This document shows positions 1 through 64,000 of a stretch of DNA of 64,000 nt, piece by piece. This stretch comes from Diadophis punctatus similis (Eukaryota > Chordata > Lepidosauria > Squamata > Dipsadidae). The notes under the pieces are model-generated. The model had not been told where the DNA came from. It saw only the letters and a list, made by a program, of their open reading frames with translations, and made no database searches. The first letter of the stretch is position 1. The number at the start of each line of letters is the position of its first letter. The position numbers and the translations under genes are program-made. Location: assembly GCA_023053685.1 (NCBI GenBank), contig JALIGW010000058.1, forward strand, positions 3,310,045 through 3,374,044, in the 5' to 3' direction.

Positions 1-520
1 GTGGCTTGGTGGGCATGTGACTGCGTGGGCATGGCTTGGTGGGCATAGTCATGTGACCAGGTGAGCTCAAAAACCAACTTTCACACTTCACACACAAACA
101 ACACAAAAGCTACACAACTGACTCCTACACAACTGACTCACACACTGCCACAATGCAGAAGCAGCTGGACTTCACACAAAATGGCCCCTGCAACAACAAG
201 CAGGAACCTCACAGCCACAAAGAGCTCAAAAAGCAACTTTCACACTTTACACAAAAATAACACAAAAGCTACACAACTGACTCACACACAATGCAAAAGC
301 ACACAAAATGGCCCCTGCAACAACAAGCAGGAACCTCACAGAGCCACAGAGCTCAAAAAGCAGCTTTCACACTTTACACGAAAATAACACAAAAGCTACA
401 CAACTGACTCCTACACAACTGACTCACACACAATGTAGAAGCAGCTGGACTTCACACAAAATGGCCTCTGCAACAAAGCAGGAACCTTACAGAGTCACAG
501 TTACAGCGAATAGGTAGTTT
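1..520 (+). repeat. Diverged tandem repeat, about three units of 130-160 bp
   Basis: Units start near 64, 223 and 352 with CTCAAAAA followed by a run of CACTTNACAC, AAAGCTACACAACTGACTC, ACACAAAATGGCC and GCAGGAACCT. The first 60 bases (repeated GGCTTGGTGGGCAT) resemble the interior of MITE-2 copies, so the array may be an internal expansion in such an element. The open frames here are low-complexity and not believed to be coding. Confidence 0.7.
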
Positions 521-837
521 AAAAAAATGCTTTTAAAAAGGAAGGGGGAAAAAAGGTTTGGATGATCCTCCTCCCAGCTGATAAGAGTTGGGACTTTTTT
601 TTTTAACTTTTTAAACCATTTTTTTTACTACCAGCTCCAGGGAATAGGTAATAAAAATGCTTTTTAAAAAGTTTTTTAAAAGGTTCATCAGCTGTGACAA
701 TCAGCTATGCCGGGACATCATGGAAAACTTTTTTTTTTTACTTTTTAAAAGCATTTTTTACTACTGGTTGGGAGAACCAGAAGTATTTGTTACTAACGGT
801 TTGGGCGAACCAGCTCAAACCAGTAGCATTTCACCCG
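521..837. mobile_element. Degraded MITE-2 remnant
   Basis: The segment holds T-rich stretches, a GAACCAG/ACTGGTT pairing and a right end reading GTAGCATTTCACCC, matching the end of the better MITE-2 copy at 25940-26194. The left boundary and any target duplication could not be fixed. Confidence 0.4.
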
Positions 838-1376
838 ATACTAATGCCACTCTATAAAGCCTTAGTAAGGCCACACTTGGAATACTGCATCCAGTTTTGG
901 TCACCACAATATAAAAAAGAGGTTGAGACTCTAGAAAAAGTGCAGAGAAGAGCAACCAAGATGATCAGGGAACTGGAGGCTAAAACATACGATGAACGGT
1001 TGCAGGAACTGGGCATGGCTAGTCTAGTGAAGAGAAGGACCGGGGAGACATGATAGCAATTTTCCAATACTTGAGGGGCTGCCACAGAGAGGAGGGGGTC
1101 AACCTGTTTTCCAAAGCACCCGAAGGCCAGACAAGGAATAATGGATGGAAACTGAACAAGGAGAGATTCAACCTGGAAATAAGGAGGAATTTTCTGACAG
1201 TGAGAAAGATCAACCAGTGGAACAGAAGTTGCCTTCTGAAGTTGTGGGAGCTTCATCACTGGAGGCTTTCAAGAAGAGACTGGACTGCCATCTGTCAGAA
1301 ATGGTGTAACGTCTCCTGCTTGGGTGGGGGGTTGGACTAGATGACCTATAAGGTCCCTTCCAACTCTGCTAAACTA
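838..1376 (+). mobile_element. CR1 LINE 3' fragment (reverse transcriptase C-terminus and 3' UTR)
   Basis: Translation shows the CR1 C-terminal block: [15 protein letters not shown], then VQRRATKMI, then LFSKAPEGQTRNNGWKL, the IRRNFLTVR block, and the 3' tail ending CCTTCCAACTCTG. The frame is broken (near 1050 and near 1230), so this is a dead 5'-truncated copy. The same block recurs about twenty times in the window in both orientations. Confidence 0.92.
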
Positions 1377-1641
1377 ATCTAATCAAAACATCACAAAAGA
1401 TATGACACTAATCCGATCTCCTAATGAGACCCACAAATCTCCAGCATATTCCGCCCCATGTAAAGGTGACTGTAGAGGTGAAAGTGAAGGTTAATTTCTA
1501 TTTTAACCTCGGCAAAATTGTGGTCTATTATTGTCATTTCATTAATGTTGAATCTCCAGATGTTTTTGGGCTTCCACCCAAGGCTCCTATCACTATTGGT
1601 CCTAACTTTGCTTTCTTTTGCCAAAGTTGTTCTGTTTCTAA
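1377..1641. other. No recognisable feature
   Basis: A single-copy-looking AT-rich stretch between two CR1 fragments. No repeat, exon-like or RNA signal was recognised. Confidence 0.5.
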
Positions 1642-1886
1642 TAATGGATGGAAACTGATCAAGGAGAGATTCAACCTAGAAACAAGGAGAAATTTCCTGA
1701 CAGTGAGAACAATCAACCCATGGAACAGAAGTTGCCTTCAGAAGTTGTGGGAGCTTCATCACTGGAGGCTTTCAAGAAGAGACTGGACTGCCATCTGTCA
1801 GAAATGGTGTAGGGCCTCCTGCTTGGGCGGGGGGGTTGGACTAAATGACCTACAAGGTCCCCTTCCAACTCTGTTAATCTGTTAAA
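1642..1886 (+). mobile_element. CR1 LINE 3'-end fragment
   Basis: Starts at the NNGWKLIKERFNLE block and ends with CCTTCCAACTCTGTTAATC. It closely resembles the end of the copy at 838-1376 but is more strongly truncated. Confidence 0.9.
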
Positions 1887-2271
1887 TAGCCAGAAAGGTG
1901 TAAAAAGGATATTCCAGGGACTGGATGAGCATGACTCACTTAGTATAGGTAGTCCCCGAGTTACAACCGTAAGGGAGCCTGCCCATCACGGCCATTAGTT
2001 GTGATAGTCCGCCTATCATGTAACCAAACCAGTTTTTGGGATCCTATTTGTGCAGCCGTTCTTAAATGGGCGCAACGGTCATTAAGCAGACCAATGAGTT
2101 TGTTTAAAAAGTGTTCTTGTGTACCAGGTGTGTTTCGGAGTATATGGGTAGTCTTCAACTTATGATGGTAATAGACCCTGTCCATTATAAGGCAGGAAAG
2201 TCATAAAGTGGGTCACACGAATGACCTGATTTTGTGACTTGTTTTGTGGCGGTCATTAAGGGAGCGCCACA

Positions 2272-2592
2272 TGTCACGCAGTGATTATTGTCAATTGTAT
2301 GTATATGCAGGGAGAAGCATGCCTATTCATTATAATGGTTTATTCCTGAGCACGTGATTAATATGTTCTTGTACGCACGTGTGCATTCCAATCTCGGTTC
2401 TATCCTTCTGTTCCAGACTTCCATGAGAGGAGTCACACATTTTGTATCAGGCATGTAGCTAATGAGATTTATTGTTTTTGTACCGAAATAAATATTTTTA
2501 CTTAGACTTTTAAACTGCGGTTTCATTTCTAATGTCAGAGTTCCGGGGAAAAGATCTATTTCGCCTCTGTAAGAATTTATTCTTACGTCATC
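2272..2592 (+). mobile_element. Solo LTR-like element of the TGTCACG family, diverged copy
   Basis: Begins TGTCACGCAGTGATTATTGT and carries the family's conserved GTACCGAAATAAATATTT polyadenylation region and CGCCTCTGTAAGAATTTATT end. Three better copies are at 18935-19263, 45316-45672 and 53744-54068. No clean target duplication is visible for this one. Confidence 0.6.
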
Positions 2593-2597
2593 ACCGC

Positions 2598-2832
2598 GAG
2601 TGGTGCGGTGGCCTAGAGGTGGAGCTCTCGCCTCACAATCAGGAGGCTGTGAGTTCGATCCTAGGTACAGGCAGGTATTTCTCTCTCTGGACACAATGAG
2701 AATATATCTGCTGAATATAACTCCACATTGGTGACAGGAAGGGCATCCGGCCAGTAAACACTCAGCTCCACTCAGTTGCCCAGACTCCACCCCGCAAGGG
2801 ATTATGGGGTCATTAAAAGATGATGATGGAGT
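2598..2832 (+). mobile_element. tRNA-derived SINE with GATGAT tail
   Basis: The head has a polymerase III A-box-like GTGGCCTAGAGGTGGAG and a B-box GAGTTCGATCC, as in a tRNA-related promoter. The body has AGGGCATCCGGCCAGTAAAC and the element ends in TTAAAAGATGATGATG. A very similar copy is at 48906-49182. Confidence 0.85.
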
Positions 2833-3261
2833 GCTGCAGTTGTAAAAACGAAGGGCACGGTCATAAGGCGAATGCTGCAATTGTTAAAGCAACTGGCGCA
2901 GTTGTTAAGTGAACCGATGGGATGTTTTTGCCGAAAATTACAAGTCATTGCCAGTTTTCGGCAAAAATATATCGTAAAATGGGGACATGTGACCGCAGTG
3001 ACGTAAATGGGGGTGATTGTAGGGCAGCCAAAGTTCAGGGGTCAGGAGGGGGGATTATAACTATCCCCAAGGACGTCTGTCATAAGTCTTATATCCTATT
3101 CATTTTTTTTTACAAAGCAAAAGCTTAATCTCTATCTCGCGTCGCTCGAGACAGTGAGACAGGCCGCATATCAATTTAATAAATAAATTTCCTGGCATTA
3201 CAAGCTTTTTAGATGTTTTGCACTCACGGTACATTGTGTTCTTCGCGTTTCTGGTCTTTAC

Positions 3262-3344
3262 CTGATGGTGTGGGACAGGGCGAGGATCCCAAGAACGAAG
3301 AAATACATGGAGAGCAGCAGGTTGATATATTCTTGGGAGAAGAT
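3262..3344 (-). CDS. HM13: HM13 coding exon 3
   Basis: 83 bp. The acceptor TCTTAG precedes ATC at 3344 and the donor AG|GTAAAG follows 3262. The peptide opens IFSQEYINLLLSMYFFVLGI and continues LALSHTI, one hydrophobic membrane span. It enters in phase 0, as exon 2 leaves, and ends with two bases of the next serine codon. Confidence 0.95.
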
Positions 3345-3628
3345 CTAAGAGGCAAGACAAAACCAGACCAGGTGAAACTTCGGGTTTCCCAATGACACAA
3401 ATGAGATTGTTAAAAGCACATTCCCGTTTTTTATTTTTTATACTTTGATCAAAATCAATCAGCCCTCTCATCTAAAGCTCTTTCTTTTTCCATTAGTGTG
3501 TGTGTATATGTGTGTGTATTTATATATAAATATATAAAATGTTCCGGAGATCGTGATGTCTATCGATTCTTCATCTATAACTATACCTGGAACTCACATT
3601 TTTAGGACAATTCTTTAGATAGATAGAT

Positions 3629-3700
<72 letters not shown>

Positions 3701-5058
3701 TAGAGATAGAGAGAGATAGAGAGAGAGAGAGATATGAAAAAATATATTTATTAGTTAAGTTTACTTTATTTTATTGATTGGGTCATATCAAAGTCAGAGT
3801 TCCAGACACAAATTATAAAAAGGAATAAAATACAATAATTTAATATATAGATAAATAAAATAGGATTAAATTATATTTTGGTGTCACCCCTATTTATTAG
3901 TTCTTTCTTTGTATCCTTGCTTTATTATTTTTTTTACAAATAACTCAAAGCGAGGAACGTCTCCAACACAAATTCTAGGTAACGAAAGCGCCAAAGCTCC
4001 TATTGAATGAAACGTTTTGGTAAGAGCTTTAGAGGGAAGAAAAAAAATAATCCACGTTTCTTTCTTTGTTTTGATTGCCTTTAAATAACCACAGAAAAAA
4101 AAAGGAACCAAACGCAGAGATAACCAGGGTAGAAAGGCATACACTATCAAAGGAAAATAAAAACGTAACAAGTAGTTTTAAAAAGGTGACGGAAATACAA
4201 CGGAACAAAGAAAAAAAGAGTTACAACAATAATCAGTTTCAATTCTATATATACTTATCTAATGCAAATGTTATGCCAGCATGTATCTAGTTATTTCTAT
4301 TAAACACTTATATAACTATTGTTTTTTTTCAAACGCCTGTATTTTGCAAAAAGGAGCTCCATATTCTGTGTTATTGAATACAGAATATCTTGGTCTCCCC
4401 TTGTACGTACTGCTTGTGTTGGTTTTATTCTTTTAAATTGCTATTTTATCGTTGCATTTTTTATTGTATTATAGCTGTTCTTGCACATGTTGTACGGCGC
4501 CCTGAGTCCCCAGGGAGTAGGGCGGCATATAAGAATCGCTAAATAAAATAAATAATAAAATAAATTATTACACTTAACCATACAAAGTCTATGTCAGGCC
4601 GAAGCCATGTTTGAGTAGAGACTTTGGCCTGCCACACTTGATGCTTCAGAATGTATTTTTGATGTGGGAATTTGGGAGAGGCTGTTGCATGAGCAATGTA
4701 GACATGTAGCCATAACAAATTCCTTCTAGATTCTCAAGGTCATCCTTTTTCCAGCACCTGGCCCGAAGCTGATGGGAGTACCGGACACGTTGGCAGAAGA
4801 CGACTGGTCAACGTGATGAACTTGTGGGTGTGGGAACAAGGGAATGAACTTTAAACTGGGTGGAGAAACTCTCGTAGCTTCAGATTCGGGTTTCTCACAG
4901 ATGTGCCAACATGGCTCTGCTAATAAATTGGGACTTTGAGGACTACTTTGCCTCGGATTCTGATTTAGTTTTGGATGCTATTTCGAACCCTGACAGTCTA
5001 CAACTCTTTCATAGGTGATGAGTACAATCTGGTCTCTGATCCATTGAGTGAATGGCTG

Positions 5059-5099
<41 letters not shown>

Positions 5100-8000
5100 T
5101 TTATTTATTTATTTATTTATTATTTATTTATTATTTATTTATTTATTATTTATTATTATTATTATTCATTATTTATTTATTTATTTGTGACATTTATATA
5201 CCGCCTCACAGTGCAAGCACTCTCTAAGCGGTTTACACCAGTAAGCAATGTATATTTATATTGCCCCCAACAATCTGGGTCCTCATTTTACCTACCTCGG
5301 AAGGATGGAAGACTGAGTCAACCTTGAGCCGGTGAGATTTGAACCGCTGACCTGCGGATCACAGTCAGCTAAAGTGGCCTGCAGTACTGCCTCTAACCGC
5401 TGCGCCACCTTGGCTCATATTTTTTCCAATATCAGTCTTTTAGCCATAGTACAGCTAGTCCTCGACCTACAACTGGTCACTTAATGACCGTTCAAAGTTA
5501 CAGGTAGTCCTCGACCTACGACCGCAATTGAGCCCACAATTTGTGTTGCTACGTAAGGTATTTGTTACGTGTGAGTTTTGCCCTGTTTTCTTGCCACGGT
5601 TGTTCGGTGAATCACTGCGGTTGTTAAGTGAGTCACATGGTCGTTAAGTGAATCCGGCTTCCCAGTTGACTTGGCTCATCAGAAAATGGTCACATGACCA
5701 CAGACACCGCAACCGTCATAAATACGAGTCCGTTGCCAAGCATCTGAATTTTGATCACGTGACCACAGAGATGCTGCAATGGTCGTTAAGTGTGAAAAAC
5801 AGATCACAAGTCGCTTTTTGCAGTGCCGTTGTAACTTTGAACGGTCACGAAACTGTTAAGTCAAGGACTGCCTGCATCTGTTAAGTGAGCTTTGCCTCAT
5901 TTTATGACCTTTCTTGCCACAGTTGTTAAGTCAATCACTGCAGTTGTTAAGTGAGCAACATGGTCATTAAGTGAATCCTGCTTCCCCCATTGACTTTGCT
6001 TGTCAGAAGGTTTCGCAAAAGGGGGATCACGTGACCCTGGGACACGGCAACCATCGTAAATACGAGTCAGTTGCCAAGCGTCTTGAATTTTATTCACGTG
6101 ACCAGGGGGAATTTACAACGGTCATAAATGTGAAAAACAATTATAAGTCGCTTCTTCAGTGCTGTTGCAACTTCAAACGGTCACTAAACGAACAGCTGCA
6201 AGTCCGGGATTACTTGTACAGTATTTTAATGCTTTCTAACTTTGTTTTATCATGCTGCAACCGGCCCCACATTCACGTGACGCTGAAGTGGGCAGCCTAA
6301 AAATGCAATCAATAAATGACATTAAATAAATATTCAAGTTACGAGGGAACTGAGCCGATGAGGAAGTTCCATTCTGATGGGCATCCCAGGCTCCTTTGCG
6401 GCTCAGTGCCTCAGTTTACAATCCCAAATGCCAACCGCTCCGGGCACAGAACAAACACCAAAGACAAACAAATCCTATTGCCAAGGATATTTCCAATTTA
6501 CGCCACGCATTGTGTTTTGACAGGCATTCAAAGCCGCGCCTGGCATCAGGTTAACACCCAGGTATCAGGAGTGGTTTAACGTGAGCATTTTCAAGAAAGA
6601 AAAATATATATATTTTAAATTTCCTGTTCTGCAGTTTTTTCACTTCCCTCCCACCCCTGTACATTAAATCTGTTTAGGACCCTAGCGCATAAAAAATAAT
6701 AATAATAATCTACAAACAAATAATAAACAAGATTAAGCCACTAGCAACTCCTGATTTTACAAGGTCCGGCGAGCTGTTTGCTCTGCGTATTTCCCTCTGA
6801 AAATGGGAACCCATTTGGGTATCCAGACGATCCTTGAGAAAGCTCATTCTTCTTCCACAGGTGAACATGTGCAGCGGGGCATCCTTAAAATAATCAGAAA
6901 AACACCCAGCTACTTTTTCGTTCCCATAATGCATCAGTAGGGGGAGGGGAATTATAGGAAACGAAAATGGTGGCTGTGGGGTCCTTGGTGCCCCTATGAG
7001 TTTGGTCTTGGGTTTTTTTGCAGACGTTTTATGAGGCAACTTGGTAACATCGAACCCTCCCTCCTTCTAGCACTGATGATGTTCCCTAGTTGGGTCATGA
7101 AACGTCTGCAAGTTAACCACCAAGCTCAGAGAGTACCAAGGACCCCACGGTCCTCCTCCTCTTCCCCTTCTACTTCATTCCGCCAAGCCCACACCTTTTT
7201 AGCACTGATGATGTTCCCCAGTTGGGTAATGAAACGTCTACAAGAAAACCATCCGGCTTCCCCATTGGCTTGAGGTCACCAAAGGGGGATTATGTAACCC
7301 CGGGACACTGTGACTGTCCTAAATAAGTCCCTTGCCAAGCGGCTGAATTTGGATCACGTGACCAGGGGGATGCTGGAACGGTCGTAAGTGTGAAAAACGG
7401 TCCTAAGTCACTCCCCCCCCCCCCGCAGCGCTGTCAAACGGTCGCTGAACAAAATGGTCGTAAGTGGAGGGCTACCTGCATGGTACAGCCGGCAACCCTT
7501 CCTCATTTCTTGTGGTTATTCCCAGAAGCAGCTTCCGGGCTCCTGACTTCCCAAACAGCTATCTGGAGATGCCAATCATCATCTTGCAGGAAACCATGAT
7601 TTGCCAATTATTGAAGCTTCTTGGCCCAAGAGCGCAGGCCGCGACGTTGCCCGAGACTGGCAAATAGGTCGATTCACAGCGATGAAATCAAGTTCAGTTC
7701 AAACGTCTCAGGGAGGATGTGAGGCTGCAAAAGGGCTGGAGAGGGGGAAATGGGGACCCCACCCCACTCACACCGCCCGGGAAGCATGGTATTGGCTGGA
7801 GGAAGCCAGTCTGGGCTAGAGGTTAAGGCACTGGACTAGAAACCAGGAGACCGTAAGTTCTAGTCCAGCCTTAGGCATGAAAGCCGGCTGGGGGACTGAG
7901 GCTGAGCACCAGGACACGGTGAATTCTAGTCTCGCCTTAGGCACAAAAGCCAGCTGGCTCACTTTGGGACAATCACCAGGAGACGGTGAGTTCTAGTCCT

Positions 8001-11000
8001 GCCTTAGGCATGAAAGCTGACTGGGGAACTTTGGGCCAATCACCAGGAGACGGTGAGTTCTAGTCCTGCCTTAGGCATGAAAGCTGACTGGGGGACTTTG
8101 GGCCAATCAACAGGAGACGGTGAGTTCTAGTCCTGCCTTAGGCATGAAAGCTGACTGGGGGACTTTGGGCCAATCACCAGGAGACGGTGAGTTCTAGTCC
8201 TGCCTTAAGCATGAAAGTCAACTGGGGGACTTTGGGCCAATCAACAGGAGACGGTGAGTTCTAGTCCTCCCTTAGGCATGAAAGTCACCTGCAGAACTTT
8301 GGGCCAATCACCAGGAGACAGTGAGTTCTAGTCCTGAGTAGTGAAAATCACCCGACTGGGTGATTTTGGACCAATCACCAGGAGACGGTGAGTTCTAGTC
8401 CTGCCTTAGGCATAAAAGCCAGCTGGGTGACTTTGGGCCAATCACTAGGCCAGTGTGAGTTCTAGTTCCTGACTGGGGAATTCTGGGAGTTGAAGTCCCC
8501 CCATCTTCAAACTGCCAAGGTTGAGAATCACTGCCTCTTACAGTAAATGGGAGGATTAAGATTGCAAAATGCCTTCCTAGAGAACAGCCACGAGGCCTCC
8601 TCCCTATATTTACATTATGGATTATAAAATGTTTTTAACTTTTCCTGTTTGCATCTGGCGTTTTTTTCCGATCTGCCTGAGGAACCACTCTTGAATATTT
8701 TATTATATATTGAAGAGCTGAACTCGTATGCAAGCATCGAATCGCAGCGGTATCAGATCAGAATATCGCTTCTGTGTCTTTCCCTGCAGTGCTACCTGCT
8801 AATTTAAGCCTAATATATTTTATAACTAAGTTGCTTTAAGTTTGCATTTGCTTTTCGTGCAATCCACGCGGCTCTGCCTGCACTGAAAATAATCCACCTT
8901 CGTTTTTGATGCAGATCTCTCACACTAAAAACCCTGCACAAACTTTTTTTTTTTAAAAAAAAAAGCTAGGAGTAACCCAGGGGTGGGCAAACTATGGTTC
9001 TTTGAGGACCTGTGGACTTCAACTCCCAGAATTCCTGAGCTAGCCATGCATGTATGGCTAACTCAGGAATTCTGGGAGTTGAAGTCCACAGATCCTCAAA
9101 GAACCATAGTTTGGCCACCCCTGGCAGTAACAGATCTATAATTATCTGCTGCTTTCTTGACCTTTAGGAAACAAAATAGCTGTGTTCCTCTGAATGGAAC
9201 CAATGCCTCCAGTACATGGCAGACCAAACCAGACCAAGCAGTTAAAAGGTGACATTAGATTTGGCCTCCAGCACTACACATTCCTTTCTAACAGATGGTT
9301 GGAAAAAGTTTCCTCCATGTGCAAGAGGAACTGCAGTCCTTCCTGGTCACAAGATAAAAATATTGGATTAGCTTCAAATCAGAGGAAATATAAACAGAGA
9401 GCAAACCCCACTCCTTTCCAGCACTGATGATGTTATCTAGTTGGGTTATGAAATGTCTGCAGGAAAACTACCAAGCTCAGAGAGCACCAAAGACCCTCCC
9501 ACCAAAGACCCTCCTCCTCCTCCTCTCATTCTCTTCGCTCCCTCTCCCCTTTTTCTTCTCTACCACTCCTACCCCTTCTTTACTCCACACTCCCTCCCAG
9601 CACTGATGTCGTTACCTAATTGGGTAATGAAATGTTTGCAAGAAAACCACCAAGCTCAGAGAGCACCAAGGACCCCACACTCCTCCTCCTCCCCCCCATT
9701 CCCCTTCTCTTTTCCTCCTCTCCCCTTCTTTCCCACTCCTCCTCCTCCTCCTCTATTCCACACTCTCTTCTAACACTGATGATGTTACCTAGCTGGGTAA
9801 TGAAAAATCTGCAAACAAGCAAACGATCTCAGAAAGCACTACGTTCCTCAAAGAGCACCAAGGACCCCGCAGTTCTCCTCCTCTTTACAAACCTCACTCC
9901 CTTCTAACACTGATGATGTTACCTAGTCAGGTTATGAAATGTCTGCAAGAACATATTCAACCTCAGAGAGCACCAAGGACCCTACAGTCCTCCTCCTCCT
10001 CTCTGCAAACCCCACTCCCTTCTAGCCTGATGGTGTTACTTAGTTTGGTAATGAAATGTCTCCAAGAAAACAACCAAGCTCACAGAGGACCCCACAGTTC
10101 TCCTCCTCCTCTACAAACTCCACTCCCTTCCAGCACTGATGATGTTACCTAGTCAGGTTACGAAACGTCTGCAAGAACATATTCAACCTCAGAGAGCCCC
10201 AAGGACCCCCGAGAAGAAAACTGCCCCACCCAGGGACCTCTGTTGCTTTACTTACTTTGAAGAAGAGATAGAGGCCTAGGAGGGTACAGCTGGCAACGAT
10301 AGGAAAACGGGCCGCATCTCGGCTGGTGATGGTCTCTGGCATATCCGATGCATTCTAGAAGAGAAAAGGGCCAAGATTGAGACCCCCCCTGGTGTAGCAG
10401 GCAAGAAGCCAGGATCTTGCAACGACACTCAAAAGCCAGCCCACCTCATCCTTTACAGATTTACAGATTATTAGAGTTGGAAGGGACCTTGTAGGTCATC
10501 TAGTCCAATCCCCCGCATCCTCATCAACTGAACCCCTCCACATTCCACAGCGGAAGCTGTGGCGTGAGGCAAGCAGTCCACCCCACCGAGGCTTGCGGCT
10601 GTCGGTTTTTACAGCCCTCACAAGCACTGCTCAAGGCTTGTGAGCAGTGTTTCTCAACCTTGGCAGTTTGAAGATGTGTGGACTTCAACTCCCAGAATTC
10701 CACAGCCAGCAACGCTGGCTGGGGAATTCTGGGAGTTGAAGTCCACACATCTTCAAACTGCCAAGGTTGAGAAACACTGCTCGTGAGGGTTGCACAAGGA
10801 CCGGTGGCAAATTAGCCTTCTTGGCAGGAAGGCACCGTACGGAGCTCTGCCCTGCTACGTGCAAACAGCTGTTTCTATTGAACTTTTTCTGCTTTTTGAT
10901 TTAATCTGAATATCCTGCTAAATATCCCTTTGGCGGTTGCAGCGCTTGGCTGCTTCGTGTGATAACTTGGAATCCTTCTGACCTCCTTTTTTTTTTAACC

Positions 11001-14000
11001 CCCCTAAAACGGATTTTTTTTTTTAAAAAAAAGAGCCAACAACAAAACTCTACGGTTGCAGCCATTTCCAGTCCTCTGCCCTGCAGATGTTTTGAATCAC
11101 ATTCTCCCTGCCCTGGTTTGGAGATGCTGGCTGAATCCGATATACGAACCGCAATCCAAAATATCCAGAGAATGTCTGGTTTTTTGGGAAAAGATTCTCC
11201 GGTTTAAAAGAAAAAACTCCGGTCCTTTGGTTTAAAACAGATTGGAAAGTAAGCTGACGAAAAAGGAGAATTTTAACAATACAAGAAAAATACAAGAAAA
11301 ACATAACTAAGATAAAATAGAGAAAAAAGAAAAAAATAGGCAAACAAAAAACTTCCTTCCTCCTCCTTTCAATCCTCTACACTGCAACCTTTCCTCAAAA
11401 TTAAATAAAACTTGTATTTTTCTTGTATTGTTAAAAAAATTTTTTTTTTCTTGTATCTCTATTACTTTACATATAGACGATATATTATTAGTGTACAATT
11501 TGGAGTTGAAGTTTTCAAAAAATAATGTGGAAATCTGACAAGGTTTTTTTTAAATTAACCTAATTTAAATTTATTTAATTGATATTACGCCCTGTATTCT
11601 CTCTGGGAAGTCCGGGGGGGGGGAGGGAAGGGGGGGGGTTAGGGGGGGAGAAAAATAAAAAAAATGTTTGTACTTTATATTTAATATTTAGCTATTATCT
11701 ATGTGATTTTGTACTAATAAAAATTTTTGAATTTTTTTTAAAAAAGGAGAATTTTGCTCCGAAAATCAAGGGGAGGATGGAGATTTTTTGGGGGGGGGAG
11801 GGAGAAATTTATAGACTCCAGATGTTGCCTCAATTACAACATGCCTCAGCCTCACTGAGAAATGTAGTTCGGCAACATCGGAAGGAGGAATGGAGAGGTT
11901 CCTGTATGAGGAAAGAGAAGCGGTGATCCAGAAAATAAACGCAGGCAGTTCTTGACTTGTGGCCACAATGGAGCCCGACAATTCTTTTGTTGTCCCATTT
12001 TATGACCTTTCTTGCCACGGTTGCTAAGTGAATCCCTGCGGCTGTTCAATGAGTGACACGGTTGTTAAGCGAATCTGGCATCCCCTTTGGCTTTGCTTGT
12101 CAGAAGGTCGCAAGAGGCGAATCATGTGACCCCCGGGACGCTGCGACTGTCATAAATGTGAGCTGGTTGCCAAGCGTCTGAATTTTGATCACGTGACGGT
12201 GGGGATGCTGCATTGGTCGTTAAGTGTGGGAAACGGTCATAAGTCATTTTTTCAGGGCTTTTGTAACTTCGGTCACCAAACGGATGGCTGTAAGTCGAGG
12301 ACTACCTGTAGGAATGATGGATTCCTAAACAGAGACTTCTTCATCCAAGCCACAGGTTCTAGTCCTCACTGTTAGGAAGTTTCTCCTTAATTCCAGGTTG
12401 CTTCTCTCCTTGGTTAGTTTCCACCCATTGCTTCTTATCCTGCCCTCAGGTGCTTTGGAGAATATCTTGATCTCCCCTCAAATATTGGAAGACTGCTATC
12501 ATGTCACCCCGAGTTCCTTCGTTAAACTAACAGAACAGAATAACAGAGTTGGAAGGGACCTTGGAGGTCTTCAAGTTCAACCCCCTGCTCCGGCAGGAAA
12601 CCTTATACCATTTTACACAAATGGTTGCCCAATCTCTTCTTAAAAACCTCCTGTGTTGGAGCACCAAGAACTTCTGGTGGCAAGCTGTTCCACTGGCTGA
12701 TTGTTCTGACTGCCAGGAAATTTCTCCTCAGTTCCGGGTTGCTTCTCTCCTTGAGTAGTTTCCATCCGTTGCTTCTTGTCCTGCCTTCAGGTACTTTAGG
12801 GCAGGGGTGTCCAACCTTGGCAAGTTTAAGACTTGTGGACTTTAACTCCCAGAATTCCTCAGGCAGGCTGAGGAATTCTGGGAGTTGAAGTCCACAAGTC
12901 TTAAAGTTGCCAAGGTTGGAGACCCTTGCTTTAGGGAATAGGTTGACCCCCGTCTTCCTTGTGGCAGCCCCTCAAATATTGGAATCCTGCTATCAAGTCA
13001 CTCCCAGTCCTTCTTTTCATTAAACCAGACATACCCAATTTCTGCAACTGTTCTTCGTATGTTTTAGCCTCCAGCCTCATCCTCCTTTTTGCTCTTGTCT
13101 GGCCTCTTTCTAGAATCTCAACATCTTTTTTTTTGTATCGTGGCAACTAGAACTGGATGCAGGATTACAAAGTATTTGCCTATTTGTGTGATCCCTCCTT
13201 AAGAGTTTTAACCGTACTGGATTAAAACCATGGACTGACTCAGGCGCCAGCAGCCACCAACAGCTGTTAGTAGCCACACTTTAAATATGCTGCAGAAAGA
13301 GTAGAATTATATAGCCTGAAACTGGACAGCTGCTGTGAACGTCAGCAACTGAATCCAGAATGAATACACCCAATGCAAATCCCGACCTTTTGCAAGGGTC
13401 AATGCATGTTCCCATCAGCCATTTAGCCATAATTTCCAGCAAAGGAAGCAGTTGAAGTCTGTTAAGAGGTGGGACTTCTTTCTCATCAGGCCCTCTTGGA
13501 TACTAACACATCAGTTCTTTGCCTGTTTTAGCTCACATCCGTGAAGACTCCTCGCGGTATACATTCAGGAAGGGGAAGGAAAAAACATTGGGGGGGGGAA
13601 GTAGATCCACCCTTCCATTAAAGGTCTTGGCTTATTTAAGGGGAGAAGGAGGGAGGGAGGGAGGAGAAAGAAAAAGAAAAGGGAAGGAGGGAGAAAGGGG
13701 GAGAGAGGGAGAGAGAGAGAGAAAGAAGGAAGGAAGGAAGGAAGGAAGGAAGGAAGGAAGGAAGGAAGGAAGGAAGGAAGGAACTGAAAGATAGAGAAAT
13801 GGGAGGGAGGGAGGGAAGGAAGGAAGGGGAGAAAAACATATCTTTGGAGGAGGGAAGAGACTTTATTTGAAATTCTATCCTTTAAATTTTTTAACCCTAA
13901 TTGAATTTTTATCCATTGTTTGATTTATCGGTTATGTTACATTGCAGAGTCCCTGTTTGAGAGAGACAGTTTAGAAATACACAATATAAAGAAGGGGCGA

Positions 14001-15198
14001 AGAAGCAGAGACTAAATAGGAAAAAGGCAAACACTGGTGTGTTTTCCCCCCTCTATCATCGATTCAAAGCGGGGTGGGGCCACATACCTTTAGTCACCTC
14101 TGAGCACAATCCTTTGCACTAATCCTGGGGACCAGCTGGGGTTTCACACACACACACACCCTACCAAAAAAGGACTGGGAGGGGGGCAGACAGGAACACA
14201 CCCCATTGCTGTACATGGGACCCCCTATTTGCTCAAAACACACACACACCAGTCTTATTGGATCCCAGGCAGCAGTCAAGTCTGCTGGGACAGATAGTCA
14301 GAACCAGCCAAGGTGGGAGACCAGGAGGGAGAAAAATACACCCCACCCCAATACAAGTGGGACATAGCCTACAACCAGTCTCTTAAGTGACCCTTCAAAG
14401 TTACAGACAGTCCTCGACTTACGACCACAAGAGACCCCAATTCTTGTTGCCAAGCGAGGCATTTCCTAAGCAAACCGCGCGCCTCCTGTTTTACAACCTT
14501 TCTGGCCACAATCTCTGCTGCCGCTAAGTGAGTCGCACGGTCGTTAAGCGAATCCGGCTATCCCCATGGACTTTGCCAGTTGAAAGGCGGCAAAAAAAAA
14601 AGGGATCATGTAACACACACACACATCCGGGACACTGCGCGACCGTCATAAAGATGAGTCACTTGCCCAGCGTGTGAATTTTGATCAACGTGACCGCGGG
14701 GAGGGCCGCGATGGTCGTTAAGTGTGAAAAAAAACGGTCCTAAGCCCCTTTCTCAGAGACGTTGTAACTTGGGTCACTAAATGAATGGTTGTAAGTCGAG
14801 GATTAGCTTCATAGCCATGTTTCTGAAACTTGGCCCCTTTAAGAGGGGGTGGACTTCAACTCCCAGAATTCCCCAGCCAGCGTTTCTGGCTGGGGAATTC
14901 TGGGAGTTGAAGTCCACCCCCTCTTAAAGGGGCCAAGTTTGATTTTAGGGACGAAAGCCCATACTGAGATAGACTGCCCCTGCTTGAGGAGGCTCTCCTC
15001 CTCCTCCTCCTCCTCCTTCCTCACCTTCCCTTTGGCGCAGGTGACGGAGCGCAGCGCCCCGAAGAAGATGGGCAGCAGAGCCATGACCACCAGGCTGCCG
15101 TAGGCCAACGCCATGCCTTCGGGGGTGGCCGGGGGTCGCGTGCCGGCCGTGGGGGCTTCGGCCGCCCCGCTGCCGTTGTGCGCCTCGGCCTGCTCCAT
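3262..15198 (-). CDS. HM13: HM13 (signal peptide peptidase), 5' part: coding exons 1-3
   Basis: HM13 encodes signal peptide peptidase, a multi-pass intramembrane aspartyl protease of the endoplasmic reticulum that cleaves signal-peptide remnants. Spliced coding: 15198-15025, 10354-10256, 3344-3262. Joined, they give about 118 residues that read alongside the human N-terminus, with the human exon breaks. The exons cover the glycosylated luminal start and the first three hydrophobic segments; the catalytic YD and GLGD motifs lie in later exons, outside the window. The 4.7-kb and 6.9-kb introns are filled with transposon fragments. REM1 lies upstream on the same strand, as in human. The identification rests on long identical peptide runs recalled from human HM13; no other family fits. 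Confidence 0.95.
3345..3612 (-). other. HM13 intron 2, AT-rich, with a short GTGTGT/TATATA tract
   Basis: No interspersed repeat recognised. A short alternating tract occurs near 3497-3540. Confidence 0.5.
3613..3732. repeat. (GATA)n microsatellite grading into GAGA
   Basis: Around 20 GATA units, then imperfect GAGATA/GAGA. One of five long GATA tracts in the window (others at 26518-26650, 28823-28911, 45075-45214 and 45716-46137). Confidence 0.95.
3733..4475 (-). other. HM13 intron 2, AT-rich, no recognised feature
   Basis: Very AT-rich with A-runs on the plus strand near 4040-4220. The short open frames here are compositional. No repeat family recognised. Confidence 0.5.
4476..4562 (+). 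mobile_element. LINE 3'-end fragment with (AATAAA)n-like tail
   Basis: The motif GCGCCCTGAGTCCCCAGGGA is followed by GGGCGGCATATAAGAATCG and an A/T-rich tail. This ending is typical of vertebrate L2-like LINE/SINE 3' ends; the class is inferred. Confidence 0.5.
4592..4995 (+). mobile_element. Solo LTR with perfect 5-bp target duplication
   Basis: The 404-bp element begins TGTCAGG and ends CCTGACA, a 7-bp inverted terminal repeat with TG...CA ends. It is flanked by GTCTA at 4587-4591 and again at 4996-5000. An AATAAA lies near 4919. No internal coding region is present, so it is a recombined solo LTR; whether it is retroviral or gypsy-like is not decided. Confidence 0.85.
5052..5418 (-). mobile_element. 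tRNA-derived SINE (minus) with (TTAT)n and (GCTT)n tail
   Basis: Read on the minus strand, the head is GCGCAGCGGTTAGAGGCAGT with a B-box-like GGTTCAAATC, then AACAATCTGGGTC-type body and GAGGCGGTATATAAATGTC, ending in an A/T tetranucleotide tail that has expanded at 5100-5190. The (GCTT)n run at 5057-5098 lies beyond the tail. Sister copies are at 25665-25885 and 30237-30507. Confidence 0.85.
5450..6222. mobile_element. MITE-1, two abutting or nested copies
   Basis: AGGTAGTCCTCGACCTACGA occurs near 5502 with a second, partial end at 5456; the interior carries GTTGTTAAGTGAATC, CACGTGACC and CGGTCATAAATG motifs. A second body runs from about 5868 to 6222. MITE-1 is almost palindromic, so orientation is arbitrary. 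Its open frames are not coding. Confidence 0.8.
6223..7015 (-). other. HM13 intron 2, no recognised feature
   Basis: Single-copy-looking sequence. No exon of HM13 is expected here because exons 2 and 3 abut in phase without it. Confidence 0.5.
7016..7260 (+). repeat. Repeat U, two diverged units
   Basis: The unit carries ACTGATGATGTTNCCTAGTT, GGTAATGAAACGTCTGCAAG, AAACCACCAAGCTCAGAG and ACCAAGGACCCC, followed by a CCTCCTCCT stretch. The same unit is tandemly amplified at 9416-10205 and, inverted, at 50278-50985. Its parent element was not identified. Confidence 0.75.
7245..7485. mobile_element. MITE-1 half
   Basis: CCGGCTTCCCCATTGGCTTG, CACGTGACCAGGGGGATGCT and GTCGTAAGTGGAGGGCTACC are right-half motifs of MITE-1. 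The left half is absent. Confidence 0.7.
7486..7811 (-). other. HM13 intron 2, no recognised feature
   Basis: No repeat or exon recognised. Confidence 0.5.
7812..8465 (+). repeat. 67-bp minisatellite grown inside a tRNA-derived SINE
   Basis: The array starts with a SINE head (TGGGCTAGAGGTTAAGGCAC, then AAGTTCTAGTCC) and then repeats about nine times a unit carrying ACCAGGAGACGGTGAGTTCT, AGTCCTGCCTTAGGCATGAA and GACTTTGGGCCAATC. The unit spans the B-box-like segment and the SINE core, so the array is an internal tandem expansion of the SINE. The same family is at 15837-17400, 38690-38965 and 49200-49545. Confidence 0.88.
8466..8978 (-). other. HM13 intron 2; half of a MITE-3 arm, then unique sequence
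   Basis: 8470-8535 carries GGGGAATTCTGGGAGTTGAA and GCCAAGGTTGAGAATCACTG, one arm of MITE-3. The rest shows nothing recognisable. Confidence 0.5.
8979..9124. mobile_element. MITE-3-related hairpin element
   Basis: A near-perfect inverted repeat: the left arm AGGGGTGGGCAAACTATGGT... GACTTCAACTCCCAGAATTC is mirrored at 9057-9124 with a loop near 9040-9056. The outer arms differ from other MITE-3 copies, so it is a sister family. AGTAAC flanks both sides with a one-base offset. Confidence 0.8.
9125..9415 (-). other. HM13 intron 2, no recognised feature
   Basis: No repeat or exon recognised. Confidence 0.45.
9416..10205 (+). repeat. Repeat U tandem array
   Basis: About five to six units of roughly 130-170 bp, each with CACTGATGATGTTACCTAGT, a GTAATGAAATGTCTGCAAG block, CTCAGAGAGCACCAAGGACC and a CT-rich linker. 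The array stops only about 50 bp before HM13 exon 2 on the plus-strand map, so it lies just downstream of the exon-2 donor. Confidence 0.85.
10256..10354 (-). CDS. HM13: HM13 coding exon 2
   Basis: 99 bp, exactly 33 codons, phase 0 at both ends. The acceptor TTCTAG precedes AAT at 10354; the donor AAA|GTAAGT follows 10256. The peptide opens NASDMPETITSRDAARFPIV and continues ASCTLLGLYLFFK, as in human except FPII to FPIV. The hydrophobic part is the second membrane segment. Confidence 0.96.
10462..10515 (-). mobile_element. CR1 3'-tail remnant
   Basis: AGAGTTGGAAGGGACCTTGT and GGTCATCTAGTCCAATCCCC are the inverted CR1/SINE 3' tail. Confidence 0.75.
10645..10779. mobile_element. MITE-3 hairpin, hAT-type, 8-bp target duplication
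   Basis: The 135-bp element has ends CAGTGTTTCTCAACCTTGGC and its reverse complement, with long arms nearly perfect around GACTTCAACTCCCAGAATTC. Flanks are CTTGTGAG (10637-10644) and CTCGTGAG (10780-10787), 7 of 8 matching. Its CAGTGTTTCTCAA end matches the EAF1-carrying element at 19963. Confidence 0.9.
10788..11940 (-). other. HM13 intron 1, low-complexity A/T and G runs
   Basis: Contains A- and T-runs near 11000-11040 and 11420-11450, a poly-G tract at 11614-11650, and no recognised interspersed repeat or exon. Confidence 0.5.
11942..12311. mobile_element. MITE-1 copy
   Basis: Left end GCAGGCAGTTCTTGACTTGT, right end GTAAGTCGAGGACTACCTGT. The interior has the TTGCCACGGTTGCTAAGTGA and GATCACGTGAC blocks. 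Confidence 0.85.
12361..13155 (-). mobile_element. CR1 LINE 3' fragments, split by a MITE-3
   Basis: Minus-strand CR1: a truncated piece at 12361-12530, a second piece starting with the tail AACAGAGTTGGAAGGGACCT at 12540, and the RT C-terminal end to 13155. The younger MITE-3 at 12802-12928 interrupts the second piece. Confidence 0.88.
12802..12928. mobile_element. MITE-3 hairpin with perfect 8-bp target duplication
   Basis: Arms read CAGGGGTGTCCAACCTTGGC and reverse complement. CTTTAGGG occurs at 12794-12801 and 12929-12936, inside CR1 sequence, which proves insertion after the CR1. Confidence 0.92.
13156..13625 (-). other. HM13 intron 1, no recognised feature
   Basis: Single-copy-looking sequence, no exon or repeat recognised. 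Confidence 0.5.
13626..13831. repeat. Polypurine tract, (GGAA)n core
   Basis: Pure or nearly pure purine on the plus strand: GGAG/GAGA margins around a (GGAA)n core at about 13725-13782. Confidence 0.95.
13832..14398 (-). other. HM13 intron 1, short CA tracts only
   Basis: (CA)n stretches near 14146-14159 and 14239-14250. Nothing else recognised. Confidence 0.5.
14400..14808. mobile_element. MITE-1 copy
   Basis: GACAGTCCTCGACTTACGAC at the left and GTTGTAAGTCGAGGATTAGC at the right; an internal (CA)n insertion near 14611-14624. Confidence 0.85.
14826..14940. repeat. Perfect 55-bp-arm palindrome (MITE-3 hairpin)
   Basis: Bases 14826-14880 are the exact reverse complement of 14886-14940, with a 5-base loop CGTTT. 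The arms carry CTTTAAGAGGGGGTGGACTT and CAACTCCCAGAATTCCCCAG. It lies in HM13 intron 1, 85 bp inside the exon-1 donor. Confidence 0.95.
15025..15198 (-). CDS. HM13: HM13 coding exon 1
   Basis: 174 bp, 58 codons, leaving in phase 0 at AAG|GTGAGG. The start ATG at 15198 is in strong Kozak context (GCGGCGATGG). An open frame continues upstream but has no ATG. Residues 7-11 HNGSG hold an N-glycosylation sequon as in human. STPEG-like PATPEG precedes the first membrane segment, MALAYGSLVVMALLPIFFGA, then LRSVTCAKGK. The N-terminal 25 residues differ from human; the rest is nearly identical. Confidence 0.95.
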
Positions 15199-15420
15199 CG
15201 CCGCCACAGCCCGCACTTCCGACCCGGCAGAGGCGGCCCCGCAGCGCCCAGGGACACGTTCCCTTACCAGCCGGAAGTGGCCCGCGGCGCATGCGCCGGC
15301 GTCGCAACCGAGCGGACACGCCCCCTGGAAACGACGGCGGCCCTGCCCGTTGCTAGGCAGCCGCCACCGCCGGGCCTACTTGGAGTAAAATGGGGAGCCT
15401 CGGCTGGGTCGACCCTTGCC
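15030..15420 (-). promoter_or_regulatory. HM13: HM13 CpG-rich promoter
   Basis: The segment is dense in CpG unlike its surroundings and covers exon 1 and its upstream side. The palindrome GCGCATGCGC at 15287-15296 fits the NRF1 consensus. CCGGAAGTG at 15271-15279 (plus strand) and CGGAAGTGC across 15213-15222 (minus strand) fit ETS/GABP sites. These are typical of housekeeping TATA-less promoters; activity is inferred. Confidence 0.75.
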
Positions 15421-15589
15421 TTCCCCCTTCCCCGGGCCTCGGCAGTGGGGCCCTGAAGGTACGAGGTCCTTTCCTCCTGCTTCCCCTTCCCCACCTCGCT
15501 CCCCAGACGGCACATTCCCACGTAAGGATGGCGAGACACGTGTCAGGAGCTGCTGATGTTGGGATGACGACTATTACTGCCCTGAATAC

Positions 15590-15836
15590 TTGTTGTGGTT
15601 ATGGCTCCGTTCCTGCTATTTTGCAGCAATTATTTCTGTCATTGCTGAGATTATTGTGGATGCTACTGCGGTTATTATTGCTCTTATTGCTGCAATTATT
15701 GGTATTACTGCTGCGGTTGTTATTGCTATTAGCGCAGTACTTATTTTTATTGCTGCTGCGATTATTATTGCTATTGTTGCAATTATTTCTATTATTGCTG
15801 CAATTATTGCTATTACTTCTGCAATTATTGCTATCC
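15590..15836. repeat. Degenerate (ATTGCT/ATT)n repeat
   Basis: A trinucleotide/hexanucleotide pattern such as TATTGCTGCAATTATTGGTA runs through it, which gives an artefactual hydrophobic I/A-rich frame. It abuts the 67-bp minisatellite. Confidence 0.85.
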
Positions 15837-17400
15837 CCTGGTGATTGGGCCAAGGTCACCCAGTTAGTTTCGTGCTTAAGGCTGGACTAGAACTCACCGT
15901 CTCCTGGTGATTGGCCCAAGGCAGCGGTGGGTTGCTCCCGGTTCGGACTGGTTCTTAGAACCGGTAGCACCTGCGGCGGGAGGCTCCGCCCACCCACCCG
16001 GGACGCTTCTGCGCATGCGCAGAAGCATCGCAAGCACGCAAACTGGCCCAAGGTCACCAGTCAGCTTTTGTGCTTAAGGCTGGACTAGAACTCACCGTCT
16101 CCTGGTGACTGGCCCAAGGTCACACAGTCAGCTTTCGTGCTTAAGGCAGGACTAGAACTCCCAGTCACCTGGTGATTGAAAAGTCACCTGCCCGGCTTTA
16201 TTGCCAAAGGCAGCACTAGAACTCACTGTCTCCTGGTGATTGGCCCAAGGTCACCCAGTCAGCTTTCGTGCTTAAGGCAGGACTAGAACTCACCGTCTCC
16301 TGGTGATTGGCCCAAGGTCACCCAATAAGCTTTCGTGCTTAAGGCAGCACTAGAACTCACCGTCTCCTGGTGATTGGCCCAAGGTCACCCAGTCAGCTTT
16401 CGTGCTTAAGGCAGCACTAGAACTCACCGTCTCCTGGTGATTGGCCCAAGGTCACCCAGTCAGCTTTCGTGCTTAAGGCAGGACTAGAACTCACCATCTC
16501 CTAGTGATTGAAAAGTCACCTGCCCGGCTTTATTGCCAAAGGCAGCACTAGAACTCACTGTCTCCTGGTGATTGGCCCAAGGTCACCCAGTCAGCTTTCG
16601 TGCTTAAGGCAGCACTAGAACTCACCGTCTCCTGGTGATTGGCCCAAGGTCACCCAATCAGCTTTCGTGCTTAAGGCAGCACTAGAACTCACCGTCTCCT
16701 GGTGATTGGCCCAAGGTCACCCAGTCAGCTTTCGTGCTTAAGGCAGGACTAGAACTCACCGTCTCCTGGTGATTGGCCCAAAGTCACCCAATCAGCTTTC
16801 GTGCTTAAGGCAGCACTAGAACTCACCGTCTCCTGGTGATTGGCCCAAGGTCACCCAATCAGCTTTCGTGCTTAAGGCAGCACTAGAACTCACCGTCTCC
16901 TGGTGATTGGCCCAAAGTCACCCAATCAGCTTTCGTGCTTAAGGCAGCACTAGAACTCACCGTCTCCTGGTGATTGGCCCAAAGTCACCCAGTCAGCTTT
17001 CGTGCTTAAGGCAGCACTAGAACTCACCGTCTCCTGGTGATTGGCCCAAGGTCACCCAATCAGCTTTCGTGCTTAAGGCAGCACTAGAACTCACCGTCTC
17101 CTGGTGATTGGCCCAAGGTCACCCAGTCAGCTTTCGTGCTTAAGGCAGCACTAGAACTCACCGTCTCCTGGTGATTGGCCCAAGGTCACCCAATCAGCTT
17201 TCGTGCTTAAGGCAGGACTAGAACTCACCATCTCCTAGTGATTGAAAAATCACCTGCCCGGCTTTATTGCCAAAGGCAGCACTAGAACTCACCGTCTCCT
17301 GGGGATTTGACACCCAGTCAGCTCTCATGACTAAGGCAGGACTAGAACTCAGTATTTCCTAGTGATTGGCTCATTCACCCAGCCGGCTTTCATGCCTAAA
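15837..17400 (-). repeat. 67-bp minisatellite, about 21 units, SINE-derived
   Basis: Units carry GGTGATTGGCCCAAGGTCAC, CCAGTCAGCTTTCGTGCTTA and AGGCAGCACTAGAACTCACC followed by GTCTCCT. This is the reverse complement of the unit at 7812-8465, spanning the SINE's B-box-like segment and core. A variant unit with GAAAAGTCACCTGCCCGGCT recurs near 16172, 16505 and 17240, so larger blocks were copied too. The array starts about 640 bp upstream of the HM13 start codon. Confidence 0.93.
15922..16045. mobile_element. Short MITE-2 inside the minisatellite
   Basis: The 124-bp insert begins CAGCGGTGGGTTGCTCCCGG and ends CGCAAACTG, flanked by GCCCAAGG at 15914-15921 and 16046-16053. The interior has GCGCATGCGC. 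It interrupts one unit of the array, so it postdates that unit. Confidence 0.88.
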
Positions 17401-17590
17401 TTGGGACTAGAATTCATCTAAAAAGATTAAGGCAACTGGACCAAAGTTTTTTTTTAAACAGATGTTTCGTTACCCATCCAAGTAACTTCATCAGTCAAAT
17501 TGAAAATAATATTTAATAATCATTGGTTTGATTTAACCTTTTTAGATACTTTTGGCCTGGATGATTGAGTCTTCATTTACATATTGACTG
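17401..17590. repeat. Repeat V variant and unassigned sequence
   Basis: GATGTTTCGTTACCCATCCA and AGTAACTTCATCAGTC resemble repeat V (ACGTTTCGCTTCTCATCC ... AAGCTTCTTCAG) seen at 20833, 21183, 22557 and 47569. Confidence 0.5.
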
Positions 17591-18080
17591 TGTGAGAAAC
17601 AGGCTCACCAATCAGAAATTTGACAGAATCGTGAAGTGAAGCAGAAAGCAGTTTATTGCATGTAAAATACGTTCTTGCAAGAGCAGGTGGCTAGCAGGTA
17701 GGAACACAGAGGAATACATTTCTTCAATTTTTTATTCCCTCCACTCGTACCATAAATCCCTCCCTGTAGCCCCCTTTGACAAACACCACGGGGTTGCAAT
17801 CTTCCTGGAATGCCTGTTTTTCCATGAATTTCCCCATTTCCCCATCTGTTTCCCCACCTTTTGCCCAGTTCCTCTTTTTTCATACTACCTTTTGTCCCTT
17901 TTTAATGTCTTAACCTATATTTCTTGTTTCCTTACAATCCTTGCAACATAAGCGTAGCAAATTGAGGCAAGCGGTTAATTACTTTCTCCACCTATATTAC
18001 TAGACTGTGTGGTTAAAACTGTTAACTAATCTGCTCGATCAAGCTGACTCGCTTATCGGAATAACAATTTCTTCCTGTTT
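17591..18080 (-). mobile_element. Probable endogenous-retrovirus-like LTR (minus), fragment
   Basis: On the minus strand the segment ends with GCAATAAACTGCTTTCTGCT, a polyadenylation signal, then a short U5-like stretch ending GCCTGTTTCTCACA. No coding region and no target duplication were seen, and the other end is not defined. Confidence 0.4.
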
Positions 18081-18662
18081 TCCAGTCTTGAATTTTTTTA
18101 CTTTTAATGTCCCAGTGTCCTACGGAACTTTTATAGCCACAACTATTTAAAAATGGCTTTCTTTGCAAAAACAACATTATCTCCATCAGTTTCTTACAAC
18201 TGGAACTCGTGTTCTTCTGCTTTCCAGTTCTGATGTCTTAACCATTAGACCAAGCTTGATCTCAACAATTGATGGAGTTGGGGAGCGATGATGATGTTCC
18301 CAAAGGCAGGGGAAGCCATGGAGAAAGAGTATCTTGAGGACGCATAATGGCATTCTTTTGTTGGTGGCATCTGGAGCATGCCAGCCTTGCTGAGGCTCGA
18401 AGGACGGACAGGAACAATAGGAGACAGGTGTCCCAGACCTTGAAGCGTGAAGACCTTGACAGAGAATGGCTAGCACTCTAAACGCCCCCCAAAAGCCAGC
18501 TGGTCAGCAGCCTTGTCTAACAATATGGCATGTTTGGGAGGGGAAAAAGCTCATTTTGCAAAATGTCCTTTGGTGACAAAGGCTATGTTTGCATCTCTTT
18601 TTTTTCCCCCAGTCACACCCTTTTCTTTCTTCTTTGAAAGGGGTCACGACAGATGACATGAC
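18081..18662. other. Mostly unassigned; SINE-head remnant on the minus strand
   Basis: On the minus strand, near 18195-18250, TGGTCTAATGGTTAAGACAT and a GAGTTCCAG motif look like a decayed tRNA-derived SINE head. The rest shows nothing. Confidence 0.4.
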
Positions 18663-18845
18663 AAGAAGCAACGGAAATTTCCTGATAGTGAGAAAAATGA
18701 ACCAGTAGAAAAACTTGCCTTGAGAAGTTGTGGGTGCTCCAACACTGGAAGTTTTTAAGATGCGATTAGACCACCATTTGTCTGAAATGAGCAGAGGGGT
18801 TGGACTAGAAGACCTCCCAAGGTCCCTACCAACTCTGTTATTCTG
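18663..18845 (+). mobile_element. CR1 3'-end fragment
   Basis: GAAATTTCCTGATAGTGAGA through GGTCCCTACCAACTCTGTTA. Confidence 0.85.
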
Positions 18846-18914
18846 ACATAATATAAGGGATTAGTGCCAGACTAGGAAAAATGAAACAGAATACAGAATA
18901 ACAAGAGATGTACC

Positions 18915-19655
18915 TAATACAGGTAGTCCTTGACTGTCACGTAGTGAATATTGTCAGTTGTATGTCTATGCAGGGTGATGCACCCCTATTCTAATATTAT
19001 GGTATATTCCAATACAAGCAGAACACGTGATAGGATCTTGTATGCATGTCCACATTCCTGATCCACCATTAATCACTTTTGACTTGGCTCTTGACCGGAA
19101 TGGTCGCGTTTTGTTAGCAAAGATGTAATTATTCAGGATTTATTGTTTTTGTACCTAAATAAATATTTCTATTAGACTTTTAATCTTGGCTTTATTTCTA
19201 ACTGTCTGAATTCCAAGAAAAGATCCAAATCGCCTCTATGAGATTTATTCTCATCCCTCAACATTGACTTACGAGCACAATTGAGTCCAAAATTTCTGTT
19301 GCTAAGTGAGACAGTTAAGTGAGCTTCCCCTCATTTTATGACCCCTTCTTGCCACTGCTCTTAAATGAATCACTGCAGTTGTTAAGTTAGTAACATGGTT
19401 GTTAAGTGAATCTGGCTTCCCCATTGACTTCGCTGGTCGGAAGTTTGCCAAAAGGGGATTACATGACTCAGGACACTGCAACCGTCATAAATACGAGACA
19501 ATTGCCAAGCATCTGAATTTTGATCACGTGACCACGGGGATGCTGCAGTGGTCATAAGTGTGAAAAAAGTGTCGTAAGTCACTTTTTTTCACAGTGCTGT
19601 TATAACTTCAAATGGTCACTGAACGAAGGGTTGTAAATCGAGGACTAAATGTGTA
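18915..19655. mobile_element. MITE-1 copy, split near its left end by an LTR
   Basis: The left end AGGTAGTCCTTGAC is cut at 18934 and resumes TTGACTTACGAGCACAATTG at 19264, then runs through the whole MITE to GGTTGTAAATCGAGGACTAA. Confidence 0.88.
18935..19263 (+). mobile_element. Solo LTR-like element, 329 bp, perfect 5-bp duplication
   Basis: Begins TGTCACGTAGTGAATATTGT, ends CCCTCAACA, flanked by TTGAC at 18930-18934 and 19264-19268. It contains GTACCTAAATAAATATTTCT. This copy fixes the family's boundaries. Confidence 0.9.
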
Positions 19656-19874
19656 TACCACTCAGGATTGTATTCCATCTATCTAATGGACGGACCATAA
19701 AACCTTATTTGTGATCATAATAAAAGATTATCTTGCAAGGCCTGGTTCATACGATTAGTGAAAAATGTTTTATTGCCATTCCTGAAACAGAATGTGGGGT
19801 GCGCAGCTTTGCACCCCCTGCAGGGTCTTAATCAGTATACTCACTGATTTTTCTTGAGAATTTCAAAACCTCTC
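19656..19874. other. No recognised feature
   Basis: Short unassigned spacer. Confidence 0.4.
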
Positions 19875-19962
19875 CAGAAGCAATGCTTATTGGCTGCTGA
19901 GGTGCTTCTGGATCCAATTCAAGATGCTGATTGTCACTTTCAAAGCCCTCTATGGCTTAAGG

Positions 19963-20630
19963 CAGTGTTTCTCAAATAGTGGGGCATACCCCCCTGGGGG
20001 GGGGCGCAGACCGATGCCAGGGGGGCACGTGTGACCCCGGGGAACATGCATGGTCCCTCCCAATCGATTCCCCCAGACGGGGAGTGTTTTCCCAGTTGCA
20101 CACTGCTCCGAGCCCGGAAGAGAAGGTGGCCAGGCGGGGCGGGACGGCCGCCTGGGTTCTTGTTGTTCTCGGCGGACGTCGCGGTAGCCATGGACGGCGT
20201 GGCGAACCTGCTGCTGGACAAGGAGGAGCATCCTCTGCAGCTGGGCGAAAGCTTCGAACGGCACCCTAAAGCCTCCTTCCACACCATTCGCTGTGAGTGC
20301 CCGGCAGAGGCGGCGCTTATGGGCCAGGCCGGCGACCCCAAAACATCGGCTTGATTAAGCTGGCCTGGCCCCGTGTCAAAAGAGGGCCCTAACCACGGTA
20401 GCCTTTGCCTGCCTAACCGAAAACAGGCTCCACTGAGTTCAGTGTGACTTACTCCCAGGTAAGTGGGTAGAGCAGCCTTCCCCAGCCAATAGTTTGCTTG
20501 CAGCTTATAATAAGTAAAATAATAAATATTAACACAAATTCCATTGGGGCCCAGATCGGAGAGTTGGGGGCGTGTGAAATGTTTACTTCTTCCTAGGGGG
20601 GGCGTAACAGAAAATAATTGAGAAGCACTG
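19963..20630 (+). mobile_element. 668-bp hAT-like element carrying an EAF1 first exon, copy 1
   Basis: Ends are CAGTGTTTCTCAAA at the left and, on the other strand, CAGTGCTTCTCAATTATTTT at the right, typical of hAT (Charlie-like) termini. The flanks GCTTAAGG (19955-19962) and GCTTAAGA (20631-20638) are an 8-bp target duplication with one difference. It carries no transposase. About 160 bp of CpG-rich sequence precede a start codon at 20190. A second copy of exactly the same length is at 24786-25453 in inverted orientation. Confidence 0.9.
20190..20292 (+). pseudogene. EAF1: Captured EAF1 coding exon 1 inside hAT copy 1
   Basis: EAF1 is a cofactor of the ELL elongation factor in the super elongation complex. 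From the ATG at 20190 (context TAGCCATGG) 34 codons read [20 protein letters not shown], then [14 protein letters not shown], close to the human EAF1 start as recalled, including GESFE and ASFHTIR. The codon for the next residue is split by GCT|GTGAGT at 20292/20293, the expected exon-1 donor, so genomic DNA rather than mRNA was captured. The frame is open with no stop. It cannot make EAF1 alone; a spliced chimera is possible but unshown. Confidence 0.82.
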
Positions 20631-20785
20631 GCTTAAGATCGGGTTATTTGAAGGACTCTTTTCCCAGTTGCATCTACCAACGTAGCATAATGAGGAGGCA
20701 GGGGATGTTGTGGGTCCCCTTCTAAGGAGGTCCACCTGGTAGGACTCAGAAGAAGGGCCTTCTCCGTCATTGGTTCATCCCTGTG

Positions 20786-20882
20786 GAAATAAGCCAAAGG
20801 TGCTTTTTCAAGAGGCAAATAGACTTTCTTGTTTTTCTTTGAAGACGTTTCGCTTCTCATCCAAGCAGTTTCTTGCATTCCA
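20786..20882 (+). repeat. Repeat V
   Basis: AAGACGTTTCGCTTCTCATC and AAGCAGTTTCTTGCATTCCA. An inverted relative lies at 21183-21300. Confidence 0.65.
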
Positions 20883-21182
20883 GTAGTTGAGGGGCTGCCA
20901 CAAAGAGGAGGGGTCAATTTATTTTCCAAAGCACCCGAAGGCAGGACAGGAAGCAAGGGATGGAAACTAATCAAGGAGAGAAGCAACCTAGAATTGAGGA
21001 GAGACTTCCTAACAGTGAGGACAATTAACCAGTGGAACGGCTTGCCACCAGAAGTTGTAGTTGCTTCATCACTGGAGGTTTTTAAGAAGAGACTGGACAG
21101 TCACTTGTCTGAAACGATATAAGATCTCCTGCTTGAGCAGGGGGCTGGACTAGAAGACCTCCAAGGTCCCTTCCAGGTCTAT
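20883..21182 (+). mobile_element. CR1 3'-end fragment
   Basis: TTGAGGGGCTGCCACAAAGA through AGACCTCCAAGGTCCCTTCC. Confidence 0.88.
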
Positions 21183-21300
21183 TCTGATTCTAATTCTCAG
21201 ACATGAAGAAGCTTCTTGGTTGAGAAGTGAAACGTCTTCAAAGAAAAACAAGTACAATTGCCTCTTGAAAAAACAGCTTTGAGACAACCATGACCTGGAT
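21183..21300 (-). repeat. Repeat V, inverted
   Basis: GAAGAAGCTTCTTGGTTGAG and AAGTGAAACGTCTTCAAAGA are the reverse complement of repeat V. Confidence 0.65.
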
Positions 21301-21560
21301 GACATAGACACTGCGGAGAGAAGATTGGCCCCCACCTTGATACTCTTTCAAAAGACCCTGAAGACCTGGTTTTGTAAACAGGCCTGGAGACCCCAGGGGG
21401 ATACGGAGTTCATTAACTGGTTGGTTTGATCATTGTCACCAGAAAGTTTGAGGATCATTGGCGTTTGCATTGGGGTTTCATTTCTCTGAGCTGCCAGAAT
21501 CGCCCTGAGTCAATTGGGCTGCCAAACAAACCTGAATAAATGTATTTATTCAACTTAGAA

Positions 21561-22449
21561 ACCGTCCATTTCTCCTGGAGATTTATTTATACATAAATAA
21601 CTGTAGGAGGGGAAACTCCAGGAAGGCGCAGAAGAGCAGGATGGATCTGCTGTTGAAGGTGGTGAGCGCTCTGCTCAAGCCAAGCTTGCTTGGTCTCTTG
21701 TCTCTTGTTTTGGAGGAAGAGGAAACATTGAATACTAGTAGCTGGATACCCGTGCTGCGCTACGAAATTATGTGATCGGGCTTGATACATTGACACTTGA
21801 GAATTTATGTAGAAAGTGTAACTCCTTAGCATCAAAGCGTATTAATATAAGGCAACTGGCAGTTGGAATGGAGTTCTTTTCAGGTGGGGAGGGGGAGTAG
21901 AATATCTAAACTCCCAGTCTGCAGGCCGGATAAGTCATGCGCTGGCCACGCCCACCTTTAGCGAAGGGGTCGCATCAGAGCGTGTTAATATAAGGCAACT
22001 GGCAGTTGGAATAGAGTTCTTTTCAGGTGGGGAGGGGGAGTAGCATCCTTAGCCCTTGCAGAGCGTGTTAATATAATACTGTATAAGAAATACTAATGAT
22101 CTGATGGTCATTTCGAAAAATCCTTTCTTAGCGAGCACCTAGAAGCCAAGAGGAACATACGTGCCAAGTTTCAAGTTTGTAGGCTTTACAGTTCTGGATA
22201 TTTCATGATGAGTGAGTGGTATTTGGCTTATATATATATATATAGATTTGATTGGTGAGAGCTGGACCAATTATGGCAGGGAATGCTGGGTTGTAGGCTC
22301 ATCAGGAAACCCTTGTAGGAAACCAATCACGTCGGGAAATCAAGCCACAATAGGAATGCAGGAAGAACAGGACCCACGGAGAGTCCTAGGGAGCGAGTGT
22401 CCATACAAGTGTCTCGGCCTCCAGGGGGTAGCAAAATCCCATTATATGG
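21561..22449. repeat. Unassigned repeat with a duplicated block of about 67 bp
   Basis: GTTAATATAAGGCAACTGGC, TTGGAATRGAGTTCTTTTCA and GGTGGGGAGGGGGAGTAG occur at about 21839-21903 and again at 21983-22043, and a third partial copy follows at 22050-22080. GCTGGATACCCGTGCTGCGC nearby suggests a transposon edge; the family was not named. Confidence 0.5.
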
Positions 22450-22640
22450 ACTATCCTGTTTGTGGAAAGTCTGTAGAGATTCTCAGTCCTCCAGGTCATG
22501 GTTGTCCCAAAGGTGCTTTTGCAGGAGGCAACTGGACTTTCTTGTTTTTTTCTTTTTGAAGACGTTTCGCTTCTCATCCGAGAAGCTTCTTCAGCTCTGA
22601 CTGGATGGTGGGGAATAATGGAAGGATTTATACTCCTTGC
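22450..22640 (+). repeat. Repeat V with flanking body
   Basis: GAAGACGTTTCGCTTCTCAT, CCGAGAAGCTTCTTCAGCTC, preceded by CCCAAAGGTGCTTTTGCAGG, as at 20786 and 47515. Confidence 0.7.
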
Positions 22641-22671
22641 AAGAAAGCTGGACATTTGCATCGTTTTAGAG

Positions 22672-23129
22672 CAGGGGACTGCAACCTTAAACACTCAAAC
22701 AGCCATTTGGACCCATTCCCCACAGAAAATAAAACACCAGGAGCCACAAAACCTGGGTGGGCGTGTCCAACTCGACATCACTCACTTCCACCAGACACAT
22801 GACCTCCCTAGCCACGCCCACCCAGCCAGTCATTAGGGCAGAGAACCGGTTGTTAAAAAACACCGGGAACCACAAAACCCATTTCACACCTCTCTCCCTC
22901 GCTCCCCCCCCTCTCTCTGTCTCTCTATCTCCCCCTCTCTCTGTCTCTCTCTGTCTCTGCCCCAGCAGCTTCTCCTTCCCCCCGCTGTCGCCCTTACCTT
23001 CTCAGGCCAGGTGAGGAGTGACTGGGTGGGAGAGGGGTGGGGCCAGCCAATGGTGGGAACACCCGACAGGAAGCCACAGCAGAGGGCCCAAAGAGCCGCA
23101 TGCGGCTCCGGAGCCGCAGGTTGCTGACA
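22672..23129. mobile_element. hAT-like element with CT-rich microsatellite inside
   Basis: The left end CAGGGGACTGCAACCTTAAA pairs with the right end CCGCAGGTTGCTGACACCC. Its right side joins CR1 sequence. A polypyrimidine run occupies about 22898-22980. Target duplication not resolved. Confidence 0.65.
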
Positions 23130-23402
23130 CCCGTTCTTCGTATGTTTTAGCCTCCAGTCCCCTAATCCTCTTTGTTGCTCTTCTCCGCACTCTTTCTAGA
23201 GTCTCAACATCCTTTTTACATCATGGCAACCAAAACTGAATGCAGCATTCCAAGTATGGCCTTACCAAGGCATTATAAAGGGGTATTAACACTTCGCGTG
23301 ATCTTGATTCTATCCCTCTGTTGATGCAGCCTAGAACTGTGTTGGCTTTTTTGACAGCTGCTGCACACGGCTGGCTCATATTTAAGTGATTGAGAAACAC
23401 CA
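23130..23402 (-). mobile_element. CR1 RT fragment (minus)
   Basis: Minus-strand translation includes [20 protein letters not shown] and [17 protein letters not shown]. The CR1 RT C-terminal region is 5'-truncated. Confidence 0.88.
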
Positions 23403-23515
23403 CAGTCTAGTTCGGATGTATCCATGAACATGGCGAGACAAAAGAATCTTGCCAGTTTACCAGACAGATGGCCTAGGGAGCAAAGCCGTTCCGGAATCTG
23501 GAAGTCCTGCTAGAT
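23403..23515. other. No recognised feature
   Basis: Short unassigned spacer. Confidence 0.4.
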
Positions 23516-23648
23516 GGGGTCTTCAACCTTGGCAACTTTAAGACTTGTGGACTACAACTCCCAGAATTCCTCAGCCAGCAAAGCTGGCTGAGGAATTCTG
23601 GGAGTTGAAGTCCACAAGTCTTAAAGTTGCCAAGGTTGGAGACCCCTG
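23516..23648. mobile_element. MITE-3 hairpin
   Basis: TTCAACCTTGGCAACTTTAA with its mirror TTAAAGTTGCCAAGGTTGGA. TGCTAGAT at the left and TGCTAGAA at the right suggest an 8-bp duplication. Confidence 0.85.
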
Positions 23649-23687
23649 TGCTAGAAATATTCCAAAAACCCCTCCCAGAGAGATTAC

Positions 23688-23803
23688 AGATTAACAGAGT
23701 TGGAAGGGACCTTGCAGGTCATCTAGTCCAACCCCCTGCCCAAGCAGGAGACCCTACATCTGCCTCTACCTAGGATCGAACTCACAACCTCCTGATTGGA
23801 GCA
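23688..23803 (-). mobile_element. tRNA-headed SINE with CR1-type tail
   Basis: Minus strand: CCAATCAGGAGGTTGTGAGT, TTCGATCCTAGGTAGAGGCA (B-box), then GTAGGGTCTCCTGCTTGGGC and the CR1 3' end to CCTTCCAACTCTGTTAATC. The head is tRNA-derived and the tail is CR1, so it is presumably mobilised by CR1 machinery. Confidence 0.8.
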
Positions 23804-24095
23804 ACAGAAACAGACCGTGAAGTTGGTGTGTGTGGGGTCTCTAACAATGCTTTGAATGCATAGCGGATTTGGGTGACCGGAAGGATTGAAAATTGCCCCT
23901 GCAAACTTTTAGCCCATTTTAAGATCTGTAGTTGAGTCTGTGCAACTCATCCAGTGGTTTCATTGCCGCGAAACCTCCTGGGTGTTTCCCCTTCCTTGGG
24001 AAGCTGCTTTTGCAAAGCTTCCCACCGTCCGACATGGCAAGAAACGGCACCGGGGAGGACCCAGCTGCATCGTCCAGCCGTTGCTTCCGACTGCA
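23804..24095. other. No recognised feature
   Basis: No repeat or exon recognised. Confidence 0.4.
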
Positions 24096-24482
24096 GCTAG
24101 TCCTCAACTTACCACAGTCCATTTAGTGACCATTCAAAGCCACAAAGGCCCTGAAAAAAGTGGCCTGCGACCGTTTTTCGTACCTACTACCATCCCTGAG
24201 GCCACATGATCAAAATTCAGACACTTGCCAGCAGGTTCGTATTTATGACGGTTGCAGCGTCCTGGGGGTGACGTAATCCCCCCCCCCCGCGTTTTGCGAC
24301 TTTCGGACAAGCAGTCCATGGGGAAGCCAGATTCACTTAACAACCAGGTTACTGCAGTGCTTCGCTTAACAACTGGGGGAAGAAAGGTCTCAAAATGGGG
24401 CGAAATTCACCGAACCCATGTCTCCCTGAGCAGCGGAAATGTCGGGCTGACTTGTGGTCGTAAGACGAGGACTCTCCCCGTA
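24096..24482. mobile_element. MITE-1 copy
   Basis: CTAGTCCTCAACTTACCACA to TGGTCGTAAGACGAGGACTC, with the usual interior. Confidence 0.82.
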
Positions 24483-24785
24483 CATGGAGCAAAACTTCTC
24501 TTGGCTTCCTTTCTGGATCTTTTGCACCGGGGTGAAGTTTACAGCTCTCTAATGAAACCGCCTTGTAAAGCTACTCAGATGTTCCACATAGCTGGAAAGG
24601 AGCCAGGAATCACTGGAAAATTGGCCGAAAAATGCATTTTCCTTTGGAATTCTTCCTTTCCTTGTAGAGTTGTTGATTAGCACGTTGGCGTTGGCGATAT
24701 TATTTCCTATTAAACCTCTTTCCACTTTCCCAGCATCTTGTTGTCTGGTCTGTTAGCCAGCTGTGGGGAGTGGGTTACTCTACAG
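24483..24785. other. No recognised feature
   Basis: Unassigned spacer of about 300 bp. Confidence 0.4.
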
Positions 24786-25453
24786 CAGTGCTTCTCAATT
24801 ATTTTCTGTTACCCCCCCCCCTAGGAAGAAGTAAACATTTTGCACGCCCCCAACTCTCCAATCTGGGCCCCAATGAAATTTTAGTGTTAATATTTATTAT
24901 TTTACTTATTCTAAGCTGCAAGCAAACTATTGGCTGGGGAAGGCTGCTCTACCCACTTACCTGGGAGTAAGTCACACTGAACTCAGTGGAGCCTGTTTTC
25001 GGTTAGGCAGGCATAGGCTACCGTGGTTAGGGCCCTCTTTTGACACGGGGCCGGGCCAGCTTAATCAAGCTGATGTTTTGGGGTCGCCGGCCTGGCCCAT
25101 AAGCGCCGCCTCTGCCGGGCACTCACAGCGAATGGTGTGGAAGGAGGCTTTAGGGTGCCGTTCGAAGCTTTCGCCCAGCTGCAGAGGATGCTCCTCGTCC
25201 AGCAGCAGGTTCGCCATGCCGTTCATGGCTACCGCGGCGCCCGGCGAGAACAACAAGAACCCACGTAGCCGCCCCGCCCCGCCTGGCCGCCTTCTCTTCC
25301 AGGCTCGGAGCAGCGTGCAACTGGGAAAACACTCCCCGTCCGGGGGAATCAATCGAGAGGGACCACACATGTTCCCCGGGGTCACATGCGCCCTCCCATG
25401 GCATCACTCTGAGCCCCCCCAGGGGGGCGCACCGCACTACTTGAAAAGGACTG
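24786..25453 (-). mobile_element. 668-bp hAT-like element carrying an EAF1 first exon, copy 2
   Basis: Inverted relative to copy 1 and the same length. CTCTACAG (24778-24785) and CTCTACGG (25454-25461) are an 8-bp duplication with one difference. Different target sequences at the two copies show two separate insertions rather than one segmental inversion. Confidence 0.9.
25127..25226 (-). pseudogene. EAF1: Captured EAF1 coding exon 1 inside hAT copy 2
   Basis: The start ATG at 25226 opens 33 codons, [20 protein letters not shown] then [13 protein letters not shown], one codon shorter than copy 1 (an in-frame 3-bp loss after LLLD). The donor GCT|GTGAGT is intact at 25127/25126. The MNG start is closer to human EAF1 than copy 1's MDG. 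Confidence 0.82.
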
Positions 25454-25664
25454 CTCTACGGGCAGTCCTTGCATTATGACCATGATGGGGACCAGAATTT
25501 ACATTACAGATAGTCCTCGACGTACGACCGCTCAGAATTAATGTAGCGAAGGGAGAAATTTGTTAAGTGAGTTTTGGCCCCGTTTTCCCGACTTTTCTTA
25601 CCACCGTTGTTCAGTGAATGACTGCAGTTCTGAAACGAGTAACATGGTTGGTAAGTGAATAGCA

Positions 25665-25885
25665 ATAGCAATAGCACTTAGACTTATATACTGCTTCATA
25701 GTGCTTTACAGCCCTCTCTAAGCGGTTTACAGAGTTCAGCATATTGCCCCCAACAATCTGGGTCCTCATTTTACCCACCTCAGAAGGATGGAAGGCTGAG
25801 TCAACCTTGAGCCTGGTGAGATTTGAACAGCTGAACTGCTGAACTGCAGTGCTGCACTTTAACCACTGCGCCACCTCGCCTCAGT
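25665..25885 (-). mobile_element. tRNA-derived SINE (minus)
   Basis: Minus strand: GGCGCAGTGGTTAAAGTGCA head, then the AACAATCTGGGTC-type body and TGCTATTGCTATTCAC tail. Same family as 30237-30507. Confidence 0.82.
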
Positions 25886-25939
25886 CCGGCTTCCCCACTG
25901 ACTTTACTTGTCAGAAGGTCGCATAAGGGGGGATTGCAT

Positions 25940-26194
25940 CAGCGGTGAAATCTACTTACCTTTCCTACCAGTTTGGAAGTGCACACTTCATGCTCCGCTC
26001 ACGTGCGTGCTTTTTTACCCTCTGCGCATGCGCAGAAGGCTTGCGCAAGCACAGAGGGTTAAAAAAAGGAAATGTCAGCATTCGGGCAGGTGGGCAGAGC
26101 CTCGTGCTGCCGCTACTACCGGTTCTCCGAACTACCGGCGGCCGCCGCTACCGGTACGCCCGAACCGGGCCGAACAGGTAGCATTTCACCCCTG
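25940..26194. mobile_element. MITE-2 with 8-bp target duplication
   Basis: Begins CAGCGGTGAAATCTACTTAC, ends GTAGCATTTCACCCCTG. The flanks GATTGCAT (25932-25939) and GATCACAT (26195-26202) differ at two bases; MITE-1 consensus has GATCACAT there. The interior holds TGCGCATGCGCA. Confidence 0.85.
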
Positions 26195-26516
26195 GATCAC
26201 ATGACCCCAGGATGCTGCAACCGTCATAAAATACGAGTCAGTTGCCAAGTATCTGAATTTTGCAGTATCCCCATGGTCACGTGATCAAAATGTGGACGCT
26301 TATGACAGTTGAAGCGTCCGGGAGTCATGTGATCCCTTTTTGCGACCTTCTGACAAGCAAAGTCAATGGGGAAAGCACATTCACTTAACAACCATATTAT
26401 TTGTTTAACAACTGCAGTGATTCACTTAACAAATTTCATTCCTCTGTCTTTTTGGCCAGAAACCATTAAAAAATAACTAACTAACTACGGTAACTAACTA
26501 GATAGATAAGATAGAT

Positions 26517-26650
<134 letters not shown>

Positions 26651-26757
26651 CTTAACAACAGTGTTACTAATATAGCAACTGCAGTGATTCATTTAACAAC
26701 TGTGCCAAGAAAGGTCATAAAATGGGGCAAAATTCATTTAACAAATGTCTCACTTAG

Positions 26758-27401
26758 CCACAGAGGGGGTCAACTTATTTTCCAAAGCACCTGAAGGCCA
26801 GACAAGGAATAATGGATGGAAACTGACCAAGGAGAGATTCAACCTGGAAATAAGGAGAAATTTCCTGACAGTGAGAACCATCCACCGATGGAACAGAAGT
26901 TGCCTTCGGAAGTTGTGGGAGCTTCATTACTGGAGGCTTTCAAGAAGAGACTGGGCTGACATCTGTCAGAAGTGGTGTAGGGTCGTGATGGTGAACCTAT
27001 GGCACGCGTGCTGGAAGTGGCACGCAGAGCCATCGCCTGTTGTTCTTCCGGGTTGCGGCGCACTGGCCAGCTGGTCTTCACGTGCATGGGAGCACCGGAA
27101 ACTGGAAGAGAAGCCGGCCAGTGCGCATGCACATGCCGGAAGATCTTCTGGTTCCTGGCATGCGCATGCGCACTGGTCAGATGGTCTTCGCGCATGCATG
27201 CGTGCCAGAAACTGGAAGACCAGGTGTCTGGTGTGCATGCACGTGCCGGAAACTAGAAGATTATCTTCCCGGCATGCACACGCACCCCCACTTTGGTACT
27301 CAGTGCCGAAAAGATTTGCCAACACTGGTGTAGGGTCTCCTGCTTGGGCAGGGGTTTGGACTAGATGACCTCCAAGGTCCCTTCCAACTCTGTTAATCTG
27401 T
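26758..27401 (+). mobile_element. CR1 3' fragment split by a MITE-4
   Basis: CR1 blocks LFSKAPEGQTRNNGWKL and the IRRNFLTVR block precede the insertion at 26982; the tail resumes GTGTAGGGTCTCCTGCTTGG at 27328. Confidence 0.9.
26983..27327. mobile_element. MITE-4 copy A, hAT-type
   Basis: Begins TCGTGATGGTGAACCTATGG and ends AGATTTGCCAACACTG. GTGTAGGG occurs at 26975-26982 and 27328-27335, a perfect 8-bp duplication inside CR1. The interior is CpG- and TGCATGCGC-rich. Confidence 0.92.
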
Positions 27402-27402
27402 T

Positions 27403-27705
27403 AAAGAGGGGGCCAACCTATTCTACAAAGCACCTGAAGGCCAGACAAGGAATAATGAATGGAAACTGAACAAGGAGAGATTCAACCTAGAAATAAGGAG
27501 AAATTTCCTGACAGTGATAACAATCAACCCATGGAACAGAAGTTGCCTTCTGAAGTTGTGGGAGCTTCATCACTGGAGGCTTTCAAGAAGAGACTAGACT
27601 GCCATCTGTCAGAACACTGTCATGTGGAGGGTCTCCTGCTTGGATGGGTGGGTTGGACTAGATGACCTCCAAGGTCCCTTCCAACTCTGTTATTCTGTTA
27701 AAGCA
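27403..27705 (+). mobile_element. CR1 3' fragment
   Basis: GAGGGGGCCAACCTATTCTA through CCAACTCTGTTATTCTGTTA. It resembles the preceding copy without the MITE-4. Confidence 0.9.
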
Positions 27706-28343
27706 CAGCCATGAACAGGGACTGAGGCTCAAGCCAACATCCAGATAACAGGGCCAAACAACCAAGTAGAAAATAACATCCTCATGATGGATCTACCAAG
27801 GAGGAAAACCATACCCACACTGGCAGGGAAAGCTACTGCAAAGTTCTAAATCAAATGAGCCCAAATTTTCATATTATTTATTTGCTGAGGCAAATGATTC
27901 TTAACGCAACTCTTTTGTCTTTCAAAGGACCCATCAAAATTTCTGAATGGAAGCTGAGTTTAGGAGAAGGGATGGAGGGAGGGAGAGGGCTAGGTTTTTT
28001 TTTTAATGTCCCCTTTAAAAAAACATGCTCTGAGCATCTATTTTAAGGCTCCACGAGAGATGAATCATGAATTCACATTAGCTGAGCAAAGATAAGAGGC
28101 TCCTGGGAGCAGTTGTCCTCCTCCCCCCACCTCCAAAAAAACCCCTGGCTTTTTGCCTTTGCATGTTGTTACTTTTGGACAGCATCTGCCCGCCAATCCT
28201 CCTGCCTCAATCCCACACAAGCAGCGCACAAGCAGCGGTTCACTCTTTGTGGCCCAACATTTCGGATTCCGTCCCCCATCCGTGTGGCTGCATTTATTTA
28301 GATCTCCGGGATTTCAAAAGTTGCACACACAACATAACTGGAG
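27706..28343. other. No recognised feature
   Basis: Single-copy-looking, no exon or repeat recognised. Confidence 0.45.
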
Positions 28344-28351
28344 GTGCTGGG

Positions 28352-28586
28352 CAGTGGTGGGGCTCAATTTTTTTTACTACCGGTTCTGTGGGCGTGGCTT
28401 GGTGGGCGTGGCAGGGGAAGGATACTGCAAAATCCCCATTTCCTCCCGCTCAGCTGGGACTCCGGAGGCAGAGAATAGATGGGGGCGGGGCCAGTCAGAG
28501 GTGGTATATACCGGTTCTCCAAACTACTCAAAATTTCTGCTACCGGTTCTCCAGAACTGGTCAGAACCTGCTGAAACCCACCTCTG
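28352..28586. mobile_element. MITE-2 with perfect 8-bp target duplication
   Basis: Begins CAGTGGTGGGGCTCAATTTT and ends TGCTGAAACCCACCTCTG. GTGCTGGG is at 28344-28351 and 28587-28594. Good reference copy for the family. Confidence 0.93.
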
Positions 28587-28636
28587 GTGCTGGGTTAAGA
28601 AAGACTGGAATAGAGAACGTTCCAGGACAATAGCTA

Positions 28637-28840
28637 TTTTTAAAAATTTTTGATTTTTACCTCATTTCCTTTTACTTTTTTTTCTTTCTTTCTTTCTTTC
28701 TTTCTTTCTTTCCTTTCTTTCTTTTTCTTTCTTTTTCTTTCTTTCTTTCTTTTTTCTTTTTCTTCCTTCCTTCCTTCCTTCCTCCCTCCTTCCTTCCTTC
28801 CTTCCTTCCTTTTTCTTTCTATATCTATCTATTATCTATC

Positions 28841-28911
<71 letters not shown>

Positions 28912-28975
28912 ATCATTGTCTATCTGTATCTATTTATCTATATATCAGTATATCATCTATATCTCTATCTAGTTT
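28637..28975. repeat. Polypyrimidine tract and (CTAT)n
   Basis: TTTC/TTCC stretches at 28676-28818, then about 22 CTAT units at 28823-28911 and imperfect TATC beyond. Confidence 0.95.
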
Positions 28976-29095
28976 TTGATTGCTGCGGGCACTCACGAGA
29001 AGTTTTTTTTTTTACTTTGCAAGTTTTTTCCCTGCGCGCAACGGCTTAGAGACGACCCGGAGCTGCCAGTCTCCGGTAAGATGTGCGTCTCGTTT

Positions 29096-29289
29096 TTTGT
29101 ATCACTAGGCTGTAAAAGGATAGTGTCGACGAGATGGTTCACATGTATGTTCAATGTTTTCTATTTTCAAAGATATTTGATACTTTATTTGTATATACAT
29201 ATGTTTACACATGTTTTTATGTTTGTTTGTATGTTTGTCTTTTTAACATAATCAATAAAGACTATTTTTAAAAAATAAATAAATAAATA
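29096..29289 (+). mobile_element. Retro-insertion with 18-bp target duplication
   Basis: AAGATGTGCGTCTCGTTT stands at 29078-29095 and 29290-29307. The insert ends CATAATCAATAAAGACTATT and an A-rich (AAAT)n tail, as expected of LINE-driven target-primed insertion. The body was not identified; it may be a LINE 3' end or a transcript fragment. Confidence 0.85.
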
Positions 29290-29479
29290 AAGATGTGCGT
29301 CTCGTTTCTCCTATTCAAAACATAGCAAAACTCTTCCAGCGGGATTCTTTTATGGCCACTTTTTTTTAAAGGGTTAAAGACCCTCTGCGAATCGCCCCAT
29401 AAATCGGCTCTGATTCCATAGCGCCTAAGACTGTCCACTGTTGACCTCACCCGATTCCTAAGAGGTCAGTAAGGGGCGT

Positions 29480-29603
29480 GCATAAGTGCACCAGTGTGCC
29501 TACCGTCCCTGTCCTAATGTACCAATCTTATGTACATAAACAATGTTACATCTATGTATATTACTAACACGTAATTGACAAAATAAATAAATAAAATAAA
29601 AAT
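29480..29603 (+). mobile_element. LINE/SINE 3'-end fragment with (AAAT)n tail
   Basis: TCTTATGTACATAAACAATG then ATTGACAAAATAAATAAATA. Class not determined. Confidence 0.45.
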
Positions 29604-29742
29604 CAGGCAAGCTGGCGGGATCCTGCCAAAACTGTGGAGTGGGCGTGGCGCTCCGCTTTCCCCTAATCCCGGAGCAGGCCAGCCAGAGCCAGGCGGCTGT
29701 GGTTCCCCCTCCCAACCTCTCCTATTCCCCGGGCCCGTGAGA
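29604..29742 (-). other. GC-rich segment continuing from the HHEX fragment
   Basis: After the HHEX-like frame loses similarity, GC-rich sequence runs to the A/T-rich tail at 29603. It is not recognisable as HHEX coding or intron from memory. Confidence 0.4.
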
Positions 29743-30012
29743 TTTTCCCAGGGGATCATGGTGGAGGACTGTGTGCAAGTAATCGCTGACGGCGTGGGGA
29801 AACGGGTACAGCAGCGGCCCGGCCGCAGGGCTGTAGGGGCCGCTGCCATAGGTGGCTGCAGCCAGGGGGTGTGAGAAGGCCGGGTGGATCAGCGTTGGCT
29901 CGTAGATGGGAGTCCGGTAGGAAGCCACCAGGCTGGTGAAGGAGGAATTGGGCGACGGCAAAGTGGGCGGAGGTGGCTCTGGCGGTCCCGGCACACCCCT
30001 GCCCAGGATGTC
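29743..30012 (-). pseudogene. HHEX: HHEX exon-1 fragment, 90 open codons, truncated at both ends
   Basis: HHEX is a homeodomain transcription factor; its N-terminus is a proline-rich repression domain. The frame starts DILGRGVPGPPEPPPPTLPS, runs through PNSSFTSLVASYRTPIYEPT, LIHPAFSHPLAAATYG, LLYPFPHAVSDYLHTVLHHD and PLGK, aligning throughout with human HHEX as recalled. Upstream it joins LINE-like sequence, downstream it diverges just before the block expected next. No homeodomain is present. Changes such as RH to HH and PR to PH at likely CpG codons suggest decay, though no stop has appeared. HHEX itself is not expected beside REM1-HM13. Confidence 0.8.
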
Positions 30013-30236
30013 TTTTCAATTTTAAATTATTTTGTTCATCCAATAATTGATTGCAAATAACTTTTTTGCCCAAATCCAAGAGATTGGGATAGATTGTGGC
30101 TTCCATCGGAGATATCCATTTGGGCATATTGATATAAAATTTTCTTTTGATTTCCTTCCAATTATCAAGCAGTGTTCCCCGGATATGGTGCCTCTGAAAA
30201 TAGCTGTGTGTTTTGTATGCTCCATTCTAGATGGAC
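30013..30236 (-). mobile_element. LINE ORF2-like fragment joined to the HHEX fragment
   Basis: Minus-strand translation gives MPKWISPMEATIYPNLLDLG then KKVICNQLLDEQNNLKLK, resembling the ORF2 C-terminal tail of L1-type LINEs. It is frameshifted. The join to HHEX falls in AAAAGACATCC. Confidence 0.45.
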
Positions 30237-30241
30237 ACCTT

Positions 30242-30272
<31 letters not shown>

Positions 30273-30507
30273 TTTGTGAGATTTATATACCGCCTCACAG
30301 TGCAAGCACTCTCTAAGCGGTTTACACCAGTAAGCAATGTATATTTACATTGCCCCCAACAATCTGGGTCCTCATTTTACCCACCTCGGAAGGATGGAAG
30401 GCTGAGTCAACCTTGAGCCGGTGAGATTTGAACCGCTGACCTGCAGATCACCGTCAGCTAAAGTGGCCTGCAGTACTGCCTCTAACCGCTGCGCCACCTC
30501 GGCTCTT
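30237..30507 (-). mobile_element. tRNA-derived SINE (minus), near full length
   Basis: Minus strand: GAGGTGGCGCAGCGGTTAGA head, GGTTCAAATCTCACCGGCTC B-box region, GAGGCGGTATATAAATCTCA and (AAAT)n tail. Best copy of the family in the window. Confidence 0.9.
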
Positions 30508-30985
30508 TTGTATGTACGCATAAATCAAGGATTTTTGTTGCTTTGCCACAGGTGAATCAAGGTTAGCATGGCTTCTCCAACCCACTGGCTTAGCTTGACA
30601 GGTGAATCTAGTTTGTTATGACAAAGAAAATTTGCCCCGTTCATCCGTCGATAAATTATAACCTAACAAAGCCCTGGCTGCAGTACACATTTTTGCTGGG
30701 GCAGCTCCGACTTTAAACAACTTGCAAAAAAAAAAAAAACCAACGTTTTGCTTCCATATAATCAGCTTAATTCTTGGAAAATTCCCCTCATGTTCGCTCG
30801 TCCTATTTTTAAAAGCTGCAGCACAGGGGATGGTCCCTAGAAGGAAAACACACAGCAAGGAACCGGCTGTAATATTGGAAGCCTTGGCAACGCTGCAGTG
30901 AATTGAAGGTGCAGTCTGAGGGTAACTTGTTAGAAAGATGCCAAGAGTCTAGAAAGTGTGCAGAGAAGAGCTACAAAGGGAGGGA
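30508..30985. other. No recognised feature
   Basis: Unassigned sequence. Confidence 0.4.
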
Positions 30986-31049
30986 AGACAGCCCCCTCCC
31001 TCCTACAAGAATGAAATATTTTGAGGAATATTAAAAAGGCAGAATATTA

Positions 31050-32039
31050 CCGTATTTTTCGGAGTATAAGACGCACCTTTTTACCCCCCAAAAGAGGGTG
31101 AAAACTTGGGTGCGTCTTATACACCGAATGCAGCCCCACCCAGCCACCCCCACCCTTTGGCCTCTGCCTGCCAGCAATTTACCTCTTTGCAACAAACAGG
31201 GCAAAGCACAAGAAGAGCACAAGAAGAGAAGATCTGCCTCCCGACCTACAGCTGACTGAGGCTTACAAGCCACATGGTAAAATGAAACTGAAACTAAGGT
31301 GGCTGTGATGAGACATATTGCTGGGAGATAAACTGCTGGCAATATTAGACTGCTAAAATTGCAAGAAGGCAAGCTAGAGCTGCTGTGGCTCAAGAGATAG
31401 AGCTCTTGCCTCACAATCAGGAGGTTGTGAGTTCTATCCTAGGTAGAGGCAGATTCTGTTAATATGTTATTTTGTTAAATGTTTGTAGAGTGTTCAAACT
31501 ATTAGACTTATTTTTTAAAGACTGCTTTATTATTGTTCTAGATAACTTAACAAAATGAAGAAGCTTTTTAAAATAAATGCTTGCTCTGAAGAGGCCCAGT
31601 GCTATTGTACCTTCTTTTAAATAGCAGAGAATACTTCCAGAAAGCCACATCAATTTTAAAGATCTGTAAAAGTATAATCTGAAATGTCCTGTTTTACTAT
31701 TAAGCATTAGTATTAAGTATTAGTATTAAAATAAGGCAGCTGAGTTAAACCCTGACTTAGTCATGTTTGGAGTAGATCTATTTAAATAATTGGGAGGCGT
31801 TAGTGTGATTACATGTAAGAAAACTTTCTGGGATTAATATACTGCCATAATGTACATTTCTCCAATTCTTTGCCATTTCTATGGGTCAGACACACATGCA
31901 TAGAAATACACAGCAAACAGTGTATATCATCTGTGCTATTTGCTGTTTGGTGTTTGGCAAATTGCTGGGAGGCAGAGGCCTTTTTTCCTTGTTTTCCTCC
32001 CCCAAAACTAAGGTGCGTCTTATACTCCGAAAAATACGG
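31050..32039. mobile_element. 990-bp Tc1/mariner-like element, copy 1
   Basis: Ends CCGTATTTTTCGGAGTATAA and its reverse complement, flanked by TA on both sides. Just inside, GACGCACC is mirrored by GGTGCGTC. It carries no transposase and holds a SINE head at 31383-31455. Copy 2 is at 33329-34299. Confidence 0.88.
31383..31455 (+). mobile_element. Truncated tRNA-SINE head embedded in the Tc1/mariner-like element
   Basis: TGTGGCTCAAGAGATAGAGC, then GTTGTGAGTTCTATCCTAGG: A-box and B-box-like parts of the SINE at 2598. The identical position is occupied in copy 2 (33648-33720). Confidence 0.8.
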
Positions 32040-32909
32040 TATATTTCCCTAAAGGAGGAATGGAGAAAAACATGGTCTTGGAGACAGAAAGAGACAGTAG
32101 CCACCTTTCTTAATGGCCCCCAGCAGATATTTTTGCCTATTAAGAAAGACCAGGCCACCCTATCTACAAAATAAAAGGCTCCAGGATGATGGGATTAAGA
32201 CATGACCCTCCAGGACATAATAGGATTAACCCACTAGCAGCAGAGCTCACTACATTGCACAATCTCCTAAGGACATTGCATCAGAGTCCAAGCTTCAACC
32301 AAACTTATCTCAGACAAACATGACCCCACATGGCCCCATGGGAGTCTGACAACAGCCAATTAAATACATGTTCTTGCACAGGAACAGGAAGTTCAAGTGC
32401 AAAGCCCAATAGAATGTATAAAAACCCCTCACTCCCACCTCCACGTGGTCAGCTGCACCAGGACCTCAAACCCATGTGGTTCCGCTTCACCATTAAACCA
32501 TCTTTCCCATCAGCCTCCATGTTTCCAGTGTCTTTCTCCCGGCTTGGAACTGAACCAGATGGATATTTATTATATTTTGCTGGGCGCTAAATCGTACGAT
32601 GAACGGTTGAGGGAACTAGATATGTCTGGTCTAACGAAGGGAAGGATAGGGAAGGGCACGATAATTATCTTCCAGGACTTGAGGGGCTGTCACAGAGAAG
32701 AGGGGGTTCACCTGTTCGCCAAAGCACCTGAAGGCAGGACAAGAAGCAACAGGTGGAAACTAGTCAAGGAGAGAAGCAACCTGGAATTTAAGGAGAAATT
32801 TCCTGACAGTGAGAACAATTAAATCAGTGAATGGCTTCCTTCCAGAAGTGGTGGGTGCTCCATCACTGGACGTCTTCAAGAAAGACATTTGTCTGGAATG
32901 GTATAGGGC

Positions 32910-33306
32910 CATGATGGCGAACCTATGGCACGCTTGCCCAAAGTGGCACGCGGAGCCATGTCGCCTGGCACGCGTGGCAGCGCCCGTTCCTCTTCTGGGT
33001 TTCTGGCACGCATGCGCGCTTGACAATCAGCTGGCCTTCGTGTGTGTGGCAGTGACGGAAACTGGAAGAGCTGATCGTCCATTTACTGCCGTGAACATGC
33101 GCGCCGGCCGGCTGATTGTGACACGTGCATGCACACCAGTAACCAGAAGATTAGCTGGCTGGTGTACATGCGCTCACCAAAAACCAGAAGTTCATTTTCA
33201 AGTGCGCGCATGCCCCCTGGGCAGCTCCTCTTCTGGGTTGCAGCGCAGATGAGCATGCACCCACTCCCTTTTCTGCACTCGGTGCCAAAAAGGTTTGCCA
33301 TCACTG
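32910..33306. mobile_element. MITE-4 copy B, hAT-type
   Basis: Begins CATGATGGCGAACCTATGGC, ends AAGGTTTGCCATCACTG. TATAGGGC is at 32902-32909 and 33307-33314; the exact boundary could shift by one base. Confidence 0.9.
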
Positions 33307-33328
33307 TATAGGGCCTCCTGCTTGAGTA

Positions 33329-34299
33329 TCGTATTTTTCGGAGTATAAGACGCACCTTTTTACCCTCAAAAAGAGGGTGAAAATTTGGGTGCGTCTTATA
33401 CACCAAATGTAGCCTCACCCAGCCACCCCGACCCTTTGGCCTCTGCCTGCCAGCAATTTACCTCTTTGCAGCAAACAGAACAGAAACAGAAGCCTTATTA
33501 GCACACTAAGAGATTATCTGCCTCCCGACCTACAGCTGACAGGCTTGTAAGCCACCTGGTAAAATGAAACTAACTACGGTGGCTGTAATGAGACAAAATG
33601 CTGGCAATGTTACACTGCTGAAATTGCAAGAAAGTAAACTACAGCTACTGTAGCCTAGAGGTAGAGCTCTTGCCTCACAGTCAGGACGTTGTGAGTTCTA
33701 TCCTCGGTAGAGGCAGATTCTGTTAATATGTTATTTTGTTAAATGTTTGTAGAGTGTTCAAATTATAAGACTTATTTTTTAAAGACTGCTTTATTATTGT
33801 TCTAGACAACTTAACAAAATGAAGAAGCTTTTTAAAATAAATGCTTGCTCTGAAGAGGCCCAGTGCTATTCTATCTTCTTTTAAATAGCAGAAAGCCTTC
33901 CAGAAAGCCACATCAATTTTAAAGATCTGTAAAAGTATAATCTGAAATGTCCTGTTTTAGTATTAAGTATTAGTATTAAAATAAGGCAGCTGAATTAAAC
34001 CCTGACTTAGTCATGTTTGGAGTAGATCTATTTAAATAATTGGGAGGAGTTAGTGTGATTACATTTAAGAAAACTTTCTGGGATTAATATACTGCCATAA
34101 TGTACATTTCACCAATTCTTTGCTATTTCTATGGGTCAAGCACACATGCACAGAAATACACAGCAAACAGTGTATATCATCTGTGCTGTTTGCTGTTTGG
34201 CAAATTGCTGGGAGGCAGAGGCCTTTTTTCCTTGTTTTCCTCCCCCAAAACTAAGGTGCGTCTTATACTTCGGTGCATCTTATACTCCGAAAAATACGG
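33329..34299. mobile_element. Tc1/mariner-like element, copy 2
   Basis: 971 bp, ends TCGTATTTTTCGGAGTATAA and its near reverse complement, TA at 33327-33328 and 34300-34301. Removing it restores the CR1 text GAGTAAGTGG. Highly similar to copy 1 apart from small deletions. Confidence 0.9.
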
Positions 34300-34359
34300 T
34301 AAGTGGTTGGACTAGAAGACTTCCAAAATACCTTCCAATTATGTAATTCTGTATTCTCT

Positions 34360-34760
34360 AAGGGTTCAGGAGTGCAGAGAAGAGCAACAAAGACGATTAG
34401 GGGACTGAAGGCTAAAACATACGAAGAACGGTAGCAGGAATCGGGTATGTCTAGTCTTAATGAAAAGAAGGACTAGGGGAGACATGATAGCAGTGTTCCA
34501 ATATCTCAGGGGTTGCCACAAAGAAGAGGGGGTCAAGCTATTCTCCAAAGCACCTGAAGGAAGAACAAGAAGCAATGGGTGAAAACTAATCAAGGAGAGA
34601 TCCATCCAACCTAGAAATAAGGAGAAATTTCCCGACAGTGAGGACAGTCAGTGGAACAGAAGTTGCCTTCAGAAGTTGTGGGTGCTCCATCACTGGAGGC
34701 TTTTAAGAAGAGACTGGACAGCCATTTGTCCGGAATGGTATGGGACCTCTCGCTTAAGCA
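34360..34760 (+). mobile_element. CR1 3' fragment
   Basis: AGAGCAACAAAGACGATTAG through GGTATGGGACCTCTCGCTTA. Confidence 0.88.
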
Positions 34761-35055
34761 GGATAACACCAGACATGTCACTGGAAGGCAAAATCACCAA
34801 AGTGTGACTTCACTTATTTTGGCCATGTCATGCGAAGTAATTCACTGGAGAAAGCAATTTTGTTTGGAAGAGTTAGCGGTAAAAGGCAACCAAGCCGCCG
34901 AAGAACTCGGTGGATGGACACCGTCAAAGCTGACCCCAGCCAGAGCATCGGAAAATTCAAAGAAGCAGCGCAAGATCGGAAGGTGTGGAGAGACCACCTG
35001 GCCCAGAGAAGCAGCAAGAGTCAGACACGACTGAACAGATAACATCAGCAACAGC
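34761..35055 (+). mobile_element. Bov-B (RTE-clade) LINE 3' end
   Basis: Translation has GKRQPSRRRTRWMDTVKADP and DRKVWRDHLAQRSSKSQTRL, the RTE/Bov-B C-terminal pattern; the DNA ends AAGAGTCAGACACGACTGAA. A second copy is at 46498-46614 with 47056-47083. Bov-B is known for spread between squamates and ruminants. Confidence 0.85.
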
Positions 35056-35570
35056 TGCATTTCTTGAGCAGAGGGTTGAACTAGATGACCTCCGAGGTCC
35101 ATCCCAACTCTGTTATTCGATGGAATAGATTGCTTCCAGGAATGGCGGGTGTGGAGCTGGAGGTTTCCAAAAACAGACTGGGCTGCCATTTGACCGGGAT
35201 GATATAAGGTCTCCTGCCTCGGGCAGGGGGTTGGACTAGAAGACCTCTAAGCTCCCTTCAGTGCAATAGATTGCTTCCAGGAATGGTGGGTGCTCCATCA
35301 CTGGAGGTTTCCAAAAACAGACTGTGGATTTGACTGGCATGAAATAATGTCTCTCGCCTCGGGCAGGGGGTTGGACTAGAAGACCTCCAAGGTCCCTTCC
35401 AATTCTATTATTCAGTGGAATAGATTGCCTCCAGGAATGGTGGGTGCTCCATCAATGGAAGCTTCCAAAAACAGACTCGATTTGACTGGCATGATATAAT
35501 GTCTCTCGCCTCGGGCAGGGGGTTGGACTAGAAGATCTCCGAGGTCCCTTCCAGCCCTACGATTCTATAT
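35056..35570 (+). mobile_element. CR1 3'-end tail, triplicated
   Basis: Four partial tails in a row, near 35056, 35120, 35265 and 35410, each with GAATAGATTGCYTCCAGGAA, GGTGGGTGCTCCATCA and GGCAGGGGGTTGGACTAGAA. The period is about 140 bp, so this is local tandem duplication of the CR1 end. Confidence 0.85.
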
Positions 35571-36109
35571 TCTGTTACACCAAAGCCCTTTTTTTTAAAC
35601 TCAGTGAATGGCCCTGAGCCAGCCCTGCTCCCAGAAGTGGTTAGAGAGGCATGAAATTAAATAGGAGTTAACATGTCCCAGACCCAACAATTTATGACAG
35701 GCCAAATCAACCTCCAGCAACATCTTCTTACCACTGCCAGATGGCTGTCAATTTACCTCCCACCCACCCCTCACGCACCAGTTTTCTATTTTTGAAATCT
35801 CAGGGAGGCAGTTAAACAGAAGATAAAACTAGAAACTCATGATTAACGAGCTGCAGTGAGGTTGTGCAGGGAAAACTCGAGTTACTAGACATTAGACATG
35901 AACAAATATATTCCACCATCCTAGATTTATGCCACCCAGATGCATAATTCAAGAGCAAAGAATTTGTGGGTCTCGGGTGGAAAAAAAATGCATTTTACGG
36001 CTAAAATGATTTGTAAAACCGGCACTGTCTCACGTCGCACGTCCTTCGGTCTTCAGATTTCACCTATTCTTTTCATGAAGAGATGGCACGTCAACATACA
36101 GTCCGTGGA
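35571..36109. other. No recognised feature
   Basis: Unassigned sequence. Confidence 0.4.
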
Positions 36110-36358
36110 GTGGACCGTTCCAAGTTACAACGGTGCTGGGAAATGGGACTTACGACCTCTTTTTTCACACTTACGACCGTTGCAGCATCCCCGTGGTCAC
36201 GCGATCGAAATTAAGCCGCTTGGCAACTGACTCGTATTTATGACGGTTCCCCGGGGTCACATGATCCCCTTTTGCGACCTTCTGACGAGCAAAGTCAATG
36301 GGAGACGCTGGATTCACTTAACAACCGTGTTACTAATTGAACAACTGCAGGGATTCAC

Positions 36359-36934
36359 TGTTGTGGCCCGTCCGCAGCGTGTGCAGCCTGGGCCTTTGGA
36401 AGCTTCAGTGCCTCTTGGCAGTGCTGAGAAAGGAGGGGCTACTACTCCTTTCCTGAATGCAAAAGCACGCAGGGCTGCCAAGAGGCAGAAAGGTCTACTC
36501 GAGAGGAGGTCTACTCGAGAGTAAGACTTGGGGCTAATTGGCCACTCCTCTACTCTATTTAAGAAGAGTTGATGCAGCTGGGAAGCTGCAGAGAACAACT
36601 TGGGAAAAATCTGTTTGAATCATAGTTTGTTTTGAGATACTGTACCTGTTTTGTGTTTCTCTGTCGGCGTCTTGTTATCAGAGACTGGACTGTAGCAACT
36701 TTGCCAACGCTAAGAAGCTCCGTAAGCTAACTGGACTTAATTGGCTCGCTCGCCATTGTTTGAGAACTCTTTGAACTAATCCCGGCTACTAATGAAGTAA
36801 TTAGTAGCTGGTTGTTTGCCAACCAAGACTGTTTGTAATATTGGTGTGTGCATTCTTTACTGATAACAGTTTTATTAGTAAAAGTATTGCTTTAAACCTG
36901 TTCGTGTGGCTGTGTGCTTCGTGGGAACAGAACA
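36359..36934 (+). mobile_element. 576-bp solo LTR with perfect 5-bp duplication
   Basis: Begins TGTTGTGGCC, ends GGAACAGAACA, flanked by TTCAC at 36354-36358 and 36935-36939. It has a TATA-like CTATTTAAG near 36556. No internal region. Confidence 0.88.
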
Positions 36935-36940
36935 TTCACT

Positions 36941-37130
36941 CAGAGGTACCATTCAACTGATTCGGACTGGTTCACCCGAACTGGTAGCGGAAATCGCTGG
37001 TGGGCCTGCCCATCCGCCCCGGCTCTATGCTATCCTATTTGTGCACGTTTTTGAGGCTGTGCGCATGTGCGGAGTGCGCACGCGCTTACATTTGCGAACT
37101 GGCAGGGAAGGTAAGTGAAAACCATCCCTG
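36941..37130. mobile_element. MITE-2 with 8-bp duplication, itself hit by the LTR
   Basis: Begins CAGAGGTACCATTCAACTGA, ends AAAACCATCCCTG. The right duplication GATTCACT is at 37131-37138; the left one is split by the LTR into GATTCAC (36352-36358) and TTCACT (36935-36940). Confidence 0.85.
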
Positions 37131-37447
37131 GATTCACTTAACAACGGTGGCAAGAAAGGACGTGAAATGGGGCCAAACTCACTTAACAAATGTCTCGCTT
37201 AGCGGCAGGAATTTTGGGCTCAGTTGTGGTCGTAAGTCGAGGACTACCTGTATTGGAGTGAGCGACCAAGACTAAAGGTCTGGAGAAAAGAGGAAGGGCT
37301 ACTTATTGGGGCAAAATAATTAGGGATGAAATTGTTTATTAAATTTATATGCCGCTATCCAAATCATGTGGAGGTTACTTAATTTGACAGGGCTGCCTGC
37401 GACATAACTGATCTTACATTCTTTGAAAGAAATGTATTAAGGGCTAC

Positions 37448-37576
37448 AGGTAGTCCTCGGCTTACGACCACAATTGAGCCCAAAGTTCTGTTGCTAAGGG
37501 AGAGAGTTTTTAAGTAAATTTGCCCCATTTCTTTCTGTGCCAGAGTTGTTAAGTGAATCACTGCAGTTGTTAAGTT
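37448..37576. mobile_element. MITE-1 left part
   Basis: AGGTAGTCCTCGGCTTACGA through TCACTGCAGTTGTTAAG. Confidence 0.75.
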
Positions 37577-37802
37577 AAACTTGGCCCCTTTAAGACTTGT
37601 GCATGCGCTGGCTGGGGAATTCTGGGAGTTGAAGTTCACAAGTCTTAAAGGGGCCATGTTTGGAGACCTGCCGGCTGGGGAATTCTGGGAGTTGAAGTCC
37701 ACAAGTCTTAAAGGGGCCACGTTTGGAGACCTGCCGGCTGGGGAATTCTGGGAGTTGAAGTCCACCAGTCTTTCAGTGGCCAAATTTGGAGGTGCCTGCT
37801 CT
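37577..37802. repeat. MITE-3 arm in three tandem units
   Basis: CTGGGGAATTCTGGGAGTTG and AAAGGGGCCANGTTTGGAGA repeated with a period near 66 bp, starting from a partial left arm. An early stage of the arrays at 41.5 and 63 kb. Confidence 0.85.
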
Positions 37803-38500
37803 TAGAGTCCTCTGTGCTTTGCCCAAGTCGTAGCGCTTCGGCTGCTTCTAATCTCTGCCCAGATGTGGTTGTTATCTCCCTCCCTACAACTTCCTGTGTT
37901 TGCGCCCCGCATTTTTTGTGTGGGATCTCACTGTTTCCATTCCTCCTCTTGCCAACTTTCCATCCGCAGCTCTGCTTTCTCTCCCTCCCCTCCCTTTTCC
38001 CCTTCCATCTTTTCCCCGCCTCTTGTTAAATTGACAATGTGGATATTTTTTTAAAAAAAAACCTTTTTTCTTTTTCTGCAGGATGGGAGTGGGAAGTAGG
38101 CAGCCGGCGGGGAGGGGGGCTGTGGAGAACAGGGGGTCCTTGCCTGCATCAGGTCCACTGGGCTAGAAACTGGGAGGGGGCTAGGCTGGGTGGGGGATAT
38201 TCAGGGAACTTGGAAATGGTTTGCAGGAAATCCCGTTTTTCTTTCCTTCCTAGTCAGGAGGCAAACACAAGATTTGTTAAGAGTTGCAAAGCACTTGAGA
38301 AATAGGTTGCATTTCTGAGGGGCTCTGCTTAATGAGGGAGGGGCAATTCAGTCACAAGCAGAGTGCCAAAGGCCCCCACTTCCTGTGGGACTGGACGGTG
38401 GGGAGGCTCTTAATCTCGTTTTGTGATTGTTTTAGGGGCAATAATATTTGGACAGTGATACAATAATTGAGAGTCAATTTGGCCCTACTGGTTTAGGTCA
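37803..38500. other. No recognised feature
   Basis: Unique-looking; a CT-rich patch at 37940-38025. Confidence 0.45.
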
Positions 38501-38686
38501 CAGGTAGTATTCACTTACTTTTCCTACCAGTTTGCAAATGTGAGCGTATGCACGCATGCACACAACTTCAGAATGTGTCTAAATAGGATGGCATAGCGCT
38601 GGGGGTGGGTGGGTGCTGGCCCATCCGCAGGTTGCTACTACCAGTTCACCGGAACCGGTCCGAACCGGCTGAATACCACCTCTTTT
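38501..38686. mobile_element. MITE-2, diverged
   Basis: CACAGGTAGTATTCACTTAC to GGCTGAATACCACCTCTT with CCGGAACCGGTCCGAACC inside. Confidence 0.65.
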
Positions 38687-38689
38687 AGG

Positions 38690-38965
38690 TGCTGGCCTAG
38701 AAACCAGGGGACTGTGAGTTCTAGTCCTGCCATAGACACAAAAATCGACTGAGTGACTTTGGGCCAATCAGGAGGAAACAGTGAGTTCTAGTCCCGCCTT
38801 AGGCATGAAAGCTAAGTGGGTGACTTTGGGCCACTCAGTCTCTCTCAGCCCAAACCACCTCACAAGGTTGTTGTTGTGGAAAATAGGAGGAAAAAAATAT
38901 GTTGGCTATGTTCCTCACTTTGACTAATTTATAAAAACAATAAGGGTGGGATATAAAGAAGTACT
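38690..38965 (+). mobile_element. tRNA-derived SINE, source of the 67-bp minisatellite unit
   Basis: GAAACCAGGGGACTGTGAGT, TTCTAGTCCTGCC, two copies of GTGACTTTGGGCCA, then CACCTCACAAGGTTGTTGTT and a tail ATAAGGGTGGGATATAAAGA. It shows the whole SINE with only two internal units. Confidence 0.82.
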
Positions 38966-39295
38966 TAAAATACATAAACTACATCAACAGGGTCCTTGAT
39001 GGAGAGGCGGGATACCTCCGAGAGTGCTCCAAGGTCCCGGGTGGTGGGTCACCAGGCTGCCCTGGACAAATTTCTGGGTTTTGTACAACCCAAGCCGACC
39101 AGAGGGACGTCCGTTCCAAACATCTGGAATCTCTGGGAAACTTCAGAATGGGTGCAAGGCTGGAAACCACATCAGAATCGCTCCCTGGAGCCTGGCCAAT
39201 CAGGGGAAAGGGTTCCCAGCCTCTTCTAAAGCTCAGAAAGTCCGCTTGGATTTGGCTGAAAACAAAACAAAACCAACCACTTGCTGGGAGGATCC
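38966..39295. other. No recognised feature
   Basis: Unassigned sequence. Confidence 0.4.
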
Positions 39296-39962
39296 TTTCC
39301 TCCTCCCCTCCTCCTCCTCTTCCTCCCCCTCCCCCTCCTTTTCCTCCCCTTTCCCTTTCCCCTCCAGCTCTTCCTCCTCCTCATCTTCCTCCCCCTTCCC
39401 CTCCCCTCTTCCTCTTTTTCTTCCTTTCCCTTTCCCCTCCCGCTCTTCCTCCTCTCCCTCCTCCTCCTCCCCCTCCCCCTCCTTTTCCTCCCCTTTCCCT
39501 TTCCCCTCCAGCTCTTCCTCCTCCTCATCTTCCTCCCCCTTCCCCTCCCCTCTTCCTCTTTTTCTTCCTTTCCCTTTCCCCTCCCGCTCTTCCTCCTCTC
39601 CCTCCTCCTCCTCCCTCTCTTCTTCCTTTTCCTCCCCTTTCCCTTTCCCCTCCCGCTCTTCCTCCTCCTCATCTTCCTCCCCCTTCCCCTCCCCTCTTCC
39701 TCTTTTTCTTCCTTTCCCTTTCCCCTCCCGCTCTTCCTCCTCTCCCTCCTCCTCCTCCCTCTCTTCTTCCTTTTCCTCCCCTTTCCCTTTCCCCTCCAGC
39801 TCTTCCTCCTCCTCATCTTCCTCCCCCTTCCCCTCCCTTCTTCCTCTTTTTCTTCCTTTCCCTTTCCCCTCCCGCTCTTCCTCCTCCTCCTCTTCCTCTC
39901 CTTCCCCTTCCTCTCCCTTCCCCCTCCCCCGCTTCCTCCTCCACCTCTTCCTTCCCTTCCCC
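39296..39962. repeat. Polypyrimidine minisatellite, period about 144 bp
   Basis: Nearly pure C/T on the plus strand for 660 bp. The landmark CTCATCTTCCTCCCCC recurs near 39381, 39526, 39670 and 39813, spacings 143-145. All long frames on both strands here are compositional artefacts (poly-Pro/Ser/Leu or poly-Glu/Lys/Arg). Confidence 0.93.
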
Positions 39963-39963
39963 T

Positions 39964-40168
39964 TGTAGAAAGTCAGCACTCACCCACCCTCCTGGTTTAA
40001 CGTATGTGTGAATGGAACAAGGGAGTGTGTGCCTTTCCTTTCTTTATGGAAATTGCAACTTACGGAAGCTCAGAAACTGGGGGATTCTGGGAGTTGGAGT
40101 CCACACATTTAAAACTTGAGAAACAATGGAGTATGAACTGTAGAAAGTCAGCACTCACCCACCCTCCT
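39964..40168 (+). repeat. 30-bp direct repeats flanking 145 bp
   Basis: Thirty bases starting TGTAGAAAGTCAGCACTCAC are identical at 39964-39993 and 40139-40168. The second copy is the start of the LTR-like element. The middle contains a MITE-3 arm fragment. Confidence 0.85.
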
Positions 40169-40636
40169 AGAGAATGAAATATTTTGGGGGATATTCAAAA
40201 GGCAGAATAGAATATTTCCCTTAAAGGAGAAATGGGGGGAAATCTTAAGGGAGGCAGAAACCAGCCCCGGGCTCCCTGCCCCAAGCAGACACTGAGGAGA
40301 CCAGCTTTTAGAAATGCAGATTTTGTAATCTATTCAGAAAGACTGGGCCAGACCGAGACTCCAGATAAGCAACACAATTAGGCAAGCCAAAGGTTGACAA
40401 GATTAGCTCAGACAAACACCTAGGATTTGCATTTCCCCTTTTGCCACCTTTTGCCAAAAGAGCCAGCCACGAACCCATTGAAATAAAAAAGGTATAAAAA
40501 GCCACCCTACTCTCAACTCCATTTTGTCAGCTGTCCCAGAACTGCACACTGTGGTTCTGTTCATAAATAAACTTTCTTTCCAATCAGCCGCCATTTTATT
40601 CCCTGCTTGGAACTGGACCTGGATTTTTCTTACAAC
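40139..40636 (+). mobile_element. Solo LTR-like element
   Basis: Starts TGTAGAAAGTCAGCACTCAC, has TATAAAAAGCC near 40493 and ATAAATAAAC near 40564, and ends near TTTTTCTTACA. Same family as 30990-32585. No clean duplication because its start is itself duplicated. Confidence 0.65.
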
Positions 40637-40852
40637 CCCCTCTTCCTCCTCTTCTTCCTCCTCCCTCCTTTCTCCTCCCCCCTCCCCCTCCCTCTTTCTC
40701 CTCCCTCCCTTTTCCTTCTCCTTCTCCCTCCTCTTCCTCCTCCTCCCACTTCCTACTCCTCCTGTTTTTCATCCTCCTCTTCCTCCTCCCTCTTCCTCCT
40801 CCTCCTCCCCCACCACCCTCTCTTCCTCCTCCTCCTCTTCCTCCTTCTGACA
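40637..40852. repeat. Polypyrimidine tract
   Basis: CCTCTTCCTCC-type sequence for over 200 bp. Confidence 0.95.
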
Positions 40853-41478
40853 ATTAATTCTGCAAGGTGACTGAGCTAAGCCTTCCTCCTCCTCTTCCTC
40901 CCCCCCTGCTGCTGACAAAATTAATCCTGCAAAGCGCAGGAGCTGAGCCCCCCTCCCCATCCTCCCCCATCCTCCTTAAACAATCCTGGCAGCTCCCACC
41001 AGCTACGGAAACTTTTGACCTGACCCCAAGAAGGAGCAGCTCACGGAGCCGAAGTCAGGGCTGGCACAGGGCCCAGCCGTGTTCTCCTTCAGCCACCGTT
41101 CGGCCCTCCCTCCTCCCCACCGTTGTGGCCTTTCGAGGAAAGCTCCTGGAGGCACACAGGGTTTGTGTGGCATCGGTTTTATTTACAACTGTGCAAGCCG
41201 GAGAGGCGGCGACCCTGGCAAACCAGGCAGCCCAGGAATGGCGATGGTTTTCCCACCAAGAGTTTGGCTCTCGTCTGGAAGTCCTCGCTGCAGTTCCAGT
41301 CCACCCGGAGACTATTTCTCCATTAGCACTTTTCACCGTCATCCCTTTCTCCTTCATCGTCATCACCGCCATCTCCTTCATCCTCATCACCTTCGTCTTC
41401 ATCCTCATCATGCCATTACTGAAGCCTTCTGGAGCTACAGCAATGGCTGGCTGACGCTCTAAAAAGCAGTGATTTTCA
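40853..41478 (-). other. Unique-looking GC-rich stretch; possible 3' end of a minus transcript
   Basis: On the minus strand an AATAAA lies at 41183-41178. A (GATGAGGATGAA)-like patch at 41330-41415 gives an acidic frame that is probably low-complexity. No known gene recognised. Confidence 0.35.
41178..41183 (-). terminator. Candidate polyadenylation signal AATAAA
   Basis: AATAAA on the minus strand, in non-repetitive sequence 3.5 kb downstream of the REM1 stop codon. It could end a long REM1 3' UTR or an unrelated transcript. Confidence 0.25.
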
Positions 41479-41479
41479 A

Positions 41480-42790
41480 ACTTGGCCACGTTAAGATGGA
41501 CGGACTTCCACTCTCAGAATTCCCCAGCCACCCATGGGAGTGGAAGTCCACTCATCTTAAAGAATGCTAGTTAGGGAATTCTTGGAGTTAAACTCCACCC
41601 ATCTTAAAGCATGCCGGTTGGGGAATTCTGGGACATGAAGTCCATCCATCTTAAAGTATGCCGGCTGGGGAATTCTGGGAGTGGAACTCCACCCATCTTA
41701 AAGCATGCCGGCTGGGGAATTCTGGGAGTTGAAGTCCACCCATCTTAAAGCATGCCGGGTGGGGAATTCTGGGAGTTGAAGTCCACCCATCTTAAAGCAT
41801 GCCGGGTGGGGAATTCTGGGAGTTGAAGTCTACCCATCTTAAAGCATGCCGGGTGGGGAATTCTGGGAGTTGAAGTCCACCCATCTTAAAGCATGCCGGG
41901 TGGGGAATTCTGGGAGTTGAAGTCCACCCATCTTAAAGCATGCCAGGTGGGGAATTCTGGGAGTTGAAGTCCACCCATCTTAAAGCATGCCAGGTGGGGA
42001 ATTCTGGGAGTTGAAGTCCACCCATCTTAAAGCATGCCGGGTGGGGAATTCTGGGAGTTGAAGTCCACCCATCTTAAAGCATGCCGGTTGGGGAATTCTG
42101 GGACATGAAGTCCATCCATCTTAAAGTATGCCGGCTGGGGAATTCTGGGAGTGGAACTCCACCCATCTTAAAGCATGCCAGGTGGGGAATTCTGGGAGTT
42201 GAAGTCCACCCATCTTAAAGCATGCCGGGTGGGGAATTCTGGGAGTTGAAGTCCATCCATCTTAAAGTATGCCGGCTGGGGAATTCTGGGAGTGGAACTC
42301 CACCCATCTTAAAGCATGCCGGGTGGGGAATTCTGGGAGTTGAAGTCCACCCATCTTAAAGCATGCCGGTTGGGGAATTCTGGGACATGAAGTCCATCCA
42401 TCTTAAAGTATGCCGGCTGGGGAATTCTGGGAGTGGAACTCCACCCATCTTAAAGCATGCCGGGTGGGGAATTCTGGGAGTTGAAGTCCACCCATCTTAA
42501 AGCATGCCGGTTGGGGAATTCTGGGACATGAAGTCCATCCATCTTAAAGTATGCCGGCTGGGGAATTCTGGGAGTGGAACTCCACCCATCTTAAAGCATG
42601 CCGGGTGGGGAATTCTGGGAGTTGAAGACCACCCATCTTAAAGCATGCCGGCTGGGGAATTCTGGGAGTGGAACTCCACCCATCTTAAAGCATGCCGGCT
42701 GGGGAATTCTGGGAGTGGAACTCCACCCATCTTAAAGCATGCCGGGTGGGGAATTCTGGGAGTTGAAGTCCACCCATCTTAAAGTTGCCC
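41480..42790. repeat. 47-bp tandem array from a MITE-3 arm, about 27 units
   Basis: Unit: CCCATCTTAAAGCATGCCGG, GTGGGGAATTCTGGGAGTTG, AAGTCCA. Variant units with GGGACATGAAGTCCATCC start near 41631, 42101, 42383 and 42524: spacings 470, 282 and 141, exact multiples of 47. It lies 1.9 kb past the REM1 stop codon. Confidence 0.95.
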
Positions 42791-43045
42791 TAAATTAAGA
42801 AACGTTGGATAAGTAAACAGCTACCTTCCACTCTGCTTAGCAATGATGGCTGACTGGGGGATTCTGGGAACTGAAGTCCACTCATCTTCAAGTGCCCAAG
42901 TTAGTTGAAAATCAAGTTTGCTCTAATGAAGAGCGTTTCTGAACCTCCTAATCCCTTCTGTTCAATTCGAGAGCAGACCTGTTTCCCAAAAATGTTCTTT
43001 CTAAACTCTCATGCCTCCAAGATGAAATCTCCAGTTTCCATGGGT

Positions 43046-43405
43046 GACTACAGACAATCCTTGACTTAACAACGGTTCATTGAGTGACCATTCAAAGTTA
43101 CAACGGCACTTGCGACCAATTTTCACACTTATGACCATTGCAGCATCCCTTCAGACGCTTGCCAACTGTCTCATACTTATGACAGTTGCAATGTTCCGGG
43201 GTCACATGATCCCCTTTTGCGACAAGCAAAACCCACGGGGAAGCCAGCATTCGCTTAACAACCGGGTTACGTAACAACTGCAGCGATTCACTCAAATCAC
43301 TGTGGCAGGAAAGGTCGTAAAATGGGGCAAAACTCACTTAACAACCGCACTGCTTAGCAACAGAAACATTGGGTCATTGTGGTCGTAAGTTGAGGACTAC
43401 TGTAC
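43046..43405. mobile_element. MITE-1 copy
   Basis: CAGACAATCCTTGACTTAAC to GTCGTAAGTTGAGGACTACT. Confidence 0.85.
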
Positions 43406-43668
43406 TTCAGTTTTAACGCTGGAAATACTGTTTGCAAGAAAGGATGTTCAGCTAATTACAATGCCAGACGAGGCCGTATTTCAGAAAACTTTCCTGTTGA
43501 ATTGCATTTTTCCCCCTTTCCTTCTGCTTATCTGCGCTCGCCAGGGCTCAGTGACTGGCATCTGCCAAGCAGCCAGCTCCATTCCTCACCCAGCCTGGCA
43601 TGAAGCCATTGGCCTGAATCTCGAAGATAGCAGGCAGCCCTGCAGAGCCACGAGGGCAAAAATTACAG
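43406..43668. other. No recognised feature
   Basis: Unassigned sequence. Confidence 0.4.
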
Positions 43669-44608
43669 ATTACAGATTAACAGAGTTGGAAGGGACCTTG
43701 TAGGTCATCTAGTCCAGCCCCCCCCCAAGCAGGAGACCTTACACTGTTTCTGACAGATGGCAGTCCAGTCTCTTCTTGAAAGCCTCCAGTGATGAAGCTC
43801 CCACAACTTCTGAAGGCAACTTCTGTTCCATTGGTGGATTGCTCGCGCTATCAGAAAATTTCTCCTTATTTCCAGGTTGAATCTCTCCTTGATCAGTTTC
43901 CATCCATTATTCCTTGTCTGGCTTCGGGTGCTTTGGAAAATAGCTTGTCCCCCTCCTCTCTGTGGCAGCCCCTCAAATTTTGGAAGACTGCTATCATGCC
44001 ACCCCTGGTCCTTCTTTTCATCAAACTAGACATACCCAGTTCCTGCAACCGTTCTTCGTTCTTCATATGCTTTAGCCTCCAATCCCCCAAATTAATTGTT
44101 CTCACTATCAGAAAGTTTCTCCTTAGTTCGAAGTTGCTTCTCTCCTTAATGAGTTCATATCCATTGTTTCTTGTCCTGCCTTCTGGTGCTTTGGAGAATA
44201 AGTGGACCCCCTCTTCTCTGTGACGGCCCTCAAATATTGGGAGACTGCTATCATGTCACCCCTAAATCCTTATTTCAGTAGACTAGACATACCCAATTCC
44301 TGAAACTGTTCTTTGTATGTTTTAGCCTCCAGTCCCCTAATCCTCTTTGTTGCTCTTCTCTGCACTCTTTCTAGAGTCTCGAAATCCTTTTTACATCGTG
44401 GCGACCAAAACTGGATGCAGTATTCCAAGTGTGGTCTTACCAAGGCATTATAAAGTGGTATTAACACTTCATGTGATCTTGATTCTATCCCTCTGTTTAT
44501 GCAGCCTAGAACTGTGTTGGCTTTTTTGGCAGCTGCAGCACACGGCTGGCTCATATTTAAGTGATCGTCCACTAGGACTCCAAGATCCCTTTCGTGGTTA
44601 TGGGCATT
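43669..44608 (-). mobile_element. CR1 LINE (minus), RT C-terminus to 3' end, partly duplicated
   Basis: Minus-strand translation: [58 protein letters not shown], then two successive 3'-end versions, to CCAACTCTGTTAATCTGTAA. It starts about 92 bp after the REM1 stop codon in the same direction as the gene. Confidence 0.92.
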
Positions 44609-44699
44609 TGCAAAGCCAAGCTAGGCACCAAAAGGAAGACCGAGGCCAGACCCTCGGTGGTGAAAGAGGGGTGAGCGAACGAGGACCTCCGATTGTCTC

Positions 44700-51620
<6,921 letters not shown>

Positions 51621-51661
51621 CTTCGGCCCAAGAGAATCGGTCCACGGTTAGCTTGGCTGCT
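51621..51661 (-). other. REM1: REM1 5' UTR part of the first coding exon (predicted)
   Basis: A plausible acceptor CCTCTTTCACCAG ends at 51662, leaving a 41-nt leader before ATG. The polypyrimidine tract overlaps the edge of a CR1 copy lying antisense to the gene. Confidence 0.5.
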
Positions 51662-52515
51662 CTGGTGAAAGAGGTGGTCCACCTGTTCTCCAAAGCACCT
51701 GAAGGCAGGACGAGAAACGATGGATGGAAGCTCATCGAGGAGAGAACCAGTCTAGAACTAAGGAGAACAGTGAGAAGAATTAACCAGTGGAACAGCTTGC
51801 CACCAGAAGTTGTGGAAGCTCCAACACTGGAGGTTTTCAAGAAGAGATTGGATAACCATTTGTCTGGAATGGTATAGGGCAGTGATGGGGAACCTATGGC
51901 ACGCGTGCCACAGGTGGCACGCGGAGCCATATCAGAGGGCACACGAGGCGTTGCCCTGTCAGCTCCACGGGCAAACCGGAAGTTTGGAAAAACGCACTTC
52001 CGGTTTGCCGTTGGGCTGTTTTTTGCACTCCGGGAGGGTTTAGGGAAGCTTCCTGAAGCCCCGGAATGCGAAAAATGTCGAAACAGGCAAACCGGAAGTT
52101 CAGAAAACGCACTTCCAGTTTGCCGTTGGGCTGTTTTTAGCATTCCGGAGGGTTCAGGGAAGCTTCCTGAAGCCCCAGAGTGCAAAAAACAGCCCAACGG
52201 GCAAACCGGAAGTGCGTTTTTCCGAACTTCCAGTTTGCCCGTTTTGCTGTTTTTCACCGTCCCAGGCTTCGGTAAGGCCTTTGCGCGGGGGTGGGGTGGG
52301 GGTGCGCATGCGCAGGGGGCAGCATCGGGGGGTTGTGTGCATGCGTGGGAGGAGAGGGAATTGGTGTGGGTGGGTGTGCGCGCGCTAGCGCGCGCACACA
52401 CACCCTTTTGGCACGCGAACTAAAAAAGGTTTGCCATCACTGGTATAGGATCTCTTGCTTGAACAGAGGGTTGGACTAGAAGACCTCAAAGGTCCCTTCC
52501 AGCTCTATTCTGGTT
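51662..52515 (+). mobile_element. CR1 3' fragment split by a MITE-4
   Basis: CR1 blocks LFSKAPEGRTRNDGWKLI and NSLPPEVVEAPTLEVFKKRL to 51879; the tail resumes GTATAGGATCTCTTGCTTGA at 52443. Confidence 0.9.
51880..52442. mobile_element. MITE-4 copy C, 563 bp, with internal CCGGAAGT repeats
   Basis: Begins CAGTGATGGGGAACCTATGG, ends AAGGTTTGCCATCACTG; GTATAGGG (51872-51879) and GTATAGGA (52443-52450). Inside, a unit of about 115 bp with GCAAACCGGAAGT and its mirror occurs three times. Confidence 0.92.
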
Positions 52516-52516
52516 A

Positions 52517-53180
52517 AGTGATTGATTACGAAGAAGCATACATGTTAGCAGTCCTCCAATATCTGATGGGCTGCCACAAAGAAAAGGGGGTTCAACTTAT
52601 TTTCCAAAGCACCAGAAGGCAGGACAAGAAGCAACGGATGGAAACTAATCAAGGAGAGAAGCAACCTAGAACTAAGGAGAAACTTCCTAACAGTGAGGAC
52701 AATTAACCAGTGGAACTGCTTGCCACCAGAAGTTGTGGGTGCTCCATCACTGGAGGCTTTTAAGAAGAGACTGGACAGCAATTTGTTGGGGATGGTTTAG
52801 GGTTAGGAGGTTGGACTAGAAGACCTCCAAGGTCCCTTCCAGCCCTCTTATTCTAAAACTTGGTTATTGTGCAAACGACAACTCTTGCTCTGACTTTGAA
52901 AGCCTCCTATGTCCAGACTAGGGGGGGACAGGATAGCAGTGTTCCAACATTTGAGGGGCTGCCCCAAAGAAGAGGGGGTCAACCTATTCTCCAAAGCCCC
53001 TGAAGGCAGGACAAGAAGCAACAATGGATGGAAACTAACCAAGGAGAGAAGCAACCTGGAACTAAGGAGAAATTTCCTGACAGTGAGGACAATTAACCAG
53101 TGGAACAGTTTGCCTCCGGAAATTGTGGGTTCGCCATCACTGGAAGTTTTTAAGAAGAGATTGGATAGTCCGGAATGGTA
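52517..53180 (+). mobile_element. Two CR1 3' fragments in tandem
   Basis: 52517-52850 and 52910-53180 each carry the AGGCAGGACAAGAAGCAAC and ACAATTAACCAGTGGAAC motifs. Confidence 0.9.
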
Positions 53181-53345
53181 CAGGTAATCCTCGATTTACA
53201 ACAGTTCGTTTTAGTGCCTGTTTCAGGGTTACAACAGCACTTTAAAAAAAGCAGCCGAAATGGGGCAAGGCTCACTTAACAAATGTTTCACTTAGCAACA
53301 TAAATTTTGGGCTGTATTGTGGTCGTAACTCGAAGACTACCTGTT
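53181..53345. mobile_element. MITE-1, internally deleted
   Basis: AGGTAATCCTCGATTTACAA at the left and GTCGTAACTCGAAGACTACC at the right. Confidence 0.82.
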
Positions 53346-53417
53346 TTGTGCTTGTCACATGCACATGTCTTTTTTTTTAATCCTTGGTCACAAAAGGGTT
53401 CACAATTTAAATCACTC

Positions 53418-53419
53418 AT

Positions 53420-53452
<33 letters not shown>
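53418..53452. repeat. (CA)n microsatellite
   Basis: About 17 CA units; another short CA run at 53577-53594. Confidence 0.97.
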
Positions 53453-53458
<6 letters not shown>

Positions 53459-53474
53459 CACAGAATGCTGATGT

Positions 53475-53735
53475 AGCTAATCTTCACCTGACAAGCATTC
53501 AATTAGTGACACTTCGAAGTCCAAACAACACTGAAAAAAGTGACATGATCATTTTTCAACTTACAACTGTTGCAGTCACACACACACACACACGGCCATG
53601 TGACCAAAATTCGGGAACTTGGCAACTTGCCATTTATTTATGCATCATCCCGGGATCACATGATCCCCCCCTTTTGCGACCTTCCCACGAACAAGGGAGG
53701 ACTGCCCAAGGAGCTGCTGATATAGTTCTACAGAG
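53475..53735. mobile_element. MITE-1 left part, diverged
   Basis: CTTCACCTGACAAGCATTCA, CATGATCATTTTTCAACTTA and GGATCACATGATCCCCC. Confidence 0.6.
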
Positions 53736-53743
53736 GAATTATT

Positions 53744-54068
53744 GTCACGGTGTGAATATTGTCACTTGTATGTCTATGCATGGTGATGCACCCCTATTCT
53801 AATATTATGGTATATTCCAATACAGGCAGAACGTGATATGATCTTGTACGCATGTCCACATTCCTGATCCACCATTAATCACTTTTGACTTGGCTCTTTA
53901 CCTGAACGGTCACATTTTCTTAGCAAAGATGTAATTATTCAGGATTTATTGTTTTTGTACCGAAATAAATATTTTCTATTAGACTTTTAATCTCGGCTTT
54001 ATTTCTAACTGCCTGAATTCCAAGTAAAGATCCAAATCGCCTCTATGAGAGTTTATCCTCACCCCAAC
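53744..54068 (+). mobile_element. Solo LTR-like element of the TGTCACG family
   Basis: TGTCACGGTGTGAATATTGT to TCACCCCAACA. Flanks ATTAT and ATTAC agree at four of five bases. Confidence 0.85.
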
Positions 54069-54680
54069 AATTACTGAGTCTGTCATCTGCACCTCTATAA
54101 CTGTCTGGTTCGGTTCTGCAACCCAACAAGACAGACACAGACTTCAGAGGATAATCAGAACTGCAGAAAAAATAATTGCTGCCACTCTGCCTTCCATTGA
54201 GGACCTGTATACTGCACGAGTCAAAAAGAGGGCCGTGAAAATATTTACTGACCTTTCACATCCTGGACATAAATTGTTTTAACTCCTACCCTCAAAACGA
54301 CACTATAGAGCACTGCACACCAAGACAACTAGATACAAGAACAGTTTTTTCCCAAACGCCATCACTCTGCTAAACAAATAATTCCCTCACCACTGTCAAA
54401 CTATTCACTAAGGCTGCATTACTATTACTATTAGTCTTCTCATTGTTCATATCACCCATCTCCTCCCACTTATGACTTGTTGCTTGTATCCTTACGATTT
54501 ATATCAATATTGATTGTTTCCTGATTCTTATTTGTACCCTATGACTATCATTAAGTGTTGTACCTCATGATTCTTGACAAATGTATCTTGTCTTTTATGT
54601 ACACTGAGAGCATATGCACCAAAGACAGATTCCTTGTGTGTCCAATCACACTTGGCCAATAAAGAATTCTATTCTATTCA
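54069..54680 (+). mobile_element. Non-LTR LINE 3' end with (TTCTA)n tail
   Basis: Translation: ITVWFGSATQQDRHRLQRII, then RTAEKIIAATLPSIEDLY and RYKNSFFPNAITLLNK, a non-LTR reverse transcriptase C-terminus (L2/Rex-like). The 3' end is CACACTTGGCCAATAAAGAA then TTCTATTCTATTC. A shorter copy is at 61078-61255. Confidence 0.8.
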
Positions 54681-54835
54681 AAGCCAGTGACCACATGACC
54701 AACTGGACAATGGCAGCAATTCCCTTAACAACGGTGGCAAGAAAGGTCATAAAATGGGGCAAAGCTCCTGCCTCGCTTAGCAACGGAAACTTGGGGCTCC
54801 CGCGTGGCTGAAAGTCAAAGATTGCCTGCAGTTCC
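54681..54835. mobile_element. MITE-1 right part
   Basis: AACGGTGGCAAGAAAGGTCA and TAGCAACGGAAACTTGGGGC. Confidence 0.7.
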
Positions 54836-55153
54836 CGCTGATTCGTGCATTTTTTAATTTATCTGCCAGGTAAGAGAAAGGTGCCTCTCTTCTCTTGTGT
54901 TTGCCGCTCCCTCCCACAACGCACAACTCCCTATCGCCATGACACCAGGAGAAGGCTGGATAAATGAAATAGAGCCGTAACTTTTGGCTCCTCCAAACTC
55001 AGCTCCACCTGCGAGCAAAAACTTGAATTTCTTGCATTGATTTCAGAAAAAGATCCTTTCTCCTACCTACCCTATGCCCTTCCTTACTGCTCCTTCCTTC
55101 CGATTCCTAATGACAACTGTTGTGACTCACGAATTTCTTGTTGCTTTTTTAGA
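54836..55153. other. No recognised feature
   Basis: Unassigned sequence, ending GTTGCTTTTTTAGAATAG at the array edge. Confidence 0.4.
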
Positions 55154-58100
55154 ATAGAATTAGAATAGAATAGAATAGAATAGAATTAGAATTAGAATTA
55201 GAATAGAATTAGAATAGAATTAGAATTAGAATTAGAATTAGAATAGAATAAGAATACAATAGAATAAGAATAGAATAAGAATAGAATAAGAATAAGAATA
55301 GAATTAGAATTAGAATTAGAATAGAATTAGAATTAGAATTAGAATAGAATAGAATAGAATTAGAATAGAATTAGAATAGAATAAGAATAGAATAGAATTA
55401 GAATAGAATAGAATAGAATAGAATAGAATAAGAATAGAATAAGAATAGAATAAGAATAGAATAAGAATAGAATAAGAATAGAATAGAATAGAATAGAATA
55501 GAATAGAATTAGAATTAGAATTAGAATAGAAATAGAATAGAATAGATTAGAATAGAATTAGAATAGAATTAGAATAGAATAAGAATAGAATAGAATAGAA
55601 TAGAATAGAATTAGAATAGAATAAGAATAGAATAGAATTAGAATAGAATAGAATTAGAATAGAATTAGAATTAGAATAGAATAGAATAGAATAAGAATAG
55701 AATAAGAATAGAATAAGAATAGAATAGAATAAGAATAGAATAAGAATAGAATAGAATTAGAATTAGAATTAGAATTAGAATAGAATTAGAATAGAATAGA
55801 ATAGAATAGAATAGAATTAGAATTAGAATTAGAATTAGAATTAGAATAGAAATAGAATAGAATAGATTAGAATAGAATTAGAATAGAATTAGAATAGAAT
55901 TAGAATAGAATAGAATAGAATAGAATAAGAATAGAATTAGAATTAGAATTAGAATTAGAATAGAATAGAATTAGAATAGAATTAGAATAGAATAGAATTA
56001 GAATTAGAATTAGAATAGAATAAGAATACAATAGAATAAGAATAGAATAAGAATAGAATAAGAATAAGAATAGAATTAGAATTAGAATTAGAATAGAATT
56101 AGAATTAGAATTAGAATAGAATAGAATAGAATAGAATTAGAATAGAATTAGAATAGAATAAGAATAGAATAGAATAGAATTAGAATAGAATAGAATAGAA
56201 TAGAATAGAATAGAATAGAATTAGAATTAGAATTAGAATAGAAATAGAATAGAATAGATTAGAATAGAATTAGAATAGAATTAGAATAGAATTAGAATAG
56301 AATAAGAATAGAATAGAATTAGAATAGAATAGAATAAGAATAGAATAAGAATAGAATAAGAATAGAATAAGAATAGAATAGAATAGAATAAGAATAGAAT
56401 AAGAATAGAATAGAATAGAATAGAATAGAATTAGAATAGAATAGAATAGAATAGAATTAGAATTAGAATTAGAATTAGAATTAGAATAGAAATAGAATAG
56501 AATAGATTAGAATAGAATTAGAATAGAATTAGAATAGAATTAGAATAGAATAAGAATAGAATAGAATTAGAATAGAATAGAATAGAATAGAATAAGAATA
56601 GAATAAGAATAGAATAAGAATAGAATAAGAATAGAATAGAATAGAATAAGAATAGAATAAGAATAGAATAGAATAGAATAGAATTAGAATAGAATAGAAT
56701 AGAATAGAATAGAATTAGAATTAGAATTAGAATTAGAATTAGAATAGAAATAGAATAGAATAGATTAGAATAGAATTAGAATAGAATTAGAATAGAATTA
56801 GAATAGAATAAGAATAGAATAGAATTAGAATAGAATAGAATAGAATAGAATAAGAATAGAATAAGAATAGAATAAGAATAGAATAGAATAGAATTAGAAT
56901 AGAATAAGAATAGAATAGAATAGAATAGAATTAGAATAGAATAGAATAGAATAGAATAGAATAGAATAGAATTAGAATTAGAATTAGAATTAGAATTAGA
57001 ATTAGAATAGAAATAGAATAGAATAGATTAGAATAGAATTAGAATAGAATTAGAATAGAATAAGAATAGAATAGAATAGAATAAAATAGAATTAGAATAG
57101 AATAAGAATAGAATAGAATTAGAATAGAATAGAATTAGAATAGAATTAGAATTAGAATAGAAATAGAATAGAATAGATTAGAATAGAATTAGAATAGAAA
57201 TAGAATAGAATAGATTAGAATAGAATTAGAATAGAATTAGAATAGAATTAGAATAGAATAAGAATAGAATAGAATTAGAATAGAATAGAATAGAATAGAA
57301 TAAGAATAGAATAAGAATAGAATAAGAATAGAATAGAATAGAATTAGAATAGAATAAGAATAGAATAGAATAGAATAGAATTAGAATAGAATAGAATAGA
57401 ATAGAATAGAATTAGAATTAGAATTAGAATTAGAATTAGAATTAGAATTAGAATAGAAATAGAATAGAATAGATTAGAATAGAATTAGAATAGAATTAGA
57501 ATAGAATAAGAATAGAATAGAATAGAATAAAATAGAATTAGAATAGAATAAGAATAGAATAGAATTAGAATAGAATAGAATTAGAATAGAATTAGAATTA
57601 GAATAGAATAGAATAGAATAAGAATAGAATAAGAATAGAATAAGAATAGAATAGAATAAGAATAGAATAAGAATAGAATAGAATTAGAATTAGAATTAGA
57701 ATTAGAATAGAATTAGAATAGAATAGAATAGAATAGAATTAGAATTAGAATTAGAATTAGAATTAGAATAGAAATAGAATAGAATAGATTAGAATAGAAT
57801 TAGAATAGAATTAGAATTAGAATTAGAATTAGAATAGAATAGAATTAGAATAGAATTAGAATAGAATAGAATTAGAATAGAATAGAATAGAATAGAATAG
57901 AATAAGAATAGAATAAGAATAGAATAGAATAGAATAGAATTAGAATTAGAATTAGAATAGAATAAGAATACAATAGAATAAGAATAGAATAAGAATAGAA
58001 TAAGAATAAGAATAGAATTAGAATTAGAATTAGAATAGAATTAGAATTAGAATTAGAATAGAATAGAATAGAATTAGAATAGAATTAGAATAGAATAAGA

Positions 58101-58729
58101 ATAGAATAGAATAGAATAGAATTAGAATAGAATAGAATAGAATAGAATAGAATAGAATTAGAATTAGAATAGAAATAGAATAGAATAGATTAGAATAGAA
58201 TTAGAATAGAATTAGAATAGAATTAGAATAGAATAAGAATAGAATAGAATTAGAATAGAATAGAATAGAATAGAATTAGAATAGAATTAGAATTAGAATA
58301 GAATAGAATAGAATAAGAATAGAATAAGAATAGAATAGAATAAGAATAGAATAAGAATAGAATTAGAATTAGAATTAGAATTAGAATTAGAATAGAATTA
58401 GAATAGAATAGAATAGAATAGAATTAGAATTAGAATTAGAATTAGAATTAGAATAGAAATAGAATAGAATAGATTAGAATAGAATTAGAATAGAATTAGA
58501 ATAGAATTAGAATAGCATAGAATAGAATAGAATAAGAATAGAATTAGAATTAGAATTAGAATTAGAATAGAATTAGAATAGAATTAGAATAGAATAAGAA
58601 TAAGAATAAGAATTAGAATAGAATAGAATAGAATAAGAATAGAATAGAATAGAATAGAATTAGAATAAGAATAGAATAGAATAGAATAGAATAGAATAGA
58701 ATAGAATAGAATAGAATAGAATAGAATAA
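55154..58729. repeat. 3.6-kb GAATA/GAATTA/GAATAA satellite-like array
   Basis: Built only from GAATA, GAATTA and GAATAA words, almost without C on the plus strand (isolated C near 55257, 56029, 57969 and 58513). A rare word AGAAATAGAATAGAATAGAT followed by TAG recurs twelve times (GATTAG at 55545, 55865, 56257, 56505, 56763, 57026, 57176, 57213, 57472, 57787, 58188, 58472), so large blocks were duplicated. The right end is continuous with the tail of an inverted CR1. Confidence 0.97.
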
Positions 58730-59235
58730 CAGAGTTGGAAGGGACCTCGGAGGTCTTCTAGTCCAACCCCCTGCTCTATACCATAGAGCAATAGACTCTA
58801 TACCATTTTACACAAGTGACTGTCTAGGCTCTTCTTAAAAACCTCCAGTGATGGAGCGCCAGGGGTGAAATCTAGCAGGTCCTGACAGGTTCTGGAGAAC
58901 CGGTACGGAAATTTTGAGTAGTTTGGAGAACCGCCAAATACCACCTGTGGCTGGCTCCATAGTGGGGAGGGAATTGGGATTTTGCAGTATCCTTCGCCTG
59001 CTACGCCCACCAAGCCACCCCACCGAACCGGTAGTAAAAAAAAAATTGGATTTCACCACTGTGGAGCGCCCATAACTTCTAGTGGCAAGCTGTTCCACCG
59101 GTTAATTGTCGCCACTGTTAGGAAGTTTCTCCTTAATTCCAGGTTGCTTCTCTCCTGGATTAGTTTCCATCTTGTGCTGCCTTCAAATGCTTTGGAGAAT
59201 AATTTGACCCCCTCTTCTTTGTGGCAACACCAGGC
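58730..59235 (-). mobile_element. CR1 3' fragment (minus), split by a MITE-2
   Basis: Its 3' tail, AACAGAGTTGGAAGGGACCT on the plus strand, directly abuts the GAATA array; the body ends at 59235. Confidence 0.9.
58860..59061. mobile_element. MITE-2 with perfect 8-bp duplication
   Basis: Begins CAGGGGTGAAATCTAGCAGG and ends TTGGATTTCACCACTG; TGGAGCGC at 58852-58859 and 59062-59069. Confidence 0.93.
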
Positions 59236-59244
59236 CTACAACGA

Positions 59245-59340
59245 ACATTAGCACTGATGATATTACCTAGTTTAGATAATGAAAGGTTTGCAAGAAAACA
59301 AGCAAGCTCAGAGAGCACCAAGGACCCCTCATTTCAGCCC
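59245..59340 (+). repeat. Repeat U single unit
   Basis: CACTGATGATATTACCTAGT, AAGCAAGCTCAGAGAGCACC. Confidence 0.8.
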
Positions 59341-59354
59341 TAAACTACAGATAA

Positions 59355-59985
59355 TTCAGAATAACAAGAGTTAGAAGGGACCTCAGAGGTCTTCTAGTCC
59401 AGCCCCCTGCTCAAGCAGGAGACCATATACCAGTGATGGCGAACCTTTTTTTCCTCGGGTGCCGAAATAGTGTGCACGTGCGCTATTGCACACACGTGAG
59501 TGCCCACACCCATAATTCAAAGCCCCCCACTCACCCCACCCCCCTGCACATGCGTGCATGACCCCCCCACTCACCCATTTCCCGACTTCCAGTGGGCCCT
59601 GTAGGCCCATTTTTTGCCCTCCCCAGGCTCCAGAGGCTTTCTTGAAGCTTGGGGAGGGCAAAAAACGCTCCCCCGGTCACCCTGGAGGCCCTCCGGAGGC
59701 CAAAATCGCCCTCCCAGAGCCTCCGCGTGAGCCAAAAATCAGCTGGCGGGCACACACATGCGCGCTGCAGCTGAGCTAGGGCAATGGCTTGTGTGCCGGC
59801 AGATATGGCTTCGCGTGCCACCTGTGGCACCCGTGCCATAGGTTCGCCATCACTGCCATATACCATTTCAGGTATACTTGTCTAATCTCTTCTTTAAAAC
59901 CTCCAGTGATGGAGCACCCACAACTTCTGGAGGCAAGTCCTTCCACTGGTTAATCAATTAATCCACTGAGTAATTGTTGAAACTC
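59355..59985 (-). mobile_element. CR1 3' fragment (minus), split by a MITE-4
   Basis: Tail 59355-59430, then the MITE-4, then TTTCAGGTATACTTGTCTAA onwards. Confidence 0.85.
59431..59855. mobile_element. MITE-4 copy D, perfect 8-bp duplication
   Basis: Begins CAGTGATGGCGAACCTTTTT, ends ATAGGTTCGCCATCACTG; CCATATAC at 59423-59430 and 59856-59863. Confidence 0.93.
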
Positions 59986-60160
59986 ATTTACTTGGCTCTT
60001 GTGGCAGCTGGCAGAGTTCCCTCTGCCACCTCTGCTTTTCATTTCAATTTAATTTCAGTACCCGGATCCTCTTTTGGGCTAGATGAAGAAGAAGCACGTT
60101 AGCTCACAAGTGAAATCAAAGTATCACCAAGCCCATCGTCCCTTTGCATCGTTCAGGGCT
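59986..60160. other. No recognised feature
   Basis: Unassigned sequence. Confidence 0.4.
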
Positions 60161-60724
60161 CTCCTACTCCCTCTCCCTCCCTCTCTCTCTTTCTCCTCTC
60201 TCTCTCCCCCCCCTCTCTGTCTCTCTGTCTGTCTCTCTCTGTCTGTCTCTCTCCCGCTCTCTCTCTCTCTCCCTCTCTCTGTTTCTCTCCCTCTCTCTCT
60301 GTCTTTCTCCCCCTCTCTCTGTCTCTCTCTTTCTCCCTCTCCCTCCTCTCCCTCTCTCCCTCTGTGTTTCTCTCCCTCCCTCTCTCTGTCTCTCTCTTTC
60401 TCCCTCTCCCTCTCTCCCTCCTCTCTCTCTCCCCCTCTCTGTCTCTGTCTCTGTCTCTGTCTCTCTCTGTCTCTCCCTCTCTCTGTGTGTGTTTCTCTCC
60501 CTCTCTCTGTCTCTCTCTTTCTCCCTCTCCCTCCTCTCCCTCTCTCCCTGTGTTTCTCTCCCTCCCTCCCTCTGTCTTTCTCCCCCTCCCTCCTCTCTCT
60601 GTCTCTCTCTTTCTCCCTCTCCCTCTCTCCCTCCTCTCCCTCTCTCTCTCCCTCCTCTCTCTCTCCCTCCTCTCTCTCTCCCCCTCTCTGTCTCTCTCTT
60701 TCTCCCTCTCCCTCCCTCCCTCTC
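60161..60724. repeat. CTCTGTCTCT-type polypyrimidine array
   Basis: 560 bp of CTCT, CCCT and CTGT words, with repeated blocks (TCTCTCTTTCTCCCTCTCCC at several places). All long frames here are artefacts. Confidence 0.96.
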
Positions 60725-61077
60725 CTGGTTGCAATTCAGCTCTGGTTTCTTGCCAGGGCACCAGTAACCCAACACCGGGCAAGCTGGTTTTGCCAGCTCC
60801 CAACTTCCAAAACACGGTTAAAAATTCAAAAAGGAAAGCGGTTTCCGATTGTCACCCGCGGCATAAAGTTACCCGCGCGTTCTGCAACCGCTGGCCGCAG
60901 CCGACCCACCTCCGGGAGCCCTGGTTGCAGCAAAGTTCAGGAAAAAGAGGTGAAGGTGCACCTGAGCATGTGCAAAGCGCATCGCCCTGCTTTCCCACGG
61001 GGGTTATTCCCAAAGGGGGGGGCACGTGCTTTGATTTTGGGGGTCTCTGATCCAGGGGTATCCAACCTTGGCAACTT
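60725..61077. other. No recognised feature
   Basis: GC-moderate unique-looking sequence, ending in a MITE-3 arm remnant (TATCCAACCTTGGCAACTTT). Confidence 0.4.
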
Positions 61078-61255
61078 TTTGTTGCTTGTATCCTTACGAT
61101 TCATATTAATATTGATTGCTTACTTAACCCTATGACAACCATTCTTGACAAATGTATCTTTTCTTTTATGTACACTGAGAGCATATGCACCAAAGACAAA
61201 TTCCTTGTGTGTCCAATCACACTTGGCCAATAAAGAATTCTATTCTATTCAGACT
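61078..61255 (+). mobile_element. LINE 3' end with (TTCTA)n tail, short copy
   Basis: TGTACACTGAGAGCATATGC, CAATCACACTTGGCCAATAA, AGAATTCTATTCTATTC, as at 54590-54680. Confidence 0.88.
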
Positions 61256-61299
61256 TGTGGAGTTCTGGAAGTTGGAGTCCACAAATCTTAAAAGTTAAG

Positions 61300-61482
61300 A
61301 GAATAACAGAGGGATCTTGTAGGTCATCTAGTCCAACCCCCACCCCAGCCCAAGCAGGAGAGCCTACCTACACCATTTCTGACAGATGGCAGTCCAGTCT
61401 CTTCTTGAAAGCCTCCAGGGATGAAGCTCCCACAACTTCCGAAGGCAACTTCTGATCCATCGGTTGATTGTTCCAAAGCTGC
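61300..61482 (-). mobile_element. CR1 3' fragment (minus)
   Basis: TCTAGTCCAACCCCCACCCC, TGACAGATGGCAGTCCAGTC, GATGAAGCTCCCACAACTTC. Confidence 0.88.
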
Positions 61483-61529
61483 CAAAATTAAGAGACCCCC
61501 TACTCTACTACCCTCTTTACTGGGGATCC

Positions 61530-62110
61530 GGAATCCTCCTTCTTCTCAAAAACCTCGCGAAAAGCGAGTCACGGGTGGAAATCTTTCCAGGGCACTCTGC
61601 ATGACCTCGGAGGGTCCTCTCTCGCCCGCATCTGGGGGTGGGGAGCTCTAAAAGTCCACTGGAGCGAGGGTCGCGCGCTACTCCACCCACCCACCCACCG
61701 CGGGGGACGAGACCCCCACGCGCCGCTTTCCAAGTTTCAGGTGGGTGGGTGGGAAACTGGCCACCACTGTCCAGGCTTACCAGCTCGACGGGTCGCTCTC
61801 GGGGGTCCTCCGGCCGCCCCCAACCTTGCGCCTGGTCCAGCCTGTCCGGCTTCATGGCGCAGCGCTGGCCGCGGCGGGGCAGGGCAGGCGGGGACTTTTA
61901 AGCGCAGCGGAGGCGCCCCCGCCCCGTCGCAGCTGCGGACGGGACACACCCCCTGCGGCCCAGATAGACCCCCCCTTCCCTTCCCACCTCCCCGCCGCCG
62001 CCCTTCCCAGGCAGGGCGAGAAGAAGGGGGTCTCTGAGCGCATCCAGGCGGCTGGGCAGGGGGTCTCCCCGGGCTGAGCCCTGCAGGGCCGGGGGCTGCG
62101 CGGCCTTAGA
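61530..62110 (-). promoter_or_regulatory. REM1: CpG-rich segment, candidate REM1 promoter
   Basis: The second CpG-dense stretch in the window, 10 kb upstream of the REM1 start codon with no other gene recognised between. It contains CCGCCGCGGCCAGCGCTGCG and a good minus-strand donor (61780). Assignment to REM1 is inferred from position and strand. Confidence 0.55.
61781..61870 (-). other. REM1: Candidate REM1 leader exon with upstream ORF
   Basis: On the minus strand an ATG at 61855 (GCGCCATGAAG) opens 25 codons, MKPDRLDQAQGWGRPEDPRE then RPVEL, ending at CTG|GTAAGC (61781/61780). Spliced to the acceptor at 51662, the frame continues 14 codons and stops at a TGA overlapping the REM1 ATG. The 5' limit of the exon is unknown. 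Confidence 0.4.
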
Positions 62111-62277
62111 AAAGTGAATTGATGCCCTGTGAGCATGGATCAGTACCAGCACCATCTGCCCTGGGGAAGACCCAGCCTGGCATTCGTCTCAGCTGCCTTC
62201 ACTTGGCACTGCCAAGCTCTGGTTTTCCTTGGAAACTCACATTCCTTCCGGGAAGGGGGAATAACTGAAGCGGATAA
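62111..62277. other. No recognised feature
   Basis: Unassigned sequence. Confidence 0.4.
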
Positions 62278-62690
62278 CAAAGTTGGAAGGGACCTCGGAG
62301 GTCTTCTAGTCCAACCCTCTGCTCAAGCAGAAGACCCTACACAATTCTGGACAAATGTCCAGAATTCGCTGGTTGGGGAATTCTGGGAGTTGAAGTCCAG
62401 ACATCTTCAAGTTGCCAAGGTTGGGAAACACTGGTCTAGTCTCTTCTTGAGAGCCTCCAGTGATGGAGCACCCACAACTTCTGGTGGCAAGCAGTTCCAC
62501 TGGTTAATTGTTCTAACAGTCAGGAAATTTCTCCTCTTCTCAAGTTCTCTCCTTGATTAGTTTCCATCCATTATTTCTTGTATCCGTTTATTTCTTCGGG
62601 TGGTTTGGAAAATAGGCTGACCCCCCTCTTCTTTGGGGCAGCCCCTCAAATACTAGAAGACTGCTGTCATGTCTCCCCTTCCAATTTCGT
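62278..62690 (-). mobile_element. CR1 3' fragment (minus) with MITE-3 insert
   Basis: Tail AAAGTTGGAAGGGACCTCGG at 62279; a partial MITE-3 at about 62355-62438; body resumes GTCTAGTCTCTTCTTGAGAG. Confidence 0.85.
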
Positions 62691-62985
62691 TATTCCGTAT
62701 TTGGGATCCAGATGGCTCCCTGGGGCCGTTCAGAGACCAAGGTGGATCTGTGAGAAAGGGTTTAATGAGAGTAGCAGATGCTCAGCAATGCCCAAGCTCA
62801 GCCCTCCATCGCAATGTTGATGCTTACCAGGACTTTCCGCCCCAATCCCAATGTGGAATTTCTCAGAAAATGTGCATTTTTTTAAAAAAAGGAGGTAGGC
62901 CCCTCCCCATCTTTTTTTATTCCGAATTAACCCAGAACAAATTAGTTCTTGAATTAAGCTCTCTCTTGGGTGCCCTAGAGGCCAA
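62691..62985. other. No recognised feature
   Basis: Unassigned sequence. Confidence 0.4.
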
Positions 62986-63600
62986 GGGTCTCCAATCTTG
63001 GCAACTTTAAGATTTGTGGACTTTAACTCCCAGAGTTCCTCAGCCAGCAAAGCTTTGCCAAGGTTGCTAGCTGAGGAACTCTGGGAGTTGAAGTCCACAA
63101 GTCTTAAAGTGGACAAGGTTGCTGGCTGAGGAATTCTGGGAGTTGAAGTCCACAAGCGGACAAGGTTGCTGGCTGAGGAATTCTGGGAGTTGAAGTCCAC
63201 AAGTGGACAAGGTTGCTGGCTGAGGAATTCTGGGAGTTGAAGTCCACAAGTCTAAAAGTGGACAAGGTTGCTGGCTGAGGAATTCTGGGAGTTGAAGTCC
63301 ACAAGTGGACAAGGTTGCTGGCTGAGGAATTCTGGGAGTTGAAGTCCACAAGTCTTAAAGTGGACAAGGTTGCTGGCTGAGGAATTCTGGGAGTTGAAGT
63401 CCACAAGTGTTAAAGTGGCCAAGGTTGCTGGCTGAGGAATTCTGGGAGTTGAAGTCCACAAGTCTTAAAGTAGCCAAGGTTGCTGGCTGAGGAATTCTGG
63501 GAGTTGAAGTCCACAAGTCTTAAAGTGGACAAGGTTGCTGGCTGAGGAACTCTGGGAGTTGAAGTCCACAAGTCTAAAAGTGGCCAAGGTTGGGGACCCC
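62986..63600. repeat. MITE-3 arm tandem array, about ten units of 47-58 bp
   Basis: Opens as a MITE-3 (TCTCCAATCTTGGCAACTTT), then repeats GGCTGAGGAATTCTGGGAGT, TGAAGTCCACAAGTCTTAAA and GTGGACAAGGTTGC, and closes with the right arm CCAAGGTTGGGGACCCCTGG. Some units lack CTTAAAGT-type bases and are shorter. Confidence 0.93.
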
Positions 63601-63745
63601 TGGTCCCCTGCCCTAGACCAATGAACACTGCAGGTAAACCTCAACATGACCAAAACTAACAAGAATTACCTGTATTTATATTATTTGTATTTATTTATTT
63701 ACTACCTGACTTTATTAGGGTTTTTTTAATAAACAACTCGCACAG

Positions 63746-63906
63746 TGGAGCTAGTCCTCAACGTACGACCACAAGTGAGCCCAATATTCCCGTTGCTAAG
63801 CGAGACAGCTGCTCGGAGAGTTCTGCTTCATTTTATGACCTGTCTTGCCGCAGGTCACTTTAAACGGTCACTAAATGAATGGAAGTGAGTTGAGGACTAC
63901 CTGTGC
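63746..63906. mobile_element. MITE-1, internally deleted
   Basis: GCTAGTCCTCAACGTACGAC to GTGAGTTGAGGACTACCTGT; about half of the interior is missing. Confidence 0.82.
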
Positions 63907-64000
63907 GGAACAGCCCCAGAGCTGGCCAAAGATACGAAAATTTTGCATTTGCTCCAATTTTTTCCCTTTTCATCGGCGTTTCTCTATCTGCTCCGTTTCA

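Follow-up and report, generated by a model that had tools for sequence, protein, structure and literature searches.

How did a piece of what appears to be the gene EAF1 come to lie twice, a few kilobases apart, in the genome of the snake Diadophis punctatus similis? Within the 64,000-nt stretch of DNA analysed here (the window), a first-pass annotation described two elements with transposon-like ends, each holding an EAF1-like first exon, and compared them with plant Pack-MULEs. The comparison is apt, and a nearer precedent is offered by the Pack-TIRs of animals, including a multicopy hAT with captured 5' UTR sequence of the frog gene CAPSL (PMC8277862). In the part of the survey by Tan et al. 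2021 drawn on here (PMC8277862), animal Pack-TIRs number 370, 208 of them hAT, and belong mostly to hAT and Tc/Mariner; the criterion applied there calls for a parental copy within the genome concerned, with at least 90% identity and no transposable elements flanking it. Multicopy Pack-TIRs amount to four (1.4%), from frog and alligator, across 100 reference genomes, and Ssk-FB4 in Drosophila populations is a further multicopy case (PMC8277862).

Results

The coordinates, lengths and opposite orientation of the two units proved to be exactly as first described (Table 1). They lie 4.2 kb apart, inverted, the pair fitting within 5.5 kb, with a REM1-like gene on one side and, on the other, a gene that we take to be HM13-like. 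A pairwise alignment gave 93.7% identity over 663 ungapped columns, 42 of which differ, with 10 gap columns besides; the equal lengths of 668 bp are partly a coincidence, because the indels cancel.

Table 1. Features of the two units, by position in the window.
Feature	Position	Strand	Description
Element, copy 1	19963..20630	+	668 bp, ends CAGTGTTTCTCAA ... TTGAGAAGCACTG
Element, copy 2	24786..25453	-	668 bp
CpG-rich upstream / 5' UTR flank, copy 1	20085..20189	+	from position 123 of the element on, compatible with P0010
EAF1-like exon 1, copy 1	20190..20292	+	34 codons + one base (T)
EAF1-like exon 1, copy 2	25127..25226	-	33 codons + one base; shorter by one Lys codon
5' splice donor GTGAGT of exon 1, copy 1	20293..20298	+	phase 1 (phase inferred)
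5' splice donor GTGAGT, copy 2	25121..25126	-	
Intron-like segment, copy 1	20299..20388	+	also present in P0010 (up to position 426 of the element) and P0005 (up to 419)
Second donor-like site, copy 1	20459..20464	+	full consensus CAG|GTAAGT
Second donor-like site, copy 2	24955..24960	-	GTAAGT
Left TSD, copy 1	19955..19962	.	GCTTAAGG; 7/8 identical to right TSD; fits nnnTAnnn
Right TSD, copy 1	20631..20638	.	GCTTAAGA
TSD, copy 2	24778..24785	.	CTCTACAG
TSD, copy 2	25454..25461	.	CTCTACGG

The hAT-type ends and separate 8-bp target-site duplications (TSDs) noted earlier were found in both copies, but the ends are short and imperfect and the TSDs inexact. The terminal inverted repeats (TIRs) are of the CAGTG type, a start that marks hAT ends, and by manual count 14 of the first 16 bases in copy 1, and 13 in copy 2, match the inverted last 16. 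Within each TSD pair seven of eight bases are identical, and the chance of at least 7/8 identity at a fixed place is 3.8e-4 for each pair. Both insertions have TA at the centre of the TSD, as in the Buster consensus nnnTAnnn (PMC3517528), which 1/16 of random octamers would also fit, with n = 2 here. The end motif is matched 15 times in the window, a weak count given that 7.57 were expected and 15 was reached in 3 of 100 shuffles. Four of these matches are the units' own ends; those at 8521, 10645, 10767, 40116, 41467 and 62421 resemble, past the first ~13 bases, another, palindromic hAT-like MITE, and the remaining five carry two mismatches each. An empty-site search of the window revealed no other place spanning the joined junction of either copy, and an exact-match search of viral contigs with the end pattern returned nothing.

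Each unit contains an ATG followed by 34 (copy 1) or 33 (copy 2) full codons and then a GT donor (at 20293 and 25126, respectively), in agreement with the earlier description. The identification as EAF1, proposed in the first-pass annotation, is backed by a search that matched the copy-1 exon product to EAF1 residues 1-34 (7okx chain O, E 5.3e-11), and other EAF1-type proteins were matched in homologue searches; the close match to EAF1 that had been set as a test was sought, and found, among EAF1 homologues. In the read-through sequences P0007-P0009 (duck and two contigs), the match to the unit stops after residue 36 (RCE), where the zebra finch gene model P0013 has RYDF. Since the read-through and spliced forms diverge there, the exon appears to end at the unit's GT, with a donor of phase 1. 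The ATG frame of copy 1 closes at the TGA at 20352-20354. A Pfam scan of the exon products (35 and 34 residues) gave no families, an exact-match search of viral contigs with the exon pattern and a plasmid search gave no hits, and a peptide-pattern search of genome contigs matched 45 stretches, none of them confirmed. A 230-codon antisense ORF, used as a query, matched eight of 655 candidates at E up to 1, all of them over the antisense of the EAF1 exon and none covering the whole element.

The matches to P0005 and P0010, on contigs of 1165 and 1007 bases, extend into the flanks of the exon. By a lenient measure, in which degenerate codons are used, 235 of 244 informative sites are compatible between P0010 and copy 1 (element positions 123-426) and 232 of 240 between P0010 and copy 2; for P0005 the corresponding figures are 180 of 186 (positions 192-419) and 175 of 185. 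From their sequences, P0005 and P0010 may be further copies of the element or parental loci, and we infer that the upstream flank in copy 1 stems from EAF1. A one-base difference from P0005, P0006 and P0010 in the intron segment is common to both copies, which fits a single captured ancestor. P0006, a 63-residue UniRef entry from Laticauda that reads through EAF1 exon 1, aligns to element position 365 only, its tail scoring 28 against a best of 25 in 100 shuffles; the tails of P0011 (22 vs 25), P0012 (18 vs 27), P0008 (14 vs 24) and P0009 (20 vs 23) scored below the shuffle best. No capture breakpoint could be placed by aligning the units with the P0005-P0012 sequences.

At element positions 61-400 the observed/expected CpG ratio is 0.80 and 0.83, unexceptional in itself, given a 95th percentile of 0.91 for the window. 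The copies are singled out only by a joint, CpG-island-like criterion (GC ≥ 0.60 and a CpG ratio ≥ 0.75), which 55 of 3185 sub-windows pass, in seven places, two of which are the copies.

Differences between the copies are unevenly spread: the first 226 bp contain 31 in 224 columns, the remainder 11 in 439 (Fisher p 6.5e-8), and among non-CpG columns the counts are 15 of 174 and 6 of 399 (p 9e-5). Uniform decay from one ancestor would not give such a pattern, which calls for gene conversion or a mosaic source. Between the copies, the exon differs at 2 of 100 columns, and so does the following 100 bp of intron.

Discussion

The sequence evidence indicates that the units are very probably two copies of a non-autonomous hAT element in which a piece of EAF1 DNA was captured, and which was then cut and pasted by a hAT transposase acting in trans. 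Capture of genomic DNA followed by mobilisation, as first proposed, is supported by the ends, the separate TSDs, the failure of the adjoining flanks to align, the EAF1 exon 1 with its donor and the non-exonic DNA after it, and the near-identity of the interior. The cargo would have been taken up as DNA, comprising the CpG-rich 5' flank of EAF1, its first exon with the splice donor, and the beginning of intron 1. The DNA around the exon would be EAF1's own; the inclusion of intron and upstream DNA argues for DNA capture and not for a retrocopy. A single capture, preceding both insertions, may have come about within a hAT element through template switching or gap repair, along the lines of the FoSTeST and gap-filling models (Tan et al. 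2021, PMC8277862), and an autonomous hAT may have driven the process. The captured exon is most likely passive cargo, given that it is a single exon, that copy 2 has one codon fewer, and that the exon is no more conserved than the intron.

The closeness of the two copies, their inverted orientation and some mutual similarity of their flanks would also be expected had one EAF1-bearing fragment undergone inverted segmental duplication, an explanation that we nevertheless hold to be very improbable. Similarity stops at the hAT termini and each copy has its own TSD; the DNA adjoining the units is unrelated and does not align, so that the shared flanks named beforehand as evidence for duplication are absent. 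The five repeat-like matches (70-87% identity) common to the 1-kb flanks touch no unit end, one of them pairs opposite sides of the units, and the repeat adjoining copy 2 has 14 further matches in the window. That the units are processed retrocopies of EAF1 mRNA is scarcely credible: EAF1 exon 1 does sit at a locus unlike that of EAF1, but what comes after it is a splice donor and then DNA other than exon 2, common to P0005 and P0010, and the flank before it is common to P0010. Exon-exon joins are absent, and no poly(A) is seen at the unit ends, which are inverted hAT-type termini. A local event, in which a nearby hop and gene conversion within the pair left few copies, all or most of them in this region, is possible, if on the unlikely side. 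hAT elements reinsert locally, both copies fall within a short interval, and their interiors resemble each other far more closely than their 5' thirds do; against this, P0005 and P0010 may be further copies. This reading and that of a trans-mobilised hAT capture differ in extent only.

It has also to be considered whether the cassette acts as a putative mobile promoter with first exon, from which host genes close to an insertion would gain new 5' ends. Both copies have a CpG-island-like composition, an ATG, the exon-1 donor and a second donor (of full consensus), copy 2 is directed toward the HM13-like gene, ~10 kb away, and chimeric Pack-TIR transcripts are already known (PMC8277862). However, copy 1 is directed away, the CpG ratio alone does not stand out, and the HM13-like exon 1, as guessed from its translation, ends in phase 0; as the EAF1 donor is in phase 1, an in-frame join would not be expected. 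We consider such a role improbable.

Among known systems, the candidate snake element may be added, as a multicopy Pack-hAT with a first-exon cassette, to a kind already described, its parent having been compared through EAF1 homologues. Host-gene sequence lies between the two ends of what appears to be one TIR element, it is not intronless, since donor and intron segment are present, and there are at least two copies with distinct TSDs. Pack-hAT-N8_XT of Xenopus tropicalis, with the 5' UTR of CAPSL, is alike in its hAT ends, host-gene 5' region, several copies and distinct TSDs, whereas the snake units carry the EAF1 start codon, coding exon, donor and intron segment (PMC8277862). Ssk-FB4 is likewise a multicopy transposon with a captured host gene and distinct TSDs, but it holds an almost complete, transcribed gene, and the snake units a single first exon (PMC8277862). 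In Turmoil-1 of C. elegans, coding sequence was also transduplicated into an animal transposable element, but there the cargo sits within the inverted terminal repeats (PMC2572040). Mar, a Drosophila Buster-type hAT MITE, shares the 8-bp TSD with central TA, the short TIRs and the lack of autonomy, but the part of its description drawn on here reports no host-gene cargo (PMC3517528). Plant Pack-TYPE elements (PMC8903248) and Pack-MULEs (PMC8277862) are also DNA transposons with pieces of host genes. They differ from the snake units in kingdom. Most of them belong to other superfamilies. In open-licence PMC literature, no snake EAF1 element is described among the matches listed (titles and starts of abstracts), and the combination of EAF1, transposon and snake gave no match.

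Reports of multicopy gene capture by DNA transposons in animals are rare in the literature drawn on here (PMC8277862), and the snake hAT adds a case. The uneven divergence of inverted copies 4.2 kb apart may, in addition, record gene conversion. For annotation, such copies may be called truncated EAF1 genes; read-throughs of EAF1 exon 1 do enter protein databases, as the Laticauda entry demonstrates. In principle, the cargo could seed new transcription starts and first exons. It is improbable that the units belong to a dispersed family of putative mobile first exons equipped with the promoter island and start codon of EAF1 and a functional donor; if they did, an insertion upstream of or inside a gene could serve it as alternative promoter and first exon, and EAF1-like regulation would spread across the snake genome.

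Results

Table. Positions of the two units and of the REM1-like exons in the window
Feature	Position	Strand	Length	Best support
Element copy 1	19963-20630	+	668 bp	
Element copy 2	24786-25453	-	668 bp	
REM1-like GTPase exon	51222-51647	-		best PDB match REM 1, E 1.8e-9
REM1-like GTPase exon	48546-48899	-		Pfam Ras, E 1.3e-12
REM1-like GTPase exon	44703-45068	-		GEM first among the matches, RAD and REM 1 next

Ends and insertion sites of the units

The two copies are inverted relative to each other, with 4.2 kb between them. Both start with CAGT and finish with CACTG, and a count of the first 16 bases against the inverted last 16 gave 14 matches for copy 1 and 13 for copy 2. Their end-to-end alignment has 42 unlike columns out of 663 ungapped ones, and 10 gap columns. 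Directly outside the units lie 8-bp direct repeats (GCTTAAGG/GCTTAAGA and CTCTACAG/CTCTACGG), alike at 7/8 positions in each pair; the chance of such a match at a fixed place is 3.8e-4 for each copy. Beyond these repeats, no continued alignment between the flanks of copies 1 and 2 was found. BLAST of the 1-kb flanks against each other returned five matches of 70-87% identity, none of which extends to a unit end and one of which joins opposite sides, and the repeat adjoining copy 2 matches 14 further places in the window. The flank similarity is therefore of the interspersed-repeat type. With the joined flanks as query, no other place in the window was found to run across either junction. The target-site duplications show that these are two separate insertions. 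TA is central in the 8-bp repeats of both, in keeping with the nnnTAnnn consensus described for Buster-type hAT transposons (PMC3517528), a pattern that 1 in 16 octamers would fit and that is seen here with n = 2.

A palindromic hAT-like MITE family (CAGTGTTTCTCAACCTTGGCAGTTTGAAGATGTGTGGACTTCAACTCCCAGAATTC) recurs in the window at 10645-10779, with related ends at 8521-8533, 41467 and 62421, and the palindrome at 23516-23646 is similar to it. The first 13 bases of this MITE match the unit ends and the remainder does not.

An EAF1 exon as cargo

In copy 1, an ATG at 20190 opens 34 codons that are followed by a GTGAGT donor; in copy 2, an ATG at 25226 opens 33 codons before the same donor. In a phmmer search of PDB sequences, residues 1-34 of the copy-1 product aligned with residues 1-34 of ELL-associated factor 1 (7okx chain O) at E 5.3e-11, the second-best match being at E 1.5. 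A Pfam scan of the exon peptide, which is very short, gave no family. Against 5.8 billion proteins, all five candidates for the 54-residue ORF stood at E <= 2.4e-11, and with P0005, a protein database match, as query all eight candidates, P0005 itself included, stood at E <= 2e-9.

The read-through proteins P0007 (duck), P0008 and P0009 (contigs) continue as ...FHTIRCE, where their agreement with the units ends, whereas the zebra finch gene model P0013, in which PF09816 is present, reads ...FHTIRYDFKPASID at the corresponding place. From this difference we infer an exon boundary just behind the first base of codon 35, at the GT of the units. Since a donor and non-exonic sequence follow, the cargo is genomic DNA, and a retrocopy was rejected. 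A second donor-like site with the full consensus CAG|GTAAGT lies 166 bases 3' of the exon donor in both copies. The exon is probably passive cargo, given that 2/100 columns are unlike between the copies, the same as in the next 100 bp.

P0013 (A0A674GAA8), named Maturin, has EAF1 residues at its start and contains PF15167 together with PF09816, so that either the gene model is fused or the transcript is chimeric. Antisense stop-free frames of 230 codons (19940-20632, nearly all of copy 1) and 200 codons (24877-25479, most of copy 2) were also observed. With the 230-codon frame as query 8 proteins were found, none covering the whole frame.

Extent of the cargo and related sequences

Cargo extent was assessed by a script comparing proteins, written as degenerate codons, with the units. 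By this lenient measure, P0010 (contig of 1007 bases), which covers unit positions 123-426, was compatible with copy 1 at 235/244 informative sites and with copy 2 at 232/240; P0005 (contig of 1165 bases) was compatible with copy 1 at 180/186 sites over positions 192-419, and with copy 2 at 175/185. The post-exon tails scored 129 for P0010 and 111 for P0005, against a shuffle maximum of 23 for each. Tails within the shuffle range were those of P0011 (22 vs 25), P0012 (18 vs 27), P0008 (14 vs 24) and P0009 (20 vs 23). The alignment of P0006 (Laticauda) covers the exon, continues for about 35 bases and then ends, its tail scoring 28 vs 25, so that it does not place the cargo breakpoint. Together with the first reading and the type of repeats present, this Laticauda match underlies the placing of the host among snakes.

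Both copies differ by one base from P0005, P0006 and P0010 in the post-exon segment, which we take, on an assumed polarity, to be a deletion in the ancestor of the copies. At a residue that is proline or serine in P0006-P0013, P0005 has leucine, as do the copies; it is thus likely to be another copy of the family. P0010 may be either a family copy or a parental locus.

Uneven divergence between the copies

Divergence in the 5' third (19963-20188 vs 25228-25453) is roughly five times that of the rest of the unit. Unlike columns number 31/224 in the first 226 bp vs 11/439 elsewhere (Fisher p 6.5e-8), and the split statistic was reached in 0/2000 permutations. The contrast is present at non-CpG columns (15/174 vs 6/399, p 9e-5) and weak at CpG columns (16/50 vs 5/40, p 0.044). 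When the first 60 bp, the site of G runs, were left out, it held overall (18/166, p 6.6e-5), weakened at non-CpG columns (7/124, p 0.017) and was lost at CpG columns (11/42, p 0.16). Conversion between inverted neighbours is a possible explanation, as is a mosaic source.

Discussion

Both units lie between the REM1-like exons and a reading near 15 kb that we take to be the HM13 first exon; PDB and Pfam gave no support for this HM13 identity. The REM1-like exons (44700-51647) are upstream of this HM13-like exon (about 14950-15375), all on the minus strand. The region thus resembles the REM1-HM13 neighbourhood of vertebrates. The neighbouring genes and the two inverted exon-1 copies suggest that the site is not the EAF1 locus, and a search of the window with the unit as query found no further EAF1 exon. 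GC >= 0.60 with a CpG ratio >= 0.75 occurs in 55/3185 windows of 300 bp, at 7 places, two of which are the units; the CpG ratio of the units on its own is unexceptional in the window.

Gene-capture elements of this kind are already known, since 370 Pack-TIRs, TIR elements with a captured piece of a host gene, were reported in 100 animal genomes, hAT being involved in 208 (PMC8277862). Four are multicopy, three from frog and one from alligator, and one of these is a hAT carrying 291 bp of CAPSL 5' UTR (PMC8277862). The word "snake" is absent from the main text of that paper, and no prior report of the present element was found among the matches listed in the open-licence PMC literature. For multicopy cases, Tan et al. 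2021 put forward FoSTeST, a capture model based on template switching (PMC8277862). For the units described here, we infer a capture step and a trans-acting helper, an autonomous hAT. Most likely, template switching or gap repair brought a stretch of EAF1 into a hAT element, and the chimeric element was then mobilised by transposase supplied in trans.
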